In this document: piece by piece, positions 1 to 64,000 of the stretch | How positions within the stretch are numbered: position 1 is the stretch's first letter | How the letters are laid out: every line of letters begins with the position of its first letter | NCBI GenBank assembly: GCA_020425605.1 | Contig: JAGQRH010000010.1 | Location: 59,392 to 123,391 of the forward strand | Source of the DNA: Planctomycetota bacterium | GTDB lineage: Bacteria > Planctomycetota > UBA8742 > UBA2392 | Direction of reading: 5' to 3' | Length of the DNA stretch: 64,000 nt | Notes under the pieces: generated by a model | What the model saw: only the letters and a program-made list of their open reading frames with translations | Told to the model about the DNA's origin: nothing | The model's database searches: none | Made by a program: the position numbers and the translations under genes

Positions 1-123
1 GAGCAACGCCGTCTTGCCCTTGAAATCCCAGCGCTGGCCGATTTCCTTCACGGCCTGCTGCCAGGCGTTGTCGATCTCGTGGACGTCCACAGACGCCATG
101 ATGTCCATGCTGCTGTCGGCCAT
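1..123 (-). CDS. yajQ: YajQ-family nucleotide-binding protein, N-terminal part only
   Basis: Reading leftward from an ATG at 123 gives 41 residues beginning [13 protein letters not shown] and continuing through [11 protein letters not shown] and RWDFKG. This is the typical N-terminus of the YajQ/UPF0234 family (MADSSFDIVSKVD, then a short helix and RYDFKG). Family members are small cytosolic two-domain proteins of about 160 residues; some have been reported to bind cyclic di-GMP. The rest of the gene lies outside the window. It is divergent from the RluA gene at 237, so the roughly 110 bases between them should carry both promoters. Confidence 0.85.
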
Positions 124-158
124 AGCTCACCCCTGCCGCATGCTCTAGCAAACCCCAG

Positions 159-178
159 CCCCGGGCGGAAGCCCGGGG
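159..178. repeat. GC-rich perfect palindrome, REP-like hairpin
   Basis: CCCCGGGC, loop GGAA, GCCCGGGG: an 8-bp perfect stem with a four-base loop in the divergent yajQ/rluA intergenic region. It has no T tract on either side, so it is not an obvious terminator. It resembles the four-base-loop palindromes at 59067-59176 and 59658-59768. Confidence 0.5.
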
Positions 179-236
179 GAAACCGGATTGGGCGTTCGAC
201 TCTCCCGGCCGGGGCCGGCGGCGCTAGACTGCCTCC

Positions 237-1412
237 ATGACCAAGGACAAGCGACGCCTAGGGAAGATCATGCGGCGCAAGCGGATGCAGAAGCAGCCGC
301 CGGCGGATCTGTCCGTCGTAGAAACCGAGCGCGTGTTCAAGGTCGAGCTGCCGCAGGAGGGCATGCGCGTCGACAAATTCGTGCTCGACCGCACGCCGTG
401 GCTGTCGCGTACGAAGGCGACGGTCGCATTCGACGAAGAACGCGTTCTCAAGAATGACCAGCCGGTTGCGCCCGGCAAGAAGCTGCGCGTCGGCGACGTC
501 GTGAAGCTGATCCTGCCGCCGCCGCACGAAGACATCACCGAGATGGAGCGGATCCCTTACGAGATCATCTACGAGGACGACGGCATGTTCGTCGTCAGCA
601 AACCGCCCCACCTGATCGTCCACCCTACCGGGGGCTACCGCTACACGACTCTACTGAACGCTCTGCATGTGCGGTTTCGCGGTACGGACATCTTTCCACG
701 CCTGGTGAACCGGATCGACAAGGAAACCAGCGGCCTGATCATCTGTGGCAAGACCGCCAAGCTGACCGGCAAGCTCGGCAAGGCGCTGGAAGACAAGGAA
801 GTCGTGAAGGATTACCTGGCGCTGGTTGAAGGAGTGGTCGAGCAGGGGCACCAGTTCATCGACCTGCCGATCGGCAAGGACGCCGACGCCGAGGTCACCA
901 TGCTGCGCCGAATCGACCCGGAGGGCCAGCACGCCCGGACCGAAGTCTGGGCTGTCGAGCGGTTTCACCGTTTCAGCCTGGTGCGCTGCCGCCTGCACAC
1001 CGGCCGCATGCACCAGATTCGCGTACACATGAAGGCGATCGGCCATCCGCTGGTCTGCGACCACCATTACGGCATCCGCGACGAGTTGCTGGAGAGCGAC
1101 CTGCGCGATCCGCCGCCCGAGCCGACGCGCATCGAGTCACCCTACGGCTTCCGCGACGGCGATTCGGATGCAGATGTAACCGAGCGCATCCGCGCGCTGG
1201 ACACCGCCAAGCGCCACGAGTACGAGGCCATCGCAAAGAGCGAGCGAGTTCAGCGAGGAGCAGACGACGCCCTGATTGTCGGGCGATGCGCCCTGCACAG
1301 CCACTACCTCAAGTTCACCCACCCAAGCACCAAGGAAGTCATCGAGTTGCAAGCTCCGCTGCCACCCGACATGCAGGCCGCGGTTGATCGCATTCGCACC
1401 GCCGGCGCATAG
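237..1412 (+). CDS. RluA-family RNA pseudouridine synthase (RluD-like)
   Basis: This 391-residue protein isomerises uridine to pseudouridine in rRNA or tRNA. An S4-like RNA-binding segment lies at about residues 37-95 (EGMRVDKFVLDR, then RVGDVVKL). The catalytic domain follows, with NRIDKETSGL around the catalytic Asp161 and the late family motif GRMHQIRVHM. The C-terminus extends beyond the usual core and has an acidic insertion (residues about 285-320). The ATG at 237 lies about 60 bases after a GC palindrome and has a poor ribosome site. The target nucleotide cannot be told from sequence. A second RluA-family gene lies at 18440. Confidence 0.93.
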   Translation: MTKDKRRLGKIMRRKRMQKQPPADLSVVETERVFKVELPQEGMRVDKFVLDRTPWLSRTKATVAFDEERVLKNDQPVAPGKKLRVGDVVKLILPPPHEDITEMERIPYEIIYEDDGMFVVSKPPHLIVHPTGGYRYTTLLNALHVRFRGTDIFPRLVNRIDKETSGLIICGKTAKLTGKLGKALEDKEVVKDYLALVEGVVEQGHQFIDLPIGKDADAEVTMLRRIDPEGQHARTEVWAVERFHRFSLVRCRLHTGRMHQIRVHMKAIGHPLVCDHHYGIRDELLESDLRDPPPEPTRIESPYGFRDGDSDADVTERIRALDTAKRHEYEAIAKSERVQRGADDALIVGRCALHSHYLKFTHPSTKEVIELQAPLPPDMQAAVDRIRTAGA

Positions 1413-1479
1413 GACTCGGGCGGAGGCGCTTGCCTGAATCGTTCGGCTTGCAACAATGCGCCGACATCAAGGAGACGCC

Positions 1480-2829
1480 ATGCCGGATCGGGCCGTTCGC
1501 ATCGCCATCATCGGCGCAGGACCCAGTGCATTCTATGCCGCCGCCGCGTTGATCAAGCAGACCGACGTGGAAGTGCGCGTTGACATATTCGACCGGCTGT
1601 TCGCACCCTACGGGCTGGTGCGCTACGGCGTCGCGCCCGACCACCCGCGCATCAAGAGCGTCGCGGCGCTGTACGAAAAGACCGCACTGGATGAGCGCGT
1701 GCGCTTCTTCGGCTGCGTTGAGTTCGGCAAGCACCTCACGCTCGACGACCTGCGCCCGCTATACGACCAGGTGATCTTCGCTACCGGCGCCCAGTCAGAC
1801 CGCAATCTGAACATCCCCGGCGAAGACCTCGCGGGCAGCATGAGCGCGACGGAATTCGTCGCCTGGTACAACAGCCACCCGGACTACGTGAACCTGAAGC
1901 CGAACCTCGACGTCGAGGGCGTAGTGGTGGTCGGCGTCGGCAACGTGGCAATGGACGTCGCACGCATTCTCGCCAAGTCCTACGACGAGCTGAAAGAGAC
2001 CGACATCGCGGACCACGCGCTGGAGGCCCTGAAGCACAGCAAGGTGAAGAACATCTACGTGCTCGGGCGTCGCGGCCCTGCGCAGGCGAAGTTCACCAAC
2101 CCGGAAATCAAGGAATTCGGCCATCTCGAATTGGCCGACCCCGTGGTTCTGCCGGCCGAGCTTGAGTTGGACCCCGACAGCCAGAAGGCCGTCGACGGAC
2201 ACCGGCTGACCCGCCAGAACGTCGAAATCCTGCGCGAATACGCCGAAAGCGGTGCAGGCGAAAAACCGCGCAAGGTGCACTTCCGCTTTCTGGTCAGCCC
2301 GGTCGAGATCACCGGCGACGGCAAGGTCGAGCACGTGAAGATCGAGCGCAACCGGCTGGTCAGCACCCCGGACGGCTACCTCAACTGCGAGGGCCTCGGC
2401 GAGTATGAGACGCTCCCGGCCGGCATGGTGCTGCGCAGCGTCGGCTATCGAGGCGTGCCCCTGCCCGGCGCGCCCTACAACGAAAAGAAGGGGACCATCC
2501 CGAACGACCACGGCCGCGTGCTAAACGACGATGGCAATCAGTTGCCGGGCGCCTACGTGGTCGGCTGGGCCAAACGCGGCCCAACCGGCGTGATCGGCAC
2601 CAACAAGAAGGACGCCGAAGAAACCGTCGAGTTGATGCTCGAGGACGTAAAGAACCTGCGCCGCGTAGGCCAGCCGCAGGACGTGGCCGAGTTCCTGAAG
2701 ACGCGCGACTGCAACCCGGTCCTGTTCGACGAGTGGCAGAAGATGAACACGGCCGAGATCGAACGCGGCAAGCCCGCCAACCGGCCCCGCGTAAAGTTCA
2801 ACACCGTCGACGACGCGCGGGGCAGGTAG
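1480..2829 (+). CDS. fprA: Ferredoxin/adrenodoxin-type NADP+ reductase (FprA-like)
   Basis: A 449-residue FAD flavoprotein of the adrenodoxin-reductase class, which moves electrons between NADPH and ferredoxin. The N-terminus has the dinucleotide fold (IAIIGAGPSAFYAA), followed by the family signature YGLVRYGVAPDHPRIK. The NADP-binding stretch is VVVGVGNVAMDVAR, and near the C-terminus is AYVVGWAKRGPTGVIGTNK, which contacts the isoalloxazine in this class. I start at ATG 1480, not at the in-frame ATG 1456, because AAGGAG lies just upstream of 1480 and the GxGxxG strand then falls at the usual distance from the N-terminus. The next gene begins four bases after the stop, suggesting one transcript. 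Confidence 0.93.
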   Translation: MPDRAVRIAIIGAGPSAFYAAAALIKQTDVEVRVDIFDRLFAPYGLVRYGVAPDHPRIKSVAALYEKTALDERVRFFGCVEFGKHLTLDDLRPLYDQVIFATGAQSDRNLNIPGEDLAGSMSATEFVAWYNSHPDYVNLKPNLDVEGVVVVGVGNVAMDVARILAKSYDELKETDIADHALEALKHSKVKNIYVLGRRGPAQAKFTNPEIKEFGHLELADPVVLPAELELDPDSQKAVDGHRLTRQNVEILREYAESGAGEKPRKVHFRFLVSPVEITGDGKVEHVKIERNRLVSTPDGYLNCEGLGEYETLPAGMVLRSVGYRGVPLPGAPYNEKKGTIPNDHGRVLNDDGNQLPGAYVVGWAKRGPTGVIGTNKKDAEETVELMLEDVKNLRRVGQPQDVAEFLKTRDCNPVLFDEWQKMNTAEIERGKPANRPRVKFNTVDDARGR

Positions 2830-2833
2830 GGCA

Positions 2834-3670
2834 TTGAACACCAATGTTTCGCCTCTCCTTGTTGAAAACCGGCTGTGGATACTCGCCGGAAGTACCGGCA
2901 ACCCGGCGTATGACTTTGACTTCGAGTTGTTCTTCAATTGCACGCACCCAATCCGGATCGAGCAGCACCAAACAGCAATCGCTCGCATCGGAGCCGTAGT
3001 GGACTACGCGAAGGCCTATCGCTACTACGAGCAACTGAACCTGCGTCTCGTCAACGATGTCGAAGCCAACCACCGCGCCAGCCTGATTTCTCACTGGTAC
3101 GACCTGCTTCGGGAAATGACTCCCAGGACCGTTGTTTATGACGAACGCCCCGGCAGTGCCGATGTGGAACAGGCCTTCGACTGGCCGGTGTTCGTGAAGG
3201 GTGAACGGCAGACCAGCCGTCACCAGGCGGCCCTGTCCATAGCACGGTCGGCAGCAGAGTTTGACACAATCATGCATGCCTATGCCGCCGATCCGATCCT
3301 CAACTGGCAAAAAGTCGCGGTGCGGGAGTTCGTTCCGCTGCGACCTGTGGCGGGCGTCGCGGGGAGCAATGTCCCGCCGTCATTCGAGTTCCGCACCTTC
3401 TGGTGGTACGGCAATCTCGTCGGGCACGGCCAATACTGGCCCGACGTTCCCGAGTACCGGGCGACGGACGATGAATGGAAGGGCGCGCTTGAAGTGGCAA
3501 CTGACGCGGCGCATCGCGTCAATGTTCCTTTCGTGGTCGTGGACGTTGCTATGGCCGCCGACCAGCGCTGGCTCGTTATTGAGGTCAACGACGCCCAAGA
3601 GAGCGGATACTCAGGTGTGCAGCCACTCGGGCTATGGCGCGCTATTCTTGGGATAGAATCTGCACTATGA
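2834..3670 (+). CDS. ATP-grasp domain protein, substrate unknown
   Basis: A 278-residue soluble protein with ATP-grasp hallmarks: FVKGERQTSRHQ (phosphate-contacting Lys), REFVPLR, FEFRTFWW, and the metal-binding end VVVDVAMAADQRWLVIEVNDAQESGY. This resembles the uncharacterised DUF4343-type ATP-grasp proteins, which are expected to ligate a carboxylate to an amine or thiol via an acylphosphate. The start is TTG at 2834, preceded by GGTAGGGC and only four bases after the fprA stop, so translation is probably coupled. Its 3' end overlaps the tail of the convergent squalene synthase-like gene by six bases (CTATGA). No substrate can be assigned. Confidence 0.8.
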   Translation: MNTNVSPLLVENRLWILAGSTGNPAYDFDFELFFNCTHPIRIEQHQTAIARIGAVVDYAKAYRYYEQLNLRLVNDVEANHRASLISHWYDLLREMTPRTVVYDERPGSADVEQAFDWPVFVKGERQTSRHQAALSIARSAAEFDTIMHAYAADPILNWQKVAVREFVPLRPVAGVAGSNVPPSFEFRTFWWYGNLVGHGQYWPDVPEYRATDDEWKGALEVATDAAHRVNVPFVVVDVAMAADQRWLVIEVNDAQESGYSGVQPLGLWRAILGIESAL

Positions 3671-4768
3671 GCCCGCAGCAGCACGGGCGGCGTTGATCTG
3701 GCCGATGACTTCGGCGCGTTCGCGGTTGTGGATTCGGCGCAGGGCTTCGTCGTCGGCGATGTTCGCGTCTACCTCGGCGTGGATCGCCTTCACTTCGTCA
3801 CGGGTGATCTTGAGGACTTCTTCGCTGAACACGTCGGTGGTCTTGAGCGCGCGGGCCAGCGTGCGTACAGCGAACACCAGCGGCAGGGCGCAAAACAGGC
3901 GGATGTCGCGCTCCGACGCCGGGATGGTCACCGTGTACTCCAGCGCTTCATCCAGCCACAGCAGCGTCATCTCCGCGAGGCCCGCGACCACCTCACGCCC
4001 GCGCGGATCCGCGGGGTCATCGATCAGCGTCTGCAGGTCGATGCCGGCGGCCTTGAACAACTTGCTCGGCACGTAGGCCACGCCACGGCCGATGTCGTCC
4101 GTGACGCCCTTGATGATGTTGGTGACCTGCAATCCAAGGCCGAAGTTGATGGCGCGCTCGTCCAGCGCCGCCTTGATCTCGGGTGTGATTGACTTGCGAT
4201 CGAGCGCCCACTCGTTGCACAGCAGCTTGCCCACGGTGCCCGCGACGTAATAGCAGTAGCGCTTCAGGTCCTCTTCGTCGTCGAGGCGCAGTCCTTCGCC
4301 GCGCATCTCACGCTGCACGGTCTCAGCCATGCCCTGAGCCATCTCGACGATGCTGTTGTGCATCGCTTCGCGCGCGCCCGGCCGAAATTCGTAGTACGCC
4401 CGCAGGACACGCGTTGTGTTGCGGCACAACTCGTGGTCGCTGCCGTCGAGTGCAGAATCGGCGAACATCTTCTCGACGTCGGCCGCCAGCATCGACCAGT
4501 TGTGCGGGTCGCCAATGGTCTCCGCGAAGTTCACAAGCATCGCGGCCCGCGCGTCGGCGGGCAGGCTGGTGGTGTCCTCAATCGTGTCGAGGATGCGGCA
4601 GATCAAGTAGGCGACGCCGATTTCGTCACGCAAGGGCTCACGCAGCAGCTCAATGCCGAGCGCAAAGGTGCGCGAGACGGCCGGCAGAGCCTCGCGGCAA
4701 TAGTCGCGGATTTCACGGGTAAGGGGCAATGCTCTCTCCGGCGGCAATATAGCCAGCTTTACGGTCAT
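3665..4768 (-). CDS. Squalene synthase-like protein (eukaryote-type SQS/phytoene synthase fold)
   Basis: A 367-residue all-helical trans-isoprenyl synthase. The first Asp-rich motif is DTIED (61-65) in YLICRILDTIED, and YCYYVAGTVGKL (171-182) matches the eukaryote-type squalene synthase signature. The second motif, normally NIIRDYLED or NIIKDVTDD, reads TNIIKGVTDD (216-225): its first aspartate is Gly221 while Asp225 is kept. Canonical enzymes condense two farnesyl diphosphates to presqualene diphosphate and then squalene, with Mg2+ held by both motifs. The altered motif may change or abolish a half-reaction. The C-terminus (about residue 300 on) has no obvious membrane anchor, unlike eukaryotic SQS. 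No hopanoid or sterol genes are nearby. Confidence 0.85.
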   Translation of the reverse strand: MTVKLAILPPERALPLTREIRDYCREALPAVSRTFALGIELLREPLRDEIGVAYLICRILDTIEDTTSLPADARAAMLVNFAETIGDPHNWSMLAADVEKMFADSALDGSDHELCRNTTRVLRAYYEFRPGAREAMHNSIVEMAQGMAETVQREMRGEGLRLDDEEDLKRYCYYVAGTVGKLLCNEWALDRKSITPEIKAALDERAINFGLGLQVTNIIKGVTDDIGRGVAYVPSKLFKAAGIDLQTLIDDPADPRGREVVAGLAEMTLLWLDEALEYTVTIPASERDIRLFCALPLVFAVRTLARALKTTDVFSEEVLKITRDEVKAIHAEVDANIADDEALRRIHNRERAEVIGQINAARAAAGS

Positions 4769-4780
4769 TCAAACCGGGAG

Positions 4781-6850
4781 CTACTCACCCTTTTGCCATG
4801 CCAGGAACTCGGCCTCGAACTTCTTCCAACCCGCCTCATCAAGCCCGAAAGCCTTCTCGAACGCGGGGAGCGGGTTTTCGGAGTCAACTTCACCGTCGAG
4901 GTCCATGCGTATGAACCTGATGAGCTTTTCGCGGTACCTGGCTTCGGCGTCCGGAGAACCGAAATACGTAAACAGAAGCAATGCATGCATGTAGGAACCC
5001 AGCAGGCTCCGTGTATTCGTGTCATTCGTAACGATGTCGAGGTTGTTCTTGGTCCAGCCCTCGTAGCCTTCCAAGTTCGCTCGCATCAGGGGCTGTGCAT
5101 CTTCCCACTTCGTCAGTCCCAGAATTTGCCTTGCCGTGAATGCGGGTCCACCGAACGAATCGATCTTGCCGTTGTCGGCAACCTTGTATGGGCCCGCCAG
5201 CCGCCCCATAAGTTCTGAGACTCGGGTGTCGTTGACGAAGTAGGTGAACTCGTCCCGCGTCGGCGACGCCGTCACAAACGAAACCGCTGCCGCGAAGTAC
5301 GCGTTCAGCCAGTACGAGCTGAAGCCCCTGTATTCGTCGTCTTCGGCCTGCGTCTTTGGCGCGCGCGGGTTGTAGTTGTAGAAAGCGGAGTCCACCAACC
5401 CTCGGATGAACTTGCCCAGGCTGGTGCGCTCATCTTCATAGACCATGCTGATGCGCCCGGTTGCGGGCTCTGTCAGGCTGCTGATCTTCGATGCATCCAC
5501 GTGCTTGATGTCTTTTTCACGCAGGTACGCATTCATATACGAGCCGTCGCGAAACAGCAGGATCTCGAACGGCGCTTTGTCACGAGCATCCCCTTCAAGG
5601 TCGGACGGCAGCATCCGCCTGAGACCCAGAGGCTCGGCCACGGTCTGCTTGAAGAACTCCGGGAACTGGGTGGCGGCCGTCAGGGCCGTATTGATGCGCT
5701 CAAGAGTCTTGGCTTCATCGTCTTCGCCCGCCTGCTGCTGGCAGAAGACCACGTAGGGCTCACGGCCGAAACTGACCCATGAGCCGATCTTGCTTATCTT
5801 CTCAAGCTTGAACCGGTTTCGTGCGCGGGCCAGCTCGAGCTGGAACGGGTCGGTTTTTGCGATGAGGTCGTACTTCTCCTGCGCTTCGTTCACCAGCCCG
5901 ACGATTTCGTCAAACCGGGTTTTGTCGATCCGCGGGACCCAGCCGTCATCTGCGCGCTCTTCGATCTCAAGCAACTCATCGTGCAGTTGGTCGAGGCCTG
6001 TAACGACTCCGCTATCGCGCAACTCGGCTGCCTTCAAGATTGTCGCGTCCAGGTCAATCTTGACGTGACCGAGGCGTTCATGCGCCTGCTTGAACTCTGG
6101 CGGCTTGTCGGCTTTCTGGCGGTTCCTGGCAACAATCACAGAGTAAAGCGTGTCCGCGTCGGAGCGGGCATTGAGCTTTTCCATGCGAGCCGCCAATAGC
6201 ATGAGATCGGCGTCGCTGAAACCGGCTCCGCTCTCGCCGGATATCGCGGTCACCAGCTTGCGGGCTACCATCACGACGTCCAGGTCATCGAGCTTGGCCT
6301 CATCGGCCTGCTTGAGGAGGTTCACGAAGTCTGCGGCGGTCTGTCCCGGCACGTCGACTTGCTTCAGGATCTTCTCGCGTACATCTTCCTGCTGGATCTG
6401 GGGTGATGTACCCGCGTTGTTGCCTTCGGCTGTCTGCGACCCGGTGTTTGCCTCGCTCTGGAACACGCCCATGGCAAATGCCGCGGCGAGCCCGCCGCCC
6501 GCGAGCACCAGTACAAGTACAACACCGATGATTAGCCGCTTGCCTGACTTCGGGGCGTCCTCTTGCGCCGGGCCGACGGCCACCATGCGGGCGGACGTCT
6601 CTCGTTGCTTTGCGAACACGCGAGTCGGATTGGCAACGACCTGCCTGCCTGACGTCGTGCGACGCATCACTTCGCCGCCGGAGCCCAGCTCAACGCGCGA
6701 ATCATCAGGACCCGGCTCACGCTGGCTGGCTACCGGCACACTCAGTCGGGTACCGCATTCCTTGCAGCCAAATTCCCGGCCGGCGTAATTGGCAGCCACG
6801 CGATAGGCCTTGCCGCATCCCGTGCAATTGAATGTGATTGCGTCCGACAT
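4781..6850 (-). CDS. Zinc-ribbon single-TM protein with large C-terminal domain
   Basis: A 689-residue protein of unknown function. The N-terminus carries a zinc ribbon with Cys9, Cys12, Cys29 and Cys32 (CTGCGKAYRV, later CKECGTRL). A linker and one TM helix (about 106-130, LIIGVVLVLVLAGGG) follow, then a roughly 550-residue extracytoplasmic region. The last 250 residues (SYMNAYLREKDIKH, FSSYWLNAYFAAAVSF, SYMHALLLFTYFG) recall peptidase-like DUF1570-type domains seen in planctomycetes, but I see no clear HExxH. I start at ATG 6850, directly before the ribbon; the longer open frame to 6907 adds unrelated residues. The stop is 12 bases before the squalene synthase-like start, so they may be co-transcribed. 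Confidence 0.72.
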   Translation of the reverse strand: MSDAITFNCTGCGKAYRVAANYAGREFGCKECGTRLSVPVASQREPGPDDSRVELGSGGEVMRRTTSGRQVVANPTRVFAKQRETSARMVAVGPAQEDAPKSGKRLIIGVVLVLVLAGGGLAAAFAMGVFQSEANTGSQTAEGNNAGTSPQIQQEDVREKILKQVDVPGQTAADFVNLLKQADEAKLDDLDVVMVARKLVTAISGESGAGFSDADLMLLAARMEKLNARSDADTLYSVIVARNRQKADKPPEFKQAHERLGHVKIDLDATILKAAELRDSGVVTGLDQLHDELLEIEERADDGWVPRIDKTRFDEIVGLVNEAQEKYDLIAKTDPFQLELARARNRFKLEKISKIGSWVSFGREPYVVFCQQQAGEDDEAKTLERINTALTAATQFPEFFKQTVAEPLGLRRMLPSDLEGDARDKAPFEILLFRDGSYMNAYLREKDIKHVDASKISSLTEPATGRISMVYEDERTSLGKFIRGLVDSAFYNYNPRAPKTQAEDDEYRGFSSYWLNAYFAAAVSFVTASPTRDEFTYFVNDTRVSELMGRLAGPYKVADNGKIDSFGGPAFTARQILGLTKWEDAQPLMRANLEGYEGWTKNNLDIVTNDTNTRSLLGSYMHALLLFTYFGSPDAEARYREKLIRFIRMDLDGEVDSENPLPAFEKAFGLDEAGWKKFEAEFLAWQKGE

Positions 6851-7069
6851 TGGAACGATCTTTGGGTTGTAGCCCAGCCTGATTGCACTGATCTTAACAT
6901 GCCGCATCGTGGACGGGAACGTGATACCCGTCGCCCACGAAAACTAACCCGATGGTCAGGCCCAGAGGCGTGGCATGACGACACAACCCCAGAGGAAAGT
7001 CTGGACGATGAATCGGCTTGGCCGGGGGTTTACACTGGTTTGGCCGTGACTATCATTCCCGGCCCAATC

Positions 7070-7144
7070 GCGGGTGTAGCTCAGTGGTAGAGCATCACGT
7101 TGCCAACGTGATGGTCGTGGGTTCGAGTCCCATCACCCGCTCCA
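7070..7144 (+). tRNA. tRNA-Gly (anticodon GCC), CCA encoded
   Basis: Full cloverleaf: acceptor GCGGGTG pairs with CACCCGC, the D arm is GCTCAGTGGTAGAGC, the anticodon stem is ATCAC/GTGAT with loop GTTGCCAAC, so the anticodon is GCC, and the T arm is GTGGGTTCGAGTCCCATC-like. The discriminator T and a genomic CCA follow (7141-7144). It decodes GGC/GGU, the main Gly codons here. Confidence 0.97.
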
Positions 7145-7151
7145 CTATCAG

Positions 7152-7180
7152 AAAGCGGTCGCACAATGTGCGACCGCTTT
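7152..7180 (+). terminator. Terminator hairpin after tRNA-Gly
   Basis: AAAGCGGTCGCAC, loop AAT, then GTGCGACCGCTTT: a 13-bp perfect stem eight bases after the tRNA, with T residues at the end of the stem. It could serve both the tRNA and the convergent gene ending at 7200. Confidence 0.8.
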
Positions 7181-7199
7181 ACGTTTGCGGCATGGACTA

Positions 7200-7754
7200 C
7201 TACGGCGCTTGCGGGTGGTCCTGCAGGTACTTCCTCACGACATTGTCGCTCTGCATACCGGCCGCTTCGCCGGCTTTGATGGCGTCTTCGAGATGCTCCC
7301 CATCGCGGTACTTCCAGATGGCCACCACCATGCCCACGCGGTTGCTAGAGGCGCAATGGACCAGTGTGGGCTCGTCTGTGCGTGCCGCCTTATCGAGAGC
7401 ACTCACCGCCGCCTCGACCACCTCGGGTGAAAACTCCTGCTTGCGCAGTTCGAACACCTCGTAGCTCAGACCCGCGTTCCTGGCCATTTCGGACTCGTCG
7501 TAGCCTCGGTCTTCGTCGCGGTCGCGCAGGTCGATCACCTGCTTGATGCCCGCATCCTTCACGGCCTGCCAGTCGCCCTCACCTGGCTGCGCCGCGAACC
7601 AGAGGTTGCGATAGCGGCTGACGGTAGGTGTGTCGCCCAGCTTGGCGGGCTCAATGGATTTCGCGGAGTCGCCGGGGGGCTGCTGCATCGGCGCCTCGGA
7701 AGCGCACGCGGCAAGCAGCAACGCAATCAGCAGAATCGGCAGTTTGGTTTTCAT
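7200..7754 (-). CDS. Tyrosine-phosphatase-like lipoprotein (Cx4R loop)
   Basis: A 184-residue predicted lipoprotein: signal MKTKLPILLIALLLAAC with the lipobox ending LAAC. The body looks like the DUF442/BLH branch of the dual-specificity phosphatase fold: YRNLWFAAQPGEGDWQAVKDAG, IKQVIDLRDRDED, and the active-site loop LVHCASSNRVG. Between Cys and Arg there are four residues, not the five of classic protein tyrosine phosphatases; related DUF442 proteins also have a short loop. If active it would act in the periplasm or on the outer membrane on an unknown phosphoester. I start at ATG 7754, which has GGGAG upstream and puts the signal at the N-terminus. Confidence 0.78.
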   Translation of the reverse strand: MKTKLPILLIALLLAACASEAPMQQPPGDSAKSIEPAKLGDTPTVSRYRNLWFAAQPGEGDWQAVKDAGIKQVIDLRDRDEDRGYDESEMARNAGLSYEVFELRKQEFSPEVVEAAVSALDKAARTDEPTLVHCASSNRVGMVVAIWKYRDGEHLEDAIKAGEAAGMQSDNVVRKYLQDHPQAP

Positions 7755-7919
7755 GGTTGTCTCCCTGCCCTCACAACGCACGGATGTCCGTTTGCAGTCC
7801 CGTGCATGGCCACCAGTTGAGTGCCCGGCGGGCGCGTCATCAAATCAGCCCCGAGCTCTGGCGTCGACGGATTGCGAGCGCGCGACGCCGGCGGCTCAAT
7901 GGTCCAATCGCGGATGCTC

Positions 7920-8447
7920 CTACGCGCCCGCGAGACTGGCGAGCTTGGCGAGCTTCATTGCCGTGTTCCAATTTCTGCCAGTGCCCCTGATGCCGAGCTT
8001 CTTTTCTATGAGCGCTACCGTCAGCTTGCTGCGGCCGATGCCGTCCGGATAGCAGGCATACACCTGCTTGCCGACGGCCTTCACGGTCTCGTTGCCCTTG
8101 ACGGCGGCCTGCAGCGCTTTCATTTCGGCGGGGCCGGGCGCCTGCTTCATGAACATGACCACGAGGTGCCCAGGGTCGTCCGTTGCCATCTGCGGAAAAG
8201 GATTAGCAGCGATCAGCTTCGTCCACTCAGCATCCGAGCGAAGGATGAACTCTGTCTCGACGTCGAGCCGCTTCTTGAGTTCCGCCTCGAGTTGGGCCTC
8301 TGTTGCCTTTCCCACAAACGCAACGTTTCCGGTCTGCAACAACGTTTGAACGCTCGCGAACCCAAGCGCCTCGAACATCTTGCGCAAGTTGGCCATGGGC
8401 ACCTTGTTGCGGCCAGCCACGTTGATTGCGCGCAGCAGTGCGATCAT
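7920..8447 (-). CDS. DUF1697 family protein
   Basis: A 175-residue soluble protein with the DUF1697 signature at the start (MIALLRAINVAGRNKVPMANLRKMFEALGF, given here in parts: ALLRAINVAG and VPMANLRKMF), then LLQTGNVAF and the C-terminal GRSKLTVALIEKKLG and RNWNTAMKLA. The family is widespread and has no established biochemical role. Its start codon overlaps the stop of the upstream DUF2520 gene in an ATGA tetranucleotide (8444-8447), so the two are translationally coupled. Confidence 0.9.
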   Translation of the reverse strand: MIALLRAINVAGRNKVPMANLRKMFEALGFASVQTLLQTGNVAFVGKATEAQLEAELKKRLDVETEFILRSDAEWTKLIAANPFPQMATDDPGHLVVMFMKQAPGPAEMKALQAAVKGNETVKAVGKQVYACYPDGIGRSKLTVALIEKKLGIRGTGRNWNTAMKLAKLASLAGA

Positions 8448-9292
8448 GCCTGCTCCAGCAACTGGCGCACGGCAGCCAAATCCTCTCCGCTGAGCCGGCC
8501 GGTTCGTTCCGCCAGATCGGCGGCGATGCGCATCGTTGCCACGTATGCCTCCCGGGCCGGACCGGAAAGCGTCTCCAGGTGGCGGCGAATGGTTCCCACA
8601 TCGCCTCGCGCGACCGGGCCAGTCAGCGCCTGCTCGAGCCCAGTGGTCTGGATGTTTCGAAGTGTGCCCTGCGCCAACGGAGTGAGCATTTTAGAGGCAT
8701 GCTCGGCCGGCACGCCGGCCTGCTCAAGGATTCCGCGACCGACGTCAAGCAAAGCGACAAGGGCATTGCTGGCCAGAACTGCGGCCGCGTGATAGGCGAC
8801 TCGCTGGTCATCCCGCAGCTGGATCGCCACTACATCCAGCGCGCCCGCAAGTTCAAGCAGATCAGGGATGATCTCGCCACCCACGACTCCATAGCTGCCT
8901 GCGATCAATCCGCTGCCATCCAGCTTCGGGAAGCTCTGAAGGATGTGAAACACCCCGGTTTGAGCGCCGGCATCGGCCAACGGCTTCAGCACTTCGACGC
9001 CTCGCGAACCTGACGGGTGCGCGAATTTCAGTCCCCCGACCGATGGCTGAGAGGCGAATTCTGAGGCCAAGTCGGGAATTGCATCGTCCGGCAGGGCAAG
9101 GAACACAAGAGTTCCGGGCTCGAGCCCGCTCAGGAAGGCGGACGGTCCCTGGACGTACAGAGTATCCCAGTCCGGTGGAGACTTGGCGCGTCCTCCCACG
9201 CGAACGAGCGGCAGCCTGCGCGCATCAAGCGCGCCGGCAAGTGCACGGCCAAAACGGCCCATGCCATAGATGGCGATGAAGGGCAGCGGCAT
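8444..9292 (-). CDS. Rossmann-fold DUF2520 domain protein
   Basis: About 282 residues. The N-terminus has a nucleotide-binding turn (FIAIYGMGRFGRALAGAL), then LVFLALPDDAIPDLA, HPSGSRGVEVL and the conserved helix VAYHAAAVLASNALVALLD. This matches the DUF2520 family, which resembles pyrroline-5-carboxylate and ketopantoate reductases (6-phosphogluconate dehydrogenase-like C-terminus). The NAD(P)-dependent reaction is unknown. Both ATG 9292 and an in-frame GTG at 9313 are possible starts; I prefer 9292 because it places the Rossmann strand at the extreme N-terminus. It is coupled to DUF1697 downstream. Confidence 0.85.
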   Translation of the reverse strand: MPLPFIAIYGMGRFGRALAGALDARRLPLVRVGGRAKSPPDWDTLYVQGPSAFLSGLEPGTLVFLALPDDAIPDLASEFASQPSVGGLKFAHPSGSRGVEVLKPLADAGAQTGVFHILQSFPKLDGSGLIAGSYGVVGGEIIPDLLELAGALDVVAIQLRDDQRVAYHAAAVLASNALVALLDVGRGILEQAGVPAEHASKMLTPLAQGTLRNIQTTGLEQALTGPVARGDVGTIRRHLETLSGPAREAYVATMRIAADLAERTGRLSGEDLAAVRQLLEQA

Positions 9293-9352
9293 GACTACAT
9301 TATGCCGCAACACCGCGGCACAAGTCAGTCACCAAGGAGAGTTTTGATTGGG

Positions 9353-9598
9353 TTAGCGCAGCCCGGCGAGCTTCTGGATATCCGGGTCCACGTCGTACTG
9401 CTGGACCACGATGCCGAAAGCATTCTTCCACTGGCGGACGCGTTCACGGGAGACACCGTATTCGTCGGCGATGGTCTCGCCGCTTGTGCCGTCTTTGAGC
9501 AGCTTGATGAACCGCTTGAACTTGGCCTTGCCGTACTGGTTGATGAAATTGCGGGCGACGGTCGCCGAGTCAACGGACTGCTTCTGATTTGCGGCCAC
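9353..9598 (-). CDS. Small helix-turn-helix DNA-binding protein
   Basis: An 81-residue protein starting at GTG 9598 with a very strong ribosome site (GAGGAGGAG). Residues about 35-65 form a homeodomain/resolvase-like helix-turn-helix: GETIADEYGVSRERVRQWKNAFG. The preceding helix (VARNFINQYGKAKFKRFIKLL) is basic. No effector domain is present. It stands alone between the DUF2520 gene and the divergent membrane protein at 9764. It could be a local regulator, but no target is evident. Confidence 0.7.
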   Translation of the reverse strand: MAANQKQSVDSATVARNFINQYGKAKFKRFIKLLKDGTSGETIADEYGVSRERVRQWKNAFGIVVQQYDVDPDIQKLAGLR

Positions 9599-9763
9599 GG
9601 ATTCTCCTCCTCGCGCGTCCCTATTGACGCGTAAATACCAGTGTGCGCCATGGCTCTTGCCATGTCAAGGGATGGACAAGGATTCCAGGCCGGTTCACCG
9701 TTGCCTTGGGCGCATCTTTGCCCTACCATCCGCGTCGAATATCGGGACACACGAGGACATTGC

Positions 9764-11029
9764 ATGGCAGGCCAGGTTGCGGTAGGCGCTCCCCTCGCGT
9801 CGCGCAGCGCACAGGATTCACGCCAGGCGGTACAGGGCTGGATCCATTCGCCGGGCTGGGACAAGCGCTGGCTCCTGTTCCCTGCGCTACTCGCGCCGGT
9901 GCCGCCGCTCGTCTACTACCTTTCCCTGTACCTCCTGGAGCGCTACTCAGGCATGGACGCCGTGACCCGCAACGGCGCCGCCGAGGACATCGTCAGCCTG
10001 TTTGTAATGGTGCTGGTAGGCGGCCCTCACGTTTGGGTGACATTTACACGCACCTGGCTGCACCCGGACTTCCGCCGTCGAGAGAAGATCTGGTACTTCG
10101 CCAGCTTTGCCGTGGTGCCGTTTGTCGCAACGATGGCCCTGTCCAGTGAGCTGACACGCAAGCTGCTGCTGACCGGCTTTTTCTTCATCGCAAGCCTGCA
10201 CATCATTCACCAACTGTCCTACCTGATCCGTTTCTACCAGGACCGTGACGGCACCAAGCCGTTCCTACGATCCAGGCTGATCGACATCGGCGCGGTGCTG
10301 TTCCCGCTCTACCCGCTCAGCACCTTCCGCATGGTGATGGTCAACGAAAGCAGCATGGCATTCGCCTGGGCCACCAAGTGGTTCGGGCTTGAGCAGGCCC
10401 GTGCTCTGAAATTCAACATTGGCCGCGCCCACCCATTGCTGCCGGATTTCATCCTGAGCGACTGGTTCTGGATGGCGAACACGGCCGCGCTGGTGATCGC
10501 CCTGACGCTGTGGACTGCAAAGACCGTGCATGAGTATCGCGCGGGCACGCTTCAGACCGGCAAGTTCCTGCTGATTTCGTTCGCCATTGCAATCGGACTG
10601 TTCTGCCCGCTGCTGCCAAACCTGGACTCAAGTTTCCAGGGCTTCAACTTATGGCATAGCTTCCAGTACATCGCCCTGACCTGGTTCATCACGCGCACCC
10701 AGATCAAGAAGGGCGTGAAGCAGAACCGCTTCGTGAAGTGGCTGGCGGCCGATGACCGCAGCGGAGCCCGCTACTACGGCGTGGCGTTCGGCATCGTGGT
10801 CGGGCTGATCGGCGTAATCATGATCGTGGCGCTGGTGCTCAGCAATGTTCAGAACGTAGGCATGTTCGGCGGCTCAGGAGAAGTCGGCACGATGAGCTAT
10901 CGCCCGGGTGCGATTCTGCAGGCGTACTACCTGTTCGGGTTCGGCTTGCTGCTGACGCACTACTTTCACGACGCGTTCTTCTTCAACCTGCACACCTTCA
11001 GCAAGACGGCAGTGAACACGCGCGACTAG
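9764..11029 (+). CDS. Polytopic membrane protein with conserved-looking histidines
   Basis: A 421-residue inner-membrane protein with roughly nine or ten hydrophobic helices. Histidines sit next to helices in a pattern that suggests metal binding: GGPHVWVTFTRTWLH, LHIIHQLSYLIRF, NLWHSFQYIAL and LTHYFHDAFFF. This is reminiscent of Brp/Blh-like carotenoid cleavage or desaturase-type membrane enzymes, but I cannot confirm the family. I start at ATG 9764, which has GAGGA at the right distance; the open frame upstream to 9641 is not protein-like. The 3' end shares CTAG with the stop of the convergent lipoprotein gene. Confidence 0.65.
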   Translation: MAGQVAVGAPLASRSAQDSRQAVQGWIHSPGWDKRWLLFPALLAPVPPLVYYLSLYLLERYSGMDAVTRNGAAEDIVSLFVMVLVGGPHVWVTFTRTWLHPDFRRREKIWYFASFAVVPFVATMALSSELTRKLLLTGFFFIASLHIIHQLSYLIRFYQDRDGTKPFLRSRLIDIGAVLFPLYPLSTFRMVMVNESSMAFAWATKWFGLEQARALKFNIGRAHPLLPDFILSDWFWMANTAALVIALTLWTAKTVHEYRAGTLQTGKFLLISFAIAIGLFCPLLPNLDSSFQGFNLWHSFQYIALTWFITRTQIKKGVKQNRFVKWLAADDRSGARYYGVAFGIVVGLIGVIMIVALVLSNVQNVGMFGGSGEVGTMSYRPGAILQAYYLFGFGLLLTHYFHDAFFFNLHTFSKTAVNTRD

Positions 11030-12426
11030 CGCTCTCGACCGAACTCTTCATCGGGTCCCGGCAGTGCTACCAGGATGCGCGAGGCGAACTCCGACATCAC
11101 CTCGGCGGCGCCCTCCTGCATGGCCAGGAGCTTGACGGATGCCTCCGTGTTGCCGGGCTTCCCGGAGCGCTTCAGCCCGAGTGCGTAGCGAAACAGCACT
11201 TCGCCTGTTTCCAGGTCCGATAGCGTGAAATTGCCCGCAACGTATGCGCTGGGGATTTCCCCGCTTGTCGTCGGCGTCACGTCCACGTCCCCCTCCAGTA
11301 GCAGGTGGTAAGCGAACTTGTCGTTATCCGGCTGCTCGATCGAAGTTGCCAGCTTGCGCCCGGTGCCCCATTTCTGTACCTCCGGCACGAACATGGGGGC
11401 TTCCGCGGCCTGGTCTCCGCCTTCCGTCTCCTTGATCCGCAGAACCAACTCACCGGTAGTGCGTGACGGTAGCTTTACCTGCCACAGCCAGACATTCATG
11501 GCAATGCCCGTGCGACGGCCGACGACCCGGTCGATGTCCAGCCGGGCAGCCACATAGCCGAATTCGTCACCGGTGGGCTGCAGATAAAGCACTCTGCCGG
11601 TGGCGCGACCGGACTCGTTGAGCTCGGCATCACCCTGCACGGTGCCGCGAAAGCCGGGCCCGGGGCCCCACTGGAGAGGCGCGCCCGCGACAGGATTGCC
11701 CCGGAAGTAGGCTCCAAGCTCAATGGGATTGTCGCAGCCGCCGTGGATGCGGACATGCTGTCCACTGCCGCCCAGATCTGTCTTTACCAGCGCCGGTAGT
11801 TCCCACAGCGCCATCAGGGATTCCTCGACCTTGTCGAAGGCCGTTCGGTTGAGGGTGTCGCTGGCAAGCAACTCAAGGGCAACCACGCGGATCGACAGCA
11901 GATAGTACTTCCCCCACATCTCCATCCGCTTGGGGATGCTTCCGAGCCCGCGGGGCGGCATCGACTCGGCTGCCAGTGCATCCTGAGCAGCGGGCAGCAA
12001 CGACAACGCCCGCAGCTTCAACTCGTTCTTGCTTATGGCGCGCGCTGCGACGGCCTCAAAGCCGTTGGACGCGCTGTCCTGCTTGACTGCGGTGCCGAAT
12101 TCGCCCAGTTGGAACCAGCTTGCGGGCTCGACGACGATCTCGCTGAAGCGGGTATCCTTGAAGAGCGTCTTGTGCGGCGAGATGGCCTGGTCGCAGATCA
12201 GCACTTCCAGGCGCCGCTCTGCCGCTTCGGCGGCTTCCTTCGAATTGCGGGCCAGCCCGTAGGCGATCACGTATTCGGATGACGGGTAGTCGGGATGCTC
12301 ACCCGTGTAGCTCCACTCAGGCATAGTGACGGGCCGTATATCGACGCCTTCACGACCGCCCTCGCTCACACAAGCCGTGAGGATAAGGGCCAGCAGGGCC
12401 ACTAATGTGAAGGTGATCCGTTCCAC
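11026..12426 (-). CDS. LPP20-like lipoprotein, large
   Basis: A 466-residue predicted lipoprotein (hydrophobic ITFTLVALLALILTAC, lipobox LTAC with Cys19). Just after the lipid anchor is an LPP20-like segment: PEWSYTGEHPDYPSSEYVIAYG followed by a helix rich in Ala and Glu. The middle and C-terminal parts look like beta-sandwich domains with no family I recognise. The start is GTG 12426. LPP20-type lipoproteins often occur with LpoB- and COG3014-type lipoproteins; homologues of those lie at 17651 and 16322, so I infer an envelope role. It is divergent from the M28 peptidase with 89 bases between. Confidence 0.65.
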   Translation of the reverse strand: MERITFTLVALLALILTACVSEGGREGVDIRPVTMPEWSYTGEHPDYPSSEYVIAYGLARNSKEAAEAAERRLEVLICDQAISPHKTLFKDTRFSEIVVEPASWFQLGEFGTAVKQDSASNGFEAVAARAISKNELKLRALSLLPAAQDALAAESMPPRGLGSIPKRMEMWGKYYLLSIRVVALELLASDTLNRTAFDKVEESLMALWELPALVKTDLGGSGQHVRIHGGCDNPIELGAYFRGNPVAGAPLQWGPGPGFRGTVQGDAELNESGRATGRVLYLQPTGDEFGYVAARLDIDRVVGRRTGIAMNVWLWQVKLPSRTTGELVLRIKETEGGDQAAEAPMFVPEVQKWGTGRKLATSIEQPDNDKFAYHLLLEGDVDVTPTTSGEIPSAYVAGNFTLSDLETGEVLFRYALGLKRSGKPGNTEASVKLLAMQEGAAEVMSEFASRILVALPGPDEEFGRER

Positions 12427-12515
12427 TATCTATTTCCGGGGAACGCGCGGGGTAAGTACGTAATAATGCGCGTAACCATCAAGATTACAAGCCCGCATAC
12501 TACAGAGGTCGCTGC

Positions 12516-14204
12516 ATGAGACTGTTCCGGATTTTCGCCACGGGTGCATTGCTGCTTGTGGTTGGTGCGAGCGCACTGGCCAACGACACGGCCAAGAGCG
12601 GCATCACCGCGCCGAACATCGACAGCATCACGCTTGGCGACATCAAGAGCGATGTGTACTTCCTGGCGTGTGACGAGATGGTCGGCCGCGAAACCACCAG
12701 GCCGGAATCCCGGATTGCCAGCGCCTACGCAAGAAGCCGCATGGAGCGGGCGGGGGTAAAGCCGGCCGGCGAGAACGGCGGCTGGTACCAGACCGTCAAG
12801 CTGCGCCACCGGGCGTGGGAGGAGACTCCGACACTTTCATGGCAAGCCGACGGCAAAACGCACGAGTTGAAGTACGGCGAAGACTTCGTCAGCACAGGCG
12901 GCGCCGAAGCCAGCCTTGAGATGGACGCGGCCGAAGTGGTCTTCGCCGGCTACGCCGTGAATGACAGCAGCCACAGCTACAACGATATCGAGGGCGTAGA
13001 CCTGAGGGGCAAGCTTGCGCTGATCATGCGCTACGAGCCGACCCCATGGATGAAGTCCGGGCGAAATCCGTTTTCACGCAACGCCTACCTGCAGACCAAA
13101 GAAGCTTTATGCCGCGCGGCCGGCGCCGTGGGTGTCCTGATGGTCACTGCCCCGCGCTCTCTGGGGGGCAGCGACAATCGTCGCCAGCTGCCGTCTCCGG
13201 ATGCGGGGGACAAGTCGCCACCGCTTGAGCTTGATCTCGGTGAAGAACAGCCTGGCGATGAATCCCTGCCGTTCTTTCATGTCAGCATCGAAGCCTGCGA
13301 CATGTTGCTTGGCGGCGAGGGCGAAACGGAGCTTGCGCAGAAGGCGTTCGACGACGCCGACTTCGGAAAGCGCCCGGACCTCTCGGGGCTGAGCGTCAAA
13401 TTCAAGGCCAAGTCCGGGGTCGTCCATGAACAGGACCGCAACGTCGCCGGGATGATCAAGGGTGAAACCGACGAGTGGATCGTGTTCGGCGCCCACCACG
13501 ACCACCTGGGCTACGGGTACTTCGGCGCGCGCGACGCCCGCACAGCCATGGGACAGATTCACAACGGCGCGGACGATAACGCCAGCGGTGTCTCGACGGT
13601 ACTGGAGATCGCTGAAGCGCTTGCCCGGAGTGGCAGGAAGCCCCGTCGCTCATTCCTGTTTCTCACGTTCACCGGCGAGGAGAAGGGCCTGCTTGGCAGC
13701 GAGTGGTACTGCCGCCATCCGCTGATCCCGCACGAGCGCGTAGTTGCGATGATCAACATCGACATGATCGGCCGAATCGATCAACACAAGCTGACCATGG
13801 ACGGCACGTCATGCAGCAAGCTGCTGGACTCGACCTGCAAGGAAGTCGCCCCGCTGTTTCCTGAGCTGACAGTCGAGTTCAGTGACAAGCCCCCCATGCC
13901 GGCTTCTGACCACTGGCCATTTTTCAGCCTTGCGGGCGTCCCGTGTTTCTTTCCGTTCGGCGGCGTGAACAAGTTCATGCACACGGCCGAAGATGATCCG
14001 GAAACGATCAACTACGACGACATGCTGGTTATCATCAAGATGCTGTACGAGATCGCGTGGCGCCTGAGCGAGAGCAAGGAATACGCCGACTACAGCGGCC
14101 CCATCAAGGACAGCATCGGCCCCGACGGAAAGCCGCGCGACCCCAGCGCGCCAAAACCGGTCGACCCTGATGAAGAGCTTGAGGAAGAGTTCTCGAGCCG
14201 CTAG
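12516..14204 (+). CDS. Exported M28-family zinc aminopeptidase with PA-like insert
   Basis: A 562-residue secreted peptidase with signal peptide (MRLFRIFATGALLLVVGASALA). Residues about 100-260 look like a protease-associated insert (AAEVVFAGYAVND, GKLALIMRYEP). The catalytic domain has the full M28 dizinc set: GAHHDHLGYG, GADDNASGVST, FLTFTGEEKGLLGS, INIDMIGR, ASDHWPFF and MHTAEDDP. It removes N-terminal residues from peptides outside the cytoplasm. An acidic tail (DPDEELEEEFSSR) ends the protein. ATG 12516 has AGAGGT upstream. Its last four bases, CTAG, are shared with the convergent MORN gene. Confidence 0.93.
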   Translation: MRLFRIFATGALLLVVGASALANDTAKSGITAPNIDSITLGDIKSDVYFLACDEMVGRETTRPESRIASAYARSRMERAGVKPAGENGGWYQTVKLRHRAWEETPTLSWQADGKTHELKYGEDFVSTGGAEASLEMDAAEVVFAGYAVNDSSHSYNDIEGVDLRGKLALIMRYEPTPWMKSGRNPFSRNAYLQTKEALCRAAGAVGVLMVTAPRSLGGSDNRRQLPSPDAGDKSPPLELDLGEEQPGDESLPFFHVSIEACDMLLGGEGETELAQKAFDDADFGKRPDLSGLSVKFKAKSGVVHEQDRNVAGMIKGETDEWIVFGAHHDHLGYGYFGARDARTAMGQIHNGADDNASGVSTVLEIAEALARSGRKPRRSFLFLTFTGEEKGLLGSEWYCRHPLIPHERVVAMINIDMIGRIDQHKLTMDGTSCSKLLDSTCKEVAPLFPELTVEFSDKPPMPASDHWPFFSLAGVPCFFPFGGVNKFMHTAEDDPETINYDDMLVIIKMLYEIAWRLSESKEYADYSGPIKDSIGPDGKPRDPSAPKPVDPDEELEEEFSSR

Positions 14205-15763
14205 TTGGCCTTTCGGCCATCTTCGTAGACGTCCTGGTTGATGACGTTGCCGTCTTCGTCAAAGCTGCGCCATGGGCCGTCTTTTTCGCCCTTCACGTAG
14301 GCGCCCAGCTCGGCGAGTTTGCCGCTCGGGTAGTATGCCCTCATGTAGCCGTGCTTGAGGTCTGCGCCTTCCATGTCGACCAGCACCGTCCACTCACCCT
14401 TGATGGAGCCGTCTGCGAAGGTCGTTTGCCGTTGCTGCACTTCGACACCGCGGAAGTAGTGCTTCTCCGACTTCAGCATGCCCTGTCGGTACTGGCGCAC
14501 CGCCGCGAGGTTTCCGTCTTCGTCGGTCTCGCGCCATTCGCCGTCGCGCTGGCCTTTCAGATAGTTGCCCGTGAGCTTGACCCCGCCCGTTTGGTGCCAC
14601 TCGGTCCATTCGCCGGATTCGAGACCGTCTTCGAAGGCGCCCTCTTTGGCCTTCTCGCCGTTGATGTACCACCATGTCCAGGTTCCGCTTCGCTTGCCGC
14701 CCTTCCATGTACCTTCGAAGCTCCTTTGGCGATTTCGGAAGTTGCCGAACGTCTCGCCGTCAAGGATGCCGTCCTTCCATACCTCGCTGCGTTCTTCGAC
14801 ACCGTTGTCGTGGTAGATGACCCAGCGGTCCGCGCGAAGGCCGTCCAGGTACAGTCCGTGTGACTTCGTCTTGCCGTCGTCATACCAGGTGTTCCAGTCA
14901 CCGACGGGCTCGCCTTTGTCAAATTTCTCTGACGAGGCGAACGCGCCATTGGTGTGCCAGGTGCGCCATTCGCCGTCTTTCTTGCCGTCGACATAGCTGC
15001 CCTGGAGCGCCTTGACTCCGTTGCTGTGCCATTCCGTCCATGTGCCGACCGGCTTGCCATCGCTGTACTCAGACTCCGAGGCAGGGCGTCCATTCGCGTG
15101 CCAGGCTCGCCAAACTCCTACCTGATTGCCGGCGACGTACTGGCCAACCAGTTTCTGGCTGCCGTCTTCATGCCATTCCTGCCATAAACCGTCAGGGACT
15201 TCTTCACCCCCTACACGTGAGACGTGCCACTCGGCCTTCTTGCTCCCGCTCGGCCAACGCTCCACACGTGAGCCGTCTCCACCGGACGTATCAATGTCCG
15301 CCTTCGACGTCCCCGCGCTGGTCAGCATCGTGACTCCGACAATCACGACGACAATCGTCAGCGCTGCCATCGCAATGCCGCCAATCAGGTAGGTCTTTGC
15401 CGCGGTTGAGAGACGCTTGCGACGCTCCGGCAACGCCTGGAACGAGCCTGACTCGAACAGCCGCGTAGTTTCTTCGATTGCTCCGGCCTGGGCGCTTTCT
15501 TCTTTGTCATCGACGGGCTCGAATTTGCCGGTGTACTCGTCGGATTTGGACTTGAGGTCTTCGAGCTTTGTCGTGCCGAATTCGCTGACGATCCGGCCCT
15601 TCAGCTTGATCGTCAGTTCCTGCTTTGCGGGCTCGACCTTGTAGAGATAGACGTCGGTGATGAGTTGCTGACACATCAAGCAATACACCGTCTCCTTGAG
15701 ACGGTACTCGGCAACCTTCTGCTTTCGGTTGCAGTGCGGACAGGTGATTTCAACCGCTGCCAT
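14201..15763 (-). CDS. Zinc-ribbon, single-TM protein with YwqK/MORN-type repeats
   Basis: A 520-residue protein. Cys8, Cys11, Cys28 and Cys31 form a cytoplasmic zinc ribbon; residues 48-85 contain KLKGRIVSEFGTTKLEDL and SDEYTGKFEP. One TM helix lies at about 125-150. The extracytoplasmic part (about 165-515) consists of some 14 tandem repeats of about 23 residues built around GxWxxWHxNG, with Gly-Lys/Asp turns, as in YwqK/MORN_2 proteins. The N-terminal module is shared, with identical Cys spacing, with the next upstream gene (16303), so they are paralogues. Function unknown; such repeats form long beta surfaces. Confidence 0.85.
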   Translation of the reverse strand: MAAVEITCPHCNRKQKVAEYRLKETVYCLMCQQLITDVYLYKVEPAKQELTIKLKGRIVSEFGTTKLEDLKSKSDEYTGKFEPVDDKEESAQAGAIEETTRLFESGSFQALPERRKRLSTAAKTYLIGGIAMAALTIVVVIVGVTMLTSAGTSKADIDTSGGDGSRVERWPSGSKKAEWHVSRVGGEEVPDGLWQEWHEDGSQKLVGQYVAGNQVGVWRAWHANGRPASESEYSDGKPVGTWTEWHSNGVKALQGSYVDGKKDGEWRTWHTNGAFASSEKFDKGEPVGDWNTWYDDGKTKSHGLYLDGLRADRWVIYHDNGVEERSEVWKDGILDGETFGNFRNRQRSFEGTWKGGKRSGTWTWWYINGEKAKEGAFEDGLESGEWTEWHQTGGVKLTGNYLKGQRDGEWRETDEDGNLAAVRQYRQGMLKSEKHYFRGVEVQQRQTTFADGSIKGEWTVLVDMEGADLKHGYMRAYYPSGKLAELGAYVKGEKDGPWRSFDEDGNVINQDVYEDGRKAN

Positions 15764-15877
15764 TTGCTCGCCTGCGTTGTCCGATGCGACGGCTCAGGGC
15801 CGCCCTGTGTCAGCAATGCAATATTGTGCAATGCAGTTGGGCGATTGCGAGATGTAGCTAACGACAATGCGTAGTCG

Positions 15878-16303
15878 TCACGCTCCGTGCTGCAAAACCA
15901 GGAAATAGAATCCGACCAGCGCCCCGACCACTATCAGGATGAACATCAGCACGATCAGCATGTTCATGGCACGCGAACGACGACCTTCAGCGCCCGGTGC
16001 TGGCGGAGGGACATAGCCCTCAAGCTGAAAACTACCCGGCACACGGATGGTGGATGGGTCAAATCCCTGCGAATACTCCTCGCTGGCGGCGACGATCTCG
16101 GACAGGTTCGTGATGCCGCTGGCGCTGATGATCTTGCCGTGCAGCGGAATCTGCAGCTTCGGAGGGGCCGATTTCTTCTTGTTCAGGAATGGGTCGTCGA
16201 TGGTTCCGCGGCACTTCATGCACACCCAAGGCTCCGTCAGGCGCTTCTCGGGCACCTGCTGGATGCTCTGGCAATAGGGACAGACGACTTCGACTCGCGC
16301 CAT
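15878..16303 (-). CDS. Small zinc-ribbon protein with C-terminal TM helix
   Basis: A 141-residue protein with zinc ribbon cysteines 8, 11, 28 and 31 (CPYCQSIQQ, CMKCRG), then LHGKIISASGITNLSEI and SEEYSQGFDPS, which align with the same region of the 520-residue neighbour. One TM helix (MNMLIVLMFILIVVGALVG) is at the C-terminus with only a few residues beyond it. It looks like the neighbour without the repeat domain. It starts 19 bases after the COG3014-like lipoprotein stop and is probably co-transcribed with it. Confidence 0.8.
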   Translation of the reverse strand: MARVEVVCPYCQSIQQVPEKRLTEPWVCMKCRGTIDDPFLNKKKSAPPKLQIPLHGKIISASGITNLSEIVAASEEYSQGFDPSTIRVPGSFQLEGYVPPPAPGAEGRRSRAMNMLIVLMFILIVVGALVGFYFLVLQHGA

Positions 16304-16321
16304 GGATCAGACCGTTGTCGC

Positions 16322-17593
16322 CTATTGCTTCAGGTTTGCATAGGGATCCATCGCCCGCCAATCATCGCTGGCCGGCACCTGATACTGCGGGTTGCTACGC
16401 ACAAGCAGGGATGCATCACCCTTTTCGGGCACGGTCAACGGGATTCCGGTCTGGCGCAGGTTCTGCAACTCGCGCCCCTGACCGTCGTAGTAACGTACTT
16501 CGACTTCGTGCTTGCCGGGCGGCAGGTTCGCCATCATCAGGTGAGTCTCGCCCGGCAACAGCACGTCGCCGCGCGTATCGGCCTCTGCATTCATCAGCAG
16601 GCTTGCCAGCAACACAGCCGCGCCGACGCCCAGCGTGATCGCGCCGGCCGTCTTGGTTCCCTTGCCCCCACCGCTTGTCATCAGCACGCGCCCGACGTGC
16701 ATGGCCGCCGCGCCGGTTGCAATGCCGGCGGTCTTGGCGATCGCCTTGCCCTTCAGAATGTCGTCCATGACACGGCCGCCGCGCGTGATTGCCTGGTAGA
16801 ATGTGTCGCCGATCTTGTAGGCTTGCCCGAGTGACTGGCCGTCGACAAACACTTCGGCCATGGACTCGGAGTACTCTCCCTGGTTGATCTGGCGAACGCT
16901 GCCGTGGTGGCCGCCGGCCGTGAAGTATGGGCCCTGGCCCAACTCGATCATCATCACGGTGTTGCTCTCCACCTGTGACTCCAGGTTCAGCCACGGGCAC
17001 TGAGGATCGAAGTTGGCGGGCTCTTTGGGCAGCCGATTGATCTCATCGAGCAGCATTTTTGCGCCGTCCTTGTCGCCGCGGTCGAGATAGCAGCGGACGC
17101 GCATCAGGAACGGCGGCAGCCAGTCGGCCGCGTACTCACCCTTCTCGAGGTCGCCGGTGTCTACGAAGATCGAATTGCGGAAGCACGCCATGGCGTCTTC
17201 GCGGTTGTTGTCCTCGAAGTACAGCATGCCCAGATACCAGCTGTTGAATGCACGCTCGTATGGGTCGCCCATCCACCACTTCTGGCGCTCACTGAAGAAG
17301 TAGGCGCTGGAAACCCCACCGCCCTTGCCGTGGTTCATGATGTTCCACGCGCGCAGAAAGTCCTCGCGTGAGCTGTCGTAGTAGCCCATCGCCATCTTTG
17401 CGTGGGCGCGGTAGTTCAGCACGAGCGTCTGGTCGCGCTCGGGAAACGCGTTCATGTCGCGCGTGTCCGATACGATCTGCTGCCAGCCGCCCTTGTTCAA
17501 CGCCGCCCGCGCGTCATAGACAGACGAGCAGCCGGCGAACACCAAAAGGGCCGCAAGCAGTAACAACCCGCTCTTAAGGCTGGTCTTGTTCAA
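16322..17593 (-). CDS. TPR-containing lipoprotein, COG3014-like
   Basis: A 423-residue lipoprotein (SGLLLLAALLVFAGCSS, lipobox FAGC). It starts at TTG 17593 with AGAGGGGA upstream. Residues about 35-190 are TPR-like (ERDQTLVLNYRAHAKMAMGYYDSS, FNSWYLGMLYFEDNNREDAMACFRNS). A Gly/Ala-rich hydrophobic stretch at about 290-340 (TAGAITLGVGAAVLLASLLM) may be membrane-associated, and a beta domain follows (LPPGKHEVEVRYYDG). This arrangement resembles the COG3014 lipoproteins found beside LpoB-like proteins, and an LpoB-like gene is indeed immediately upstream. Role in envelope or peptidoglycan assembly is inferred from that company. Confidence 0.65.
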   Translation of the reverse strand: MNKTSLKSGLLLLAALLVFAGCSSVYDARAALNKGGWQQIVSDTRDMNAFPERDQTLVLNYRAHAKMAMGYYDSSREDFLRAWNIMNHGKGGGVSSAYFFSERQKWWMGDPYERAFNSWYLGMLYFEDNNREDAMACFRNSIFVDTGDLEKGEYAADWLPPFLMRVRCYLDRGDKDGAKMLLDEINRLPKEPANFDPQCPWLNLESQVESNTVMMIELGQGPYFTAGGHHGSVRQINQGEYSESMAEVFVDGQSLGQAYKIGDTFYQAITRGGRVMDDILKGKAIAKTAGIATGAAAMHVGRVLMTSGGGKGTKTAGAITLGVGAAVLLASLLMNAEADTRGDVLLPGETHLMMANLPPGKHEVEVRYYDGQGRELQNLRQTGIPLTVPEKGDASLLVRSNPQYQVPASDDWRAMDPYANLKQ

Positions 17594-17615
17594 GGCTGGT
17601 ATCCCCTCTGAAAGA

Positions 17616-17639
17616 GGGCCGCGGGCGTTCCCGCGGCCC
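17616..17639 (-). terminator. Hairpin between the LpoB-like and TPR lipoprotein genes
   Basis: GGGCCGCGGG, loop of four, CCCGCGGCCC: a 10-bp perfect stem. Read on the minus strand it is followed by TCTTTC. It lies just after the LpoB-like stop, so it may be a terminator or attenuator that lowers expression of the downstream lipoprotein gene. Confidence 0.6.
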
Positions 17640-17650
17640 CGCTTCCGGGA

Positions 17651-18274
17651 TTAGCGATAGACGGCTGACTTCTCGGATACGCGGCGGATCTTGTGACCGC
17701 CCTTGAAGATCAACTCGTCGGTTTCCGTATCGATCAGTTCAAACGTGTAGAGGATCGTGTCGTCCTCATACTCGCCGTCGGTCATCGACAGGGTGCTGAA
17801 CTTTGCCTTCAGGAAGTAGTCAGCGCCAAGCTTGGTACGACGGCCGGTACGGTCCGTACGCTCGCCGGCTTCTTTCTCTTCTTTTTCAGCTGCCACCGCT
17901 TCCTGCACGTCGCTGTCACGCTGTGAAAAGCGCATCTCGTCGCGCGTGTAGCGATCCATCAGCTCAACCAGCAGGTCTTCCTGGAAGATCTGGCTGACTT
18001 CAGGAAAGCGCGTGTCGTTCTGCGGGCGGATGACCGCGATGATCGGCGCATCGCCGTACTTCGCGATGAAGCGCTTTGAAATCTTCTGCTTCTCCATCTG
18101 GTCGGCGATGGAATCCGTAACTTCAAGCAAGTCCGCCGAGTACGGGCCCGAGCTTTCCGGCCCTACCTCGTCGTCTTCAAGATCCTGGCGAGTGGACTGA
18201 CGGCAGCCGGTACCAACGCCGCTGGCCGCGGCAACAAACCCAAGCAACAGCAAAATGACCAAGAACCTGTGCAT
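17651..18274 (-). CDS. LpoB-like lipoprotein (penicillin-binding-protein activator family)
   Basis: A 207-residue protein with a signal sequence (MHRFLVILLLLGFVAAASGVGTGC). The core resembles LpoB: TDSIADQMEKQKISKRF, APIIAVIRPQNDTRFPEVSQIF, MRFSQRDS, ADYFLKAKFSTLS and YTFELIDTETDELIFKGGHKIRR. In enterobacteria LpoB is an outer-membrane lipoprotein that stimulates the bifunctional peptidoglycan synthase PBP1B; homologues elsewhere are mostly uncharacterised. A charged insert (about 125-150, EEKEEKEAGERTDRTGRRT) is unlike E. coli LpoB. The neighbouring TPR lipoprotein supports an envelope role. Confidence 0.75.
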   Translation of the reverse strand: MHRFLVILLLLGFVAAASGVGTGCRQSTRQDLEDDEVGPESSGPYSADLLEVTDSIADQMEKQKISKRFIAKYGDAPIIAVIRPQNDTRFPEVSQIFQEDLLVELMDRYTRDEMRFSQRDSDVQEAVAAEKEEKEAGERTDRTGRRTKLGADYFLKAKFSTLSMTDGEYEDDTILYTFELIDTETDELIFKGGHKIRRVSEKSAVYR

Positions 18275-18439
18275 CGACGTCTCCTGATATATTCGGCCCT
18301 AAGTGAGCGTCGGATAGGGTACCCCACGGGGCGAATCTGGCAAGCCGCACCAGCGGTTGACAGTCACCCCGCCAGAGTCGACAGTGACCGCAACCGGCAG
18401 CGTCAGCAGCACTTACCGCCGACAGACAAGCAGCCTCCC

Positions 18440-19495
18440 ATGGAACCGAACTTCCGCAAACTCGACACAGCCGAGATCACCGTGCCGGAAAGCGCCGAAG
18501 GTGAGCGCCTCGACCGGTTCCTTCATGCGCACTGGCCCGACTACTCCCGGACGCTGTTGGCAGGCCTCGTCCGAGATGGCCATGTCACGATTCAGGGCCT
18601 CGCACCAACCAAGGTAAAGCCGGCATTGAAACTGGAAACCGGCCAGGTCATCAAGATCGAGAAGCCCGCACTTGAGGAGGCCGAGCTAGAGGCCGAAGAT
18701 ATCCCGCTGGAAGTGCTTTTCGAAGACGACGCCATCATCGTGATCAACAAGCCGGCTGACCTGGCCGTACATCCGCCCAAGGCCGGGCGCGGCGGCACAC
18801 TCGCCAATGCTCTGCTGTTTCACTTTAAGAAGCTGAGCCGTCCGGACCCGATTCGGCCCGGAATCGTGCACCGCCTCGACGCCGACACCAGTGGTGTGAT
18901 CGTCTGCGCCAAGGACGACAGTGCGCACTTCAAGCTGGCCAAGCAGTTCGAGCAGCGCACGGTTAACAAAGAATATGTCGCCATCGTTCGCGGCCGCATG
19001 AAACAGACGACGGGAACCATAGACATGCCGATCGGCCGTCACCCGGACCACTATGAAATGCAGCGGGTACACCCGGAGGGCAAGCCGGCGGTCACCGACT
19101 GGGAAGTGCTGGAGGCATTCAAGCGCTTCACGTTGTTGAGGCTCAAGCCGCGCAGCGGGCGCACGCACCAGTTGCGGGTGCACCTGGCTGCGATCAATCA
19201 CCCGATCGTCGGCGACCGACTCTATTCGCGCAAACCGCCGCTCACCCGCAGCGAAGTCATGGGCACAGAGCCCGCACCCGGCGAGCCGCCGCTCATTGCC
19301 CGCCAGGCGCTGCATGCCGCAAAACTGGAGTTCGACCATCCGCACACGGGCGAACGCGTCCGCTTCGAGGCGCCGCTGCCTGAAGACATCCGTCGCGCGC
19401 TCGACGCCCTGCGCGAAGGCCCGCGCGCACCTGCACGGGAAGACGGGAAGGATTCGACCGCAGCGGCTGTTCCAGACGCGGAGGAAACACCGTGA
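18440..19495 (+). CDS. RluA-family RNA pseudouridine synthase
   Basis: A 351-residue enzyme with an N-terminal S4 domain (EGERLDRFLHAHWPDYSRTLL, here read as ERLDRFLHAHW and RTLLAGLVRDG) and the catalytic domain with HRLDADTSG (Asp147), YVAIVRGRM and the RNA-contact motif SGRTHQLRVHLAAINHP. It is closer to canonical RluD/RluC than the gene at 237. I start at ATG 18440; the frame stays open upstream to 18269 but that part overlaps the divergent LpoB-like gene and its promoter space. The stop TGA overlaps the GTG start of the next gene (GTGA), so the two are coupled. Confidence 0.92.
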   Translation: MEPNFRKLDTAEITVPESAEGERLDRFLHAHWPDYSRTLLAGLVRDGHVTIQGLAPTKVKPALKLETGQVIKIEKPALEEAELEAEDIPLEVLFEDDAIIVINKPADLAVHPPKAGRGGTLANALLFHFKKLSRPDPIRPGIVHRLDADTSGVIVCAKDDSAHFKLAKQFEQRTVNKEYVAIVRGRMKQTTGTIDMPIGRHPDHYEMQRVHPEGKPAVTDWEVLEAFKRFTLLRLKPRSGRTHQLRVHLAAINHPIVGDRLYSRKPPLTRSEVMGTEPAPGEPPLIARQALHAAKLEFDHPHTGERVRFEAPLPEDIRRALDALREGPRAPAREDGKDSTAAAVPDAEETP

Positions 19496-20022
19496 AGTAT
19501 TCTCTGCCCGCGTTCGCAATTCTATGCGCGCTGTTGTTCAGCGCTTGTCCGGCCGAACACCCGCCCGCGAACGTTCCGGGCGGCAAGGCGGCCGGCATGG
19601 TGATTGGCTCGACGTTCGACGGCGCGCCCCTGACCATCGGGAAGGGCGAGCTTGAAGGCAAAGCGGTGGTGATCACGTACTTTGCCACCTGGTGAGGCGC
19701 TTGTGCAAAAGAGGCGCCCGTGCTGGCGTCGCTGAAGGCTGAGTACGAATCCAAGGGCGTCTACTTCATCTCGCTCACGATTGAGCCCAATGATGATGCC
19801 TCTGCTGTAGCCAGCTGGCTCAAACGCGCGGGCGCCGAGAGCCTGAATACGGCGCGGGCTTCAGACGGCGTGAAGGACCAGATGATCCGCATGGGCGGCG
19901 CCGAGCCCGGTGCCATTCCGGCGAACGTAATGATCTCCGCCGGCGGCGAAGTCACACGCTCACTGGTTGCGCCCTTCAAGCATGCCGATCTGGAAAGCGC
20001 CGTGGCCGCACTGGCCAACTAG
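19492..20022 (+). CDS. TlpA-like thiol-disulfide oxidoreductase lipoprotein, probable selenoprotein (UxxC)
   Basis: Read through an in-frame TGA at 19693-19695, this is a 176-residue thioredoxin-fold lipoprotein. It has a signal with lipobox FSAC (Cys19), then VVITYFATW, the TGA (position 68), GAC and KEAPVLASLKAEY. Family members have FATWCGPCxxEAP, so the TGA sits exactly at the first redox Cys and gives Trp-Sec-Gly-Ala-Cys. The frame stays open and protein-like on both sides, including the cis-Pro strand IPANVMISAGG. The start is GTG 19492, overlapping the RluA stop. The role would be reduction of disulfides or peroxides in the periplasm. The alternative is a TGC-to-TGA nonsense mutation. 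Confidence 0.72.
19713..19730 (+). promoter_or_regulatory. Candidate bacterial SECIS hairpin downstream of the UGA
   Basis: GGCGCC (19713-19718), loop CGTGCT, GGCGTC (19725-19730): a six-pair stem with one G-T pair. The apical loop begins 24 bases after the UGA and has G as its second base, which is compatible with published bacterial SECIS models. A competing 7-pair stem starts directly after the UGA (19696-19718) and uses the same GGCGCC. Seen by eye; no folding energy was computed. Confidence 0.4.
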
Positions 20023-20232
20023 CACGTAACGTTCCATTACATCGATGCACAATTCTTTGCGAATGCGGCCTCGGTGAACGTCCGAGAAAAAAAGCTCAAG
20101 CGCCGTATCTGCATGCCACGATAAGAGTTAGCGATCGCACCGATTGCCTGCGCTGGTTTGGCACGGCACACGCTATCGTTGCGGAAGTTTGCTCAGAACA
20201 TTCTAACGATCTAAAAACACAGGAGTTACGAC

Positions 20233-20373
20233 ATGAAGAAGTTCGCTCTCGCGGTCGTCCTGATCGCCTTCGGCGCCCTGATGGTTGCCGGTTGCCCGTC
20301 TGACAACAAGGCCAGCAACACCGGCGGCAGCGGCAACGCCGCTCCGGCCAACGCCCCGGCCAACAACAAGTAG
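20233..20373 (+). CDS. 46-residue small lipoprotein
   Basis: ATG 20233 is preceded by AGGAG at a good distance. The product has a Lys-Lys N-terminus, a hydrophobic stretch (FALAVVLIAFGALMVAGC) with lipobox VAGC at Cys21, and a short tail of Asn, Gly, Ala and Pro (ASNTGGSGNAAPANAPANNK). It is followed directly by a hairpin and a strong terminator, so it is probably its own transcription unit and may be highly expressed. Such tiny lipoproteins recall entericidin-like or bacterial Lpp-type proteins, but no homology can be claimed. About 210 bases of leader with no other gene precede it. Confidence 0.72.
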   Translation: MKKFALAVVLIAFGALMVAGCPSDNKASNTGGSGNAAPANAPANNK

Positions 20374-20382
20374 TGATATCAA

Positions 20383-20439
20383 CGGCCGGCTTGCCGGCCT
20401 GAGACTGATGAACCCCGGGGAATCATCCCCGGGGTTTTT
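20383..20439 (+). terminator. Double hairpin with Rho-independent terminator
   Basis: A first palindrome GGCCGGC-TT-GCCGGCC (20383-20398) is followed by AACCCCGGGG, loop AATCAT, CCCCGGGGTT (20411-20436) and TTTTT. The second is a textbook intrinsic terminator for the small lipoprotein gene. Confidence 0.9.
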
Positions 20440-20520
20440 CAATTTGGACTCAGCATTTCCCGTGAGATTCGCTGCAACACCCACACTACTCAACACGTCA
20501 AACGACCGAAAACGGAGATC

Positions 20521-21534
20521 ATGATGCGCATGTTGAAAGTGCTGGCTGCAGTGGCTGCGATCGGGCTGATCACGCCATTCGCGCTCGCCCAGGACACGAA
20601 GAAGGACACAAACAAGGACCCGAAGGAAGAGCGAAAGACGGAGTCCAAAAAGGACGCCGAGGGCGAAGGCAAGGAATCCAAAACCAAGTTCGACCGCGGC
20701 GATGAGAAGGCAGAAAAGTTCCTCAAGCGCGCCTACATCCGCGTCTACTCCGCCGAGGCGGCGGGCCTGAAGAAGCTGCACGCCGGCGCCGACATCGGCG
20801 TTGACGCGAGTGCCTTCGGCATGGGCGAAATGCCCTTCGGCGGCGAGATCTGGTGGAAGACCGGCGGCGCAGCCATCTGGGAAAGCACCGACGAAGACAC
20901 CGGCAGCAGCCCGCTGGGCAACATCTCAGCATTGGCCAAGGGCCTCTTCGAGCCCTACCTGGCGTACGTCACCGGCTTCGAGTCCTGGGACGTCCGCTTC
21001 AAGCAGGCCAGCTTTGCGTTCGGTGACCCCATCACGGAAGGTGAAGGCGACAAGGCCAAGGAAGTCGCCAAGACCGTGGTCGTGAAGTACGCCGACGACA
21101 AGCGCGCAGAGGAAACCTTCGCGATCGCCGAGAACAAGGTACTCAGCGTCAGTAAGGATGCCGATGTCCAGGGGCAGAAGGCCCGCGTGACCTTCAGCTT
21201 CGAGTATGAGGACAAGGGCGACAAGCTGCGCATCACCTCGATCACCGGCTCAACCGAAGTCGACATGAGCGCGCTGCCGGGCCAGGAGCCGGACCCGAAG
21301 AACCCCGTGCCGAAGGGCGCCAGCAAGGAAAAGCTGGAAGGCACCATCAAGGTGACCAAGTACGGCAAGGTCGGTGAGTTTGACGTCGCGCTCGAGCTGG
21401 AAGGCAGCATGAGCCTGATGGGAATGAGCTTCCCGGCCACCATGAAACTCGACGAAGCCAAGATCAACGACGACGTCAAGGATGAAGACTTCCCCGAAGG
21501 GGCGAAGGAAGAATCCAGCGACGACGAGTTCTAG
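20521..21534 (+). CDS. Exported protein of unknown function
   Basis: A 337-residue protein with a signal peptide (LKVLAAVAAIGLITPFALAQ). Residues about 25-65 are Lys/Glu/Asp-rich and probably disordered. The remainder is beta-rich (ARVTFSFEYEDKG, RITSITGSTEVDMSALPG, EFDVALELEGSMSLMGMSF), with an acidic tail. The alternating strands could form a LolA-like or lipocalin-like half barrel, but no motif identifies a family. ATG 20521 or 20524 could be the start; GGAGATC lies upstream. It has its own strong terminator. A similar N-terminal Gln-Asp signal end occurs in other exported proteins here (27126, 55856). Confidence 0.7.
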   Translation: MMRMLKVLAAVAAIGLITPFALAQDTKKDTNKDPKEERKTESKKDAEGEGKESKTKFDRGDEKAEKFLKRAYIRVYSAEAAGLKKLHAGADIGVDASAFGMGEMPFGGEIWWKTGGAAIWESTDEDTGSSPLGNISALAKGLFEPYLAYVTGFESWDVRFKQASFAFGDPITEGEGDKAKEVAKTVVVKYADDKRAEETFAIAENKVLSVSKDADVQGQKARVTFSFEYEDKGDKLRITSITGSTEVDMSALPGQEPDPKNPVPKGASKEKLEGTIKVTKYGKVGEFDVALELEGSMSLMGMSFPATMKLDEAKINDDVKDEDFPEGAKEESSDDEF

Positions 21535-21600
21535 TCCAGGACCCCACGCCGGGACTAAGCGGGGATCGAACCCTTGGGGGCCGGTCCCCGTTCCATTTCG

Positions 21601-21632
21601 AACAGGCCCGCGGCAGAAGCCGCGGGCCTGTT
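21601..21632. terminator. Bidirectional terminator between convergent genes
   Basis: AACAGGCCCGCGGC, loop AGAA, GCCGCGGGCCTGTT: a 14-bp perfect stem whose A and T ends give short U tracts in both directions. It lies between the exported protein gene and the convergent FAD/Fe-S fusion gene. Confidence 0.85.
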
Positions 21633-21658
21633 CGTATTCGATCTCGCATGTCACTGGT

Positions 21659-24600
21659 TTAACCCAGGGCTTCAAACAGCAGTCGAAGCGGGTGGACGAC
21701 TCGCGTTCCTTCTTTGCCGTCTTCGCTGGTCTGAACGCCCTGCCGGATCTGCGTCTGGCACACGCCGCAGCTTGATGTCACGACATCCGGCCGCGCGAGA
21801 TTGATCTTCGTGAACAGCGGCTGGCCGATCTTGATGCTCATGTCGAAGTTGCTGGTCTTCAGGCCGAACGTGCCGCTCAGCCCGCAGCAGCCGGCATTCA
21901 GGTTGACGGTCGTGTTCTCATCCAGCATGTCGATCAGCTTCTTTGCCGACTCCCCAATGCCGAGCACCTTGCTGTGGCACGGCAGATGCCACGCGATGCG
22001 CTCGCCCAGGGGCTTGAGTTGCTTGCGCATCTGCTCGTGCGAGAAGATCTCAAGCAGGAACTCGTGCGCGTCCACGCAGGCATCTGCTATCTCGCGCGTG
22101 CTTTCCGACTCATGAATGCGAGGCCACTCTCGCTTGGCTGCCAGCATGCAACTGGGCGCGCTGAACACCACCTTTGCGCCGCGCTTGACCGGCTTGAGCA
22201 GCTTGTCGACATTCTCGCGCGTGTCCTGCCGCGCACCCCGTGAATCGCCCTGGGTGATCTTGCTGATGCCGCAACAGTTCAAGGCCGGCGAGTGCACCGT
22301 GATTCCAAGCGCCGTCAGGATCTCGATGAGCGTGGCTTTCTCGCCGTCCGGGTCGTAGTACTCGGCGTAGCAGCCGGGGAAGACGACGACTTCGGCCGGC
22401 AGCTTGGCCCGCAGCTCGTCGGGTACATCCAGCACGCGCAAGCGACGAACGCCCTCAGGCTTCTTGTAGACGGGCAGCTTGCGCCGCTCGTCGAGGCCCG
22501 TGACGCTCTGGGCCACGCCGCGCAGGAAGCGGTTCTTCAGCAGTCGATTGGTCATGCCCGCCATGCTCTGGCCGACCTTGCCCATGCGGTCAGGCTTGCT
22601 GAGCATGTCGGCGACCATGCCGCCGCTGCCCTCACGATCAACGAATTGCTCGCGGAACACCATGCTGATGCCGGGGATGTCCACTTGCGTCGGGCACTCG
22701 ACCAGGCACTGCTCGCAGGAAATACACAGGTCCAGGTTCGCCTTGAACTCGGCATCGAGCAGCAGGTTCGCATCCAGCCGGCCGCTGACGACACCGCGCA
22801 GCAGGTTGGCCTTGGCGCGCGCGCTGTACTTCTCTTCCTTGCCGACGCGCATCAGCGGGCAATAGTTGCGGCACTTGCCGCAGCCGTGGCATTTCTCGAT
22901 CTCGTCCAGCACACTTGCCTTGTCAAGTTGCGTGCCGGTCGCTTGGCGGGCGTAGTCTTCCCCCACTCGCAGGAAGCTGGTGATGCTCCGGTCGCTGTCC
23001 TTCGGGACGATCTTGTTGAGGGGGTTCAGCAGACCTCGCGGGTCGAACAGCTCCTTGACTTGCTCGAACAGTGGATACACCTCGCCGTACATCTTCCGCA
23101 GATAGGGCGTGCGCATCAGCCCATCGCCGTGTTCGCCGCTGATGGTCCCCTTCAGCGACTTGATCAGCTCAAACACTTCTTCGGCCGCCTTGCGCATGCG
23201 GGCGCGGTCTTCTTCAGCCTTGCAATTCGCGAACGGATTGACGTGCAGGTTGCCCTCACCACCATGGCCGAAGAGATGTGCCTTGAAGCCGTTGGCCTCG
23301 CAGATCGCCTTGAAGCCGGCGATGAACTCGGGCAGCTTCCAGGGCGGAACGGCGCAGTCTTCAATCCAGCGTGTCGGCTTGTAGTCACCCTCCACGCGGC
23401 TCAGGATCGGGCTGGCGACTTTTCGGACCGTCCACGCTTTCTCGAGCTCGGCTGCGTCGTAGGCGGCCTTGCCTTCAAATGCGGGGCCTTCGTCTACGAT
23501 CAGCTTGAGTGCGTCATTCACTTGCTGGCGCGTGCGCATCTCGTCGTCATCCCAGTACTCGACGATCAGCACGCTGACCAGCTTGTCCGGCATGCCCTCG
23601 GCGACGCGCGGATCTGACTTCGCGGCGACGTCAATAATCGTGCGGTCGAGGACTTCCAGCTTGGTCGGGCGCGTCGGCAGCAGCTTGACTACGCCTTCGG
23701 CCATCGCCTCGTTGCTGTCAAACCAAAGCGTCAGGCCGGCCTGCTTGCGCGGCAGCTTCAGCACTCGAAGTCGTGCCTCGAGCAGGATGCCAAGCGTGCC
23801 CTCACTGCCACTGAACAGGCGCGGCATGTCCAGCACGCCGCCCTGGTCGCCCGCGCCGATGGCCGGGTCGAATTCCACGCGCGGGCAATACGCCTGCCGG
23901 TCTGAGCCACTCAGGTCGTCGTGCAGAAGCTCGAAGACGTTGTAGCCGCTGCTGCTGCGTGTTGATTCCGGGCGCTCGCCGGCGATCAGCGCGGCGTTGT
24001 CGCGCGCGATCTTGAGTGTCGCTTCGGCCAGCTTGATCTCGGCCGCGCTGGCATCTTCCGGGAACTGGATCTTTCCTTCGGGCAAGACCTCCAGCGGCCG
24101 AAGTTTCACGCGCTCGCCGTCGGCCAGCAGCACATCCAGCTCAAGCAGGTAGTCCTTGCTGGTACCCCACCTGATCGACTTGGCGCCGCCGCTGTTGTTG
24201 CTGACCATTGCGCCGACCGTGCACCATGGGCTGCTGCTGGGATCAGGCGGCCAGAACATGTTGAAGCTGCCCAATTCAACGTCAAAGTCGTCCTTCACCA
24301 CACCGGGCTGAACGCGTGCCCAGCCGTCGCTGGGCTGGACCTCGAGAATGCGGTTCATGTGGACGGCAAAGTCGAGGATGATCCCCTGTCCCAGCGACTG
24401 GCCAGCGACGCCGCTGCCGGCCCCGCGGCAGGTGACCGGCACCTGGTGCTCGCGCGCGAACTGCATGGTCTTGATGACGTCGTCGGCATCCATCGGCTCG
24501 ACGATGCAGCTCGGCCACACTTCCACGATGCTGGCGCTGCTGGCGTACAGGGCGCGCGAGATTTCATCCCAGCGAACGGCGCCCTTCACATTGCGGCGCA

Positions 24601-24667
24601 GGCGCGAGTAATCGAGCTTGAATGCAGGCTTGGAATAGGCCCGAGGATCGGCCTGTGCAGTGGTCAT
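21659..24667 (-). CDS. FAD/Fe-S oxidoreductase fusion, GlcD-GlcF/D-lactate dehydrogenase type
   Basis: A 1002-residue fusion. The N-terminal half is an FAD-binding type 4 oxidase (CRGAGSGVAGQSLGQGIILD, GAMVSNNSGGAKSIRWG) with its FAD-oxidase C domain (AHLFGHGGEGNLHVNPF, GTISGEHGDGLMR). Two 4Fe-4S motifs follow near residues 593 (CHGCGKCRNYCP) and 648 (CISCEQCLVECP). The C-terminal part has two CCG domains (PGCYAEYYDPDG with NCCGISK near 797; WHLPCHSK with GCCGLSGTF near 926). Such fusions oxidise D-lactate, glycolate or other D-2-hydroxy acids and pass electrons to quinones. A divergent MarR regulator may control it. Confidence 0.93.
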   Translation of the reverse strand: MTTAQADPRAYSKPAFKLDYSRLRRNVKGAVRWDEISRALYASSASIVEVWPSCIVEPMDADDVIKTMQFAREHQVPVTCRGAGSGVAGQSLGQGIILDFAVHMNRILEVQPSDGWARVQPGVVKDDFDVELGSFNMFWPPDPSSSPWCTVGAMVSNNSGGAKSIRWGTSKDYLLELDVLLADGERVKLRPLEVLPEGKIQFPEDASAAEIKLAEATLKIARDNAALIAGERPESTRSSSGYNVFELLHDDLSGSDRQAYCPRVEFDPAIGAGDQGGVLDMPRLFSGSEGTLGILLEARLRVLKLPRKQAGLTLWFDSNEAMAEGVVKLLPTRPTKLEVLDRTIIDVAAKSDPRVAEGMPDKLVSVLIVEYWDDDEMRTRQQVNDALKLIVDEGPAFEGKAAYDAAELEKAWTVRKVASPILSRVEGDYKPTRWIEDCAVPPWKLPEFIAGFKAICEANGFKAHLFGHGGEGNLHVNPFANCKAEEDRARMRKAAEEVFELIKSLKGTISGEHGDGLMRTPYLRKMYGEVYPLFEQVKELFDPRGLLNPLNKIVPKDSDRSITSFLRVGEDYARQATGTQLDKASVLDEIEKCHGCGKCRNYCPLMRVGKEEKYSARAKANLLRGVVSGRLDANLLLDAEFKANLDLCISCEQCLVECPTQVDIPGISMVFREQFVDREGSGGMVADMLSKPDRMGKVGQSMAGMTNRLLKNRFLRGVAQSVTGLDERRKLPVYKKPEGVRRLRVLDVPDELRAKLPAEVVVFPGCYAEYYDPDGEKATLIEILTALGITVHSPALNCCGISKITQGDSRGARQDTRENVDKLLKPVKRGAKVVFSAPSCMLAAKREWPRIHESESTREIADACVDAHEFLLEIFSHEQMRKQLKPLGERIAWHLPCHSKVLGIGESAKKLIDMLDENTTVNLNAGCCGLSGTFGLKTSNFDMSIKIGQPLFTKINLARPDVVTSSCGVCQTQIRQGVQTSEDGKEGTRVVHPLRLLFEALG

Positions 24668-24694
24668 GGTGGCTCAGTCTATCAACCACGGGTC

Positions 24695-24771
24695 TGCACG
24701 GCAGTGCACGCCACGCGGCGGCAATGGCCCCTCGCAATACCTTGCCATCGAACTATCCTACGGCCATCGAA
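24695..24771. promoter_or_regulatory. Candidate operator region between oxidoreductase and marR genes
   Basis: The 121-base divergent intergenic region contains an inverted repeat TGCAC-N4-GTGCA (24695-24708) and a direct repeat GCCATCGAA at 24744-24752 and 24763-24771, spaced 19 bases, about two helical turns. These are reasonable binding sites for the adjacent MarR protein. There is no experimental or comparative support. Confidence 0.35.
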
Positions 24772-24788
24772 ACAACCGGGGATAGTCA

Positions 24789-25223
24789 ATGAGCCAGACC
24801 TACCTCAAGCGCAGCCGGGCCGTTGCCCACCTGATTCTCACGTCGCAGCAGTTGTTCAAGGCCGTCACCGCGCTCGTGCGCCGCCACGACCTGACGGAAA
24901 GCCAGTACAACGCGCTGCGAATCCTGCGCGGCGCCGAGAAACGCGACGAGGAACTGACCCAGGCAGAGCTGGCCGAGCGCCTGATCGCCAGCCGCGCCAA
25001 CACAACGTGGATTCTCGACAAGCTCGAAGCCCGCAAGCTGATCCGCCGCAAGGGCCACCCGGACCGACGCAAGAACCTGGTCGAGATCACTACCGCGGGC
25101 CACCGCATGCTGGCCCGCATTGACCCCGAGTTTGAAAGCCTGCTGTCCGCCATTCTGGCAGAAGTCAGCGACGGCGAACTCGATACCGTGCTCGGGATTA
25201 TCGGAAAGTTTGAATTCAAATAA
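24789..25223 (+). CDS. MarR-family transcriptional regulator
   Basis: A 144-residue winged-helix regulator. HDLTESQYNALRIL is the typical helix before the DNA-binding domain; LTQAELAERLIASRANTTWILDKLEARKLIRR is the recognition helix region, and the wing contains GHPDRRKNLVEITTAG. MarR proteins bind as dimers to palindromes and usually repress a neighbouring gene until a small ligand binds. It is divergently transcribed from the FAD/Fe-S hydroxyacid oxidoreductase, which is the likely target. ATG 24789 has GGGGATAG upstream. Confidence 0.9.
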   Translation: MSQTYLKRSRAVAHLILTSQQLFKAVTALVRRHDLTESQYNALRILRGAEKRDEELTQAELAERLIASRANTTWILDKLEARKLIRRKGHPDRRKNLVEITTAGHRMLARIDPEFESLLSAILAEVSDGELDTVLGIIGKFEFK

Positions 25224-25380
25224 GCCGATGGCTCAGCAGAAACCCAGACGGCGCAACGGCAAACGCGTGTGGGGCTAGCGTGCACTAACACTGCCACCGG
25301 GCCGATTCGCTTTGGGGCTGGACGGGGTAGACCCGTTGGTATACTTGGCGCATGGCCGATAGGCCGCTCCGGACGTTCGC

Positions 25381-27000
25381 ATGGCTTTCACTGAGCTGGA
25401 CGAACAGAAGTACACCCTGATAGAGCAGCGCCTCGGCGAAACCGAGCGCGCGAGTACCCAGATAGACTGGTCGCTATGGACGCCGAGGCTCATCGGCGCG
25501 GCCGGCTTTTCCGCCCTCATGCTCGGCGTAGTGCTTGCGCCGTACCAGAACCTGAAAGCCGAACGCATCGTCGGGTTGGGGCTGCTGGTGGTCAGCTTCG
25601 TCGTCCTGTACGGCGTGTACCTGCTGCGCTTCCGCCCTGAGCTGTTCAATGAGCGTCGCAAGCAGATGCTGTATGGCTCCAGCGTCCTGCTGACCTGCGC
25701 CATCGTCCAGACCATCAGCCTCGTCGGCGCTGAACAGGCGCCCCAGGCATTCCAGTCGGCGCTGACCCCGGCGGTGATGTTCGGGCTATTGCTGCTGTGC
25801 GGCATCAGCTATGCGGTCGTGTTTGACCAGCGCTTTGCGCTCGATGGCACGATTCTGACGGCGCTTGCGCTCGGACTCGTTCTCCTGAGCGCCGGTGAGT
25901 TCGTGCCCGTGCGCCTGACCGTTTCCACCGCCGGCGCCCTTACGGCCGTGCTGTTCACCCGCAACCTGCGCTCGCGCTACAAGCTGGCAATGGTAGGTGT
26001 GGTCGGCGGCGCTGCCGTTGGCTGCATTATTGTGGCTCTGACGCTCCTGGGCGCAAAAAACGTCTGGCCTGCGAATGCGTTGACTGACCCGCTGACCCTG
26101 ATTGTCTGGGCCGCAGGAGCGGTTGTCATTGGCGCGGCGGTCGGCGTGTTCAGCACGTTCCTGCTGCCAGTCTTCGAGCGCGCCTTCCAGATCACCACCG
26201 ACCTGCGCCTGATCGAGTTGCTCGAGGGCGAACACCCGCTGATCACTTTGATGCAGCAGCGCGCACCGGGAACCTGGCAGCACACGCAGAACGTGGCCAA
26301 CTTCACCAAGCGCGCCTGCGAGTCCATCGGCGCCAACGCCCTGCTGGGCGAAGTGGGCGTGAAGTTTCACGACCTCGGCAAGATGGTTCGGCCGGAATTC
26401 TTCACCGAGAACGAGCCGGAGTCCAAACTGCTGCACGACCGCCTCAGCCCCATGATGTCCGCCCTGATCATCCTGAGCCACGTCAGCGATGGTGTGCTGA
26501 TGGCGCGCAAGGCCAAGCTGCCGCCGGTGCTGGAAGATTTCATCACCGGCCACCACGGCACCAGCATCATCAAGTACTTCTTCTTCAAGGCCAAAGAGCA
26601 GGCCAAGGAAGGCGAACGCATCGAGATGAGCCAGTTCCGCTACCCGGGACCGCGCCCCCAAAGCAAGGAATCAGCCATTGCCGCAATCGCCGACCAGGTG
26701 GAAGCTACCGCGCGCTCGCGCTTTGCCGGCGGCGTAACGCACCCGGACGACATCCGCAACATGGTGCACCAGGCGATCATCGACAAGTTGCTCGACGGCC
26801 AGTTCGACGAGTGCGACATCACGATCCGCGAGTGGAAGCTCGTCGAGGACAGCCTCGTGAAGAGCCTCGCCAGCATGTACCACCACCGGGTCAAGTACCC
26901 CGACGACCCGGACAAGGACAAGCGCAAGGCCGCCATCGACGCGCGCGAGAAGTACCGCAACGAGCTCGCCAAGCGCCGCGAACGCATCCTTACCCAATAA
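25381..27000 (+). CDS. PgpH-like membrane HD phosphodiesterase, lacking the extracellular domain
   Basis: A 539-residue protein with about seven TM helices (roughly residues 35-275) followed by an HD domain: PGTWQHTQNVANF (His301), KFHDLGKMVRPEFF (His330-Asp331), LSPMMSALIILSHVSDG, FITGHHGTSIIKYF, FRYPGPRPQSKESAI and DGQFDECDITIREW. These match the 7TMR-HD family, whose Listeria member PgpH hydrolyses cyclic di-AMP. Canonical members carry a large extracellular 7TMR-HDED domain, which is absent, as the protein goes almost directly into the membrane. It ends in a charged helix. A terminator follows. Confidence 0.87.
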   Translation: MAFTELDEQKYTLIEQRLGETERASTQIDWSLWTPRLIGAAGFSALMLGVVLAPYQNLKAERIVGLGLLVVSFVVLYGVYLLRFRPELFNERRKQMLYGSSVLLTCAIVQTISLVGAEQAPQAFQSALTPAVMFGLLLLCGISYAVVFDQRFALDGTILTALALGLVLLSAGEFVPVRLTVSTAGALTAVLFTRNLRSRYKLAMVGVVGGAAVGCIIVALTLLGAKNVWPANALTDPLTLIVWAAGAVVIGAAVGVFSTFLLPVFERAFQITTDLRLIELLEGEHPLITLMQQRAPGTWQHTQNVANFTKRACESIGANALLGEVGVKFHDLGKMVRPEFFTENEPESKLLHDRLSPMMSALIILSHVSDGVLMARKAKLPPVLEDFITGHHGTSIIKYFFFKAKEQAKEGERIEMSQFRYPGPRPQSKESAIAAIADQVEATARSRFAGGVTHPDDIRNMVHQAIIDKLLDGQFDECDITIREWKLVEDSLVKSLASMYHHRVKYPDDPDKDKRKAAIDAREKYRNELAKRRERILTQ

Positions 27001-27016
27001 GCGAAAGTGCAATCGG

Positions 27017-27039
27017 GCCCCGCGATCACGCGGGGCTTT
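27017..27039 (+). terminator. Rho-independent terminator after the HD phosphodiesterase gene
   Basis: GCCCCGCG, loop ATCA, CGCGGGGC, then TTTCGTTTCG. It lies 17 bases after the stop codon. Confidence 0.8.
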
Positions 27040-27125
27040 CGTTTCGTTCGACGCGATTTCGCCTCCCGAGCTGCCGGCCGCACCTATACTGAAGCCTCGA
27101 CCCCGCCCCGCACGAGGAACCCGCC

Positions 27126-27716
27126 ATGAAAATCCGTCTGCTCTCGGCCGTGATCGCAATTGGCCTGCTGTCTGTTGTCGGTCTGTTCGCGCAGGACGCG
27201 CCGCCTGAGCCCGCGCCGGAAAAGAAAGTCGTGCTGGTCGACAGCGCCGAAAACCTGCTGTCGCAGGAGATCTGGGGCAAGTGGGAGACCAACCGCACCG
27301 TCACGAAGTTCGTGCAGGACGGCCTGCCGAAAGACAACTTCGGCAAGGTCGAATTCACCCGTGATGAAGCAGCCACCACCCGGATCACCGCCGCGCTGGA
27401 AGATCTCGTGTCCAAGATCGCCGAACGCGGCAAACCCAATGACGTGGAATTCATGCGCGGGGTGAAGGCGGTCTATGCCACCGGCCGCATGAAACTCGAC
27501 CGCAGCAAAGACAGCTTCGAGGCCGACTTCGCGCTGATCACCATGTTCGGCGAACAGTTGCTGATCATCCGCGCCGGCACCGAAGCCAAGCCCAGCTGGG
27601 AGACCGACCGGGTCAGCTTCGTCCGCGACGCCGAAGGCGACCACGATCTGCTCTTCATCGGGACGGACACCAAGGAAGGCAAGTTCACCGCCCTCCAACG
27701 CGACGGCGTAAAGTAA
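27126..27716 (+). CDS. Exported protein of unknown function
   Basis: A 196-residue protein with a signal peptide (MKIRLLSAVIAIGLLSVVGLFAQ) and a short Pro/Glu linker. The mature part, with VKAVYATGRMKLDRSKDSFEADFALITMFGEQLLIIR and DHDLLFIGTDTKEGKFTALQRDG, appears as one small alpha/beta domain. I recognise no family. The stop TAA is immediately followed by the stop of the convergent ferritin-like gene with no bases between. Confidence 0.68.
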   Translation: MKIRLLSAVIAIGLLSVVGLFAQDAPPEPAPEKKVVLVDSAENLLSQEIWGKWETNRTVTKFVQDGLPKDNFGKVEFTRDEAATTRITAALEDLVSKIAERGKPNDVEFMRGVKAVYATGRMKLDRSKDSFEADFALITMFGEQLLIIRAGTEAKPSWETDRVSFVRDAEGDHDLLFIGTDTKEGKFTALQRDGVK

Positions 27717-28592
27717 CTACGCGGCCTTGATGACGGGGATGCCGGCGGCATTTTCGATTTCGGCGAGCTTCATGACTTCGGCCAGGTATTCGTCGTGCAG
27801 GTAGGTGTGCGTCAGGCGCTTCTTGCGGAACCAGCGCCAGAACATCAGTTTGCGCAGCGCCTTGCGTGTCACCGCGCCGGTGATGAGCCGGAATGTCTCG
27901 AAACGCCCGTACTCGGACAGTGGCTTGCTGGTCATGCCGATGCGCTGCAGGCGCGTGTCGGTCGTGGCGATAATGGTTTTCAGGTACTCCGGAATCTGGC
28001 GCATCACTGCGTGATCCTGGTCAACGCGCTTGCCGATCCACTTCTCAAAGCGCTTGATCACCCAGAGCGACAGCAGGTGCAGCCCGAGCAGGCGCTTGCG
28101 CAGCTTCGGGTTGCGTGCCAGCGCCTTCATCGTCTGCTGCTCGCCGAATTCGACGTGGCCTTCTTCCTGGCGCGCGGCGGCATCGAGGCGCTTGGCCAGC
28201 TTTTCATCGTCAATGCAATTGATGATCGCGTAGAAGATCATCAGCACGAAACCTTCACCCTGCGCCATTTCCAGCGCGCAATGCTCGGCCCAGTCGTCGC
28301 TTTCGGCGCTCAGGAAGCGCACCACCGGGTGAACCTTCACCGGGCGTGCGTCGAGCCACTTGAAGAATTCCATGAAGACGTCGACGTGCTGAAGCTCTTC
28401 GATGCACTGGCGGGCGAGGAACTTGGCGCTTTCAACATCCGGCGCGTGCAGGATCCAGTGGCCGACCTGGATGCCCGTAACTTCGCCGTACAGGAACTGG
28501 CTGGCAATCCACGCCAGCAGGTCGCGGTCCTTGACGCGATCAAACTTCGCGCCCTTGAAGTCAAAGCCCATTTCTTCGCGTGTCAGCAGCAT
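27717..28592 (-). CDS. Ferritin-like diiron protein
   Basis: A 291-residue mostly helical protein with a four-helix carboxylate pattern: QFLYGEVTGIQVG, QCIEELQHVDVF, ALEMAQGEGFVL and AARQEEGHVEFGEQQ, giving two ExxH-type motifs and further Glu ligands as in ferritin-like diiron oxygenases. The last third is basic and Leu-rich (KALRKLMFWRWFRKKR) and might contact membranes or partners. Related proteins include AurF-like N-oxygenases and fatty-aldehyde or ribonucleotide-reductase-like enzymes; the substrate is not evident. It probably begins at ATG 28592. Confidence 0.72.
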   Translation of the reverse strand: MLLTREEMGFDFKGAKFDRVKDRDLLAWIASQFLYGEVTGIQVGHWILHAPDVESAKFLARQCIEELQHVDVFMEFFKWLDARPVKVHPVVRFLSAESDDWAEHCALEMAQGEGFVLMIFYAIINCIDDEKLAKRLDAAARQEEGHVEFGEQQTMKALARNPKLRKRLLGLHLLSLWVIKRFEKWIGKRVDQDHAVMRQIPEYLKTIIATTDTRLQRIGMTSKPLSEYGRFETFRLITGAVTRKALRKLMFWRWFRKKRLTHTYLHDEYLAEVMKLAEIENAAGIPVIKAA

Positions 28593-28659
28593 CAGGTCTC
28601 CCGCCCCTCAGTGTACACTGGGGCTTGCATGCGACTACAAACCAGCCACAAAAACCTGT

Positions 28660-29619
28660 TCATTCGCGTGCCCAGGACTGGATCAGCCAGGCTTCTCCCT
28701 GCGGATAGAACTCGAACTCGCTGAACTCGGCCGGGTACAGCACCGTGTCGCCGGGCTTCAGTACCGCCGGCTGCAGGTTGTCGCGGGCACGCCCGGTCAC
28801 TTCGCAGGCGCCTTCCAGGAGTGTCAGCAGGGTGAAGCCCTGCCAGTCCTTGCACTGGCGGAACGCCTTGCTGACGCGCAGTGAACGGACGCCGAATGGA
28901 CCGTCGTCCTGCAGCAGCTCGTCTTCGCCCTGCGTCCCGCGCACGCCGGGCAGCAGCAGGTCCAACTTCGCGGCGGCCAGCCCCGCCTCGATATGCATCT
29001 CGCGCATCACGGGGCGCGGCAGGTCCCACAACCGATAGGTGATGGCGCAGTTCTGCTGGATCTCAAGCAGCGTCAGGCCCCCACCGATCGCGTGGATCAT
29101 GCCCGCTTCATTGTAGAGGTAGTCGCCGCGTACCAGGTGCCGCGCGTTCATCAGCTCGAAGGGGTGGCCGCCAGTGAGCGACGCCGCAAACTCATCCGCG
29201 CTTACGCCCTTCTTCAGGCCCTGGTAGATCACCGCCTCCGGCTCGGCATCAAGCACGATCCAGCATTCGCTCTTGCCACGCTGGACAAGCCGACCGTCAC
29301 GTCGCAGATCACTGGGATGGTCCTGTACGCTCAGCGCCTCGGCCGTATCGAGGAACTTCACCGCCAGCGGGAAGTCCGGAAGATCGTGCATTCCCGACAG
29401 GTCGCCCAGCAAGTCTTGCCGATGCGCCTCCATGAGCTGGCGGATGGTCTGGCCGCGCCACTCCCCGTTGGCCACCACGCTGCAGGCGTCGGGCATGTCA
29501 GCCAGCTCTATGCTTTCGCCCGTGCCGGCCGGAAGCTCATCGGGGAACAGGTTGCTTAAGCGTGAGCCGGCCCAGGGCTTCGAAACGGCCGTTCGATGAA
29601 ATCGCAGCGGGTAGCTCAT
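28660..29619 (-). CDS. manA: Mannose-6-phosphate isomerase, class I
   Basis: A 319-residue cupin enzyme interconverting mannose 6-phosphate and fructose 6-phosphate, which feeds GDP-mannose synthesis. The metal ligands are visible: ALSVQDHPSD (Gln and His), GKSECWIVL (Glu) and AGMIHAIGGG (His). FHRTAVSKPWAGSRL and GESIELAD are typical of the N-terminus. A second cupin ends the protein (VLKPGDTVLYPAEFSEFEF). It is shorter than enterobacterial ManA but typical of planctomycete and Bacillus forms. It stands alone, head-to-head with the gene at 29678. Confidence 0.9.
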   Translation of the reverse strand: MSYPLRFHRTAVSKPWAGSRLSNLFPDELPAGTGESIELADMPDACSVVANGEWRGQTIRQLMEAHRQDLLGDLSGMHDLPDFPLAVKFLDTAEALSVQDHPSDLRRDGRLVQRGKSECWIVLDAEPEAVIYQGLKKGVSADEFAASLTGGHPFELMNARHLVRGDYLYNEAGMIHAIGGGLTLLEIQQNCAITYRLWDLPRPVMREMHIEAGLAAAKLDLLLPGVRGTQGEDELLQDDGPFGVRSLRVSKAFRQCKDWQGFTLLTLLEGACEVTGRARDNLQPAVLKPGDTVLYPAEFSEFEFYPQGEAWLIQSWARE

Positions 29620-29677
29620 GCCCTCAAGTTAGCGTTCCCCGTATGGCAAGGCAAAGCGCACTCGTTAAGGTGTAGGC

Positions 29678-30301
29678 GTGACTGAGCCCGCGCCAAAACC
29701 GGTTTCGGAAGTTCCGCTTGTGTCAGCGCCGCAGCCGCGCCGCGGGAACAACCTGGTACTGCTGTTCATGCTCGGCTGCCTGATGGCCCTGGTCACCGGC
29801 GGGGTGCTGTACTGGATCGATGCGACCCGCGTGCCACCGGACCCGCACGTCACCCAGTGGCCGCGCGACATTCCGCCGGACAACTTCCACATGCCACGCC
29901 CCAAAGGCGACTACGACGCGGCCGTGGCGCACATGCGCACGCTAGCTGACGCGATGAATGAATATCATGACGGCTCACTCGGCGGCGGCGTTCGCTGGCC
30001 GGCCGCACTCGATGAGCTGCAGATGGCCGGGCTGCTGCCGGCGGATTTTGACCTGCGCGGAGCACTCTCCGGCGAGCCGATCGTCTACCAGCCGCAGATG
30101 CCCATCGGCCACGACCCCGAGCGCTGGGTGATGTGCTACGACGTCGAGATCGGCTGGCACCGGCAGGCCACGACAGGCTATGCCATCAACGGTCCGATCG
30201 CGGCCGCCGTGATCCTGGCCGACGGCAGCGTGAAGCTGATCGAGGGCGATGACCTTGAGAAATACGGCGGGCTGAATTTCCAGGTGGGTGCGACGCGATG
30301 A
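29678..30301 (+). CDS. Single-TM pseudopilin-like protein upstream of thiS
   Basis: A 207-residue protein starting at GTG 29678, with a proline-rich cytoplasmic N-terminus, one TM helix (about 25-47, NLVLLFMLGCLMALVTGGVL) and an extracytoplasmic domain with pseudopilin-like features: HMRTLADAMNEYHDG, WPAALDELQMAGLLP, and a C-terminal beta part with AINGPIAAAVILADGSVKLIEGDD. There is no prepilin peptidase site. Its last four bases ATGA contain the thiS start, so they are coupled, though a functional link to thiamin is doubtful. It resembles the pair at 59184 and 59776 in general plan. Confidence 0.6.
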   Translation: MTEPAPKPVSEVPLVSAPQPRRGNNLVLLFMLGCLMALVTGGVLYWIDATRVPPDPHVTQWPRDIPPDNFHMPRPKGDYDAAVAHMRTLADAMNEYHDGSLGGGVRWPAALDELQMAGLLPADFDLRGALSGEPIVYQPQMPIGHDPERWVMCYDVEIGWHRQATTGYAINGPIAAAVILADGSVKLIEGDDLEKYGGLNFQVGATR

Positions 30302-30498
30302 AAGTCAGCGTGAACGGCAAGCCACACGATCTGGCCGAGGGCACGACCCTCGCGCAGTTGATTGAGCTGCTGGCGCTGAAGACGGACCGCATCGCCACGG
30401 AACGCAACCTCGACGTAGTTCCCAAGGCGAAGTACGCCGAAACGCGATTGGCTGACGGCGACAGACTGGAGATCGTCACGTTTGTGGGCGGCGGATAA
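30298..30498 (+). CDS. thiS: ThiS sulfur carrier protein
   Basis: A 66-residue ubiquitin-like protein: MKVSVNGKPHDLAEGTTLAQLIELL, ERNLDVVPKAKYAETRLADGDRLEIV, ending in Gly-Gly-Gly. The C-terminal Gly is thiocarboxylated and donates sulfur for thiazole formation by ThiG. One extra Gly beyond the usual GG is present. It overlaps the preceding gene by four bases and lies 12 bases before thiG. No thiF is in the window. Confidence 0.93.
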   Translation: MKVSVNGKPHDLAEGTTLAQLIELLALKTDRIATERNLDVVPKAKYAETRLADGDRLEIVTFVGGG

Positions 30499-30510
30499 GA
30501 AACGAGAGCA

Positions 30511-31344
30511 ATGACTGCAACGGCTGCGGAACTGGATACGCCCCTGAAGGTCGGCAAGTACACCTTCAACTCACGCCTGCTGGTGGGCACGGGCAAGTAC
30601 GCGAGCTTTGAGCTGATGCGCGACTGCCTGGCAGCAAGCGGCACCGAGTGCGTCACGGTCGCCGTGCGCCGCGTAAAGCTCGACGGCACGCGCGAAGAAA
30701 ACCTGCTCAGCTTTGTCGACGAGTCGAAATATAAAATCCTGCCCAACACGGCCGGCTGTTTCACGGCCGAGGACGCGATCCGCACGGCGCACCTGTCACG
30801 CGAAGCCCTGGGTACCGAGTTGGTGAAGCTGGAAGTGCTGGCCGACCCAACGACGCTGCTGCCCGAGCCGATCGGCACGCTGGAAGCCTGCGGCAAGCTG
30901 GTGAAGGAAGGCTTCACGGTGCTGGTCTACACGTCCGACGACCCGGTGATGGCGCGCAGGCTGGCCGACCTGGGTGTGGCAAGCGTGATGCCGGCGGGCT
31001 CGCCGATTGGCAGCGGCCAGGGCGTGCTGAACCCGAACAATATCCGCATCATCCTCGAGACCGTGCGCGAGGAGTACAAACTGCCGATCATCGTCGACGC
31101 GGGCGTGGGCACGGCCAGCGACGTCACCATCGCCATGGAACTCGGCGCCGACGGCGTGCTGCTGAATACCGGCATCGCCCACGCACAAGATCCGCTGCGC
31201 ATGGCCGTCGCCATGAAGGCCGGAATCGAAGCCGGGCGCCTTGCGTACCTCGCCGGCCGAATCCCGCGCAAGCTCTACGCCAACGCCTCAAGCCCCATGG
31301 AAGGCCGCATCGCCAGCGCCAAAGACAGCATACCAGGCGAGTAG
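30511..31344 (+). CDS. thiG: Thiazole synthase ThiG
   Basis: A 277-residue TIM-barrel enzyme that builds the thiazole phosphate of thiamin from 1-deoxyxylulose 5-phosphate, dehydroglycine and ThiS thiocarboxylate. Signature segments are [45 protein letters not shown] (Lys106 is the Schiff-base Lys), [12 protein letters not shown] and [13 protein letters not shown] with [12 protein letters not shown]. The N-terminus is about 10-15 residues longer than in Bacillus. It follows thiS directly. No TPP riboswitch is seen upstream of this gene set. Confidence 0.96.
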
Positions 31345-31379
31345 CGTGCATACGGCCAGCGTTCCGCTAAGCTCATCGC

Positions 31380-32879
31380 GTGGAAGCCATGCAGACTGAT
31401 GTTTTGATCGTCGGCGCGGGGCCCTCGGGGCTGACACTGGCGTGTTCGCTGGCGCGGGCCGGAGTTGCCTTTCACATGATCGACAGGATCACCGAGCGCT
31501 CGCCTTACTCGCGGGCGCTGGTGGTTCAGCTTCGCAGCCTGGAGATCTTCAACCAGCTTGGGATTGCGGAAGGCCTGATCCCGCTGGGCAATGAAGCCGG
31601 CAACGCGAAACTCTTCGTTAAGCGCAAACTGAAAGTCGAGTTGCCGATCTTTGACGTGGCCTACAAGGGCTGCCGTTACGACAAAGCGCTGTTCATCGAG
31701 CAAGGCCGCACCGAACACGCGCTGGAATCATGCCTCAGCGGGTTCGGCGGGAATGCTCACCTCGGCCACGAACTGCTGAGTTTCGAAGAGACGGCCGACG
31801 GCGTCAGTGCGCGCTGCAGGGGCGAAAGCGACTACAACGTCGAGGCCAAGTACATCGTCGGCTGCGACGGCGCACACAGCGTGGTGCGGCACGGCAAGGA
31901 CATCGCCTTCGAGGGTGCGGCCTACGCGCAGGATTTCATTCTCGCCGATCTCGATATCAAGTGGGACCAGCCATCCAGCGCCTTCATGGCATTCCAGGAT
32001 CGCGAAGGTTTCATGGCGATCTTTCCCATGAAAGACCGGTCGCGCTTGATCGCCGCACGCGGCCGTTACCACGAAGACGCACCCGAGCCTACACTGGAAG
32101 ACTTCCGCGAGATCTTCACGCGGCTGGTTCCCTACAAGGCTGAGCTTTCCAACCCGGTCTGGCTCACGCGCTTTCACCTGCATCACCGAATCGCGAAGCG
32201 GTTCCGCAGCGGCCGAGCGATGCTGGCGGGCGATGCCGCGCACATTCACAGCCCTGTCGGCGGGCAGGGCATGAACACCGGCATCCAGGATGCCTGGAAC
32301 CTCGGCTGGAAACTGGCGTGGGCGCTGAAGTCGCCGGCCTCGGCCGAGGCGCTGCTGGAGTCGTATCACGAAGAACGTCACCCGGTTGGCGAATCCCTGC
32401 TGCGCACGACAGATGCGGCTTTCAACTTTGTCGCGGGGCAGGGCTGGTTCGCAAAGACGGCGCGCAGTTGGTTTGCGCCGTGGGCGTTGCCGCTGGGTGC
32501 AAGCTTGCCGCCCATCCGCAACCGGGCTCGCTACCTGGTGACGGAGTTGGGGATCAGCTACCACGGCAGCAGCCTCTGCGGCCCGGGTCGAGGTACACCC
32601 ACGCCCGGCGACCGCATGCCCGACTTCGAGATCGACGGCCGATCGCTTCATGCGCTGCTGGATTCCGTCCAGCCAACCGTGCTATCCGTCAGCGACGACC
32701 CGGCCGAGTCCCCGCGCTGGAAAGCCATCCAGTTGGCGAAACCGACGGACGAACAGCGCGAGTTGCTGGGACTGGACGATCACTGCCACTTCCTGATCAG
32801 GCCGGACGCATACCTGGCTGCGCGCGCTGAGTCGTTGGACGCGCTGGCAGATGCCACACTGTTGAAACACTGGGCGTGA
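31380..32879 (+). CDS. FAD-dependent aromatic monooxygenase (PheA/TfdB type)
   Basis: A 499-residue class A flavoprotein hydroxylase. The Rossmann FAD site is DVLIVGAGPSGLTLACSLARAG, the middle DG motif is YIVGCDGAHSVVR, and the second FAD site is AMLAGDAAHIHSPVGGQGMNTGIQDAWNLGWKLAW, cited here as GDAAHIHSPVGGQGMN. The C-terminus has the thioredoxin-like domain of phenol hydroxylases (PGDRMPDFEIDG). It uses NAD(P)H and O2 to hydroxylate an unknown aromatic. The start is GTG 31380 or ATG 31389. It lies 35 bases after thiG but I see no pathway link. The stop is six bases from the convergent VOC gene. Confidence 0.88.
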   Translation: MEAMQTDVLIVGAGPSGLTLACSLARAGVAFHMIDRITERSPYSRALVVQLRSLEIFNQLGIAEGLIPLGNEAGNAKLFVKRKLKVELPIFDVAYKGCRYDKALFIEQGRTEHALESCLSGFGGNAHLGHELLSFEETADGVSARCRGESDYNVEAKYIVGCDGAHSVVRHGKDIAFEGAAYAQDFILADLDIKWDQPSSAFMAFQDREGFMAIFPMKDRSRLIAARGRYHEDAPEPTLEDFREIFTRLVPYKAELSNPVWLTRFHLHHRIAKRFRSGRAMLAGDAAHIHSPVGGQGMNTGIQDAWNLGWKLAWALKSPASAEALLESYHEERHPVGESLLRTTDAAFNFVAGQGWFAKTARSWFAPWALPLGASLPPIRNRARYLVTELGISYHGSSLCGPGRGTPTPGDRMPDFEIDGRSLHALLDSVQPTVLSVSDDPAESPRWKAIQLAKPTDEQRELLGLDDHCHFLIRPDAYLAARAESLDALADATLLKHWA

Positions 32880-32885
32880 CCCAAC

Positions 32886-33296
32886 CTATTCTCTCCACGG
32901 GTTGTAGCTGCCGAAGTTCCATAGATGTCCCTCAGGGTCGAGGCAGGAATAGCCGCGGCCGCCATAGTCCTCATCCTTCGGTCCGTACACCACTTTCGCG
33001 CCAGCCTTGACTGCGCGGGCGTGGTGCACATCCACGTCGTCCACGATGATGTATGGACTCTGCGTGCTGGCTCCTTCGGTCTTGTCCGGCGTGGTCTGCA
33101 ACCGGCCGAACTCGTCATCGCGTGCGGTCCCGAGCATCACCATGCCGTTGCCGAAACGAAGTTGCGCATGGTGAATAACGCTACCCTCGCCAGGCACGAC
33201 CATATGCTTCTCGAATCCGAAAGCACTGCACAACCAGTCAATCGCAGCCTTTGCGTCCTTGTAGCGCAGCGTCGGGATGATCACGGAGCCTTCCAT
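32886..33296 (-). CDS. VOC-superfamily (glyoxalase-like) protein
   Basis: A 136-residue protein with the paired beta-alpha-beta-beta-beta fold: IIPTLRYKDAKAAIDWLCSAFGFEKHMVVPG, then HAQLRFGNGMVMLG, YIIVDDVDVHHARAVKAGAKV and GRGYSCLDPEGHLWNFGSY. His and Glu residues at usual metal positions are partly present (HAQL, DPEGHLW). Relatives include PhnB-like and bleomycin-resistance-like proteins. Substrate is unknown. It is convergent with the monooxygenase. Confidence 0.88.
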   Translation of the reverse strand: MEGSVIIPTLRYKDAKAAIDWLCSAFGFEKHMVVPGEGSVIHHAQLRFGNGMVMLGTARDDEFGRLQTTPDKTEGASTQSPYIIVDDVDVHHARAVKAGAKVVYGPKDEDYGGRGYSCLDPEGHLWNFGSYNPWRE

Positions 33297-33435
33297 GGTT
33301 GGTTTCCTTTGTGCGGATTAATCCGAATATGAACCTCTACGGCCAGAACGACCCGATTCACTCGTCTTTCCGACGGTTGTATAATGATCATGGGTGTCTT
33401 TACCGCCCCCGTGCAAGAGAAACGGGAGACGAGCC

Positions 33436-33843
33436 ATGACAACCCGCAAGCCTTTCGGAGTGCCCCAAGAGACATGGGTAGACCAGCTGATCCGCGAAGC
33501 GGAAGAACGCGGCGAATTTGACAACCTGCCCGGCAAGGGCAAGCCGATCAAGGGCCTCGATCGCCCCTGGTCGCTCGATGACTGGGCGCGCGACATGATC
33601 AAGCGCGAGGGCGTCAGCATCCTTCCGCCGGGGCTGCAACTGCGCCGCGACGTGGAACGCGAGCTTGAAGAAATCATGAAGCTCGCGCTCGAAGAAGGCG
33701 TGCGTAACCGCGTCGCCAGACTGAACGAGCACATCCGCGAAACCAACCGACGCCTGCACGAAGGCCCCGCGTCGATGGTGAAGCCCCTCGACGCCGACGA
33801 CATAGTTGAGCGCTGGCGCAAAGTACGCAACGCGAGCGGCTGA
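33436..33843 (+). CDS. DUF1992 (DnaJ-homologue-associated) protein
   Basis: A 135-residue protein matching the DUF1992 domain found in DNAJC28: QLIREAEERGEFDNLPGKGKPI, WARDMIKREGVSILPPGLQLRRDVE and IRETNRRLHEGPASMVKPLDADDIVERWR. The family is mostly cytosolic and helical with no settled function. I start at ATG 33436, which has GGGAGA upstream. Its stop TGA abuts the stop of the convergent membrane-protein gene. Confidence 0.88.
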   Translation: MTTRKPFGVPQETWVDQLIREAEERGEFDNLPGKGKPIKGLDRPWSLDDWARDMIKREGVSILPPGLQLRRDVERELEEIMKLALEEGVRNRVARLNEHIRETNRRLHEGPASMVKPLDADDIVERWRKVRNASG

Positions 33844-34167
33844 CTAGAACGTGGCTTCAGCTGGTTCGTCCGCAGGACTCCGTGCGCTCAGATGCAAGTG
33901 CAGGGCGTGCTTGACACGCCGCTCCATCAACTCGAGCACGACGATCACCGCCAGAAAATTAAGCGCGACCAGCGCCGCATTAACCGCGCTGTTCGTCATC
34001 ACACCAACCAGCGGTGTGAGGCCCATGCCGAACACGCCAATCATGTTGATGACTTGCTTGTAGCCGCGAAGGTTGGCTCGTAGCCGCTCTTCCACCCGGT
34101 CAGACGCCGGGTGGCCATGCAGCAGTTGCTCGGCCGTTTTTCCACTCTCAAGGTAGGGCTGGTTCAT
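33844..34167 (-). CDS. Small membrane protein, second of a coupled pair
   Basis: A 107-residue protein with an N-terminal soluble helix (TAEQLLHGHPASDRVEERLRANLRGY) and two TM helices (INMIGVFGMGLTPLVGVM and AALVALNFLAVIVVLELM), then a basic His-rich tail. The start ATG 34167 overlaps the stop of the upstream gene as ATGA, so the two are coupled and their products may interact. I recognise no family. Confidence 0.65.
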   Translation of the reverse strand: MNQPYLESGKTAEQLLHGHPASDRVEERLRANLRGYKQVINMIGVFGMGLTPLVGVMTNSAVNAALVALNFLAVIVVLELMERRVKHALHLHLSARSPADEPAEATF

Positions 34168-34604
34168 TCGACTGCTTCCGCCTTTCCCTTTTCCAACAAT
34201 GCGCGGCGGCGCTGGTATTCCGCCCGCGCCAGAAGCTTGAGGCCGACTTCGCGAATCCTGCGCTGCTGAGACAGCCACGCCCAAGCGAAGTTTGATCCAC
34301 CGAGGCTGAGCAGCACTCCCAACATCGCCCAGTTGCCACGTATCATGCCGTCCTGCGTGCCGTCATAGGCATGATAGCACACAAACAACAGCGATGCCGA
34401 AACCAGAATCGCGCCACCGAGCACGACAGCAGCAACAACCGTCTTGCGTTTGCTGCGGGCGATCAGCATGTGGGCGTGATTCTCGAGCTGGTCGGCGTCG
34501 GCCAGACTGAGCAGCACGGACTCGGCCCTGGTGCGCGCATGCGCCTGCACTGCAGCGTTTAAGCCACTGTCAGTGTACGGCTCAGCGGGGGTGCGGTCCG
34601 GCAT
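34164..34604 (-). CDS. Small membrane protein, first of a coupled pair
   Basis: A 146-residue protein: an N-terminal helix (RTRAESVLLSLADADQLENHAHM), two TM helices (VVAAVVLGGAILVSASLLFVCY and AMLGVLLSLGGSNFAWAWL), and a basic C-terminal coiled coil (RIREVGLKLLARAEYQRRRALLEKGKAEA). ATG 34604 is my choice of start, with no clear ribosome site. Like its partner it resembles small two-TM proteins of unknown role. The downstream start overlaps its stop. Confidence 0.6.
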   Translation of the reverse strand: MPDRTPAEPYTDSGLNAAVQAHARTRAESVLLSLADADQLENHAHMLIARSKRKTVVAAVVLGGAILVSASLLFVCYHAYDGTQDGMIRGNWAMLGVLLSLGGSNFAWAWLSQQRRIREVGLKLLARAEYQRRRALLEKGKAEAVE

Positions 34605-34647
34605 GCAGATATCATACGCCGGCAAGCTGCCCGACTGCCATCAAAGT

Positions 34648-35133
34648 CTAGCGGATGGTCGCGAGCAGGCGGCCCTGGTCGTCGCGAAATACGACTTCGC
34701 CCTTGTCGTCGGTTACCGGATAGGTGAGACGGACCGGCGTGCCGTAGGTCCATTCGTTCATGCGTTCATCCAGCAGCCGGCGTTCTTCGCCGAAATCTTC
34801 CGGCACTGTGGCGCCCTGAAGGACGATCGTTTCGCGCTTGTCGCCGGCCTCGATCACGAGTGTGGCTGAATCCATCCAGCGCAGCACGGTGCCTTCCTGC
34901 GGTGCGGGCTCATCGACCGCAGCCGCATAGTTCGGCTTCCGCGGGCCTTCTGCGTTCGCGCCGGACTCGCTCGATTCGCCGGCGTTGCCCTGTTTGCGCT
35001 CGCTTTCATTCGCGCGCGGGTCTTCGCCGCGCCGGATGGCATCAAGCTCCGAGGGCGTCGGCTCATAGCCAAGCACGGCCATGCAGCCACTGGTAAGCAG
35101 GATCAGGCACAGGCAGGTCAGCGTGCGAATCAT
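34648..35133 (-). CDS. Lipoprotein of unknown function
   Basis: A 161-residue lipoprotein: MIRTLTCLCLILLTSGC with lipobox TSGC (Cys17). A charged, Asn/Glu/Gly-rich linker (about 28-70) follows, then a small beta domain (GTVLRWMDSATLVIEAGDKRETIVLQGATVP, VRLTYPVTDDKGEVVFRDDQGRLL). The last part resembles nuclease-like or micrococcal-nuclease (SNase) beta strands, with the phrase LQGATVPED, but the catalytic residues are not evident. I start at ATG 35133 so that the signal is N-terminal. About 450 bases upstream carry no intact gene. Confidence 0.65.
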   Translation of the reverse strand: MIRTLTCLCLILLTSGCMAVLGYEPTPSELDAIRRGEDPRANESERKQGNAGESSESGANAEGPRKPNYAAAVDEPAPQEGTVLRWMDSATLVIEAGDKRETIVLQGATVPEDFGEERRLLDERMNEWTYGTPVRLTYPVTDDKGEVVFRDDQGRLLATIR

Positions 35134-35296
35134 GCCGGAATGGTATCCGGCGCCTGTCACACGGCAAGCATCGGTACACGGAAACGGCGCCACAAGGGCG
35201 CAGTTTCCGGGGGACAGCCTGGCAACGTCCCACACACCATCGGACCAGCCGGTTCGGCGCAGCCGCCGCCGCCTCTATCGTTTCCATTGCTGACGT

Positions 35297-35457
35297 TCAC
35301 CCCGATCCGGTCACGTTGATGCGGTAGGGCTCGCGCTCGGACGAATCGCCGTGGGGAATCTCGATCACGGCCGAGCGCGCGCCGTTTGCCCTTGCTGCGA
35401 AGTGGTTCGCACGACTGTTCGTCCTCGCATGCCAGACACTTGAGCCAGAACCGGTCA
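35297..35457 (-). pseudogene. Remnant of an exported beta-sandwich (choice-of-anchor D-like) protein
   Basis: The 457-base gap between 35133 and 35590 has no intact gene. On the minus strand it encodes a fragment ending HFAARANGARSAVIEIP and SSEREPYRINVTGSG, followed by a stop. This closing pattern (a Val/Ile strand, then PY-x-I-x-VTG-x-G) is typical of the last strand of choice-of-anchor D/ASPM-SPD-2-Hydin-like repeats in large exported proteins. There is no upstream continuation, start or ribosome site, so I read it as a decayed gene end. The rest of the gap shows nothing recognisable. Confidence 0.35.
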
Positions 35458-35589
35458 TGTCGCCCGTGGTGGCGGGGTGCCGATCTCGGCTGGCGTGCCG
35501 GGTATCAGATCCACGCCGTGGTGCGATGCAAACCGTGTGCCAGGACGTAAACGGCCAACTCCGGTGCGCAGCGCTACCGGATGGGAACG

Positions 35590-37047
35590 TCAGGCGTCGC
35601 GGCCGTAGCGCTGCAGGTACTCTTCCATCCGGCACTTCCGTCGAGTGGAGTCGCTGGTCATGTAGCGAACTTTGCCGAACACGGGGCGTTCCGGCCCCCA
35701 TGCGCGATCGAACTGGCCAAGGCACCACATGATTCCGCTGTAGCTATTTGGGTCCCGTCCATCGAGCGCGTACTTGTTGTTCAGATGCACCATGAACTCC
35801 AGCGCCTGCTGTGGTGATTCCGTCCAGTGGAGGATCTTCTTGCCCCAGAGCATCCGAAGGTAGTTGTGGATGCGGCCTTCATGCAGCAACTGCCGCTGCG
35901 CGGCATTCCAGACTTCGTCGTGGGTCTGGGCAGCTTCGAACTGCTCCAGCGTGTAGATGTACGGCCGTTTGTCGTATGCGTGGCGAGCAAGCGTAGTGCG
36001 GGCGAAGTCCGGCAGGCTGTCGAAGCTGCCGTAGTCTTCCGGATGCTTGTGGCACCACTGAAAGCCAAGCTCACGCCAGGTTACGACCTGGTCCATGAAC
36101 GCTTCGCCGTTGGCGCTCATCCCCCACCAGCCGCGGCGGCCATCCGTCTTTCCTGTGAGCTTGGAGACGTCCCAGCCTTCACGGCCTGCCATTGTCTCCA
36201 GCACTTCAAAAACGCTCAGGTGCCCGAAGTGCAACCGGGCCGAAACGCCGCTGGTGACATCATGATCCGGGTGATTGCGCTCCTCCTCATAGACTCCGAA
36301 TTGCCGGTCGATCCACGCGTTCAGATGAACGCTGGCAGCTTCGCAGCCGCCGGGCGTTGCTGCTGTGGGCACATCGTGGTCGATTGGCAGCAAAGACAGA
36401 TCCTGCAGCGCCTGAAAGTCCGCCGCCGGCCAGCGTTTCAAGACAGTCGACGGAAGCTCAACTGCCGGCAGCTGAACTCCGCCCAGCGGATCAGGAGCCG
36501 GCAGTTGCTCCAGGTGCGGGCGCAGTTCTTTCTGCAGATGGCGGCGGAACGAATGAGCAACGCTGAAGTGGCGCTCCGCGGAGTGCAGGGGCAGAAGTCC
36601 GTTGCTGTCCACCTTCTCCAGCCGGACGTCGATCGCATCAGCCGCCGCTTCCACCATGTGCGGCAGGAAGAAGCAAGGATACTCGTCGGTGACCACACAG
36701 ACTGCCTCCGCGGCCAGAGCTCCCAGCAGCCCCTTCGACGCGCCGGTTGAGGACTCCACGTACGGATAGTACTTCGCCGGTGCTTTGCTGAAGGCACGCC
36801 CGTTTGCCTGCATGCCGTCGATGACGAAGCGGTGCAGTCGATCATTGGCCCATTGGTAGTCGCAGCGAAGCGGCTCGAAAATCACCAGGCCGACGTCATG
36901 CCTCCGGGCCAGCTCAACCGCTCGCTGAAGCCCGAAATTGTGGCGGGGACGGCGGGCAGCGATCATCCAATACAGCACGTAGCGCCCACTCGCGCGCATG
37001 GGCGCGTTATTGCAGGCTTGCATGCGGATTTCCGGCACACTGGTCAT
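35590..37047 (-). CDS. phrB: Class II CPD photolyase
   Basis: A 485-residue flavoenzyme that uses near-UV or blue light to split cyclobutane pyrimidine dimers. The N-terminal antenna domain begins YVLYWMIAARRPRHNFGLQRAVELA. The FAD domain has FGHLSVFEV, DQVVTWRELGFQWC, GRIHNYLRMLWGKKIL and the class II signature ALDGRDPNSYSGIMWCLGQFDRAWG, cited as GRDPNSYSGIMWC. The end MTSDSTRRKCRMEEYLQRYG is also typical. Class II enzymes occur in plants, animals and scattered bacteria. The real start could also be a Met nearer residue 17; SD signals are weak. Confidence 0.95.
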   Translation of the reverse strand: MTSVPEIRMQACNNAPMRASGRYVLYWMIAARRPRHNFGLQRAVELARRHDVGLVIFEPLRCDYQWANDRLHRFVIDGMQANGRAFSKAPAKYYPYVESSTGASKGLLGALAAEAVCVVTDEYPCFFLPHMVEAAADAIDVRLEKVDSNGLLPLHSAERHFSVAHSFRRHLQKELRPHLEQLPAPDPLGGVQLPAVELPSTVLKRWPAADFQALQDLSLLPIDHDVPTAATPGGCEAASVHLNAWIDRQFGVYEEERNHPDHDVTSGVSARLHFGHLSVFEVLETMAGREGWDVSKLTGKTDGRRGWWGMSANGEAFMDQVVTWRELGFQWCHKHPEDYGSFDSLPDFARTTLARHAYDKRPYIYTLEQFEAAQTHDEVWNAAQRQLLHEGRIHNYLRMLWGKKILHWTESPQQALEFMVHLNNKYALDGRDPNSYSGIMWCLGQFDRAWGPERPVFGKVRYMTSDSTRRKCRMEEYLQRYGRDA

Positions 37048-37152
37048 TCGTTGACTACTACCACACGCGGCACTTGTTCGGCACTGGCTCGCGCACTAGC
37101 ATGACGCCCCCCAACGACAGAGCCAGTCGGCGAGACGATCTGGAGCCACGAC

Positions 37153-37761
37153 ATGCAACGTCCCCTGCTAGTCATCGACGTCCAGCGCGGAAACATCAGC
37201 GAATACAATCGCTTCATTCCCAATGGCATCGCCAGCATCATCAAGGCCGAGCTCTTCAACCCCATCATCTTCACCCGCTACGTCAACACGCCCGACAGTC
37301 CCGCCCGCCTGTTCCTCGAAACAGAGGAAATGAGTGACTTCGGCTCGGCGGGGATGGAATCCAAGATCTCCGAAGTGATGGGCGCCAAGGCGCCCGGGCT
37401 TGACACGATGGGCATCACGGAGCTGCCGGATGGCTATGGCGCGAAGCGATACCTGCTGACCCGAAATGTCTACTCGGCCGTCACGGCAGACTTCGAGGAA
37501 TTGCTGGCTGAGCTGGACCTGGACAACACGGGCATGTACCTCGTCGGGGCAGACACCGAGTCTTCGATCATGAAGACCGTGCTGGACTTGTTCGAGCGCA
37601 CGATCGAGCCGATTGTGCTGGCAGAATTCTGCGGCAGCCATCGCGGCCTTGGCAACCACGAGAAAGCCCTGACCCTGCTGAAAGAGCTGATCGGGCCGGA
37701 ACGCGTGGTCAGCGACTACATGCCGCTGCGCCACCGCTGGGAACGCGCCAAGAACATGTAA
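37153..37761 (+). CDS. Isochorismatase-fold protein with Ser in place of the catalytic Cys
   Basis: A 202-residue cysteine-hydrolase-family protein. The N-terminal catalytic Asp is kept (LLVIDVQRGN), and LVGADTESSIMKTVLDLF aligns with the family's GxxTDxCVxxTxxDA segment, where the nucleophilic Cys is replaced by Ser. The remainder (IVLAEFCGSHRGLGNHEKALTLLKELIG) follows the family. So hydrolysis by a Cys nucleophile seems excluded unless Ser substitutes; it may be a binding or regulatory protein. It stands alone between photolyase and a thioredoxin-like gene. ATG 37153 has GGAG upstream. Confidence 0.78.
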   Translation: MQRPLLVIDVQRGNISEYNRFIPNGIASIIKAELFNPIIFTRYVNTPDSPARLFLETEEMSDFGSAGMESKISEVMGAKAPGLDTMGITELPDGYGAKRYLLTRNVYSAVTADFEELLAELDLDNTGMYLVGADTESSIMKTVLDLFERTIEPIVLAEFCGSHRGLGNHEKALTLLKELIGPERVVSDYMPLRHRWERAKNM

Positions 37762-37782
37762 GGCTTTCAGCTGCAGTATCTT

Positions 37783-37810
37783 GCGGGGACGCGCACGCGC
37801 GTCCCCGCTT
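37783..37810 (+). terminator. Terminator hairpin after the isochorismatase-like gene
   Basis: GCGGGGACGC, loop of six, GCGTCCCCGC, then TTGCATTTG: a 10-bp stem. Confidence 0.75.
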
Positions 37811-37910
37811 GCATTTGCGCGCATGTCCGCCGGGTTTCGAGCGCTTTTCCTTAACTTCGCGGGGGTCGTCCGGGTACCATCGTCAACGAGGACAATCGCA
37901 GGGAGGAACC

Positions 37911-38813
37911 ATGTTTCGAATCATTTCGCTCACCGCCATTGGTGTTGGTCTGTTCGCATTATTCGGCATTGCCGGCAGCCCGGTATTCGCGGGTGGCGTC
38001 GCCCGTGGCGCGCTGAACAAGAACAAGTACGGCGGCAAGAACGGCAAGATTGAAGCCTGGCAAAAGAAGGGCGGCAAGAAGACACACGGCGGCGGCTACG
38101 ACAGCGTGCCCAAGGAAGAACGCATCGTCTGGTTCGTGCCAGACGCCGAAGTTTTTGAAGCGGCGGCCAAAGACAAGCAGCCGGTGATTCTGTACTTCCC
38201 CGAAGAAGACCTCGACATGATGGACGCGAGCGTCGAGCTCAGCGGTCCGGACATCATGAAGGTGAGTGACGACAGCGCACTCTTCATCATGATCGAGTAC
38301 AACGCTGACCGCACGCCCAGCTTCAATGACGGCTCGAAGATTCCGACCAGCAAGTTCCTGAGCCCCAACCTCTCGCGCGACTACAACGTCGCGAAGACGC
38401 CGACGTTTATTGTGTGCGACTGGTACGGCAACGAGTATGAGCGCTACACAAAGATCCCGACTGAAAAGGACATGCTGAAGAAGATTGAGGCAGTGACCTC
38501 GGAGATGGAGAAGCAGGACAAGAAGCTCGCCACCACGCTAGAAGAGGCGAAGAAGGCCCTGGAAGCCAAAGAGCTCAAGGACTTCTTCAAGGCCGCACTC
38601 AAGAACCTGAAGACTGGGGTCATCGGGCTCGCTTCGGCCGAAGAGACCATCAAGCTGTACCGCCAGGTTTGCGATGACGCGCGCGACGAAGTCGAAAAGA
38701 TCCTCGACGACCGGCCGGAAGACGGCCAATCCCGCCTGAAAGACATGTCAAAGATCTACAAGGACACCGATGTCGAGAAAGATATCGATGACGCACTCGA
38801 CATCCTGAAGTAG
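37911..38813 (+). CDS. Exported thioredoxin-fold protein without a CxxC
   Basis: A 300-residue protein with signal peptide (FRIISLTAIGVGLFALFGIAGSPVFAGG) and strong ribosome site GGGAGGA before ATG 37911. Residues about 75-190 follow a thioredoxin fold: AKDKQPVILYFPEEDLDMMDASVEL in place of WCxxC, and the cis-Pro strand AKTPTFIVCDWYGNEYERY. The CxxC is absent, so it is not a disulfide oxidoreductase. The rest is a charged helical region (EAVTSEMEKQDKKLATTLEEAKKALEAK) that looks like a coiled coil. Function unknown; other proteins with the same plan in planctomycetes are annotated only as thioredoxin-like. Confidence 0.68.
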   Translation: MFRIISLTAIGVGLFALFGIAGSPVFAGGVARGALNKNKYGGKNGKIEAWQKKGGKKTHGGGYDSVPKEERIVWFVPDAEVFEAAAKDKQPVILYFPEEDLDMMDASVELSGPDIMKVSDDSALFIMIEYNADRTPSFNDGSKIPTSKFLSPNLSRDYNVAKTPTFIVCDWYGNEYERYTKIPTEKDMLKKIEAVTSEMEKQDKKLATTLEEAKKALEAKELKDFFKAALKNLKTGVIGLASAEETIKLYRQVCDDARDEVEKILDDRPEDGQSRLKDMSKIYKDTDVEKDIDDALDILK

Positions 38814-38850
38814 CTCTCGACGTCGTAAATGAAACAATTTCAAGCATTTC

Positions 38851-38880
38851 GGGGGACGGCCTTGGCCGTCCCCCGTGTTT
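38851..38880 (+). terminator. Terminator hairpin
   Basis: GGGGGACGGCC, loop TT, GGCCGTCCCCC followed by GTGTTTC: an 11-bp perfect stem about 38 bases after the thioredoxin-fold gene. Confidence 0.8.
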
Positions 38881-38984
38881 CATCTTCGTGCCAGTAATTT
38901 GGCGGCGATGGCGCTTGCTTCACGGGGTAGACTTCTTCCGTCTTGAAGGGAAGCGCGCCCCGGCGTGCAGAGGGAGAGGACAAG

Positions 38985-39755
38985 ATGCGTAAACTGATCG
39001 CACCCATGCTTCTGATCGTGCCGATGCTGGCCTTGAGCGCCTGCCATCCTGAGACAGTCCGGGTTCACCACAGCGACGGTCCAAAGAACTACGTGCCAAG
39101 TGGCGGGCTGAATTGGGGCCTGTTCAATTACTTCGAGCACGACTTCGCGACACGCGACATCAGCTCAAGCGCTGACCAGGACGGCTTCGAGTTCCAGCTT
39201 GCTCAAGACAGCGTCGTCGTGATCACCACGACGGGGCAGGGCGGCTTCGACGCGTTTCTAGATCTGTACGACGACAACTTCGACTTCATCACCGGTGACG
39301 ATGATGGCGGCCCGGGCGGCGATGCTGTAATCGTCGGCACGCTGGGCGCCGGAGGCTACTTTGTGGTCGTAGGCGGCAGCGGCGCAAGCACCGGAAGCTA
39401 CGACATCGACATCAGCGTTGAGCCCCTGGGCGGAGCAGACTTCGGCCAGATGTTCCCCAACGACAGCTTTGTCGACAACGGCGGCGTGATGGACGATGCC
39501 TTCGACGTGGACAGCTACTTTTTCACCGTCTACGGCAACGTCAGCGCGGACATCACCATGACTACCACCGCAGGTGCGCTGGACCCGAACCTAGAACTGG
39601 TTGATGAATACGGCACGGTCATCCTGTTCAACGACCCAGCCGGCTCCGCCGACCCGGACGCCCTGGGCATCAGCCTGACCCCGGGCACCTACATCGTCCG
39701 AATCGGTACCAGCAGCGGCGCCGGCGACTACAGCCTCCAAATCGACATCAACTAG
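38985..39755 (+). CDS. Lipoprotein with two PPC-type beta-sandwich domains
   Basis: A 256-residue lipoprotein (MLLIVPMLALSAC, lipobox LSAC). Two similar domains follow, each like the pre-peptidase C-terminal (PPC) domain: first DGFEFQLAQDSVVVITTTGQGGFDAFLDLYD to TGSYDIDISV, then DVDSYFFTVYGNVSADITMTTTAG to AGDYSLQIDIN. Repeated patterns such as GAGGYFVVVGGS and TPGTYIVRIGTS mark the strand before the end. PPC domains bind carbohydrate or aid secretion in large enzymes, but here they are the whole protein, with acidic Asp clusters that could bind Ca2+. ATG 38985 has GGGAGAGGA upstream. Confidence 0.8.
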   Translation: MRKLIAPMLLIVPMLALSACHPETVRVHHSDGPKNYVPSGGLNWGLFNYFEHDFATRDISSSADQDGFEFQLAQDSVVVITTTGQGGFDAFLDLYDDNFDFITGDDDGGPGGDAVIVGTLGAGGYFVVVGGSGASTGSYDIDISVEPLGGADFGQMFPNDSFVDNGGVMDDAFDVDSYFFTVYGNVSADITMTTTAGALDPNLELVDEYGTVILFNDPAGSADPDALGISLTPGTYIVRIGTSSGAGDYSLQIDIN

Positions 39756-39772
39756 GCATGGCAAACACCCAG

Positions 39773-39799
39773 GCCCCCGCGATCCTGCGGGGGCTTTTC
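39773..39799 (+). terminator. Rho-independent terminator
   Basis: GCCCCCGC, loop GATCCT, GCGGGGGC, then TTTTC, 18 bases after the PPC lipoprotein stop. Confidence 0.88.
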
Positions 39800-39878
39800 A
39801 ATTGGGGCCTTGAATGCGCCTTTTCAAAGGCGGTTCAGCCGCTAACATCCGGGCCCACAGTCCAAACGGTGCGAATGC

Positions 39879-40568
39879 ATGGAGCCTAAAGAAGCCTGCG
39901 TCAGGGCACGCCAACTCGCGCTTGCAGGCAACCTGCAAGGCGCGATTGATGTGCTGGACCCGATCCTTGAAGAGTTCCGCGAATTTGGCCCGGCCTACAC
40001 CCTGCACGCGCGTGTGTTTCTTATGGCCGGCGATGCCGCCCAGCCGCTGATTGATCTCGACGCAGCCGAGTGGGCCAACAACGAATACGGCACCACCGAC
40101 GACCAACTCGCTGTAACCGAATTACGTGCACTGACTTACGCCGTGCGAACCATTTATGCGGGCAAGCAGGAAGTGGCCCAGTGCCGTGCGGCAATCGAAG
40201 ACCTGATGCGCCACAGGGCCACGCCGCAGACGTGGTGGTTCCTGCCGGCCGCGTGCTATGAGCTTGGCTACAAGGAAAAGGAAGCGGCGGAGTGGGTAGA
40301 GAAGTTGAACAACTTCCCCACCTTGAAGTCGGCCGCGAGCTTCTTTTTCAAGAAGAGCGGCGGGCTTACGCAGCTGCTGGCGATGCCAAAGAACCCCGAA
40401 GAGCTGTTGCCGGTGCATTACGCCCGTCACTACCGCGCCAAGCGTGAGGGCGACCTCAAGGGCTCTGAAAAGTACCGCAAGCGGATGGCGGACCTGATTG
40501 CGCCTGCCGACCCATGGGGAATCATTGACCTGTATGCGTCCGGCGCGGTGCATGTTGCCGCTGTCTGA
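39879..40568 (+). CDS. TPR-like protein of unknown function
   Basis: A 229-residue soluble helical protein. The first 60 residues have a TPR-like repeat (ARQLALAGNLQGAIDVLDPILEEFREFGPAYTLHARVFLMAGD), and helical pairs continue (TELRALTYAVRTIYAG, QTWWFLPAACYELGYKEKEAAEWVEKL). There is no signal peptide or TM. It precedes rpmB by 69 bases on the same strand. Likely a protein-interaction scaffold; no partner is suggested by context. Confidence 0.62.
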   Translation: MEPKEACVRARQLALAGNLQGAIDVLDPILEEFREFGPAYTLHARVFLMAGDAAQPLIDLDAAEWANNEYGTTDDQLAVTELRALTYAVRTIYAGKQEVAQCRAAIEDLMRHRATPQTWWFLPAACYELGYKEKEAAEWVEKLNNFPTLKSAASFFFKKSGGLTQLLAMPKNPEELLPVHYARHYRAKREGDLKGSEKYRKRMADLIAPADPWGIIDLYASGAVHVAAV

Positions 40569-40637
40569 CCCCTTGACGCTACGGCATTGGGCGGTACTGT
40601 TTCCCGCCCGCCGAAAGGGCGGTAGTAGGAGAAGAGC

Positions 40638-40892
40638 ATGTCCCGAGTCTGTGAACTGTGCGGCAAGACAACCCACGCCGGCGGCAGCATCAGCCGTCGC
40701 GGCCTTGCCAAGAAGAAGGGCGGCGTCGGCAGCCGCGTGATCGCGCGTAACAAGCGCATCTTCCGCCCGAACCTCAAGACCGTCCGCGCCTGGATCAACA
40801 ACGGCGTGAAGCGCATCACGGTATGTACCGGGTGCCTGCAGGCCGGCAAAGTCACCAAGCCGCCAGCGCGCGAGTACAGCAAGGCCGAATAG
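40638..40892 (+). CDS. rpmB: Ribosomal protein bL28, zinc-binding form
   Basis: An 84-residue 50S subunit protein: SRVCELCGKTTHAGGSISRRGLAKKKGG, then RIFRPNLKTVRAWINNGVKRITVCTGCLQAGKV. Two CxxC pairs (CELC and CTGC) make this the zinc-binding C+ form. Under zinc limitation many bacteria use a cysteine-free copy instead; none is in this window. ATG 40638 has AGGAGAAG upstream. A strong terminator follows. Confidence 0.95.
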   Translation: MSRVCELCGKTTHAGGSISRRGLAKKKGGVGSRVIARNKRIFRPNLKTVRAWINNGVKRITVCTGCLQAGKVTKPPAREYSKAE

Positions 40893-40909
40893 CAACCACT
40901 TGAGCTTCG

Positions 40910-40936
40910 AACGCCCGCCGTGAATCGGCGGGCGTT
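40910..40936 (+). terminator. Terminator after rpmB
   Basis: AACGCCCGCCG, loop TGAAT, CGGCGGGCGTT, then TGCATTGG: an 11-bp stem between rpmB and the convergent tmk, probably used from both sides. Confidence 0.85.
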
Positions 40937-40951
40937 TGCATTGGCGGCAAA

Positions 40952-41674
40952 CTAGGAAGCCGAATAGCGCTTGGCGTCAATCACTTCGCGCGGATTGGTT
41001 CGCAAATCAAGCTCGGCCAGTATCTCGTCACGAAGCTCTTCCGGCGTCTTGTCGATCCACTCCGGTTTGGCCTTGCGGCGAACGGGCAGGCGGAACACGA
41101 AGTTGCCCTTGATCTGCTTGTACCGACGGCGGATCTGCTGCAGAAAATTCAACTTCTCGGTGCTCTGGGGCGCGTCGCCGTCCGCGAACATGTACTTCTG
41201 CCCCGGCTGGCCTACCCAGCGCTGGCCCAGCCCCAGACTGCGCTTTCGTGTGCGCGCCAGTCCGAAGCGCGGCGCGATGTCGAGAATCACCAGCAGGTCC
41301 GGCGTTGGATGCCAGCCTTCGTGGCGCTTTAGGATCTCGCGCGGCGGGATACCCATCGCACCCTGATAGACGAGAGTGCTGTACATGCTGCGGTCCTGCA
41401 CCACGTCGCAGCCGTTCTCCAGCGCCGGCTTCACGATCGTGTCGATGTTCATGCGCCGGTCGGTGACGAACATCCCCAGCCATTCCCACGGCGAGGCCTT
41501 GAAGCCCGGCGTGGACAGCCGCTCGAGGATCAGCTTCCCGCTTGGCAAACTGGTTGGCTCATGCGAAGTCAGAACCTGCCGACCGCGCGCCGCCAAAGCA
41601 TCTGCAACCAACTTCACGAGCGTGGATTTGCCCGTGCCGTCGATGCCCTCAATGATGATGAAGCGACCCTTCAT
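40952..41674 (-). CDS. tmk: Thymidylate kinase
   Basis: A 240-residue P-loop kinase that converts dTMP to dTDP. Walker A is IIIEGIDGTGKSTL, the DR motif lies in VVQDRSMYSTLVYQG and an upstream segment has TDRRMNIDTIVKP. The lid region is unusually long and basic (ARTRKRSLGLGQRWVGQPGQ), and the C-terminus has more Arg and Lys than typical (RRRYKQIKGNFVFRLPVRRKAKPEW). Standard enzymes are about 205-215 residues. It is the only nucleotide metabolism gene in the window. Confidence 0.88.
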   Translation of the reverse strand: MKGRFIIIEGIDGTGKSTLVKLVADALAARGRQVLTSHEPTSLPSGKLILERLSTPGFKASPWEWLGMFVTDRRMNIDTIVKPALENGCDVVQDRSMYSTLVYQGAMGIPPREILKRHEGWHPTPDLLVILDIAPRFGLARTRKRSLGLGQRWVGQPGQKYMFADGDAPQSTEKLNFLQQIRRRYKQIKGNFVFRLPVRRKAKPEWIDKTPEELRDEILAELDLRTNPREVIDAKRYSAS

Positions 41675-41769
41675 GATGGCCCGAGGTTAGAGGGCAAGAG
41701 CCGTCGATGCCAGAGCAGGAACCCGCCAGCCGTCGCCAGGTCCCCGACACCTGAAACCCGATCTCTGGA

Positions 41770-43668
41770 CTACCAGCTTCCGCCGAAGCGCTTCTTGCGC
41801 TTGCGGGGCATGCGAGCGGGGCCGCCGGGCGATGTGCCGGGCGCTGCCGGCGGCGGGCTTGCCGGAGCCGGAGGCTGCGTGCCGGGCATGCCGTAGCCCT
41901 TCAGGCGTGGCGCGCGCTTCTGGTTCACGAGGATGCCGCTGTCGCGCTTGACCTTCAGGCCGCCCGGGGGCGGCGGGCCGTCAAAGAAACCTGGCAACTT
42001 GCCGGTCTTCATCAGGTGCTCGATATCCGACACTAGCTGGCCCGCGCTGGCCGGGCGATCCTCCGGGCGCTTGGACATCATCGTGAAGATCAACGTAGCC
42101 GTCGAATCCTGCAGGTCCGGCCGGAAGTTCTTCGGGTGCGGTGGCGGCTCATGGATGTGGCGGTACATCACCACTTCCGGCGGGCCCTCGAACGGGACTT
42201 TGGCCGTCAGCATGAAATACAGCGTGACGCCCAGGCTGTAGATGTCTGAGCGCGTATCGATGTCCTGGCGCCCCATAGCCTGTTCCGGCGAAATGTAATT
42301 CGGCGTGCCGACCGCCATGCCGCGTGTTGAGCCGACGTCCTCGGCCGCGCGCACCTTGGCGAGGCCGAGATCAAGCAGCTTCACCTGCCGGTCGCGCGTG
42401 ATCATGATGTTGTCGGGTTTCACATCGCGGTGCACCAGCGAAAGCTTCTCCGCGTGCTCAAGCGCCTTGGCGACCTGCAGGATGGCATCCAGTGCCTGGC
42501 GCTCGTCCATTGCGCCGCGCTCTTTTACCAGCTGCTGCAGCGTCTTGCCCTCGACGTACTCCATCGCAAAGTAGCACAGGCCCTCGATCTCGCCTGCGTC
42601 GATGCCTGTGATTACGTTCGGATGGTTCAATCGGGCGCTGGCGCGTGCTTCCTGCAGGAATCGCTGCTTGATGGTGGCGTTTGCGGCAAGCTCCGGCAGC
42701 AGCACCTTGATCGCGACAAAGCGGTCCATGCGCACCTGCTTGGCCTTGTAGACCGTGCCCATGGCGCCCTGGCCCAGCTTTTCCGCGAGCTGGTAGCCGG
42801 GGATCTTGTCCTGCATCTGGTACATCAGCTGATAGCTCTTGATCTTCTCGACGCTGGCTTTGTCGAGATAGCCGCGCTGCGCGAGAATCTGGCCTAGCAA
42901 CGGCACGCGCTGGCCCTTTGCAAGCAGCGCGCGCTGCACGTTCACGCATTCCTGGATCTGCGCCGCCGTGACCAGCTTCAGGTTGACGGCCGCCTGGCCG
43001 AAACTGATGCGCGCCTGGTTGCCGACGTTCTCGGGCGGCTTCTCGATCTCAACCGGATCCATGTCCTGGGTGTCGGCGAGGCTGGGGTCCTGTTGCGCGC
43101 GGTAGGCCATTTCTTCAGGCGACCTTGGCGTCACTGGACGCGGGACCTCGGTCCGCTCGCCCACCGGTGGCTGACTGGGGCGTTGCTGGCTCGACTGCGC
43201 GCTGCGAGCGCGCTGCTGGGCCTCTGCATTCTGGCTGGATGCCGCACTTCGCTGCGCGGCCGCATTCTGGCTTGAGGCCGCACTTCGCTGCGCCGGTGCG
43301 CTCTGGCTTGATGCCGCGCTGCGCTGCGGGCCTGAGGCGGCGCTGCGTTGCTGGGCTGCGATCTGGGCCGCCCGCGTGGACGGCGTAGCAGGCTGCTGCT
43401 GTCGCGGCGGCAGCGGTGAGACGCGCGGTCCTTGCGGCTGACTCGAGGGCGGCGGGCCGAGGGACACGGTCGGGATCTTCGGCGGCACTTCTTTCCCGCC
43501 ATCTTGCTTGTCCGTCCCCGGCATGCGGCGGCTGTCTTCCTTCTGATCGACGCGGCGTGTTACGTGCTTCTCCGGTCGCTTCACAGGATAGGCTTTGGGT
43601 GGGCCCGAACCGCCGCCGCCATCAGACGACGCGGAACGATTAACGTGCCGTGGCCCGTACATTCCCAT
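41770..43668 (-). CDS. Cytoplasmic Ser/Thr protein kinase with low-complexity N-terminus
   Basis: A 632-residue Hanks-type kinase. Residues 1-200 are Pro/Gln/Ser/Ala-rich, with imperfect repeats at 107-150. Residues about 215-290 hold a helical domain (AQIQECVNVQRALL, LGQILAQRGYLDKASVEKI) resembling the N-terminal domain of type II/IV secretion ATPases. The kinase domain (about 292-555) has LGQGAMGTVYKAKQ, FVAIKVLLPE, HRDVKPDNIM, DLGLAKVRA and GTPNYISPEQA, so it should be active. There is no TM helix, and the Pro-rich tail ends in basic MPRKRKKR. Substrates are unknown. Confidence 0.9.
   Translation of the reverse strand: MGMYGPRHVNRSASSDGGGGSGPPKAYPVKRPEKHVTRRVDQKEDSRRMPGTDKQDGGKEVPPKIPTVSLGPPPSSQPQGPRVSPLPPRQQQPATPSTRAAQIAAQQRSAASGPQRSAASSQSAPAQRSAASSQNAAAQRSAASSQNAEAQQRARSAQSSQQRPSQPPVGERTEVPRPVTPRSPEEMAYRAQQDPSLADTQDMDPVEIEKPPENVGNQARISFGQAAVNLKLVTAAQIQECVNVQRALLAKGQRVPLLGQILAQRGYLDKASVEKIKSYQLMYQMQDKIPGYQLAEKLGQGAMGTVYKAKQVRMDRFVAIKVLLPELAANATIKQRFLQEARASARLNHPNVITGIDAGEIEGLCYFAMEYVEGKTLQQLVKERGAMDERQALDAILQVAKALEHAEKLSLVHRDVKPDNIMITRDRQVKLLDLGLAKVRAAEDVGSTRGMAVGTPNYISPEQAMGRQDIDTRSDIYSLGVTLYFMLTAKVPFEGPPEVVMYRHIHEPPPHPKNFRPDLQDSTATLIFTMMSKRPEDRPASAGQLVSDIEHLMKTGKLPGFFDGPPPPGGLKVKRDSGILVNQKRAPRLKGYGMPGTQPPAPASPPPAAPGTSPGGPARMPRKRKKRFGGSW
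43219..43350. repeat. Tandem 36-bp repeats inside the kinase gene
   Basis: Three 36-base units (minus strand) encode QRSAASSQxAxA, preceded by a shorter unit QRSAASGP. The DNA units are nearly identical, so the copy number may vary between strains. They lie in the disordered N-terminal region of the kinase. Confidence 0.75.
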
Positions 43669-43770
43669 AGCTCATGCCCAGTACGATAGGGGCGCCCACC
43701 CGGAGACGCGCCGCCGACCTGCACGGCGCACTGTCCCGATTATTGCTTCCTTTACGCGTTTTGGCGAGGG

Positions 43771-45288
43771 TCAGCCCGGCACTCGTTTGTCGGTGACACC
43801 TATCGCACTGCGAACAATCACGCGCGCGTCACGGAATTGCTCGGCCGGGAAAGTCCATTCCAGGGGGGTCAGCGCTGCATGGCGCCCGCGGTATGCATTT
43901 GCCTCGAGCCACCACTCGAGCGGATATGCATCACTTGTGGAAAACTGCGTAGCCCCCCGATGGGCTCGGGTGGCGAAATCCCGAAAGATCTCCTCGCCCA
44001 CCATGCCGCCGGACAAGTCACTCGAAGCTCCTCGCGATGCGGGGATGCGGACCAACGGCAAGTCAATCGCCCATGCGTGCCAACCGGCTCTGGCAGGAAT
44101 CCTGCGTGGCAGGCTGCGTTCGCGGTCGTCGAGATTCACGACAATTCCGTCGTGCCACGAGTTCTCGGCCATCAGGAAAGTCCGCTGCGAGGCGGCCTGG
44201 CCTTCTCCGCTTCGAACGATTGCGGTCAGCTCGAAAACCGGCAGGGGGCGGTCTTGCGTCAGCGCCACGCTGCCGATGGCCGCACAGCCGGCCAATACCA
44301 CAAGCTGCGCAGGCCAGGCCCGCCGTGTAACCCGTGCGCCAAGCAATGGCGCCAGCAGGCAAAGCAGTAGCACTCCGCCGCCCAGCCCCCAGAAAAGCGG
44401 CGTGGGTGCGGCATCCGACGGTGGCAGTGGCGGGGGACAAGGCGACAACTGCGGCGGAATGCGAGACTGCGGTTTGCCGCCCGGCGCCCGGGTTGCACCA
44501 AACCAGAACTGGTCGCGCAGAGCATCCATGACCACGTCCGCCGCGAGCTGGCTGCGCTGCAACTCATCAAATGCAATACGGTGGATTGCGCCCGGGCCGT
44601 ACCCGAATCGTTGCACCGGCACGCCGCGAATCAGCATGACTTCCGGGTCGGCCGGCGCCGGTACATCGACATCGCTCTCGCCCAGACGAAACGAGCCCAG
44701 GATCATTGCGTTGCCGCCCAGGCTGCAGAACTCGGCGATCGCGCGCTGCGACCCCGGCGGGAGTCGCGTCTCGTCGGGATTGATGATGACGATCGCGTCA
44801 TAGCCGTCGAACAGCCGCCAATCGGTGAAGAACTCCTGCAGCTCGTAATAGTCGCAGACGGCCGTGCGCGGGGAATTCGGCACCAGCACGCGTGCATAGA
44901 CCGGATTGTTCGAAAACACCGCGACATACGGCCGCGCATAGTCAGGCTCAATCCGCCGCAGGGGCAGCTTGGGCGCCAGCGTCTCGATTACGTCGCCGCC
45001 GCTGCCGAGAATGCTGATCGTCGTTCCTTCGCCGACCAGCGCCGGTATTACAACCTCGACTTCGGTTTTGCCGGCCGTCGCGACGTCACGGCTGAGCGCG
45101 ACGCCAGGTGCACCGCTTTCGATCGTCAACGTATCCACACCCAGCAGGTCTTTCAGCACGAGGCGGAATGGCGCATAGGTGCCGGTTCGGCCGTTCGGAC
45201 TTGAGAGAAACCGGCTGCGTTCGCCGTCGATCGTCTGCGCCGAAACGCATCCGCACAGCAGCGCAAGCACGAGTAAGCATGCCCTCAT
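43771..45288 (-). CDS. Exported membrane protein with glutamine-amidotransferase-like domain
   Basis: A 505-residue protein: signal (MRACLLVLALLCGCVSAQ), then a beta domain, and a segment like the class I glutamine-amidotransferase or DUF4159-type fold (YVAVFSNNPVYARVLVPN, WRLFDGYDAIVIINPDETRLPPGSQRAIAEFCSLGGNAMILGSFR). Two TM helices lie near residues 320-380 (LFWGLGGGVLLLCLLAPLLG and LVVLAGCAAIGSVALTQ), and a cytoplasmic or second exported domain ends it. Planctomycetes have many such DUF4350-like envelope proteins. ATG 45288 has AGGAGG upstream and overlaps the stop of the previous gene (ATGA). Confidence 0.65.
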   Translation of the reverse strand: MRACLLVLALLCGCVSAQTIDGERSRFLSSPNGRTGTYAPFRLVLKDLLGVDTLTIESGAPGVALSRDVATAGKTEVEVVIPALVGEGTTISILGSGGDVIETLAPKLPLRRIEPDYARPYVAVFSNNPVYARVLVPNSPRTAVCDYYELQEFFTDWRLFDGYDAIVIINPDETRLPPGSQRAIAEFCSLGGNAMILGSFRLGESDVDVPAPADPEVMLIRGVPVQRFGYGPGAIHRIAFDELQRSQLAADVVMDALRDQFWFGATRAPGGKPQSRIPPQLSPCPPPLPPSDAAPTPLFWGLGGGVLLLCLLAPLLGARVTRRAWPAQLVVLAGCAAIGSVALTQDRPLPVFELTAIVRSGEGQAASQRTFLMAENSWHDGIVVNLDDRERSLPRRIPARAGWHAWAIDLPLVRIPASRGASSDLSGGMVGEEIFRDFATRAHRGATQFSTSDAYPLEWWLEANAYRGRHAALTPLEWTFPAEQFRDARVIVRSAIGVTDKRVPG

Positions 45289-45863
45289 GCGCGCCTCCTG
45301 TCCGGAAGCGCGAAAGCCGCCAGCCATGAGAGGACGCCTGCGACCAGCAATGGCCAGAGGCTGATATCGCCCGTGGCGATCGCCCATGACGGAGAAACTG
45401 AAGTCAAACGACCGGCCGAGACCTCGCCGTACTCGAGCATCAGGTAATGCCACAGGGCCGGTAGCCCGAATGCGCAGAGCAGCAGCACCCGCCCACGCAT
45501 CACCCAGCGAAACTCAAACCGTGCGCCAAGCGATAACACGCCGGACACTGCCAACCAGACGCAGGCAGTGAGCCCGCGAGCATGCCATGCAAGATCGTGC
45601 ATGCTTGCAAATGAGAACAACAACACGACTGCGCCGCCGGTCGCCCAACAGGCTGCAGCCGACGCCAGGTTCGAGAAAGCCCTTGCCCGGTCACCGGCAG
45701 CCGGGCGAAACAGCAGTGGTGTGAGCGCAAGCTCGGCGTGGATCAGCGCGAGCTGCCATGAGTCATCCAGTGCCAGTCCGAGTGACTCGCGTACCGGTGC
45801 ATAGGCCACCAGCCCGCCAACGGCGAGCAGTGTGATGGCAACAATGAGCGCATTGAAGCGCAT
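45285..45863 (-). CDS. Polytopic membrane protein, partner of 43771
   Basis: A 192-residue membrane protein with about six hydrophobic helices (FNALIVAITLLAVGGLVAYAP, WQLALIHAELALTPLLFRPA, AACWATGGAVVLLFSFASM, LAVSGVLSLGARF, LLCAFGLPALWHYLMLEYG, LLVAGVLSWLAAFALP). The frame stays open upstream to 46070 but that overlaps the divergent aldehyde dehydrogenase, so I start at ATG 45863; the AAGGAG is rather far upstream. Its stop overlaps the next start, so the two should be made together. Confidence 0.65.
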   Translation of the reverse strand: MRFNALIVAITLLAVGGLVAYAPVRESLGLALDDSWQLALIHAELALTPLLFRPAAGDRARAFSNLASAAACWATGGAVVLLFSFASMHDLAWHARGLTACVWLAVSGVLSLGARFEFRWVMRGRVLLLCAFGLPALWHYLMLEYGEVSAGRLTSVSPSWAIATGDISLWPLLVAGVLSWLAAFALPDRRRA

Positions 45864-45920
45864 GCGCGACCGCTCGTATTCTCCTTGCCGCAGCCTACAC
45901 TGGCTGAAGAAAGGCAGCTT

Positions 45921-47342
45921 ATGACGACTCACCCACTGTGGCTCGCGGGCACACGCGTCACGACTGAAAGTACGTTCCAGCACCGCGGAGCTTATGACAA
46001 ACAAGATCTCGGCGCAGTATCCCTTGCCGACCGCCGCGAGGTAGCCGCCGCCATCTCCGCCGCATGGCACGCTCGCCCGAAAATGGCCGCCATGTCCAGC
46101 GGCGCGCGGGAAGCAGCGTTACGCACGATGGTAGATGAGATGAGTGCGCGCACGGAGGAGTTCGCGCACATGATCACGGCCGAGACCGGCAAGCCGATCA
46201 GCCTCGCCCGCGGCGAGGTGACCCGCACGATCAACACGCTCTCGATCTGCGCTGAGGAAACCAAGCGCAGCTTGGGCGAGGTCATTCCGCTGGACACTAC
46301 GCCCGCCAGCGAAGGCCGCTACGGCATCGTGCGGCGCTTTCCCAAGGGCATCGTTGTCGCGATTACGCCGTTCAACTTTCCGTTGAACCTGGTGGCACAC
46401 AAGATCGGCCCGGCGATTGCCGCCGGCTGCCCGATCATCCTGAAGCCCGCGCCGCAGGCGCCGCTGACTTCGCTGATGCTGGGCGCATTGATGTCCAAGG
46501 CGAACCTGCCCGAGGGCGCGTTCAGCGTATTGCCGTGTGAAAACGATGTCGCCCAGCACCTCGCCACGGACGAGCGCGTGGCCGTCATCTCGTTCACCGG
46601 CAGCGACTCCGTGGGCTGGCACCTTCGAGAGCTCGCGCCACGCAAGACCGTCCTGCTTGAGCTCGGCGGCAACGCGGCCGTAATCGTCGAGCCCGACAGC
46701 GACATCGAGAACGCCGCCCAACGCATCGTCACCGGCGCGTTCGCCCATGCGGGCCAGGTTTGCATCAAGGTGCAGCGCGTGTTCGCGCACGACGACATCG
46801 CACCACAGCTGCTGAAGCGAATCGTGGACCTGACGGAGACCATCGGAATCGGCGACCCCACCCACGAAGAAGTGATCTGCGGCCCCCTGATCAGCGAGCA
46901 GGCCGCTGTCCGCGTAGAAGCCTGGGTGAACGAAGCCCGCGCGCAGGGCGCCAATGTCATCTGCGGCGGCGAACGCGACGGCCAGTTCTACCGCCCCACC
47001 TGGCTGACGGATGTAGCCGAAGAGGCCAAGGTCTGCTGCGAAGAAGTATTCGGGCCGGTGGGTGTGTTCTTCCGCTACCACGACTTTGAAGCAGCGATTC
47101 ACGCGGTGAATTCGTCGCAGTACGGGCTGCAGTGCGGGGTCTTCACCGGCTCATTGCCCAAGGCCAGCCTGGCCTTCGAGATGCTGGAAGTCGGCGCCGT
47201 GATGATCAACGACATCCCCACCTACCGCGTAGACCACATGCCCTACGGCGGGGTAAAAGCATCTGGCCTCGGGCGGGAAGGCCCGAAGTATGTTATCGAA
47301 GAGTACACGGAACCCCGGTTGCTTGCTGTAAAGCCGCGCTAG
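45921..47342 (+). CDS. Aldehyde dehydrogenase family protein
   Basis: A 473-residue NAD(P)-dependent dehydrogenase. Expected elements are present: TPFNFPLNLVAHKIGPAIAAG, FTGSDSVGWHL (cofactor turn), LLELGGNAAVIV with general base Glu247, and GQVCIKVQRVF with catalytic Cys281, then CCEEVFGPVGVFF and YGLQCGVFTGS. It resembles aldehyde or succinate-semialdehyde dehydrogenases and non-phosphorylating GAPDH-like proteins; the natural aldehyde is not clear. ATG 45921 (GAAAGG upstream) is preferred over an earlier in-frame start at 45885. The next gene starts one base after its stop. Confidence 0.9.
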   Translation: MTTHPLWLAGTRVTTESTFQHRGAYDKQDLGAVSLADRREVAAAISAAWHARPKMAAMSSGAREAALRTMVDEMSARTEEFAHMITAETGKPISLARGEVTRTINTLSICAEETKRSLGEVIPLDTTPASEGRYGIVRRFPKGIVVAITPFNFPLNLVAHKIGPAIAAGCPIILKPAPQAPLTSLMLGALMSKANLPEGAFSVLPCENDVAQHLATDERVAVISFTGSDSVGWHLRELAPRKTVLLELGGNAAVIVEPDSDIENAAQRIVTGAFAHAGQVCIKVQRVFAHDDIAPQLLKRIVDLTETIGIGDPTHEEVICGPLISEQAAVRVEAWVNEARAQGANVICGGERDGQFYRPTWLTDVAEEAKVCCEEVFGPVGVFFRYHDFEAAIHAVNSSQYGLQCGVFTGSLPKASLAFEMLEVGAVMINDIPTYRVDHMPYGGVKASGLGREGPKYVIEEYTEPRLLAVKPR

Positions 47343-47343
47343 C

Positions 47344-48168
47344 ATGAGCATCGTCTACTACCTCGATTTTCCCTGCGAAGTCAAAGAGCAGGTGAAGCCC
47401 GGCCGGATGCTGCGGCTGCTGTACGCGCGTGAGCGCGCCAACGAAGCGATCAACCGCGCCCGCAAGGCTGACCCCGAAGTCAAACCCGAGAAGGTCAAGG
47501 TCGACCTGACCATCAAGGGTGAAGATCGCACCGGCCAGCTCAAAGTCACCAACGCGGCCGAAATCCAGAAACAGTACGCCGAGCTGGAGTCGCTGGCCGG
47601 TCACTGCAAAGACTGCCGGGCGCGAATTGAGCCGCAGTCGTTCGGCTGCCGCGGGCGCATCGAGTTTCCCATAAGCCTCAAAGCCGAGGCACTGCTGATG
47701 GCCCGCGTCCACGCCAGCCACGGCGACCCGACCGGCTCGATGCTTTGCAATTACTTTGAATCCAACGGCATCACCGGCAACCGCACCGCCGAGATGCGCA
47801 AGCTGAAAGACGTGTTCTTTGAGGGCACGATGCCGCTGGTGAGACGCCTCGACGACGGGCGACGCATCAGCAGCAACCAGGTGTTTGAGCTGTTCTTCCT
47901 GACGGACAAGGTCAGCGACAAGCACGCGCGCTTCCTGCTGGGCATGTTTGACCTGTACGAGCCGAACCTGCCGCTGGATCGCGGGCTGCACTCCCTGCCG
48001 AACCTGTTCGTGATTGAACGCGAAGAGTCGGGCCTGCCTGTTTCGCGTGTCGGGCTGCGCCTGCACGCGTCCAAGGATGACGACCGCAGCACCCGCCAGC
48101 TGCAGAATTTCTTCGGCGCGCTGTTGTTCGCCACAGAATATCGCTGCGACCTGTGGGTTAAACTCTAA
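47344..48168 (+). CDS. Unknown protein with a Cys cluster, coupled to the aldehyde dehydrogenase gene
   Basis: A 274-residue soluble protein. A CxxC and a further Cys (GHCKDCRARIEPQSFGCRGRIEFP, given as CKDC and FGCRG) could bind zinc or a cluster. The N-terminus reads MSIVYYLDFPCEVKEQV, and mid-protein FFLTDKVSDKHARFLLGMFDLYEPN with a charged basic C-terminus (LHASKDDDRSTRQLQNFF). I see no known catalytic motif. The stop of the dehydrogenase gene is one base upstream, so co-translation is likely. Unique to a few lineages, as far as I can tell. Confidence 0.6.
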   Translation: MSIVYYLDFPCEVKEQVKPGRMLRLLYARERANEAINRARKADPEVKPEKVKVDLTIKGEDRTGQLKVTNAAEIQKQYAELESLAGHCKDCRARIEPQSFGCRGRIEFPISLKAEALLMARVHASHGDPTGSMLCNYFESNGITGNRTAEMRKLKDVFFEGTMPLVRRLDDGRRISSNQVFELFFLTDKVSDKHARFLLGMFDLYEPNLPLDRGLHSLPNLFVIEREESGLPVSRVGLRLHASKDDDRSTRQLQNFFGALLFATEYRCDLWVKL

Positions 48169-48190
48169 GGGCGGGCAAAGCCCGCCCTTT
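48167..48190 (+). terminator. Terminator overlapping the stop codon
   Basis: AAGGGCGGGC, loop AAA, GCCCGCCCTT, then T: a 10-bp stem whose first two bases belong to the TAA stop of the preceding gene. Also usable in the other direction for the convergent gene at 48210. Confidence 0.8.
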
Positions 48191-48209
48191 GCTGAGTCTC
48201 TCCGTCAGG

Positions 48210-49226
48210 TCAGTCAACGAGCCTTTGCCCGGCCGGCTCGACGCGATCTATTTCCTTGCGGGGCATTTCGATCCGGCACTTGACGACGTCCTTGGTCGGC
48301 AATTCGCCGCACCGGAGGCGCTCAGGAGTGTTCCCTTCTTCGTCATAGTAGGTCCAGCCTTCGCTCAGAACGCCATTCTCATAAGTCGCGCAAGCGGACA
48401 CTCGGCCATTGGAGTGGTACTGGATGTAGCTGCCGTCGAGTGCGCCGTTGATGTAGCCCATTTCCGAGGCCAGTTGCCCGGACTCACTGTAGATCGTCCA
48501 GCGGCCGGATTGTGCGTCTGCACAGTAGCTTCCGCTCGTGGCCAGAACTCCGCTGGTGTGCCAGGTGTAGTAGGCACCATCGCGAAGCCCCTCGCGCCAG
48601 TTGATTTCCGACGCGCAACTGCCGTCGCCGCGGAACTCGCGCCAGGTGCCGTCGCGGAGCTTGCGAAGCTCCACGCCGGGCGGAACGCGAGCCGGGTCAA
48701 AGTCAGACTCTTCGGCAAACACCTCTGCCTTGACGCATTTGATGCACTCTTCCACGCGCTCGACACGCTCCACCTCCTCCACCAACTTGTCGATGATGGG
48801 ATCAATCTGCGGAGTCAGATCCGTTGGCTCATTCGCCGGCTCTCGCTGTGGCTCAGCGATTGCCAGGCGATAGCTGCCCGTGCGACGCACAACACCGTCT
48901 TCATCGCGGAACGTGGTCTGGATCACGTCGCCATCGCGATAATAGTTCACGGTGGACGTCAGCTGCGGCGCGTCGCCGTCATTGGAGTCTACAGCCTGAT
49001 CTGCACCCTCGCCGGTATGCAGCTCGAGCGGACCACAGGGGCCCGTCAGCTCAAGTGGCGAGAGTGCTTCACCGCCCTCACGAATCGTGGTCTCGTCCAG
49101 AATGCACGCGCAGGGCTTCATTGCGTGGGCGGGGGTCGGTCCCTCCGCAAGCGCGATCCAGGTACCCGCCAGGCCAAGGGCGGCACAGGCGGCGAGCGTG
49201 GCAAGTTTCGGCATGGTCGTCAGCAT
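48210..49226 (-). CDS. Exported YwqK/MORN-repeat protein
   Basis: A 338-residue protein with a signal sequence (MLTTMPKLATLAACAALGLAGTWIALA), starting at ATG 49226 after AAGGAG. The first half has a small beta domain with scattered Cys (KPCACILDETT, TGPCGPLELH), then an acidic linker (LVEEVERVERVEECIKCVKAEV). The second half has about five YwqK/MORN_2 units: GTWREFRGDGSCASEI, GAYYTWHTSGVLATSGSYC, GRWTIYSESGQLASEM, GSYIQYHSNGRVSACATY and GWTYYDEEGN. The repeats match those of the protein at 14201, but there is no zinc ribbon or TM helix, so it is the secreted version. Confidence 0.82.
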   Translation of the reverse strand: MLTTMPKLATLAACAALGLAGTWIALAEGPTPAHAMKPCACILDETTIREGGEALSPLELTGPCGPLELHTGEGADQAVDSNDGDAPQLTSTVNYYRDGDVIQTTFRDEDGVVRRTGSYRLAIAEPQREPANEPTDLTPQIDPIIDKLVEEVERVERVEECIKCVKAEVFAEESDFDPARVPPGVELRKLRDGTWREFRGDGSCASEINWREGLRDGAYYTWHTSGVLATSGSYCADAQSGRWTIYSESGQLASEMGYINGALDGSYIQYHSNGRVSACATYENGVLSEGWTYYDEEGNTPERLRCGELPTKDVVKCRIEMPRKEIDRVEPAGQRLVD

Positions 49227-49282
49227 CGTGGTCTCCTTACAGGGACTCAGATGCGGCATGCGCGGCGCGGGTTCCCGAAAAC

Positions 49283-51394
49283 TCAGTTTTGGCCGCCAAG
49301 GGCCAGGGAATGCAGCCAGCTGCCCGAGACAATGTTGAGCGATGCGTCGCCGGAAGCCTGCAAGTCCGTCACGCTGCCACCCGCGCGCAGCAGCTCGCGC
49401 CCCGACACGACTTCATAGAACACCAGCTCGCCTGCCTCGATGGCAACCAGCACCGTGCCCTCAAACAGCAGCGCGATCTTCTTCGGTGCCGCACCTGTCA
49501 GTACTGTTTCAGCCGAATCTGCGTGCAGGTCGTGGACGACCACTGTGGGCCCGTATGCGATTGCCAGGTGGGTACCACCCGCATCCAGCGCCAGCAGGTC
49601 AGGCGCAACATCCACGCGGCTTGCGATCTGCCGCAGGTCGCTGGCCATGTCGGAGACGTAGACCGTGTCCGCCACGCGCAGTCCCACTACCGATGCGCTG
49701 GCGGCCACGACAGTCGCGTCGGGCGCGCGCTCGCCGGGCAGCAGAAACTCCGACACGCCCCCGGCGCGCACACGCTTGAGTTTCTGCGAATGCGCAAACA
49801 GGAGTACGCTGCCGTCCGCAAATGCGCCCAGCAACACTCCCTGCTCGCGCACGATCAGCCCTCCGGGCAAGGTCAGCACATCGCTGCTGAACGCGGGCCC
49901 CTGCGGCGCAAGTGCGATAGCGGCCACCGTCCCGAGAGCGCGTACCCTGCCGGCCTGCAAAGTGAAGCGCTCGGCATTCGGCCCCTGCAGCGCAAAGCCG
50001 TGAGCCTGCGGCTCGGCGACGAATTGTGGCGGCACCATGGTGAGCGGCACGCCGATGGTGCGGAACTCGTCCTGCCCACGCACGCTGAGTTCGCCCTTGC
50101 GATTGCCGAACACGAGGCCTTGCGGATGGCGCTCAACGAAGCTGAGCGTATAGCCGCCCAACGTCCACTCACGTTTGCCGCTGAAACTCAGGGTGAACAT
50201 GCGCCCGGATCGCCCGATCCAGACCGGCGAGGCGTCGGCTAGAAAGAGCAAGTCCTCAACAGGCTCATCCGGCATCTCGTGGCGGCAGGTTGCGATGTGT
50301 GGCTCGTCACCCGGCTTGATCGCTGCAAGGTCCAGCGTCCGGCCGGTGAGCATCGCCGCGTACACCGCGCCCGCGCCGTAGTGAAGTGCAACGCGCTCCG
50401 GCCCGGCCTCGAGTGCGTACAACAGCCCGGTACGCCCGTCCGCGCCGACCTGGTAGATGCCACGTGGGGTCGCAACGACGGCCTTGTCACCCGCAATGCA
50501 AACCGCATCCACCTGCTGGCTCTGGAGGTCCAGCTCAATCCTGCGCGTTGTCCAGCTTGAGCCTGCGCTGCGCTCACACAGCACCAGCCCGCCCGGGCCC
50601 CGCGCCTCATAGACGACCGACAAGTCATCCGCCGCGGCGAGGCCTTGGGCAATCGCTTCGCCAGGCTCTATGTCGTCGCCGGCCTGGCCGACGAGCAGGG
50701 TTGCCCCGTCACGCCCGAAATAGCTGCGGCCGGGCAGCGACAGGTACCAGAACCGTCCGTCGCGGCTAAGCAACAAGCGGCTGGCCGCATCATTCACGCG
50801 CGCACCCGTCACCGGCGGATAGGCCATCAGCAGCTTGCCATCGAGCGCACCGTAGGTTTCCACCACAACACCCTGCGGCGTTTCGCGCGCCACGCCAACG
50901 ATATTGCGATCGGCGCTGATCGCCCCGGCGATGATGGGGCTGTCCGCTGCGCCGCCCTCGAATCGCACGGTCGCGTCCCGGGTAAGGCGCTCAATCAGCG
51001 GCCACCAGGGCGGGGCACCGAGCAGGCGGGCTTCATCCAGCAGCGTTCGCGCGCGGGCCAGATGCCCGTCGCGGACTTCATGAATCGCGAGGCGACACTT
51101 CGCCAGCGCCAGACTGCGCTCCGCCTTGGCGACTTCTTCACGCACGTCCTGCAGTTGGCGCTCGAGGCGATCTGCCTGCGCACGTGCCTGGTTAGCCAGC
51201 AACTGGGCATCCTGCGCGGAAGCCTGGGCGTCGGCGGTTTCGCGTTGCATCTTGCGGTAGGCGCTCAGGCCCAGCGCGAACAGGCAGACCAGGACGATGG
51301 CGAACGAGCCAAACACCACACGCTGCAGCTTCATGCGAGCGAACAGCTGCACTTCGGGTGAAGGCAAATCGCGACCTTTGTCCGGCTCGACCAT
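49283..51394 (-). CDS. Membrane-anchored coiled-coil and propeller-like protein
   Basis: A 703-residue protein: short cytoplasmic N-terminus, TM helix (about 25-48, VVFGSFAIVLVCLFALGLSAY), coiled coil (ASAQDAQLLANQARAQADRLERQLQDVREEVAKAERSL; cited in parts as LLANQARAQADRLE), and a large region of repeated beta strands (SRDGRFWYLSLPG, VYEARGPGGLVLC, GIYQVGADGRTGLLY, SVRGQDEFRTIG, TVYVSDMASDLRQI) consistent with one or two beta propellers. In planctomycetes such domains often follow kinases; here there is none. The frame stays open upstream over the aroF gene, so I start at ATG 51394, with AGGAAAAG before it. Confidence 0.7.
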   Translation of the reverse strand: MVEPDKGRDLPSPEVQLFARMKLQRVVFGSFAIVLVCLFALGLSAYRKMQRETADAQASAQDAQLLANQARAQADRLERQLQDVREEVAKAERSLALAKCRLAIHEVRDGHLARARTLLDEARLLGAPPWWPLIERLTRDATVRFEGGAADSPIIAGAISADRNIVGVARETPQGVVVETYGALDGKLLMAYPPVTGARVNDAASRLLLSRDGRFWYLSLPGRSYFGRDGATLLVGQAGDDIEPGEAIAQGLAAADDLSVVYEARGPGGLVLCERSAGSSWTTRRIELDLQSQQVDAVCIAGDKAVVATPRGIYQVGADGRTGLLYALEAGPERVALHYGAGAVYAAMLTGRTLDLAAIKPGDEPHIATCRHEMPDEPVEDLLFLADASPVWIGRSGRMFTLSFSGKREWTLGGYTLSFVERHPQGLVFGNRKGELSVRGQDEFRTIGVPLTMVPPQFVAEPQAHGFALQGPNAERFTLQAGRVRALGTVAAIALAPQGPAFSSDVLTLPGGLIVREQGVLLGAFADGSVLLFAHSQKLKRVRAGGVSEFLLPGERAPDATVVAASASVVGLRVADTVYVSDMASDLRQIASRVDVAPDLLALDAGGTHLAIAYGPTVVVHDLHADSAETVLTGAAPKKIALLFEGTVLVAIEAGELVFYEVVSGRELLRAGGSVTDLQASGDASLNIVSGSWLHSLALGGQN

Positions 51395-51520
51395 GCGTTC
51401 TTTGTACTTTTCCTTTGGCTTTCGCGCCGTAGCATGCCGGGGCGAGGGGTTTCGGCAACGCAGTGCGTTGCCCAGAAACGCGTCGCCTCTGGCGACAGCG
51501 GGCACGGAGTATAGACCTAA

Positions 51521-52537
<1,017 letters not shown>

Positions 52538-52600
52538 CTGCAGGCGCTCGCGTGGATTTGACGATACAATCTACAGCCAGCTCCAGACGGTGCCTTCACC

Positions 52601-53101
52601 ATGCGACAAACAGAAGCCGCTGACGAAGCCTACGTCGCCCGCCGCCTTCGCGATTGGGCGTTAAGCCTGAATGAAGCCTCGCCCGCACTTGAACTCGCTA
52701 CTGCTGCCATTTCCACGGTGGCCATGATGCTGGGAGGGCTCGTGGCCTTCGCCGGCCTGGTTTACGGGGCATCGCTTTGGGGTGGCGGCGAGAAACTTGG
52801 CGGCGCGAATGAGATGGTGCTCGCCACTGGTGCAGGTTTGTGCGGAGTTTGCGCGTTGCTCTGCTCGACCAGCAAGGCAAGGCGGCGTAGAAACATCTGG
52901 TTGAGTTCGTGCGCCGGTATTGGCGTCGTTACTCTCGGCGCAGCCTTCATCCTTCATACCTATTTCGTTCCTGAGGGACCTGGCTGGTTCGGCACCTATG
53001 GCAAGCCGAATTCACTCTGGAGAATCGCAGCCATCAGCATGGCGTTTTCAACTCTTGCTGCTGCGATCGCCCGACTTCTGCATGGCAGGGGGGTTGGCTA
53101 G
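52601..53101 (+). CDS. Small four-TM membrane protein
   Basis: A 166-residue protein: a soluble helix (AYVARRLRDWALSLNEA) then four hydrophobic segments (AISTVAMMLGGLVAFAGLVYGASL, MVLATGAGLCGVCALLC, WLSSCAGIGVVTLGAAFILH, IAAISMAFSTLAAAIARLL). The loop after the second segment is basic (TSKARRRRN). No family is recognised. The next gene starts 15 bases after its stop. Confidence 0.6.
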   Translation: MRQTEAADEAYVARRLRDWALSLNEASPALELATAAISTVAMMLGGLVAFAGLVYGASLWGGGEKLGGANEMVLATGAGLCGVCALLCSTSKARRRRNIWLSSCAGIGVVTLGAAFILHTYFVPEGPGWFGTYGKPNSLWRIAAISMAFSTLAAAIARLLHGRGVG

Positions 53102-53115
53102 ACGATCGATCACCC

Positions 53116-53331
53116 ATGTCCTACTTCATCGTCACATTCGACACTGAGGTAAAGAACGAGGTGCTCAAAGCCCTCAAGTCTGTGCCGGGCGTTGCCATCA
53201 ACGGCGTGCCGCTGGCTAACGGCACCGTGCACGTCAAAACCGTCACGCGCTCGCTTGACGACGAATCCGCGGCCGTGCATGCGATGGAAGACATCTTCGG
53301 AGTCATCGACGTGCGCTGGATCGAGAAGTAG
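53116..53331 (+). CDS. Small ferredoxin-like-fold protein (NapD-like shape)
   Basis: A 71-residue protein, MSYFIVTFDTEVKNEVLKALKSVPGVAINGVPLANGTVHVKTVT, cited in parts as FIVTFDTEVKNEVLKALK and GVAINGVPLANG. The order strand-helix-strand-strand-helix-strand and the phrase LKALKSVPGV-x-I, with a closing AMEDIFGVIDVRWIE, resemble NapD-type or Lrp-type small ferredoxin-like domains. No nitrate reductase gene is near, so NapD function is unlikely. It follows the membrane protein gene by 15 bases. Confidence 0.6.
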   Translation: MSYFIVTFDTEVKNEVLKALKSVPGVAINGVPLANGTVHVKTVTRSLDDESAAVHAMEDIFGVIDVRWIEK

Positions 53332-53437
53332 TTGGCATACGGAACCACGAAGAACTGCAATGGCAGTCTCACGCAGAGGGCAGTTGCCTCTCTGTGGGAC
53401 CGCACTTGATAGACTCGCAACCCTCGAGGGATCGAAC

Positions 53438-54601
53438 ATGCACGAATTGCTGACCGCTGCCGAAGGCTTGCAGGAATGGCTGACCACCCAGCGCCGCACG
53501 CTGCACATGATGCCGGAGCTTTCGCTGAACGAGTTCAAGACCTCCGAGCACTGCGCCAATGAAATGTCCAAGCTCGGCCTGAAAGTAACCAAGCTCTGGG
53601 GCGAAGGTTTCATTGCTGACCTGGACGCGCCCAACGGCAAAGGCCGTGTCGCATTGCGCGCCGACATGGACGCGCTGCCGATCCAGGAACTCAACGACAT
53701 CCCCTACCGCTCGCGCCACGACGGCGTCGCCCACATGTGCGGCCACGATACCCACATGACCGTGCTGATGGGCGCAGCGAAGCTGCTGTCCGAGCGCAAA
53801 GAAAAGCTCACCCGCAACGTGCGTTTCATCTTCCAGCCGTCCGAGGAGCTGCCGCCCGGTGGCGCACCCGGCATGATCGACAAGGGCTGCCTCGACGGCG
53901 TTGATGAAGTCTACGGGCTGCACAACTACCCGCAGATCGAGGTCGGCCAGATCAGCACCCGCGTCGGGCCGATGACCGCCGCCGCCGACATCTTCGAGAT
54001 CAAGCTCATCGGCCGGGGCGGCCACGCGTCGCGCCCGCACGACACGCTCGACCCGATCCCCGCCGCAGCCGAGCTGACCGGCATGCTGCAGACCCTCGTC
54101 GCACGCCGCGTCCAGCCCGGCAAGGCCGCCGTCGTCAGCGTCACCAAGCTCAAGGCCGGCACCACGCACAACATCATCCCCGACGAAGCCGAGCTGATGG
54201 GCACCGTGCGCACTTACGAAGAGCCGGTACGCGCGCTGATCATCGCCGAGATGCAACGCATGGCAGGAGCCGTCGCCGACGCTCACGGCCTGAAGCTGCA
54301 CTTCCACTACATCCGCGGCTACGACAGCATCATCAACCATGAGGCCGGCGTGAACGCCGTCGCGAAGGCCGCCGCCGAAGTTGTCGGCGCCGGCAACGTC
54401 AGCACCGATTTCGAGCAGCAGACCTGGGGCGAAGACTTTGCCTACTATCTCCAGAACAAGCCCGGCGCGTTCTTTCTGCTCGGCTCAGGCAACAAGGCCA
54501 AAGGTATCACCGAGCCGGTCCACAGCGCCCGCTTCAATGTAGACGAGCGCTGCCTGTCCATCGGCGCGGCCGTGATGTCGCGACTTGCGCTGGGCGCGTG
54601 A
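53438..54601 (+). CDS. M20-family amidohydrolase (hippurate hydrolase/acyl-amino-acid deacylase type)
   Basis: A 387-residue dizinc amidohydrolase: QRRTLHMMPELSLNEFKT, ALRADMDALPIQE, VAHMCGHDTHMTVLMGAAKLL, FIFQPSEELPPGGAPGMID (catalytic Glu), GLHNYPQIEVGQI and SRPHDTLDPIPAAAELTG. Dimerisation-domain residues follow, with the last ligand near PGAFFLLGSGN. This subgroup removes acyl groups from N-acyl amino acids; the specific substrate is unclear. I start at ATG 53438 with GAGGG upstream; an open frame earlier in the same frame is not protein-like. Confidence 0.92.
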   Translation: MHELLTAAEGLQEWLTTQRRTLHMMPELSLNEFKTSEHCANEMSKLGLKVTKLWGEGFIADLDAPNGKGRVALRADMDALPIQELNDIPYRSRHDGVAHMCGHDTHMTVLMGAAKLLSERKEKLTRNVRFIFQPSEELPPGGAPGMIDKGCLDGVDEVYGLHNYPQIEVGQISTRVGPMTAAADIFEIKLIGRGGHASRPHDTLDPIPAAAELTGMLQTLVARRVQPGKAAVVSVTKLKAGTTHNIIPDEAELMGTVRTYEEPVRALIIAEMQRMAGAVADAHGLKLHFHYIRGYDSIINHEAGVNAVAKAAAEVVGAGNVSTDFEQQTWGEDFAYYLQNKPGAFFLLGSGNKAKGITEPVHSARFNVDERCLSIGAAVMSRLALGA

Positions 54602-54696
54602 CCCAATGCGACAACATGTAAGTCGCAATTCCGATCTCTTGTTGAGCGATGGGGGTTGCCGCGGCTATAGTCGGGAAAATCCTGCTGGAGAGCCCG

Positions 54697-55782
54697 ATGT
54701 CCCCTCTTATCCGCACGACCTGTTCACTCCTGCTGATTGCCCTGATGGCGTCGCTCGTAGTCGCTGACGAGGAGATTGACGAGTCGAAGCTCAAGGTCCC
54801 GGCCGATGCCAAGGACCAGATGAAGTACATCGAGCGCAAATGGGACTCGAATCGAGAAAAGGAACTGCAGACCGTGAAGGTCTGCGCGCGCAAGCTGAAG
54901 GAGTCGGTCCCGGGCGACGAGGACCTGCAGAAGAAATTCCTGTCGACGTTTGAGGGCTTCAAGGAAAAGTGCGCCGACGGCGCGCTGGCGGATGCGTTCA
55001 AGAAGGCAAAGATTACTCCCGCCGGGCTGCGCAAGGAATTCGAGAAACTCCGCGAGCCCGCCCTGCAGCTGATCGAATCCAACGAATACACCGAAAAGGA
55101 CAAGAACAAGTTACAGCCTGATGTGGACAAGGCCACCAAGCCACTCTTCCAGATCTGGCGCGAGCCGATGACCTACTGCACCGAGGCCAAGGAACTCGAC
55201 CTGTCAGCTGCCGCAAGTATCGATGAGCTGACCAGGATGCTCGGGGAGATCGACGAGTCGGTCGCCAAATGGCCCGAAGGCATCGAGAACTGCGAAGCCT
55301 ACATGCGCGCCAAGGGCAATGAGCTGCTCGACGTGAAGTACGTCGAGTACAAAGCCCAGGGCGATTGGCTTGAGAAGAACAAGAACATGGAGATCGACGG
55401 AATCACCGAGGAAGATCGCGAACACGTCCGCATCCTCAACGACTACCGAATGATGATGGGCCGCAAGATGGTCCAGCTACACCCGATGCTCTGCGAAGCC
55501 ACGCGCCGCCACAGCGAGTGGATGGCCAAGACCGGCAAGATGGGCCACGACTTCCCCGAGCATCCGGACGGCCCGTCACCCAGCGACCGTGCCCTGCGCG
55601 CAGGATTCCGCGGCAAGGTGTTCGAGAACTGCACCAGCGCCAAGGACGCCGACGCCGCCGTCTGGCGCATGTACAAAGCCGCCGAGCACCACAAGAACAT
55701 GCTCCGCGCCAGCCACAACACCGTCGGTGTCGGCCACTCCGGCAGCTACTGGACGCAAAATTTCTCACCCGACGACAGTTGA
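54697..55782 (+). CDS. Exported CAP-superfamily (SCP-like) protein
   Basis: A 361-residue secreted protein: signal (TTCSLLLIALMASLVVA), then about 190 residues of Lys/Glu-rich helices (KFLSTFEGFKEKCADGALADAF; LRKEFEKLREPALQLIES) and a C-terminal CAP domain from about 245: ILNDYRMMMGRKMVQLHPMLCEATRRHSEWMAKTG, cited as LHPMLCEATRRHSEWM, KMGHDFPEH, VFENC and HHKNMLRASHNTVGVGHSGSYWTQNF. The CAP cavity His and Glu residues appear present. CAP proteins are secreted and of varied roles. ATG 54697 has GGAGAG upstream. A hairpin follows, then the PNGase F-like gene. Confidence 0.82.
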   Translation: MSPLIRTTCSLLLIALMASLVVADEEIDESKLKVPADAKDQMKYIERKWDSNREKELQTVKVCARKLKESVPGDEDLQKKFLSTFEGFKEKCADGALADAFKKAKITPAGLRKEFEKLREPALQLIESNEYTEKDKNKLQPDVDKATKPLFQIWREPMTYCTEAKELDLSAAASIDELTRMLGEIDESVAKWPEGIENCEAYMRAKGNELLDVKYVEYKAQGDWLEKNKNMEIDGITEEDREHVRILNDYRMMMGRKMVQLHPMLCEATRRHSEWMAKTGKMGHDFPEHPDGPSPSDRALRAGFRGKVFENCTSAKDADAAVWRMYKAAEHHKNMLRASHNTVGVGHSGSYWTQNFSPDDS

Positions 55783-55812
55783 GCCTTACGACAAATGCTT
55801 GCCAGCCACTTA

Positions 55813-55834
55813 CCGGCCGCCATGATGCGGCCGG
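55813..55834 (+). terminator. Hairpin after the CAP gene
   Basis: CCGGCCGC, loop CATGAT, GCGGCCGG, then AGCCTGTTTCG: an 8-bp stem with only a weak T run. Confidence 0.6.
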
Positions 55835-55855
55835 AGCCTGTTTCGTGGGGAATGC

Positions 55856-57514
55856 ATGAAATCATTGCTGCTGATGGCGGGCGTTTGCTCGCTGCTGTTG
55901 TCGTCGATCGTGATCGCGCAGGACGCGCCGGCTGAGCCGGAGATCCCGAAGAACGTCCTGCATGAGACCTTCGACAAGCCGCCCGAGGAGCCAGCCTGGA
56001 CGCTGCGCAAGCACGCACAGGGCAACGAACCCGTCGTAAAGGACGGCAAGTTGCAACTGTTGACCGGCGCCGGCGACGAAAACAACTCTGCCGCGTGGCC
56101 GGTGCAGGTGGACGGCGGCTATCGACGCGTCAAGGCCGAGCTGGTCTTCAGCATTACGCCCGAAGCGCGCGGCATGTCGTTCATGCTGCTGCACACATCC
56201 CACTTCGCGCGCAAAGGCGCCGCGTTCTACCTGTACAAGGCAAAGGGCTTCCCCGGCGACCCGAAGCCGGCCGAGCCCGAGTGGGACGAGCCCAACCTGT
56301 GGGGCAGCTTCGCCGTCGCGCTCGACACACACAACCCGCCCAGCGAAGACCCGTTTGATGCCAATGGCAACGTGCACGAACGCCCGCAGCGCGAAGTCAG
56401 CCTGCACTTCGACGGACGCGAAGTCGCCAACGCCTTCTGCGAGCCCGACTTCGTCACCGGCAAAGCGGCCGTGCTCGCCGTCGAGATCAATTTCCTGACC
56501 GGCGGCGCGGAAGTCACCGTCGGCGTCGGCGGCCAGGCCATCTATGACCACTACTTCATTCCCCACATGCAACCCTATGAGTCACGCGCGGCCGTCGGCG
56601 CACACGGCGACGCCAAGTCACGCTGCGACATCGACAGCCTGCACGTTGAGTGGGAGAACCAGTCCGAGGAAGTGCACGGCCCGCTGACCCTGCAGGCCGT
56701 CAAGAGCGGCTGGAGCCGCCCGGGCAAGCCGTACGAGGGCGACGTCCACCTGATGCCCACCGGCCACAGCTACGAGCGCGTGATCATGACCCTGCGCCTG
56801 AAGCCGATGGTTGAACGCGACGAATGGGACCGCCTCGGCCATGTCTGGGTGTGGGACAACGAGGACCGTTTCGAGCTCGCACGCATCCTGACCCCGTTCC
56901 AGCTCTGGGGCGAAACGTACGAGTATGTCTGCGACGTCTCCGACTTCGGACACCTGCTCGATGGCGCGCGCAAGATCGGCGTCGACCTCGGCGCCAACGT
57001 CGGCAACGGCTTCGCGTTTGATCTCGAGTTCAGCTACTACCGCCATGACGAGGGCGTGGCGTGGCTGCCGAAGGTCGTCAAAGTGCAGAACGTTTGGAGC
57101 GGCAACGCCGACTTCAAGAGTGAGGACTCGCTCGCAAAGACGTTCGGCAAGCGCACGGTGAAAGTTCCCGCTGACGCCAAACGCGCCAAGCTGCGCATCT
57201 GCGTCACGGGCCACGGCACGCTGGAATTCACGCCGCTGGGGCGCACGGTGAAAGTCGGCGAGAACGTGTTCAAGAACGAGCTGTGGACTACCGACTGCTA
57301 CCTGAACCCGTGGCGCCCCCAGTTCGGCACCTGGAAATACAACCGCGCAGGCTGGGGCCCCGGCAGCTTCGGGCGAGTCTGGGAGATTGACGTGTCAAGT
57401 ATGATGACACCGGGCAAAGAGCTAAGCCTCGAATACACCAGCGCCAAGTTCAACGCCGAAGGCAAATGGGCCAGCCACCGAATCGAAAGCCAGATTGTGT
57501 TCTACGCGGAGTAG
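55856..57514 (+). CDS. Secreted protein with lectin-like N-terminus and PNGase F-like C-terminal domain
   Basis: A 552-residue exported protein (signal LLLMAGVCSLLLSSIVIAQ). Residues about 40-280 look like an L-type lectin/concanavalin-like sandwich (VLHETFDKPPEEPAWTLRKHAQG, GGYRRVKAELVFSI, RCDIDSLHVEWE). The C-terminal part (about 285-552) resembles the PNGase F C-terminal domain: LRICVTGHGTLEFTPLG, WTTDCYLNPWRPQFGTWKYNRAGWGPGSFG and EIDVSSMMTPGKELSLEYTS. PNGase F cleaves N-glycans from Asn. Catalytic residues of the first PNGase domain cannot be assigned. ATG 55856. Confidence 0.62.
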   Translation: MKSLLLMAGVCSLLLSSIVIAQDAPAEPEIPKNVLHETFDKPPEEPAWTLRKHAQGNEPVVKDGKLQLLTGAGDENNSAAWPVQVDGGYRRVKAELVFSITPEARGMSFMLLHTSHFARKGAAFYLYKAKGFPGDPKPAEPEWDEPNLWGSFAVALDTHNPPSEDPFDANGNVHERPQREVSLHFDGREVANAFCEPDFVTGKAAVLAVEINFLTGGAEVTVGVGGQAIYDHYFIPHMQPYESRAAVGAHGDAKSRCDIDSLHVEWENQSEEVHGPLTLQAVKSGWSRPGKPYEGDVHLMPTGHSYERVIMTLRLKPMVERDEWDRLGHVWVWDNEDRFELARILTPFQLWGETYEYVCDVSDFGHLLDGARKIGVDLGANVGNGFAFDLEFSYYRHDEGVAWLPKVVKVQNVWSGNADFKSEDSLAKTFGKRTVKVPADAKRAKLRICVTGHGTLEFTPLGRTVKVGENVFKNELWTTDCYLNPWRPQFGTWKYNRAGWGPGSFGRVWEIDVSSMMTPGKELSLEYTSAKFNAEGKWASHRIESQIVFYAE

Positions 57515-57524
57515 CGGCAAACCA

Positions 57525-57607
57525 AAGCCCAGCCCGCAAGGGCTGGGGTAGATCGTGCCTTGGCCGATTGGCGTTCGTGCACTCCCCAGCCCTTGCGGGC
57601 TGGGCTT
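57525..57607. terminator. 24-bp inverted repeat with internal hairpins, bidirectional terminator
   Basis: Two 24-base arms (57525-57548 and 57584-57607) are perfect reverse complements separated by 35 bases. Each arm also folds on itself as CCAGCCC, four-base loop GCAA or TTGC, GGGCTGG. It lies between convergent genes ending at 57514 and 57611. Confidence 0.7.
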
Positions 57608-57610
57608 GGG

Positions 57611-59023
57611 TTAACCCACAAACGGGCGGGCTACGCCCTGCATGTCGGTTGGGATGTCTTTGCCGAAGTACTTGATCATCGTCGGCGCGAAGTCCATCAG
57701 GCTGAACGGCTCCAGCTCGCCCTCGGCCGGTACGCCTCCGCCCGCCATGGCGAAGACGCCGTGCCAGTTGTGGTTGGCGTCGTCGGGGCCGGTGTCGTTT
57801 TCGAACACGTGCAGGGGCGCGTCCAGCTCGGGGCTCACGCTGCCGATGCTGCGCCAGCCGAGGTCGCCGAAAATTACAATCAGATCCGGCGGGATGTTGT
57901 TCACCACCTTGTAGGTCTCGTTCGGCTGATAGACGTGCGTTGTCATCGGCTTTCCCGCGTCATCCGGGATGGCCTTGATCTTGGCCGTGATCTCTTCAAT
58001 CAGTGCCGGCAACTCGGCCGGGTCGACGCAGCCCTCGGGCTCGCGGCCCTTAATATTGAATTGAATGCGCGAGTAGTAGCCGCCCTCTGCCCAGATCTTC
58101 GTCTTTGACCAATCCACCTGACCGGCCTTGATCAACTTGCCCATGCCGGTTGCGGTTTTGGGGCGTTCCTTGAGCGTGAGATAGCCCTCGCGGATCAGCC
58201 AGTCGTTGATCAGCACGCCGCCGTCCATGCCGCGCGCGCCGTGGTCGGAAACGACCGCAATCGCTACATCCGGGTCGTTCTCGTAGGGCGCGATCAACTC
58301 ACCCATCAGCTTGTCGCACAGGGCGTAGTAGTCGCGCATGGCGTTGTTGAGCGTATGATTGGCCTGGTAGTGCCGGTGCTTCTCGTCGGTGTAGCGCCAG
58401 AGCAGATGGACAATCCGGTCGGTACCCATCTCGACCATCATGAAGAAATCCCACGGCTTGGTCTTGAGCAGGTGCGCGGCCAGCTCAAAACGCCGGTTCG
58501 CCATGTCGATCAAATTCTGCAGCACTTCTTCCTTCTTGTCGCTGCGGAACTCTTCGACGTCGGGGATGTAGTCACATACGGTGGCGATCTCGTTTTTCAG
58601 TGTCGCGGGATAGGTCCAGGTGCCTTCCATGTCAGGCATCGGAAAGCCGCTGACCATCAGGCCGCGCAACGGCTTCGGCGGGTAGGTCTGCGGCACGCCC
58701 AGCACGATGTTGTTCAGGCCGCCGCGCGACAGCACGTCCCACACGCGCGGCTCGCGTACCATCTTGCCGTCGGCGAACATGAACGAGTCGTACGAGTAAT
58801 CCTTGCGATTGCGGAAGCCGTACATCCCCAGCGTGCCCGGGTCTTTGCCCGTCACCATGCACTGCCAGGCCGGAATCGTAATCGGCGGGATCGTGCTGCG
58901 CATGCGCGCAAACACGCCGCGTTCGCGCAGCTTCGTCAGGTTGGGCATCTGGTCCGCCCAGCGCTCAAAGGCATAGGACGGCTCAAGGCAATCAAGGCCA
59001 ACAACAATCAGTTTCTTCGGCAT
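57611..59023 (-). CDS. Type I phosphodiesterase/nucleotide pyrophosphatase family protein
   Basis: A 470-residue alkaline-phosphatase-fold hydrolase with no signal peptide. N-terminal IVVGLDCLEPSYAF holds the first metal Asp; RSTIPPITIPAWQCMVTGKDPGTLGMYGFR has the Thr nucleophile in the ITIPAW stretch; IAVVSDHGARGMDGG and NHNWHGVFAMAGGG supply further Asp and His metal ligands. Such enzymes hydrolyse nucleotides, phospholipids or nucleotide sugars; a cytoplasmic place is implied. I start at ATG 59023; the open frame to 59101 adds an unrelated stretch. It is separated from the next gene by REP-like palindromes. Confidence 0.88.
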   Translation of the reverse strand: MPKKLIVVGLDCLEPSYAFERWADQMPNLTKLRERGVFARMRSTIPPITIPAWQCMVTGKDPGTLGMYGFRNRKDYSYDSFMFADGKMVREPRVWDVLSRGGLNNIVLGVPQTYPPKPLRGLMVSGFPMPDMEGTWTYPATLKNEIATVCDYIPDVEEFRSDKKEEVLQNLIDMANRRFELAAHLLKTKPWDFFMMVEMGTDRIVHLLWRYTDEKHRHYQANHTLNNAMRDYYALCDKLMGELIAPYENDPDVAIAVVSDHGARGMDGGVLINDWLIREGYLTLKERPKTATGMGKLIKAGQVDWSKTKIWAEGGYYSRIQFNIKGREPEGCVDPAELPALIEEITAKIKAIPDDAGKPMTTHVYQPNETYKVVNNIPPDLIVIFGDLGWRSIGSVSPELDAPLHVFENDTGPDDANHNWHGVFAMAGGGVPAEGELEPFSLMDFAPTMIKYFGKDIPTDMQGVARPFVG

Positions 59024-59066
59024 GCACGCGATACTTGCTTGGAACACAAGAAAGGCAAGTGCGGTT

Positions 59067-59176
59067 GCCCGGCATGCCAATGCCGGGCCCGTTGCACGCA
59101 CGGTTTGCTACGCAGGGCGCAAAGGAGAATTGACGCTCGGCTACGGTCACGAAGGCCCGGGACTAGCGTCCCGGGC
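59067..59176. repeat. REP-like palindrome pair, copy 1
   Basis: Two palindromes with four-base loops: GCCCGGCAT-gcca-ATGCCGGGC (59067-59088) and GCCCGGGAC-tagc-GTCCCGGGC (59155-59176). The second lies eight bases from the stop of the pseudopilin-like gene at 59184 and probably ends its transcript. A second copy of the pair lies at 59658-59768. Confidence 0.7.
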
Positions 59177-59183
59177 TGACGGG

Positions 59184-59600
59184 CTAGTGCTCAACCAGAC
59201 CGGTTTCGTCGAAGACAATGTCTGCCATGGGTCGTTCGTCGCCACCTTCGGCCATGTCTGCCCCAAAACAGGTCAAGACGAAGCCGGTCTCTGTTCGCTC
59301 GTACAGGTAGACGTCCTTCGTGAACGGGTCCTTCGGCATGCCTGTCTTGAAATACAGCTGTTCGATCGGCCTCAGCGAATCGGGGTAGGCGCCGTCGTGG
59401 TCAAGCGCGTATCGGTTCAGCGCCTTCTGTATCTCGCCCAGTTCTGTTTGAGCTCTTGTCCACTTACTTCGATCGGGTTTGTCCAACACGAAAACAAACA
59501 CGCAATCTCCGAACACTCCAAGAGTCAGAATGATGAGCAGCAGGAACAACAGCAGGCTCCTGAGTGCGCTTCGCTGCTTCTTTTTGGGATTGCCCGGCAT
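59184..59600 (-). CDS. Pseudopilin-like single-TM protein, copy 1 of a tandem pair
   Basis: A 138-residue protein: basic N-terminus (NPKKKQRSALR), TM helix (LLLFLLLIILTLGVFGDCVFVFVL), a long helix (WTRAQTELGEIQKALNRYALDHDGAYPDSLRPI) and a C-terminal beta part containing MPKDPFTKDVYLYERTETGFVLTCFG and FDETGLVEH. This is the shape of type II secretion major pseudopilins, including the DPFT loop, but without a prepilin peptidase site. The next gene (59776) is a paralogue of the same length with the same ending, DIVFDETGLVE. Confidence 0.72.
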   Translation of the reverse strand: MPGNPKKKQRSALRSLLLFLLLIILTLGVFGDCVFVFVLDKPDRSKWTRAQTELGEIQKALNRYALDHDGAYPDSLRPIEQLYFKTGMPKDPFTKDVYLYERTETGFVLTCFGADMAEGGDERPMADIVFDETGLVEH

Positions 59601-59657
59601 GCGTCACCGGGGTTGAAACGACTCGTGGGCCACAACATTGCGCGTATCACCATGTCA

Positions 59658-59768
59658 GCCCGGCATGCGAATGCCGGGCCTCTTGCGTGGGCGAAGCCTG
59701 CGCGCTGTGTGCGCTCACCGGCAAACGTTCGACCAGCGCTAACAAGGCCCGGGACTCGCGTCCCGGGC
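59658..59768. repeat. REP-like palindrome pair, copy 2
   Basis: GCCCGGCAT-gcga-ATGCCGGGC (59658-59679) and GCCCGGGAC-tcgc-GTCCCGGGC (59747-59768). Order, spacing (about 68 bases) and distance to the following pseudopilin stop (eight bases) match copy 1, yet the bases between the palindromes do not match copy 1. Confidence 0.7.
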
Positions 59769-59775
59769 TGACGAG

Positions 59776-60198
59776 CTAGCGCTCAACCAGCCCGGTTTCG
59801 TCGAAGACGATGTCTTTGTCCGGCTCGTCGGCCCCACCGGGGGCCTGGTCCTTGCCCAAACAGATTAGACGAAACCCGCTCTGTGTAAGCTCGTACTGAT
59901 AGTCGCTCTTCGTGAACGGGTCCTTTGGAAGTCCCGAGCCGAAGTAGGCGGGCCCGTCAAGGTAGCTGAGAGCGCTCGGATAGACCCTGTCGTGGTCCAG
60001 CCAGTACTGCATGAGCGATTGGTGAATCAGGTCCATCTGGGCACGGGCCTGCGCCCAATTCGTGTGGTCCCGGTAGTCGCTCACAACCTTGTGTTGGATG
60101 AGGTAGCCGATGCCCAGCCCGAGGATTACAGCAAGCAGGACCACCAACAGCTTCCGCCGCGCGAGTCTCCAGAAACCTTGCTTGGGCTTTGACGACAT
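59776..60198 (-). CDS. Pseudopilin-like single-TM protein, copy 2 of a tandem pair
   Basis: A 140-residue protein: basic N-terminus (SSKPKQGFWRLARRK), TM helix (LLVVLLAVILGLGIGYLI), the long helix NWAQARAQMDLIHQSLMQYWLDHDRVYPSALSYL and the beta end LPKDPFTKSDYQYELTQSGFRLICLG with FDETGLVER. It aligns end to end with the protein at 59184, differing mostly in the N-terminus and helix. The two may form a mixed filament or complex, or be a duplication with one redundant copy. No pilin assembly genes are nearby. Confidence 0.72.
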   Translation of the reverse strand: MSSKPKQGFWRLARRKLLVVLLAVILGLGIGYLIQHKVVSDYRDHTNWAQARAQMDLIHQSLMQYWLDHDRVYPSALSYLDGPAYFGSGLPKDPFTKSDYQYELTQSGFRLICLGKDQAPGGADEPDKDIVFDETGLVER

Positions 60199-60239
60199 AG
60201 ACCACCATAGATGAAACGCGCGTCGCGAGTTCGCGTTGC

Positions 60240-60848
60240 CTAGTCATCTTCCGGATGCTCGGCTGGCTCGAGCTCGAGTCCGTCCTCAATTCGCGGCAGT
60301 AAGTTGTCGAGCCAGCCGCGATTGGGATTCTCGTGCCAGTAGTATTTCAGCGCTGCCACATCCGCCCGCCAAAGTTGGTAGCTGGACTTGAACACTTCGA
60401 TGAAGCGCTTGCTTCCCCCAAGGACTCCGTGCATTTCATGGGATACCATCAGGCCCCAGTTACCGCTGCTTGAGTACAGAGCATTCTCCAGTGGCCAAGG
60501 AACGGCCTGCTGATAGGTCTCGTAGGGATCGTCGCGGTTGACCGTGTAGTGGACAGCGTCGCCCCTGACGTCTGGACTGTCCAGAAACTTGCCTTCGCCC
60601 TCATAGGTAGAAACGTAGAACATGGGCTCATCGATCGCGGAAAGCGCGTCTTGCAGGGCAGCATGGTGCTTCTTTGTGAGGTAATAGCCATCAAGGGGGA
60701 ACAGCAGCATCACTTCGTCGACCGCCGACTTGAACGGGTACTGGAATGCGAGTGATGTAGGGTAGCCGTCACTCGGCGAGTCTGAGCAAAACACCCGCCA
60801 CCACGCCTGTACCATCTCGGAAGTAGCAGGTCCTTTGTGTGGCGTCAT
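60240..60848 (-). CDS. Unknown soluble protein
   Basis: A 202-residue protein without signal or TM: MVQAWWRVFCSDSPSDGYPTS, VMLLFPLDGYYLTKKHHAALQDAL, DDPYETYQQAVPWPLENALYSSSGNWGLMVSHEMHGVLGGSKRF and a Glu-rich C-terminus (GLELEPAEHPEDD). The SSSGNWGLMVS and DDPYETYQQAVPW segments recall small phage or toxin-immunity-type proteins but I cannot name a family. Ribosome site is weak. It stands between the pseudopilin pair and the sulfatase-like gene. Confidence 0.6.
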   Translation of the reverse strand: MTPHKGPATSEMVQAWWRVFCSDSPSDGYPTSLAFQYPFKSAVDEVMLLFPLDGYYLTKKHHAALQDALSAIDEPMFYVSTYEGEGKFLDSPDVRGDAVHYTVNRDDPYETYQQAVPWPLENALYSSSGNWGLMVSHEMHGVLGGSKRFIEVFKSSYQLWRADVAALKYYWHENPNRGWLDNLLPRIEDGLELEPAEHPEDD

Positions 60849-60868
60849 CAGTTCGACTCCACGAAAGA

Positions 60869-62362
60869 CTAGTCCTCGACGTAGCCGAGGGCGGCGAGGT
60901 GGGCTTCGATCTTCTTTTCTTCGTCGGAGGCTGACCCGTCGCTGGCGCTCCGGGCTCCTGTGCTCTTCTTGGCCGCTGCGTCGATTGCAGTCAGATACGC
61001 CCGCATCTTCTGCGTCGTGTCTCGCTCACTGCCTTTGACGTCGTGGTGCTCGCCGGGGTCCTTCTTCAGGTAGAACAGGCGGCGGGTTTTTACGCCGAAC
61101 AGAAACAGGTACGGGTCGATGTAGGCCGCCTTCAGCAGGCCTAACAAACCCTTCTTGAAGTGGTGCCCATATAGAATGCCGAACATGCCGGGGCGCACGA
61201 TCAGGGTCAGCGCGCGGCCTAGTTCTTTGAAATACTTGCGAACCCGTTTGCCGAATTTGGGCGGCGTGTACTCGACGTACTTCCAGTCCTGGCTGCGCAC
61301 CACGCGGGCCAATTCTTCGCGATGGAACGGGAAGGGCACTTCAAGCACCACGGCCTCGTGCAACTGCTTGACCTGCTCCTCGAACACCGGGCGCAGCGAC
61401 TTGCCTCTAAAATGCTTTTCCGGCTCGAGCCCGAGCGCGTCCATCACCGTCGGCGCGATGTCGATCAACTGCACGATGCTGTCGAAAACCTTGCCCTGCG
61501 GCAGCACCTGCGGGCCGCGCATCAGCAGCGGCACCTTCAACTCTTCTTCCCACGGGAATTTGCCGTGGCCGGCGATGCCGTGCTCGAAGAACATTTCGCC
61601 GTGGTCACCGCAGACGATAATGATGGTGTCGTCGAGAATGCCGCGCTCGCTCAGACCGGCGATGAACTCGCCGAACTTCTCGTCCTGGTAGCGCAGGCTG
61701 CCGTCGTAGAGATCTTCAAGCTGCTGCAAATCGCGCCGGTTGCGCACGCGACTGAACGGGCGCCCACGCCCGTCGACCGGGCCGTTGTAGGCGGCGTCCG
61801 CTTCCTTGTTGTAGGAATCGGCCTGCCGGAACGGCTCGTGCGTGTCGATCGACCAGACCAGCATGAAGAACGGGTCGTAGCTGTCCTTGCGATCATCCAG
61901 CCACTTCAGCGCCTTCACGTGCAGGTCTTCGCTGAGCGGCAAACAGTAGTCGTCGCCGCGTGCGTCCTGGCCACGATCTCGGCAGCGCTGGATCGTTTCG
62001 GGGTCCTTGAACGTGTCATCAAACAGGTCGAAGCCACGGTCGAAGCCGCGCAGTTTCGAAACCTGATACACGGCCGAGAATGCGACGGTCTCGTAGCCGT
62101 TGGCCTTGAGAATCTCCGGCAGCCACGGCATGTCCGTGTTCAGCGCGTCGCGCATCTTGTGGATGCCCGTGCGCGTCGGGTGCTGGCCGCTGAAGATGCT
62201 CGCGCCGCTGGGCGCGGTCCAGCCGCTGTTGGAATACGCCGTCGTAAACGCCACGCCCTCTTCGCAGAACTTGTCGAGGTTCGGCGTGCAATCGCGCTGA
62301 TAGCCCAGCGCATGTATCCGGTCCGCGCGCAGGCAATCCATCACATAGAGAATCACGTTCAT
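60869..62362 (-). CDS. Sulfatase-like hydrolase with Thr at the nucleophile position
   Basis: A 497-residue alkaline-phosphatase-fold enzyme of the sulfatase family. N-terminal NVILYVMDCLRADRI has the metal Asp9; the active site reads SNSGWTAPSGASIFSGQHPTRTG, where sulfatases have C/S-x-P-S-R. Here it is T49-A-P-S-G, so no formylglycine can form and the conserved Arg is Gly. Metal and base residues IIVCGDHGEMFFEHGIAGHGK are kept, as is VPLLMRGP. It likely is a phosphoesterase or transferase rather than a sulfatase. Long basic C-terminal helices (KFGKRVRKYFKEL) follow. I start at ATG 62362. Confidence 0.8.
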   Translation of the reverse strand: MNVILYVMDCLRADRIHALGYQRDCTPNLDKFCEEGVAFTTAYSNSGWTAPSGASIFSGQHPTRTGIHKMRDALNTDMPWLPEILKANGYETVAFSAVYQVSKLRGFDRGFDLFDDTFKDPETIQRCRDRGQDARGDDYCLPLSEDLHVKALKWLDDRKDSYDPFFMLVWSIDTHEPFRQADSYNKEADAAYNGPVDGRGRPFSRVRNRRDLQQLEDLYDGSLRYQDEKFGEFIAGLSERGILDDTIIIVCGDHGEMFFEHGIAGHGKFPWEEELKVPLLMRGPQVLPQGKVFDSIVQLIDIAPTVMDALGLEPEKHFRGKSLRPVFEEQVKQLHEAVVLEVPFPFHREELARVVRSQDWKYVEYTPPKFGKRVRKYFKELGRALTLIVRPGMFGILYGHHFKKGLLGLLKAAYIDPYLFLFGVKTRRLFYLKKDPGEHHDVKGSERDTTQKMRAYLTAIDAAAKKSTGARSASDGSASDEEKKIEAHLAALGYVED

Positions 62363-62512
62363 GCGGCCAATATGCCGTGGAACGGGCTTGGGGCATAGGG
62401 CTTGGGACATGGGGAAAAGCTGTCTCAATGCCCGATGCCTCACGCCCCAATCCCTGTTTCGGCTTGCAGGCGGGCTGCGGATTCGTACACCGGGCCCTCC
62501 TCAGGAGAAATC

Positions 62513-63052
62513 ATGGCTGATCGCATTGGCTTTACACTCTGGTTCACGGGGCTTTCGGGCGCGGGCAAGTCAACGCTGGCGGAGGCTCTGAGCGCGCGCA
62601 TGAATGCTCTCGAGCTGGCCCACGAAATCCTCGACGGCGACATCGTTCGCACCAACCTGTCGAAGGGCCTGGGCTTCAGCAAAGAAGACCGCGACACGAA
62701 CATCCGCCGCATCGGCTTTGTCGCGAACCTGCTGACACGCAACGGCGTGCCGGTGATGACGGCCGCGATCAGCCCCTACAAGGCCATCCGCGAGGAATGC
62801 CGCGCGCTGATCGGCCCCGACAGCTTCGTCGAGGTCCACGTGCACGCGCCCCTGGAAGTGCTGATCGAGCGCGACACCAAGGGCCTCTACAAGAAGGCGC
62901 TGGCCGGCGAGATCAAGGAGTTCACCGGCGTGAGCGACCCGTACGAGGAGCCCGAAAACCCGGACGTGAAGGTCCACACGCACGAAGAATCCGTCGAGGA
63001 ATCACTCGAGAAGATCTGGGCGCACCTCAAAGAGCGCGGATTCGTGGAGTAG
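62513..63052 (+). CDS. cysC: Adenylyl-sulfate (APS) kinase
   Basis: A 179-residue P-loop kinase that phosphorylates APS to PAPS, used for sulfate reduction or for sulfotransferases. Walker A is [16 protein letters not shown], then [51 protein letters not shown] and [22 protein letters not shown], cited as [17 protein letters not shown]. It begins at ATG 62513 with AGGAG upstream, 150 bases from the divergent sulfatase-like gene. sat follows 68 bases downstream. Confidence 0.95.
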
Positions 63053-63120
63053 CCCGGGCTCGCAAACTCGCTTGCTGCCGCTATAAACGCGGCCCACGGG
63101 CTACAAACCGGAGAATCCAA

Positions 63121-64000
63121 ATGGCCATCACGCCGCTGGGCGGGAACCTGATCAATCGCGTGCTTGACGACAAAGCCGCCGCCGACTTCAAGGCCTCGGC
63201 CGGGTCGCTGCCCGCAATCACCGTAAACGCGGCCGAAGTGTGGGATCTGAAACTGATCGCCATCGGCGGCTACTCGCCGCTGCCGGGCTTCATGAACGAG
63301 CACGACTACGCCAGCGTAATCGGCAAGGGCCGCCTGACCGACGGCACGCCCTGGACCGTGCCGATCACTCTCAGCGTCGCCGATGTCGGCAAACTAAAGG
63401 ACGGCGACAAGGCCGCGCTGAAAGACGAAGCCGGCACGCTGCTGGGAAGTATCCAGGTCCAACAGATCTTCAAGCGCCGCTTCGAAGACGAGGCCAAGGG
63501 CGTCTTCCAGACCGACGACGACAAGCACCCGGGCGTCGAGCGCATCAAGACCGCCGGCCAGACACTGATCGCGGGCGAAATCAGCGTGCTGCCGGAAACC
63601 CTGCCCGCCACTGAGCAGGGCATGGAATACCGCCCGGCCGCCATCCGCGCGGAAATCGAGAAGCGCGGCTGGTCGAGAGTCGTCGCCTTTCAGACGAGAA
63701 ACCCGATCCACCGCGCGCACGAGTACCTGCTGCGCACGGCCATGGAAACCGCTGACGGGCTGCTGATTCACCCGCTGGTCGGCGAGACGAAAGCTGGCGA
63801 CATCCCGGCCGACGTGCGCACCGCCTGCTACAAGGCGCTGATCGAGAAGTACTTCCCGGCCGACCGCGTGATCCTGGCGGCGCTGCCCGCGCCGATGCGC
63901 TATGCCGGACCCAAGGAAGCGATCCACCACGCGCTGATGCGCCGCAACTACGGCGCGAACCAGTTCATTGTCGGCCGCGACCACGCTGGCGTCGGCGACT
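63121..64000 (+). CDS. sat: Sulfate adenylyltransferase (ATP sulfurylase), 3' end outside the window
   Basis: About 293 codons are visible of the Sat/MET3-type single-chain ATP sulfurylase. It makes APS from ATP and sulfate. The N-terminal PUA-like domain begins PLGGNLINRVLDD and reads LIAIGGYSPLPGFMNEHDY. The catalytic part has FQTRNPIHRAHEYLLR (the QxRNPxHxxHE motif), GLLIHPLVGETKAGDIP, LAALPAPMRYAGPKEAIHHAL and FIVGRDHAGVGD at the window edge. ATG 63121 has GGAG upstream. With cysC it forms a sulfate activation unit. Reductase or sulfotransferase genes may lie downstream. Confidence 0.96.
   Translation, partial: MAITPLGGNLINRVLDDKAAADFKASAGSLPAITVNAAEVWDLKLIAIGGYSPLPGFMNEHDYASVIGKGRLTDGTPWTVPITLSVADVGKLKDGDKAALKDEAGTLLGSIQVQQIFKRRFEDEAKGVFQTDDDKHPGVERIKTAGQTLIAGEISVLPETLPATEQGMEYRPAAIRAEIEKRGWSRVVAFQTRNPIHRAHEYLLRTAMETADGLLIHPLVGETKAGDIPADVRTACYKALIEKYFPADRVILAALPAPMRYAGPKEAIHHALMRRNYGANQFIVGRDHAGVGD

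What the first reader, a model, noticed from the sequence alone, without database searches (positions are those of the whole stretch)
19492..20022. Probable selenocysteine in a TlpA-like lipoprotein (UxxC in place of CxxC)
A thioredoxin-fold lipoprotein gene is interrupted by a single TGA at 19693-19695. The codon falls at the first Cys of the WCxxC redox site (W-TGA-G-A-C), the frame stays open and family-like on both sides, and a SECIS-like hairpin lies at 19713-19730. A random nonsense mutation would hit this exact codon with low probability. UxxC thiol oxidoreductases are known in bacteria, but a membrane-anchored TlpA-like one coupled by GTGA overlap to an RluA pseudouridine synthase gene is, as far as I know, not described.
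Basis: partly seen in the sequence, partly recalled or inferred. Interest (0 to 1): 0.88.

Follow-up and report, generated by a model that had tools for sequence, protein, structure and literature searches.

The report
Selenium-dependent membrane thioredoxin of planctomycetes
A planctomycete gene whose reading frame holds a TGA "stop" at the exact place of the first active-site cysteine, the same in all six genomes of its genus that were searched, is predicted to make a membrane-anchored thioredoxin-like protein that likely carries selenium there; it is a new member of an already known kind of selenium protein.

Summary
In detail: a TlpA/ResA-like lipoprotein frame (19492-20022) has one in-frame TGA (19693-19695), at the first Cys of WCxxC. 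Selenocysteine is strongly supported. All six genus genomes searched (Planctomycetota MAGs) have the gene, all with TGA at this codon; the frame is open and constrained on both sides. The genome has tRNA-Sec, selA and selD (selD itself with a selenocysteine-type TGA). selB is missing from this 86%-complete assembly, as are an EF-Tu-like match and a close relative of selB's neighbour, but all five congeners have selB. The hairpin at 19713-19730 fits the published SECIS model; its five codons are identical in six of six, though its fold alone is weak evidence. A database Cys homologue (WCPPC) is sister to the six. In 41 genomes, 47 of 134 TlpA-like matches carry one TGA, none TAA/TAG; seven genomes without selB or strong tRNA-Sec have none. 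The RluA overlap is not conserved (2 of 6). UxxC Redoxin/TlpA-type selenoproteins are already tabulated, so this is a new member of a known kind. Less ordinary: in this family 34 of 74 TlpA-like matches carry TGA, all 34 at the first active-site Cys. No protein evidence exists here.

The parts
19492..20022 (+). Selenoprotein gene: TlpA/ResA-like thioredoxin-fold lipoprotein, GTG start to TAG stop, 176 residues with the TGA read through
19546..19548 (+). Predicted lipobox Cys19 (FSA-C here; MAA-C, LAA-C, LAA-C, LGA-C, VTA-C in the five relatives)
   Evidence: invariant in 6 of 6; lipobox rule recalled, no signal-peptide program run
19693..19695 (+). In-frame TGA, predicted selenocysteine 68, first residue of UxxC
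   Evidence: TGA in 6 of 6 genus genomes
19702..19704 (+). Resolving Cys71 of the UGAC motif
   Evidence: invariant in 6 of 6; role inferred
19713..19730 (+). Predicted SECIS hairpin, 6 bp stem, loop 19719-19724 (CGUGCU)
   Evidence: published constraints
19714..19728 (+). Five codons (GCG CCC GTG CTG GCG) identical to the base in all six genomes
19918..19920 (+). Conserved Pro143 of the I-P pair at the cis-Pro position expected of thioredoxin folds
   Evidence: invariant in 6 of 6; cis-Pro role recalled
18269..19495 (+). Upstream RluA-type pseudouridine synthase frame, overlaps the start by 4 bases; RluA-like motifs upstream in six of six genomes, overlap in 2 of 6
20233..20373 (+). Downstream small lipoprotein-like frame (46 aa), 204-210 bases after the selenoprotein stop in 6 of 6 genomes; not claimed as functionally linked

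Best explanation
The gene at 19492-20022 has TGA in place of the first Cys codon of a thioredoxin WCxxC site and most likely encodes a selenoprotein: an exported, predicted lipid-anchored TlpA/ResA-like thiol oxidoreductase with a predicted UGAC active site. Predicted working: SelA and SelD charge tRNA-Sec(UCA); SelB, bound to the hairpin 23 nt after the UGA, delivers it; Sec68 replaces Cys68. The protein would be exported by its lipoprotein signal and anchored through Cys19. Sec68 would attack disulfides outside the cytoplasmic membrane, Cys71 would resolve the selenenylsulfide, and a DsbD-type membrane protein could re-reduce it. Shown by sequence: TGA in 6 of 6 genus genomes, tRNA-Sec, selA and selD in this genome, selB in 5 of 5 congeners, base-level stem conservation, Redoxin family match. 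Inferred: actual Sec insertion, selB in this very species, membrane anchoring, direction of the redox reaction, DsbD as partner.
For: Six of six genus genomes carry the orthologue with TGA at the same codon, 52-68% amino-acid identity to the window's protein. Codon-position differences after the TGA are 0.35/0.28/0.55, and the closest pair (G002/G003) has pN 0.03 against pS 0.32 there. tRNA-Sec, 72.7 bits, anticodon tca; SelA 469 aa, PF03841 472 bits, one frame away from it; SelD 398 bits, itself with one TGA at GAG-TGA-GCK. SelB over cut-off in 5 of 5 congeners and 31 of 41 genomes. The stem codons +7 to +11 are identical in 5 of 5 fourfold columns, against 3 of 26 elsewhere (Fisher p 3.3e-4; longest-run permutation p 0.008). 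Cys homologue P0001 (WCPPC, 49% identity, 90% of the query) is sister to the six Sec proteins (clade 100/99; Sec group 95/73). 47 of 134 TlpA-like matches in 39 genomes carry one TGA, none TAA or TAG (hand count). The catalytic codon is TGA in 15 of 30 fetched loci and TGC or TGT in the other 15. In the family search 34 of 74 matches carry one TGA (hand count), and in 34 of 34 it stands at the first Cys of the site. Genomes with neither selB over cut-off nor a tRNA-Sec match under 1e-10: 0 of 7 have a TGA match, against 24 of the 32 others with a match (p 4e-4, grouped after seeing the data). AF2 model pLDDT 92.8; best PDB matches are 3or5, a thiol:disulfide interchange protein, and ResA. A DsbD-type protein is encoded.
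Against: No selB in the window's own assembly. The hairpin alone is modest: random synonymous recoding reaches the same energy in 3% of 300 draws for this gene and 8-16% for the relatives; in G005 it is only 4 bp, -4.5. In the minimum-energy folds only G001 forms this hairpin; in the window's gene a competing hairpin using the same left arm is preferred. There are no compensatory changes, so no covariation support. The published preferred loop pattern is only partly met (its N1-N2 pair would be C-C). bSECISearch was not run. No expression or protein data.
Confidence: 0.93

Rival explanations
1. Nonsense mutation or sequencing error: the gene is a decaying or miscalled Cys-type TlpA homologue.
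For: MAG sequence; the TGA differs from TGC/TGT by one base; selB not found in this assembly.
Against: Same TGA in 6 of 6 genomes (five are separately titled MAGs); frame open and constrained after the TGA; no TAA or TAG in 134 matches.
Confidence: 0.02
2. UGA is read through here with another amino acid (Cys or Trp by a suppressor tRNA), not selenocysteine.
For: Cys would also restore CxxC function; no peptide data.
Against: The UCA-anticodon tRNA found is of the tRNA-Sec family, with selA one frame away and selD on another contig; the neighbouring RluA frame ends on TGA, so TGA is still a stop elsewhere; TGA-bearing TlpA-like genes track selB/tRNA-Sec across genomes. Not all tRNAs of the genome were scanned.
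Confidence: 0.02
3. Two gene products: a 67-residue truncated peptide and a separate 100-aa protein starting at GTG 19720, as gene callers print it.
For: Eleven database rows of 99-102 aa (P0002-P0012) have the form of this tail, among them P0009, an NCBI 'hypothetical protein'.
Against: The split falls inside the active site; codons between TGA and GTG (GACAKEAP) are nearly invariant in the six; GTG 19720 lies in the predicted SECIS loop; the 100-aa piece lacks the half of the fold with the active site.
Confidence: 0.02
4. Same selenoprotein, different chemistry: Sec68 works mainly as a peroxidase (Prx-like) site rather than as a disulfide reductase.
For: Best Pfam match is Redoxin, next AhpC-TSA; the 2008 marine survey filed UxxC proteins with a weak pfam08534 match as Prx-like 3 (passage).
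Against: UxxC with a second Cys and best PDB matches to thiol:disulfide oxidoreductases (3or5, ResA) fit a disulfide reductase better; no assay.
Confidence: 0.25

Closest known systems
Redoxin family selenoprotein (PF08534, UxxC) of the prokaryotic selenoproteome tables; 'Prx-like 3' in the GOS survey
   Same: Same Pfam family as best match, same UxxC motif
   Different: Representative sequences of those tables were not available, so direct kinship was not tested; the word lipoprotein does not occur in the main text of the 2026 review
Thiol-disulfide isomerase-like selenoprotein (cd02966, UxxC) and UGC-containing TlpA selenoprotein
   Same: TlpA/ResA-like domain with Sec in the active site
   Different: The second type has the motif UGC; the NCBIfam model WAxxUGC_long scores only 26.3 bits here (cut-off 300)
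ResA / TlpA / DsbE thiol:disulfide oxidoreductases (Cys forms)
   Same: Fold and WCxxC position
   Different: Predicted Sec instead of the first Cys; scores below the curated cut-offs of the named subfamilies (ResA 42 of 170 bits, TlpA 34.9 of 230)
Etrx2, exposed lipoprotein thioredoxin of Streptococcus pneumoniae (2yp6, 4hqz)
   Same: Lipoprotein with a TlpA-like fold (titles)
   Different: Cys form (recalled), distant (18-19% identity)

Membership tests
Bacterial selenoprotein | In-frame TGA conserved at one codon in relatives | tested here: met
   6 of 6 genus genomes
Bacterial selenoprotein | Cys homologue with Cys at the Sec position | tested here: met
   P0001 (one sequence) and 15 TlpA-like loci with TGC/TGT
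Bacterial selenoprotein | SECIS: loop 3-9 nt, stem 4-16 bp, G in first two loop positions, spacing 16-37 nt, MFE at most -7.5 | tested here: met
   As an isolated stem-loop met in 5 of 6 genomes including the window (-8.5); G005 fails on energy (-4.5); bSECISearch itself not run
Bacterial selenoprotein | selA, selD, tRNA-Sec in the genome | tested here: met
Bacterial selenoprotein | selB in the genome | tested here: inconclusive
   Absent from this assembly, as are an EF-Tu-like match and a close relative of selB's FHA neighbour; present in 5 of 5 congeners
Bacterial selenoprotein | Selenium in the protein | not testable with these tools
   needs mass spectrometry or 75Se
Redoxin family (PF08534) | Score over the Pfam gathering cut-off | tested here: met
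   53.9 bits against 26.6, TGA read as Cys
ResA / TlpA subfamilies (NCBIfam) | Score over the curated cut-off | tested here: not met
   42 of 170 and 34.9 of 230 bits
WAxxUGC_long ResA-like selenoprotein (NF041054) | Score over the curated cut-off and UGC motif | tested here: not met
   26.3 of 300 bits; motif here is UGAC
Bacterial lipoprotein | Hydrophobic signal followed by lipobox Cys | tested here: inconclusive
   By eye only: Cys19 invariant in 6 of 6 after a hydrophobic stretch; no signal-peptide program was run, start codons chosen by eye

The most novel reading that the evidence does not exclude
This planctomycete family has moved much of its extracytoplasmic thiol-redox system onto selenium: nearly half of its TlpA/ResA-like genes carry UGA at the attacking Cys, in every genome of the family searched, so a selenium-based envelope redox network, with this lipoprotein as one genus-specific branch, stands in for the usual all-cysteine one.
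Probability: 0.45. Interest if true: 0.6.

Novelty: new member of a known kind. Interest (0 to 1): 0.38.

Why it matters
The protein search found only 100-aa tails of this gene, so its active-site half is invisible in protein databases; the same likely holds for many TlpA-like genes of this phylum (not tested). It adds a predicted lipid-anchored UxxC member and points to a lineage where selenium use in envelope redox proteins can be studied as a system.

Tried and rejected
A scan of the viral collection found no relatives. The RluA coupling was tested and dropped: overlap of 4 bases only in G000 and G001; gaps of 72, 20 and 35 bases in G003, G005 and G004, and in G002 84 bases in the frame that holds the RluA C-terminus (its RluA reading changes frame) (start codons chosen by eye, G005's is unsure). 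A longer consensus hairpin from RNAalifold was dropped because G001 breaks it. Other WUGxC pattern hits in the own genome (8; control 2) were read in frame: 2 of 8 (this gene and L090) look like thioredoxin-fold genes; L086 is open on both sides (50 and 195 codons) but does not look like one; the other five are short on at least one side. The promoter scan found none and the terminator scan fewer than shuffles. Literature searches; passages (not whole papers) seen in PMC13188914, PMC9312934, PMC4807772, PMC2398784 and PMC1088965; the rest only as listing and start of abstract. The search with selenocysteine, TlpA and lipoprotein together gave 2 papers, seen only as listing and start of abstract, on other topics.

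Full report
Observation. The frame 19492-20022 (+) is interrupted once, by TGA at 19693-19695, between FATW and GAC. Read as Cys, the product is a 176-residue Redoxin/AhpC-TSA/Thioredoxin family protein with a hydrophobic start and a Cys at residue 19 that fits a lipobox (by eye). An AlphaFold2 model (49 sequences) has pLDDT 92.8, with residue 68 just before the long helix 69-88; the best PDB matches by sequence and by fold are 3or5, a Chlorobium thiol:disulfide interchange protein, and ResA entries.

Conservation of the TGA. A search of 41 genomes (own, 5 same genus, 10 same family, 25 further away in the phylum) with the read-through protein found strong matches (E below 1e-49) only in the six genomes of the genus, and each has exactly one stop, a TGA, at the same codon. 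A request for up to 100 genomes of the family returned 16, with the same six of the genus. Amino-acid identity to the window's protein is 52-68%. After the TGA, positions 1/2/3 of codons differ in 0.35/0.28/0.55 of pairwise comparisons; pN/pS is 0.52 on average with near-saturated pS (before the TGA 0.40), and pN 0.03 against pS 0.32 in the closest pair. So both halves are one constrained protein.

Machinery. The own genome (4.24 Mb, 164 contigs, 86% complete) has a tRNA-Sec, anticodon tca; of the four best Rfam matches ARAGORN calls this one Sec and the others Leu, Ser, Ser. selA lies on the same contig C73 with one frame between. selD scores 398 bits and its own active site is a TGA, followed by a 7-bp hairpin with loop GGU 27 nt on. 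selB was not found: the five matches are all under the cut-off; three were read and look like IF2, LepA and TypA (names recalled), two were not read. An EF-Tu-like match of about 400 aa, listed for G002, G003 and G004, is also missing, and so is a close relative of the FHA-domain neighbour of selB in G001 and G005 (best match 42% over 73 residues). I take this as an assembly gap. 5 of 5 congeners and 31 of 41 genomes have selB over the cut-off.

SECIS. Against the published model (loop 3-9, stem 4-16, G in the first two loop positions, spacing 16-37, MFE at most -7.5; PMC13188914, passage) it passes in 5 of 6 genomes; G005 has 4 bp and -4.5. Structure alone is weak evidence: synonymous recoding reaches the observed energy in 3% (window) to 16% (G005) of 300 draws each, and among the minimum-energy folds only G001 forms this hairpin, the window's gene preferring a rival one. 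The strong evidence is at the base level: the five codons GCG CCC GTG CTG GCG have no synonymous change in six genomes, 5 of 5 fourfold columns against 3 of 26 elsewhere (p 3.3e-4; the region was chosen after seeing it, and a permutation of the longest run gives p 0.008; leaving out G002, which is 93% identical to G003, 9 of 31 columns are identical and the longest run is still 5). There are no compensatory changes to test.

Sec/Cys exchange. A protein search (the 7998 candidates sharing most words scored) gave 90 matches; eleven (P0002-P0012) are 99-102 aa and align to the part after the TGA, as tails of this gene would; the DNA was seen only for the window's own (P0004) and G001's (P0009). 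One, P0001 (ENA), is full length with WCPPC. In a midpoint-rooted tree of 49 rows P0001 is sister to the six Sec proteins (clade 100/99, Sec group 95/73, the latter drawn open). In the wider sample, 47 of 134 matches carry one TGA and none TAA or TAG (hand count); among the 30 loci fetched from that search, the first catalytic codon is TGA in 15 and TGC or TGT in 15 (L036 also holds an unrelated chance WTGAxxC). In the family search 34 of 74 matches, in 16 of 16 genomes, carry one TGA (hand count), and each of the 34 has it at the first Cys of the site: 12 in loci and 22 fetched later. Seven genomes have neither selB over the cut-off nor a tRNA-Sec match better than 1e-10 (G018, G019, G021, G023, G028, G029, G036): 0 of 7 have a TGA match, against 24 of the other 32 with any match (p 4e-4; match level 0 of 15 against 47 of 119, p 1e-3; two genomes, G025 and G030, had no match; the grouping was made after seeing the data and genomes are not independent). 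G016 has selB but no strong tRNA-Sec match and three TGA matches; G027 has tRNA-Sec, no selB over cut-off, and one; the other eight of the 32 have matches but no TGA.

How it likely works. Sec68 as the attacking residue and Cys71 as resolver, outside the membrane, anchored by Cys19; re-reduction by a DsbD-type protein is possible, since the genome encodes one (C109, DsbD_TM 104.6 bits, with Thioredoxin_7 domains). Direction of the reaction, partner and anchoring are inferred.

The neighbourhood. RluA-type motifs lie upstream in all six genomes, but the 4-base overlap exists in two. The small lipoprotein downstream is also constant (204-210 bases after the stop in 6 of 6). I see no reason to read a functional coupling to RluA.

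Known or new. Reviews list UxxC Redoxin (PF08534), UxxC cd02966 thiol-disulfide isomerase-like, UGC TlpA and Prx-like UxxC selenoproteins (PMC13188914, passages; PMC9312934, passages; PMC2398784 'Prx-like 3', weak pfam08534 match, passage). Selenoproteins are also known in Planctomycetes (PMC4807772, passages; its supplementary list could not be opened here). This gene is therefore a new member of a known kind. The less ordinary fact is the density of UxxC among TlpA-like genes of this family, which I did not see stated in the listings of the searches or in the passages read.

Noticed in passing
L081:1396-2469 (-), G000:C82: selD of the same genome is itself a predicted selenoprotein (GAG-TGA-GCK) with a SECIS-like hairpin (7 bp, loop GGU, 27 nt after the TGA).
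   Followed up: partly
L090:1336-2466 (+), G000:C120: A second thioredoxin-fold selenoprotein candidate in the genome, Thioredoxin_7 type, FTAVW-TGA-GPCK, 376 residues, hairpin 17 nt after the TGA.
   Followed up: partly
table (16 family genomes); L095-L137: 34 of 74 TlpA-like matches in this planctomycete family carry a single TGA, all 34 at the first Cys of the active site, in 16 of 16 genomes; none has TAA or TAG.
   Followed up: partly
L134, L135 (G014:C11, G006:C25): Two of these carry GTT-TGA-GHC (residues) instead of ATW-TGA-GPC: the Trp before the predicted Sec is replaced by Thr.
   Followed up: no
L063, G005:C206: A molybdopterin oxidoreductase-like frame (named by eye) lies downstream of selB in G005.
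   Followed up: no
window 20233-20373: A 46-aa lipoprotein-like frame with a near-constant distance and sequence start (MKK[FL]ALAV) after the selenoprotein gene in all six genomes.
   Followed up: no
G016: A genome with selB and three TGA-bearing TlpA-like matches but no strong tRNA-Sec match; missing contig or a divergent tRNA-Sec.
   Followed up: no
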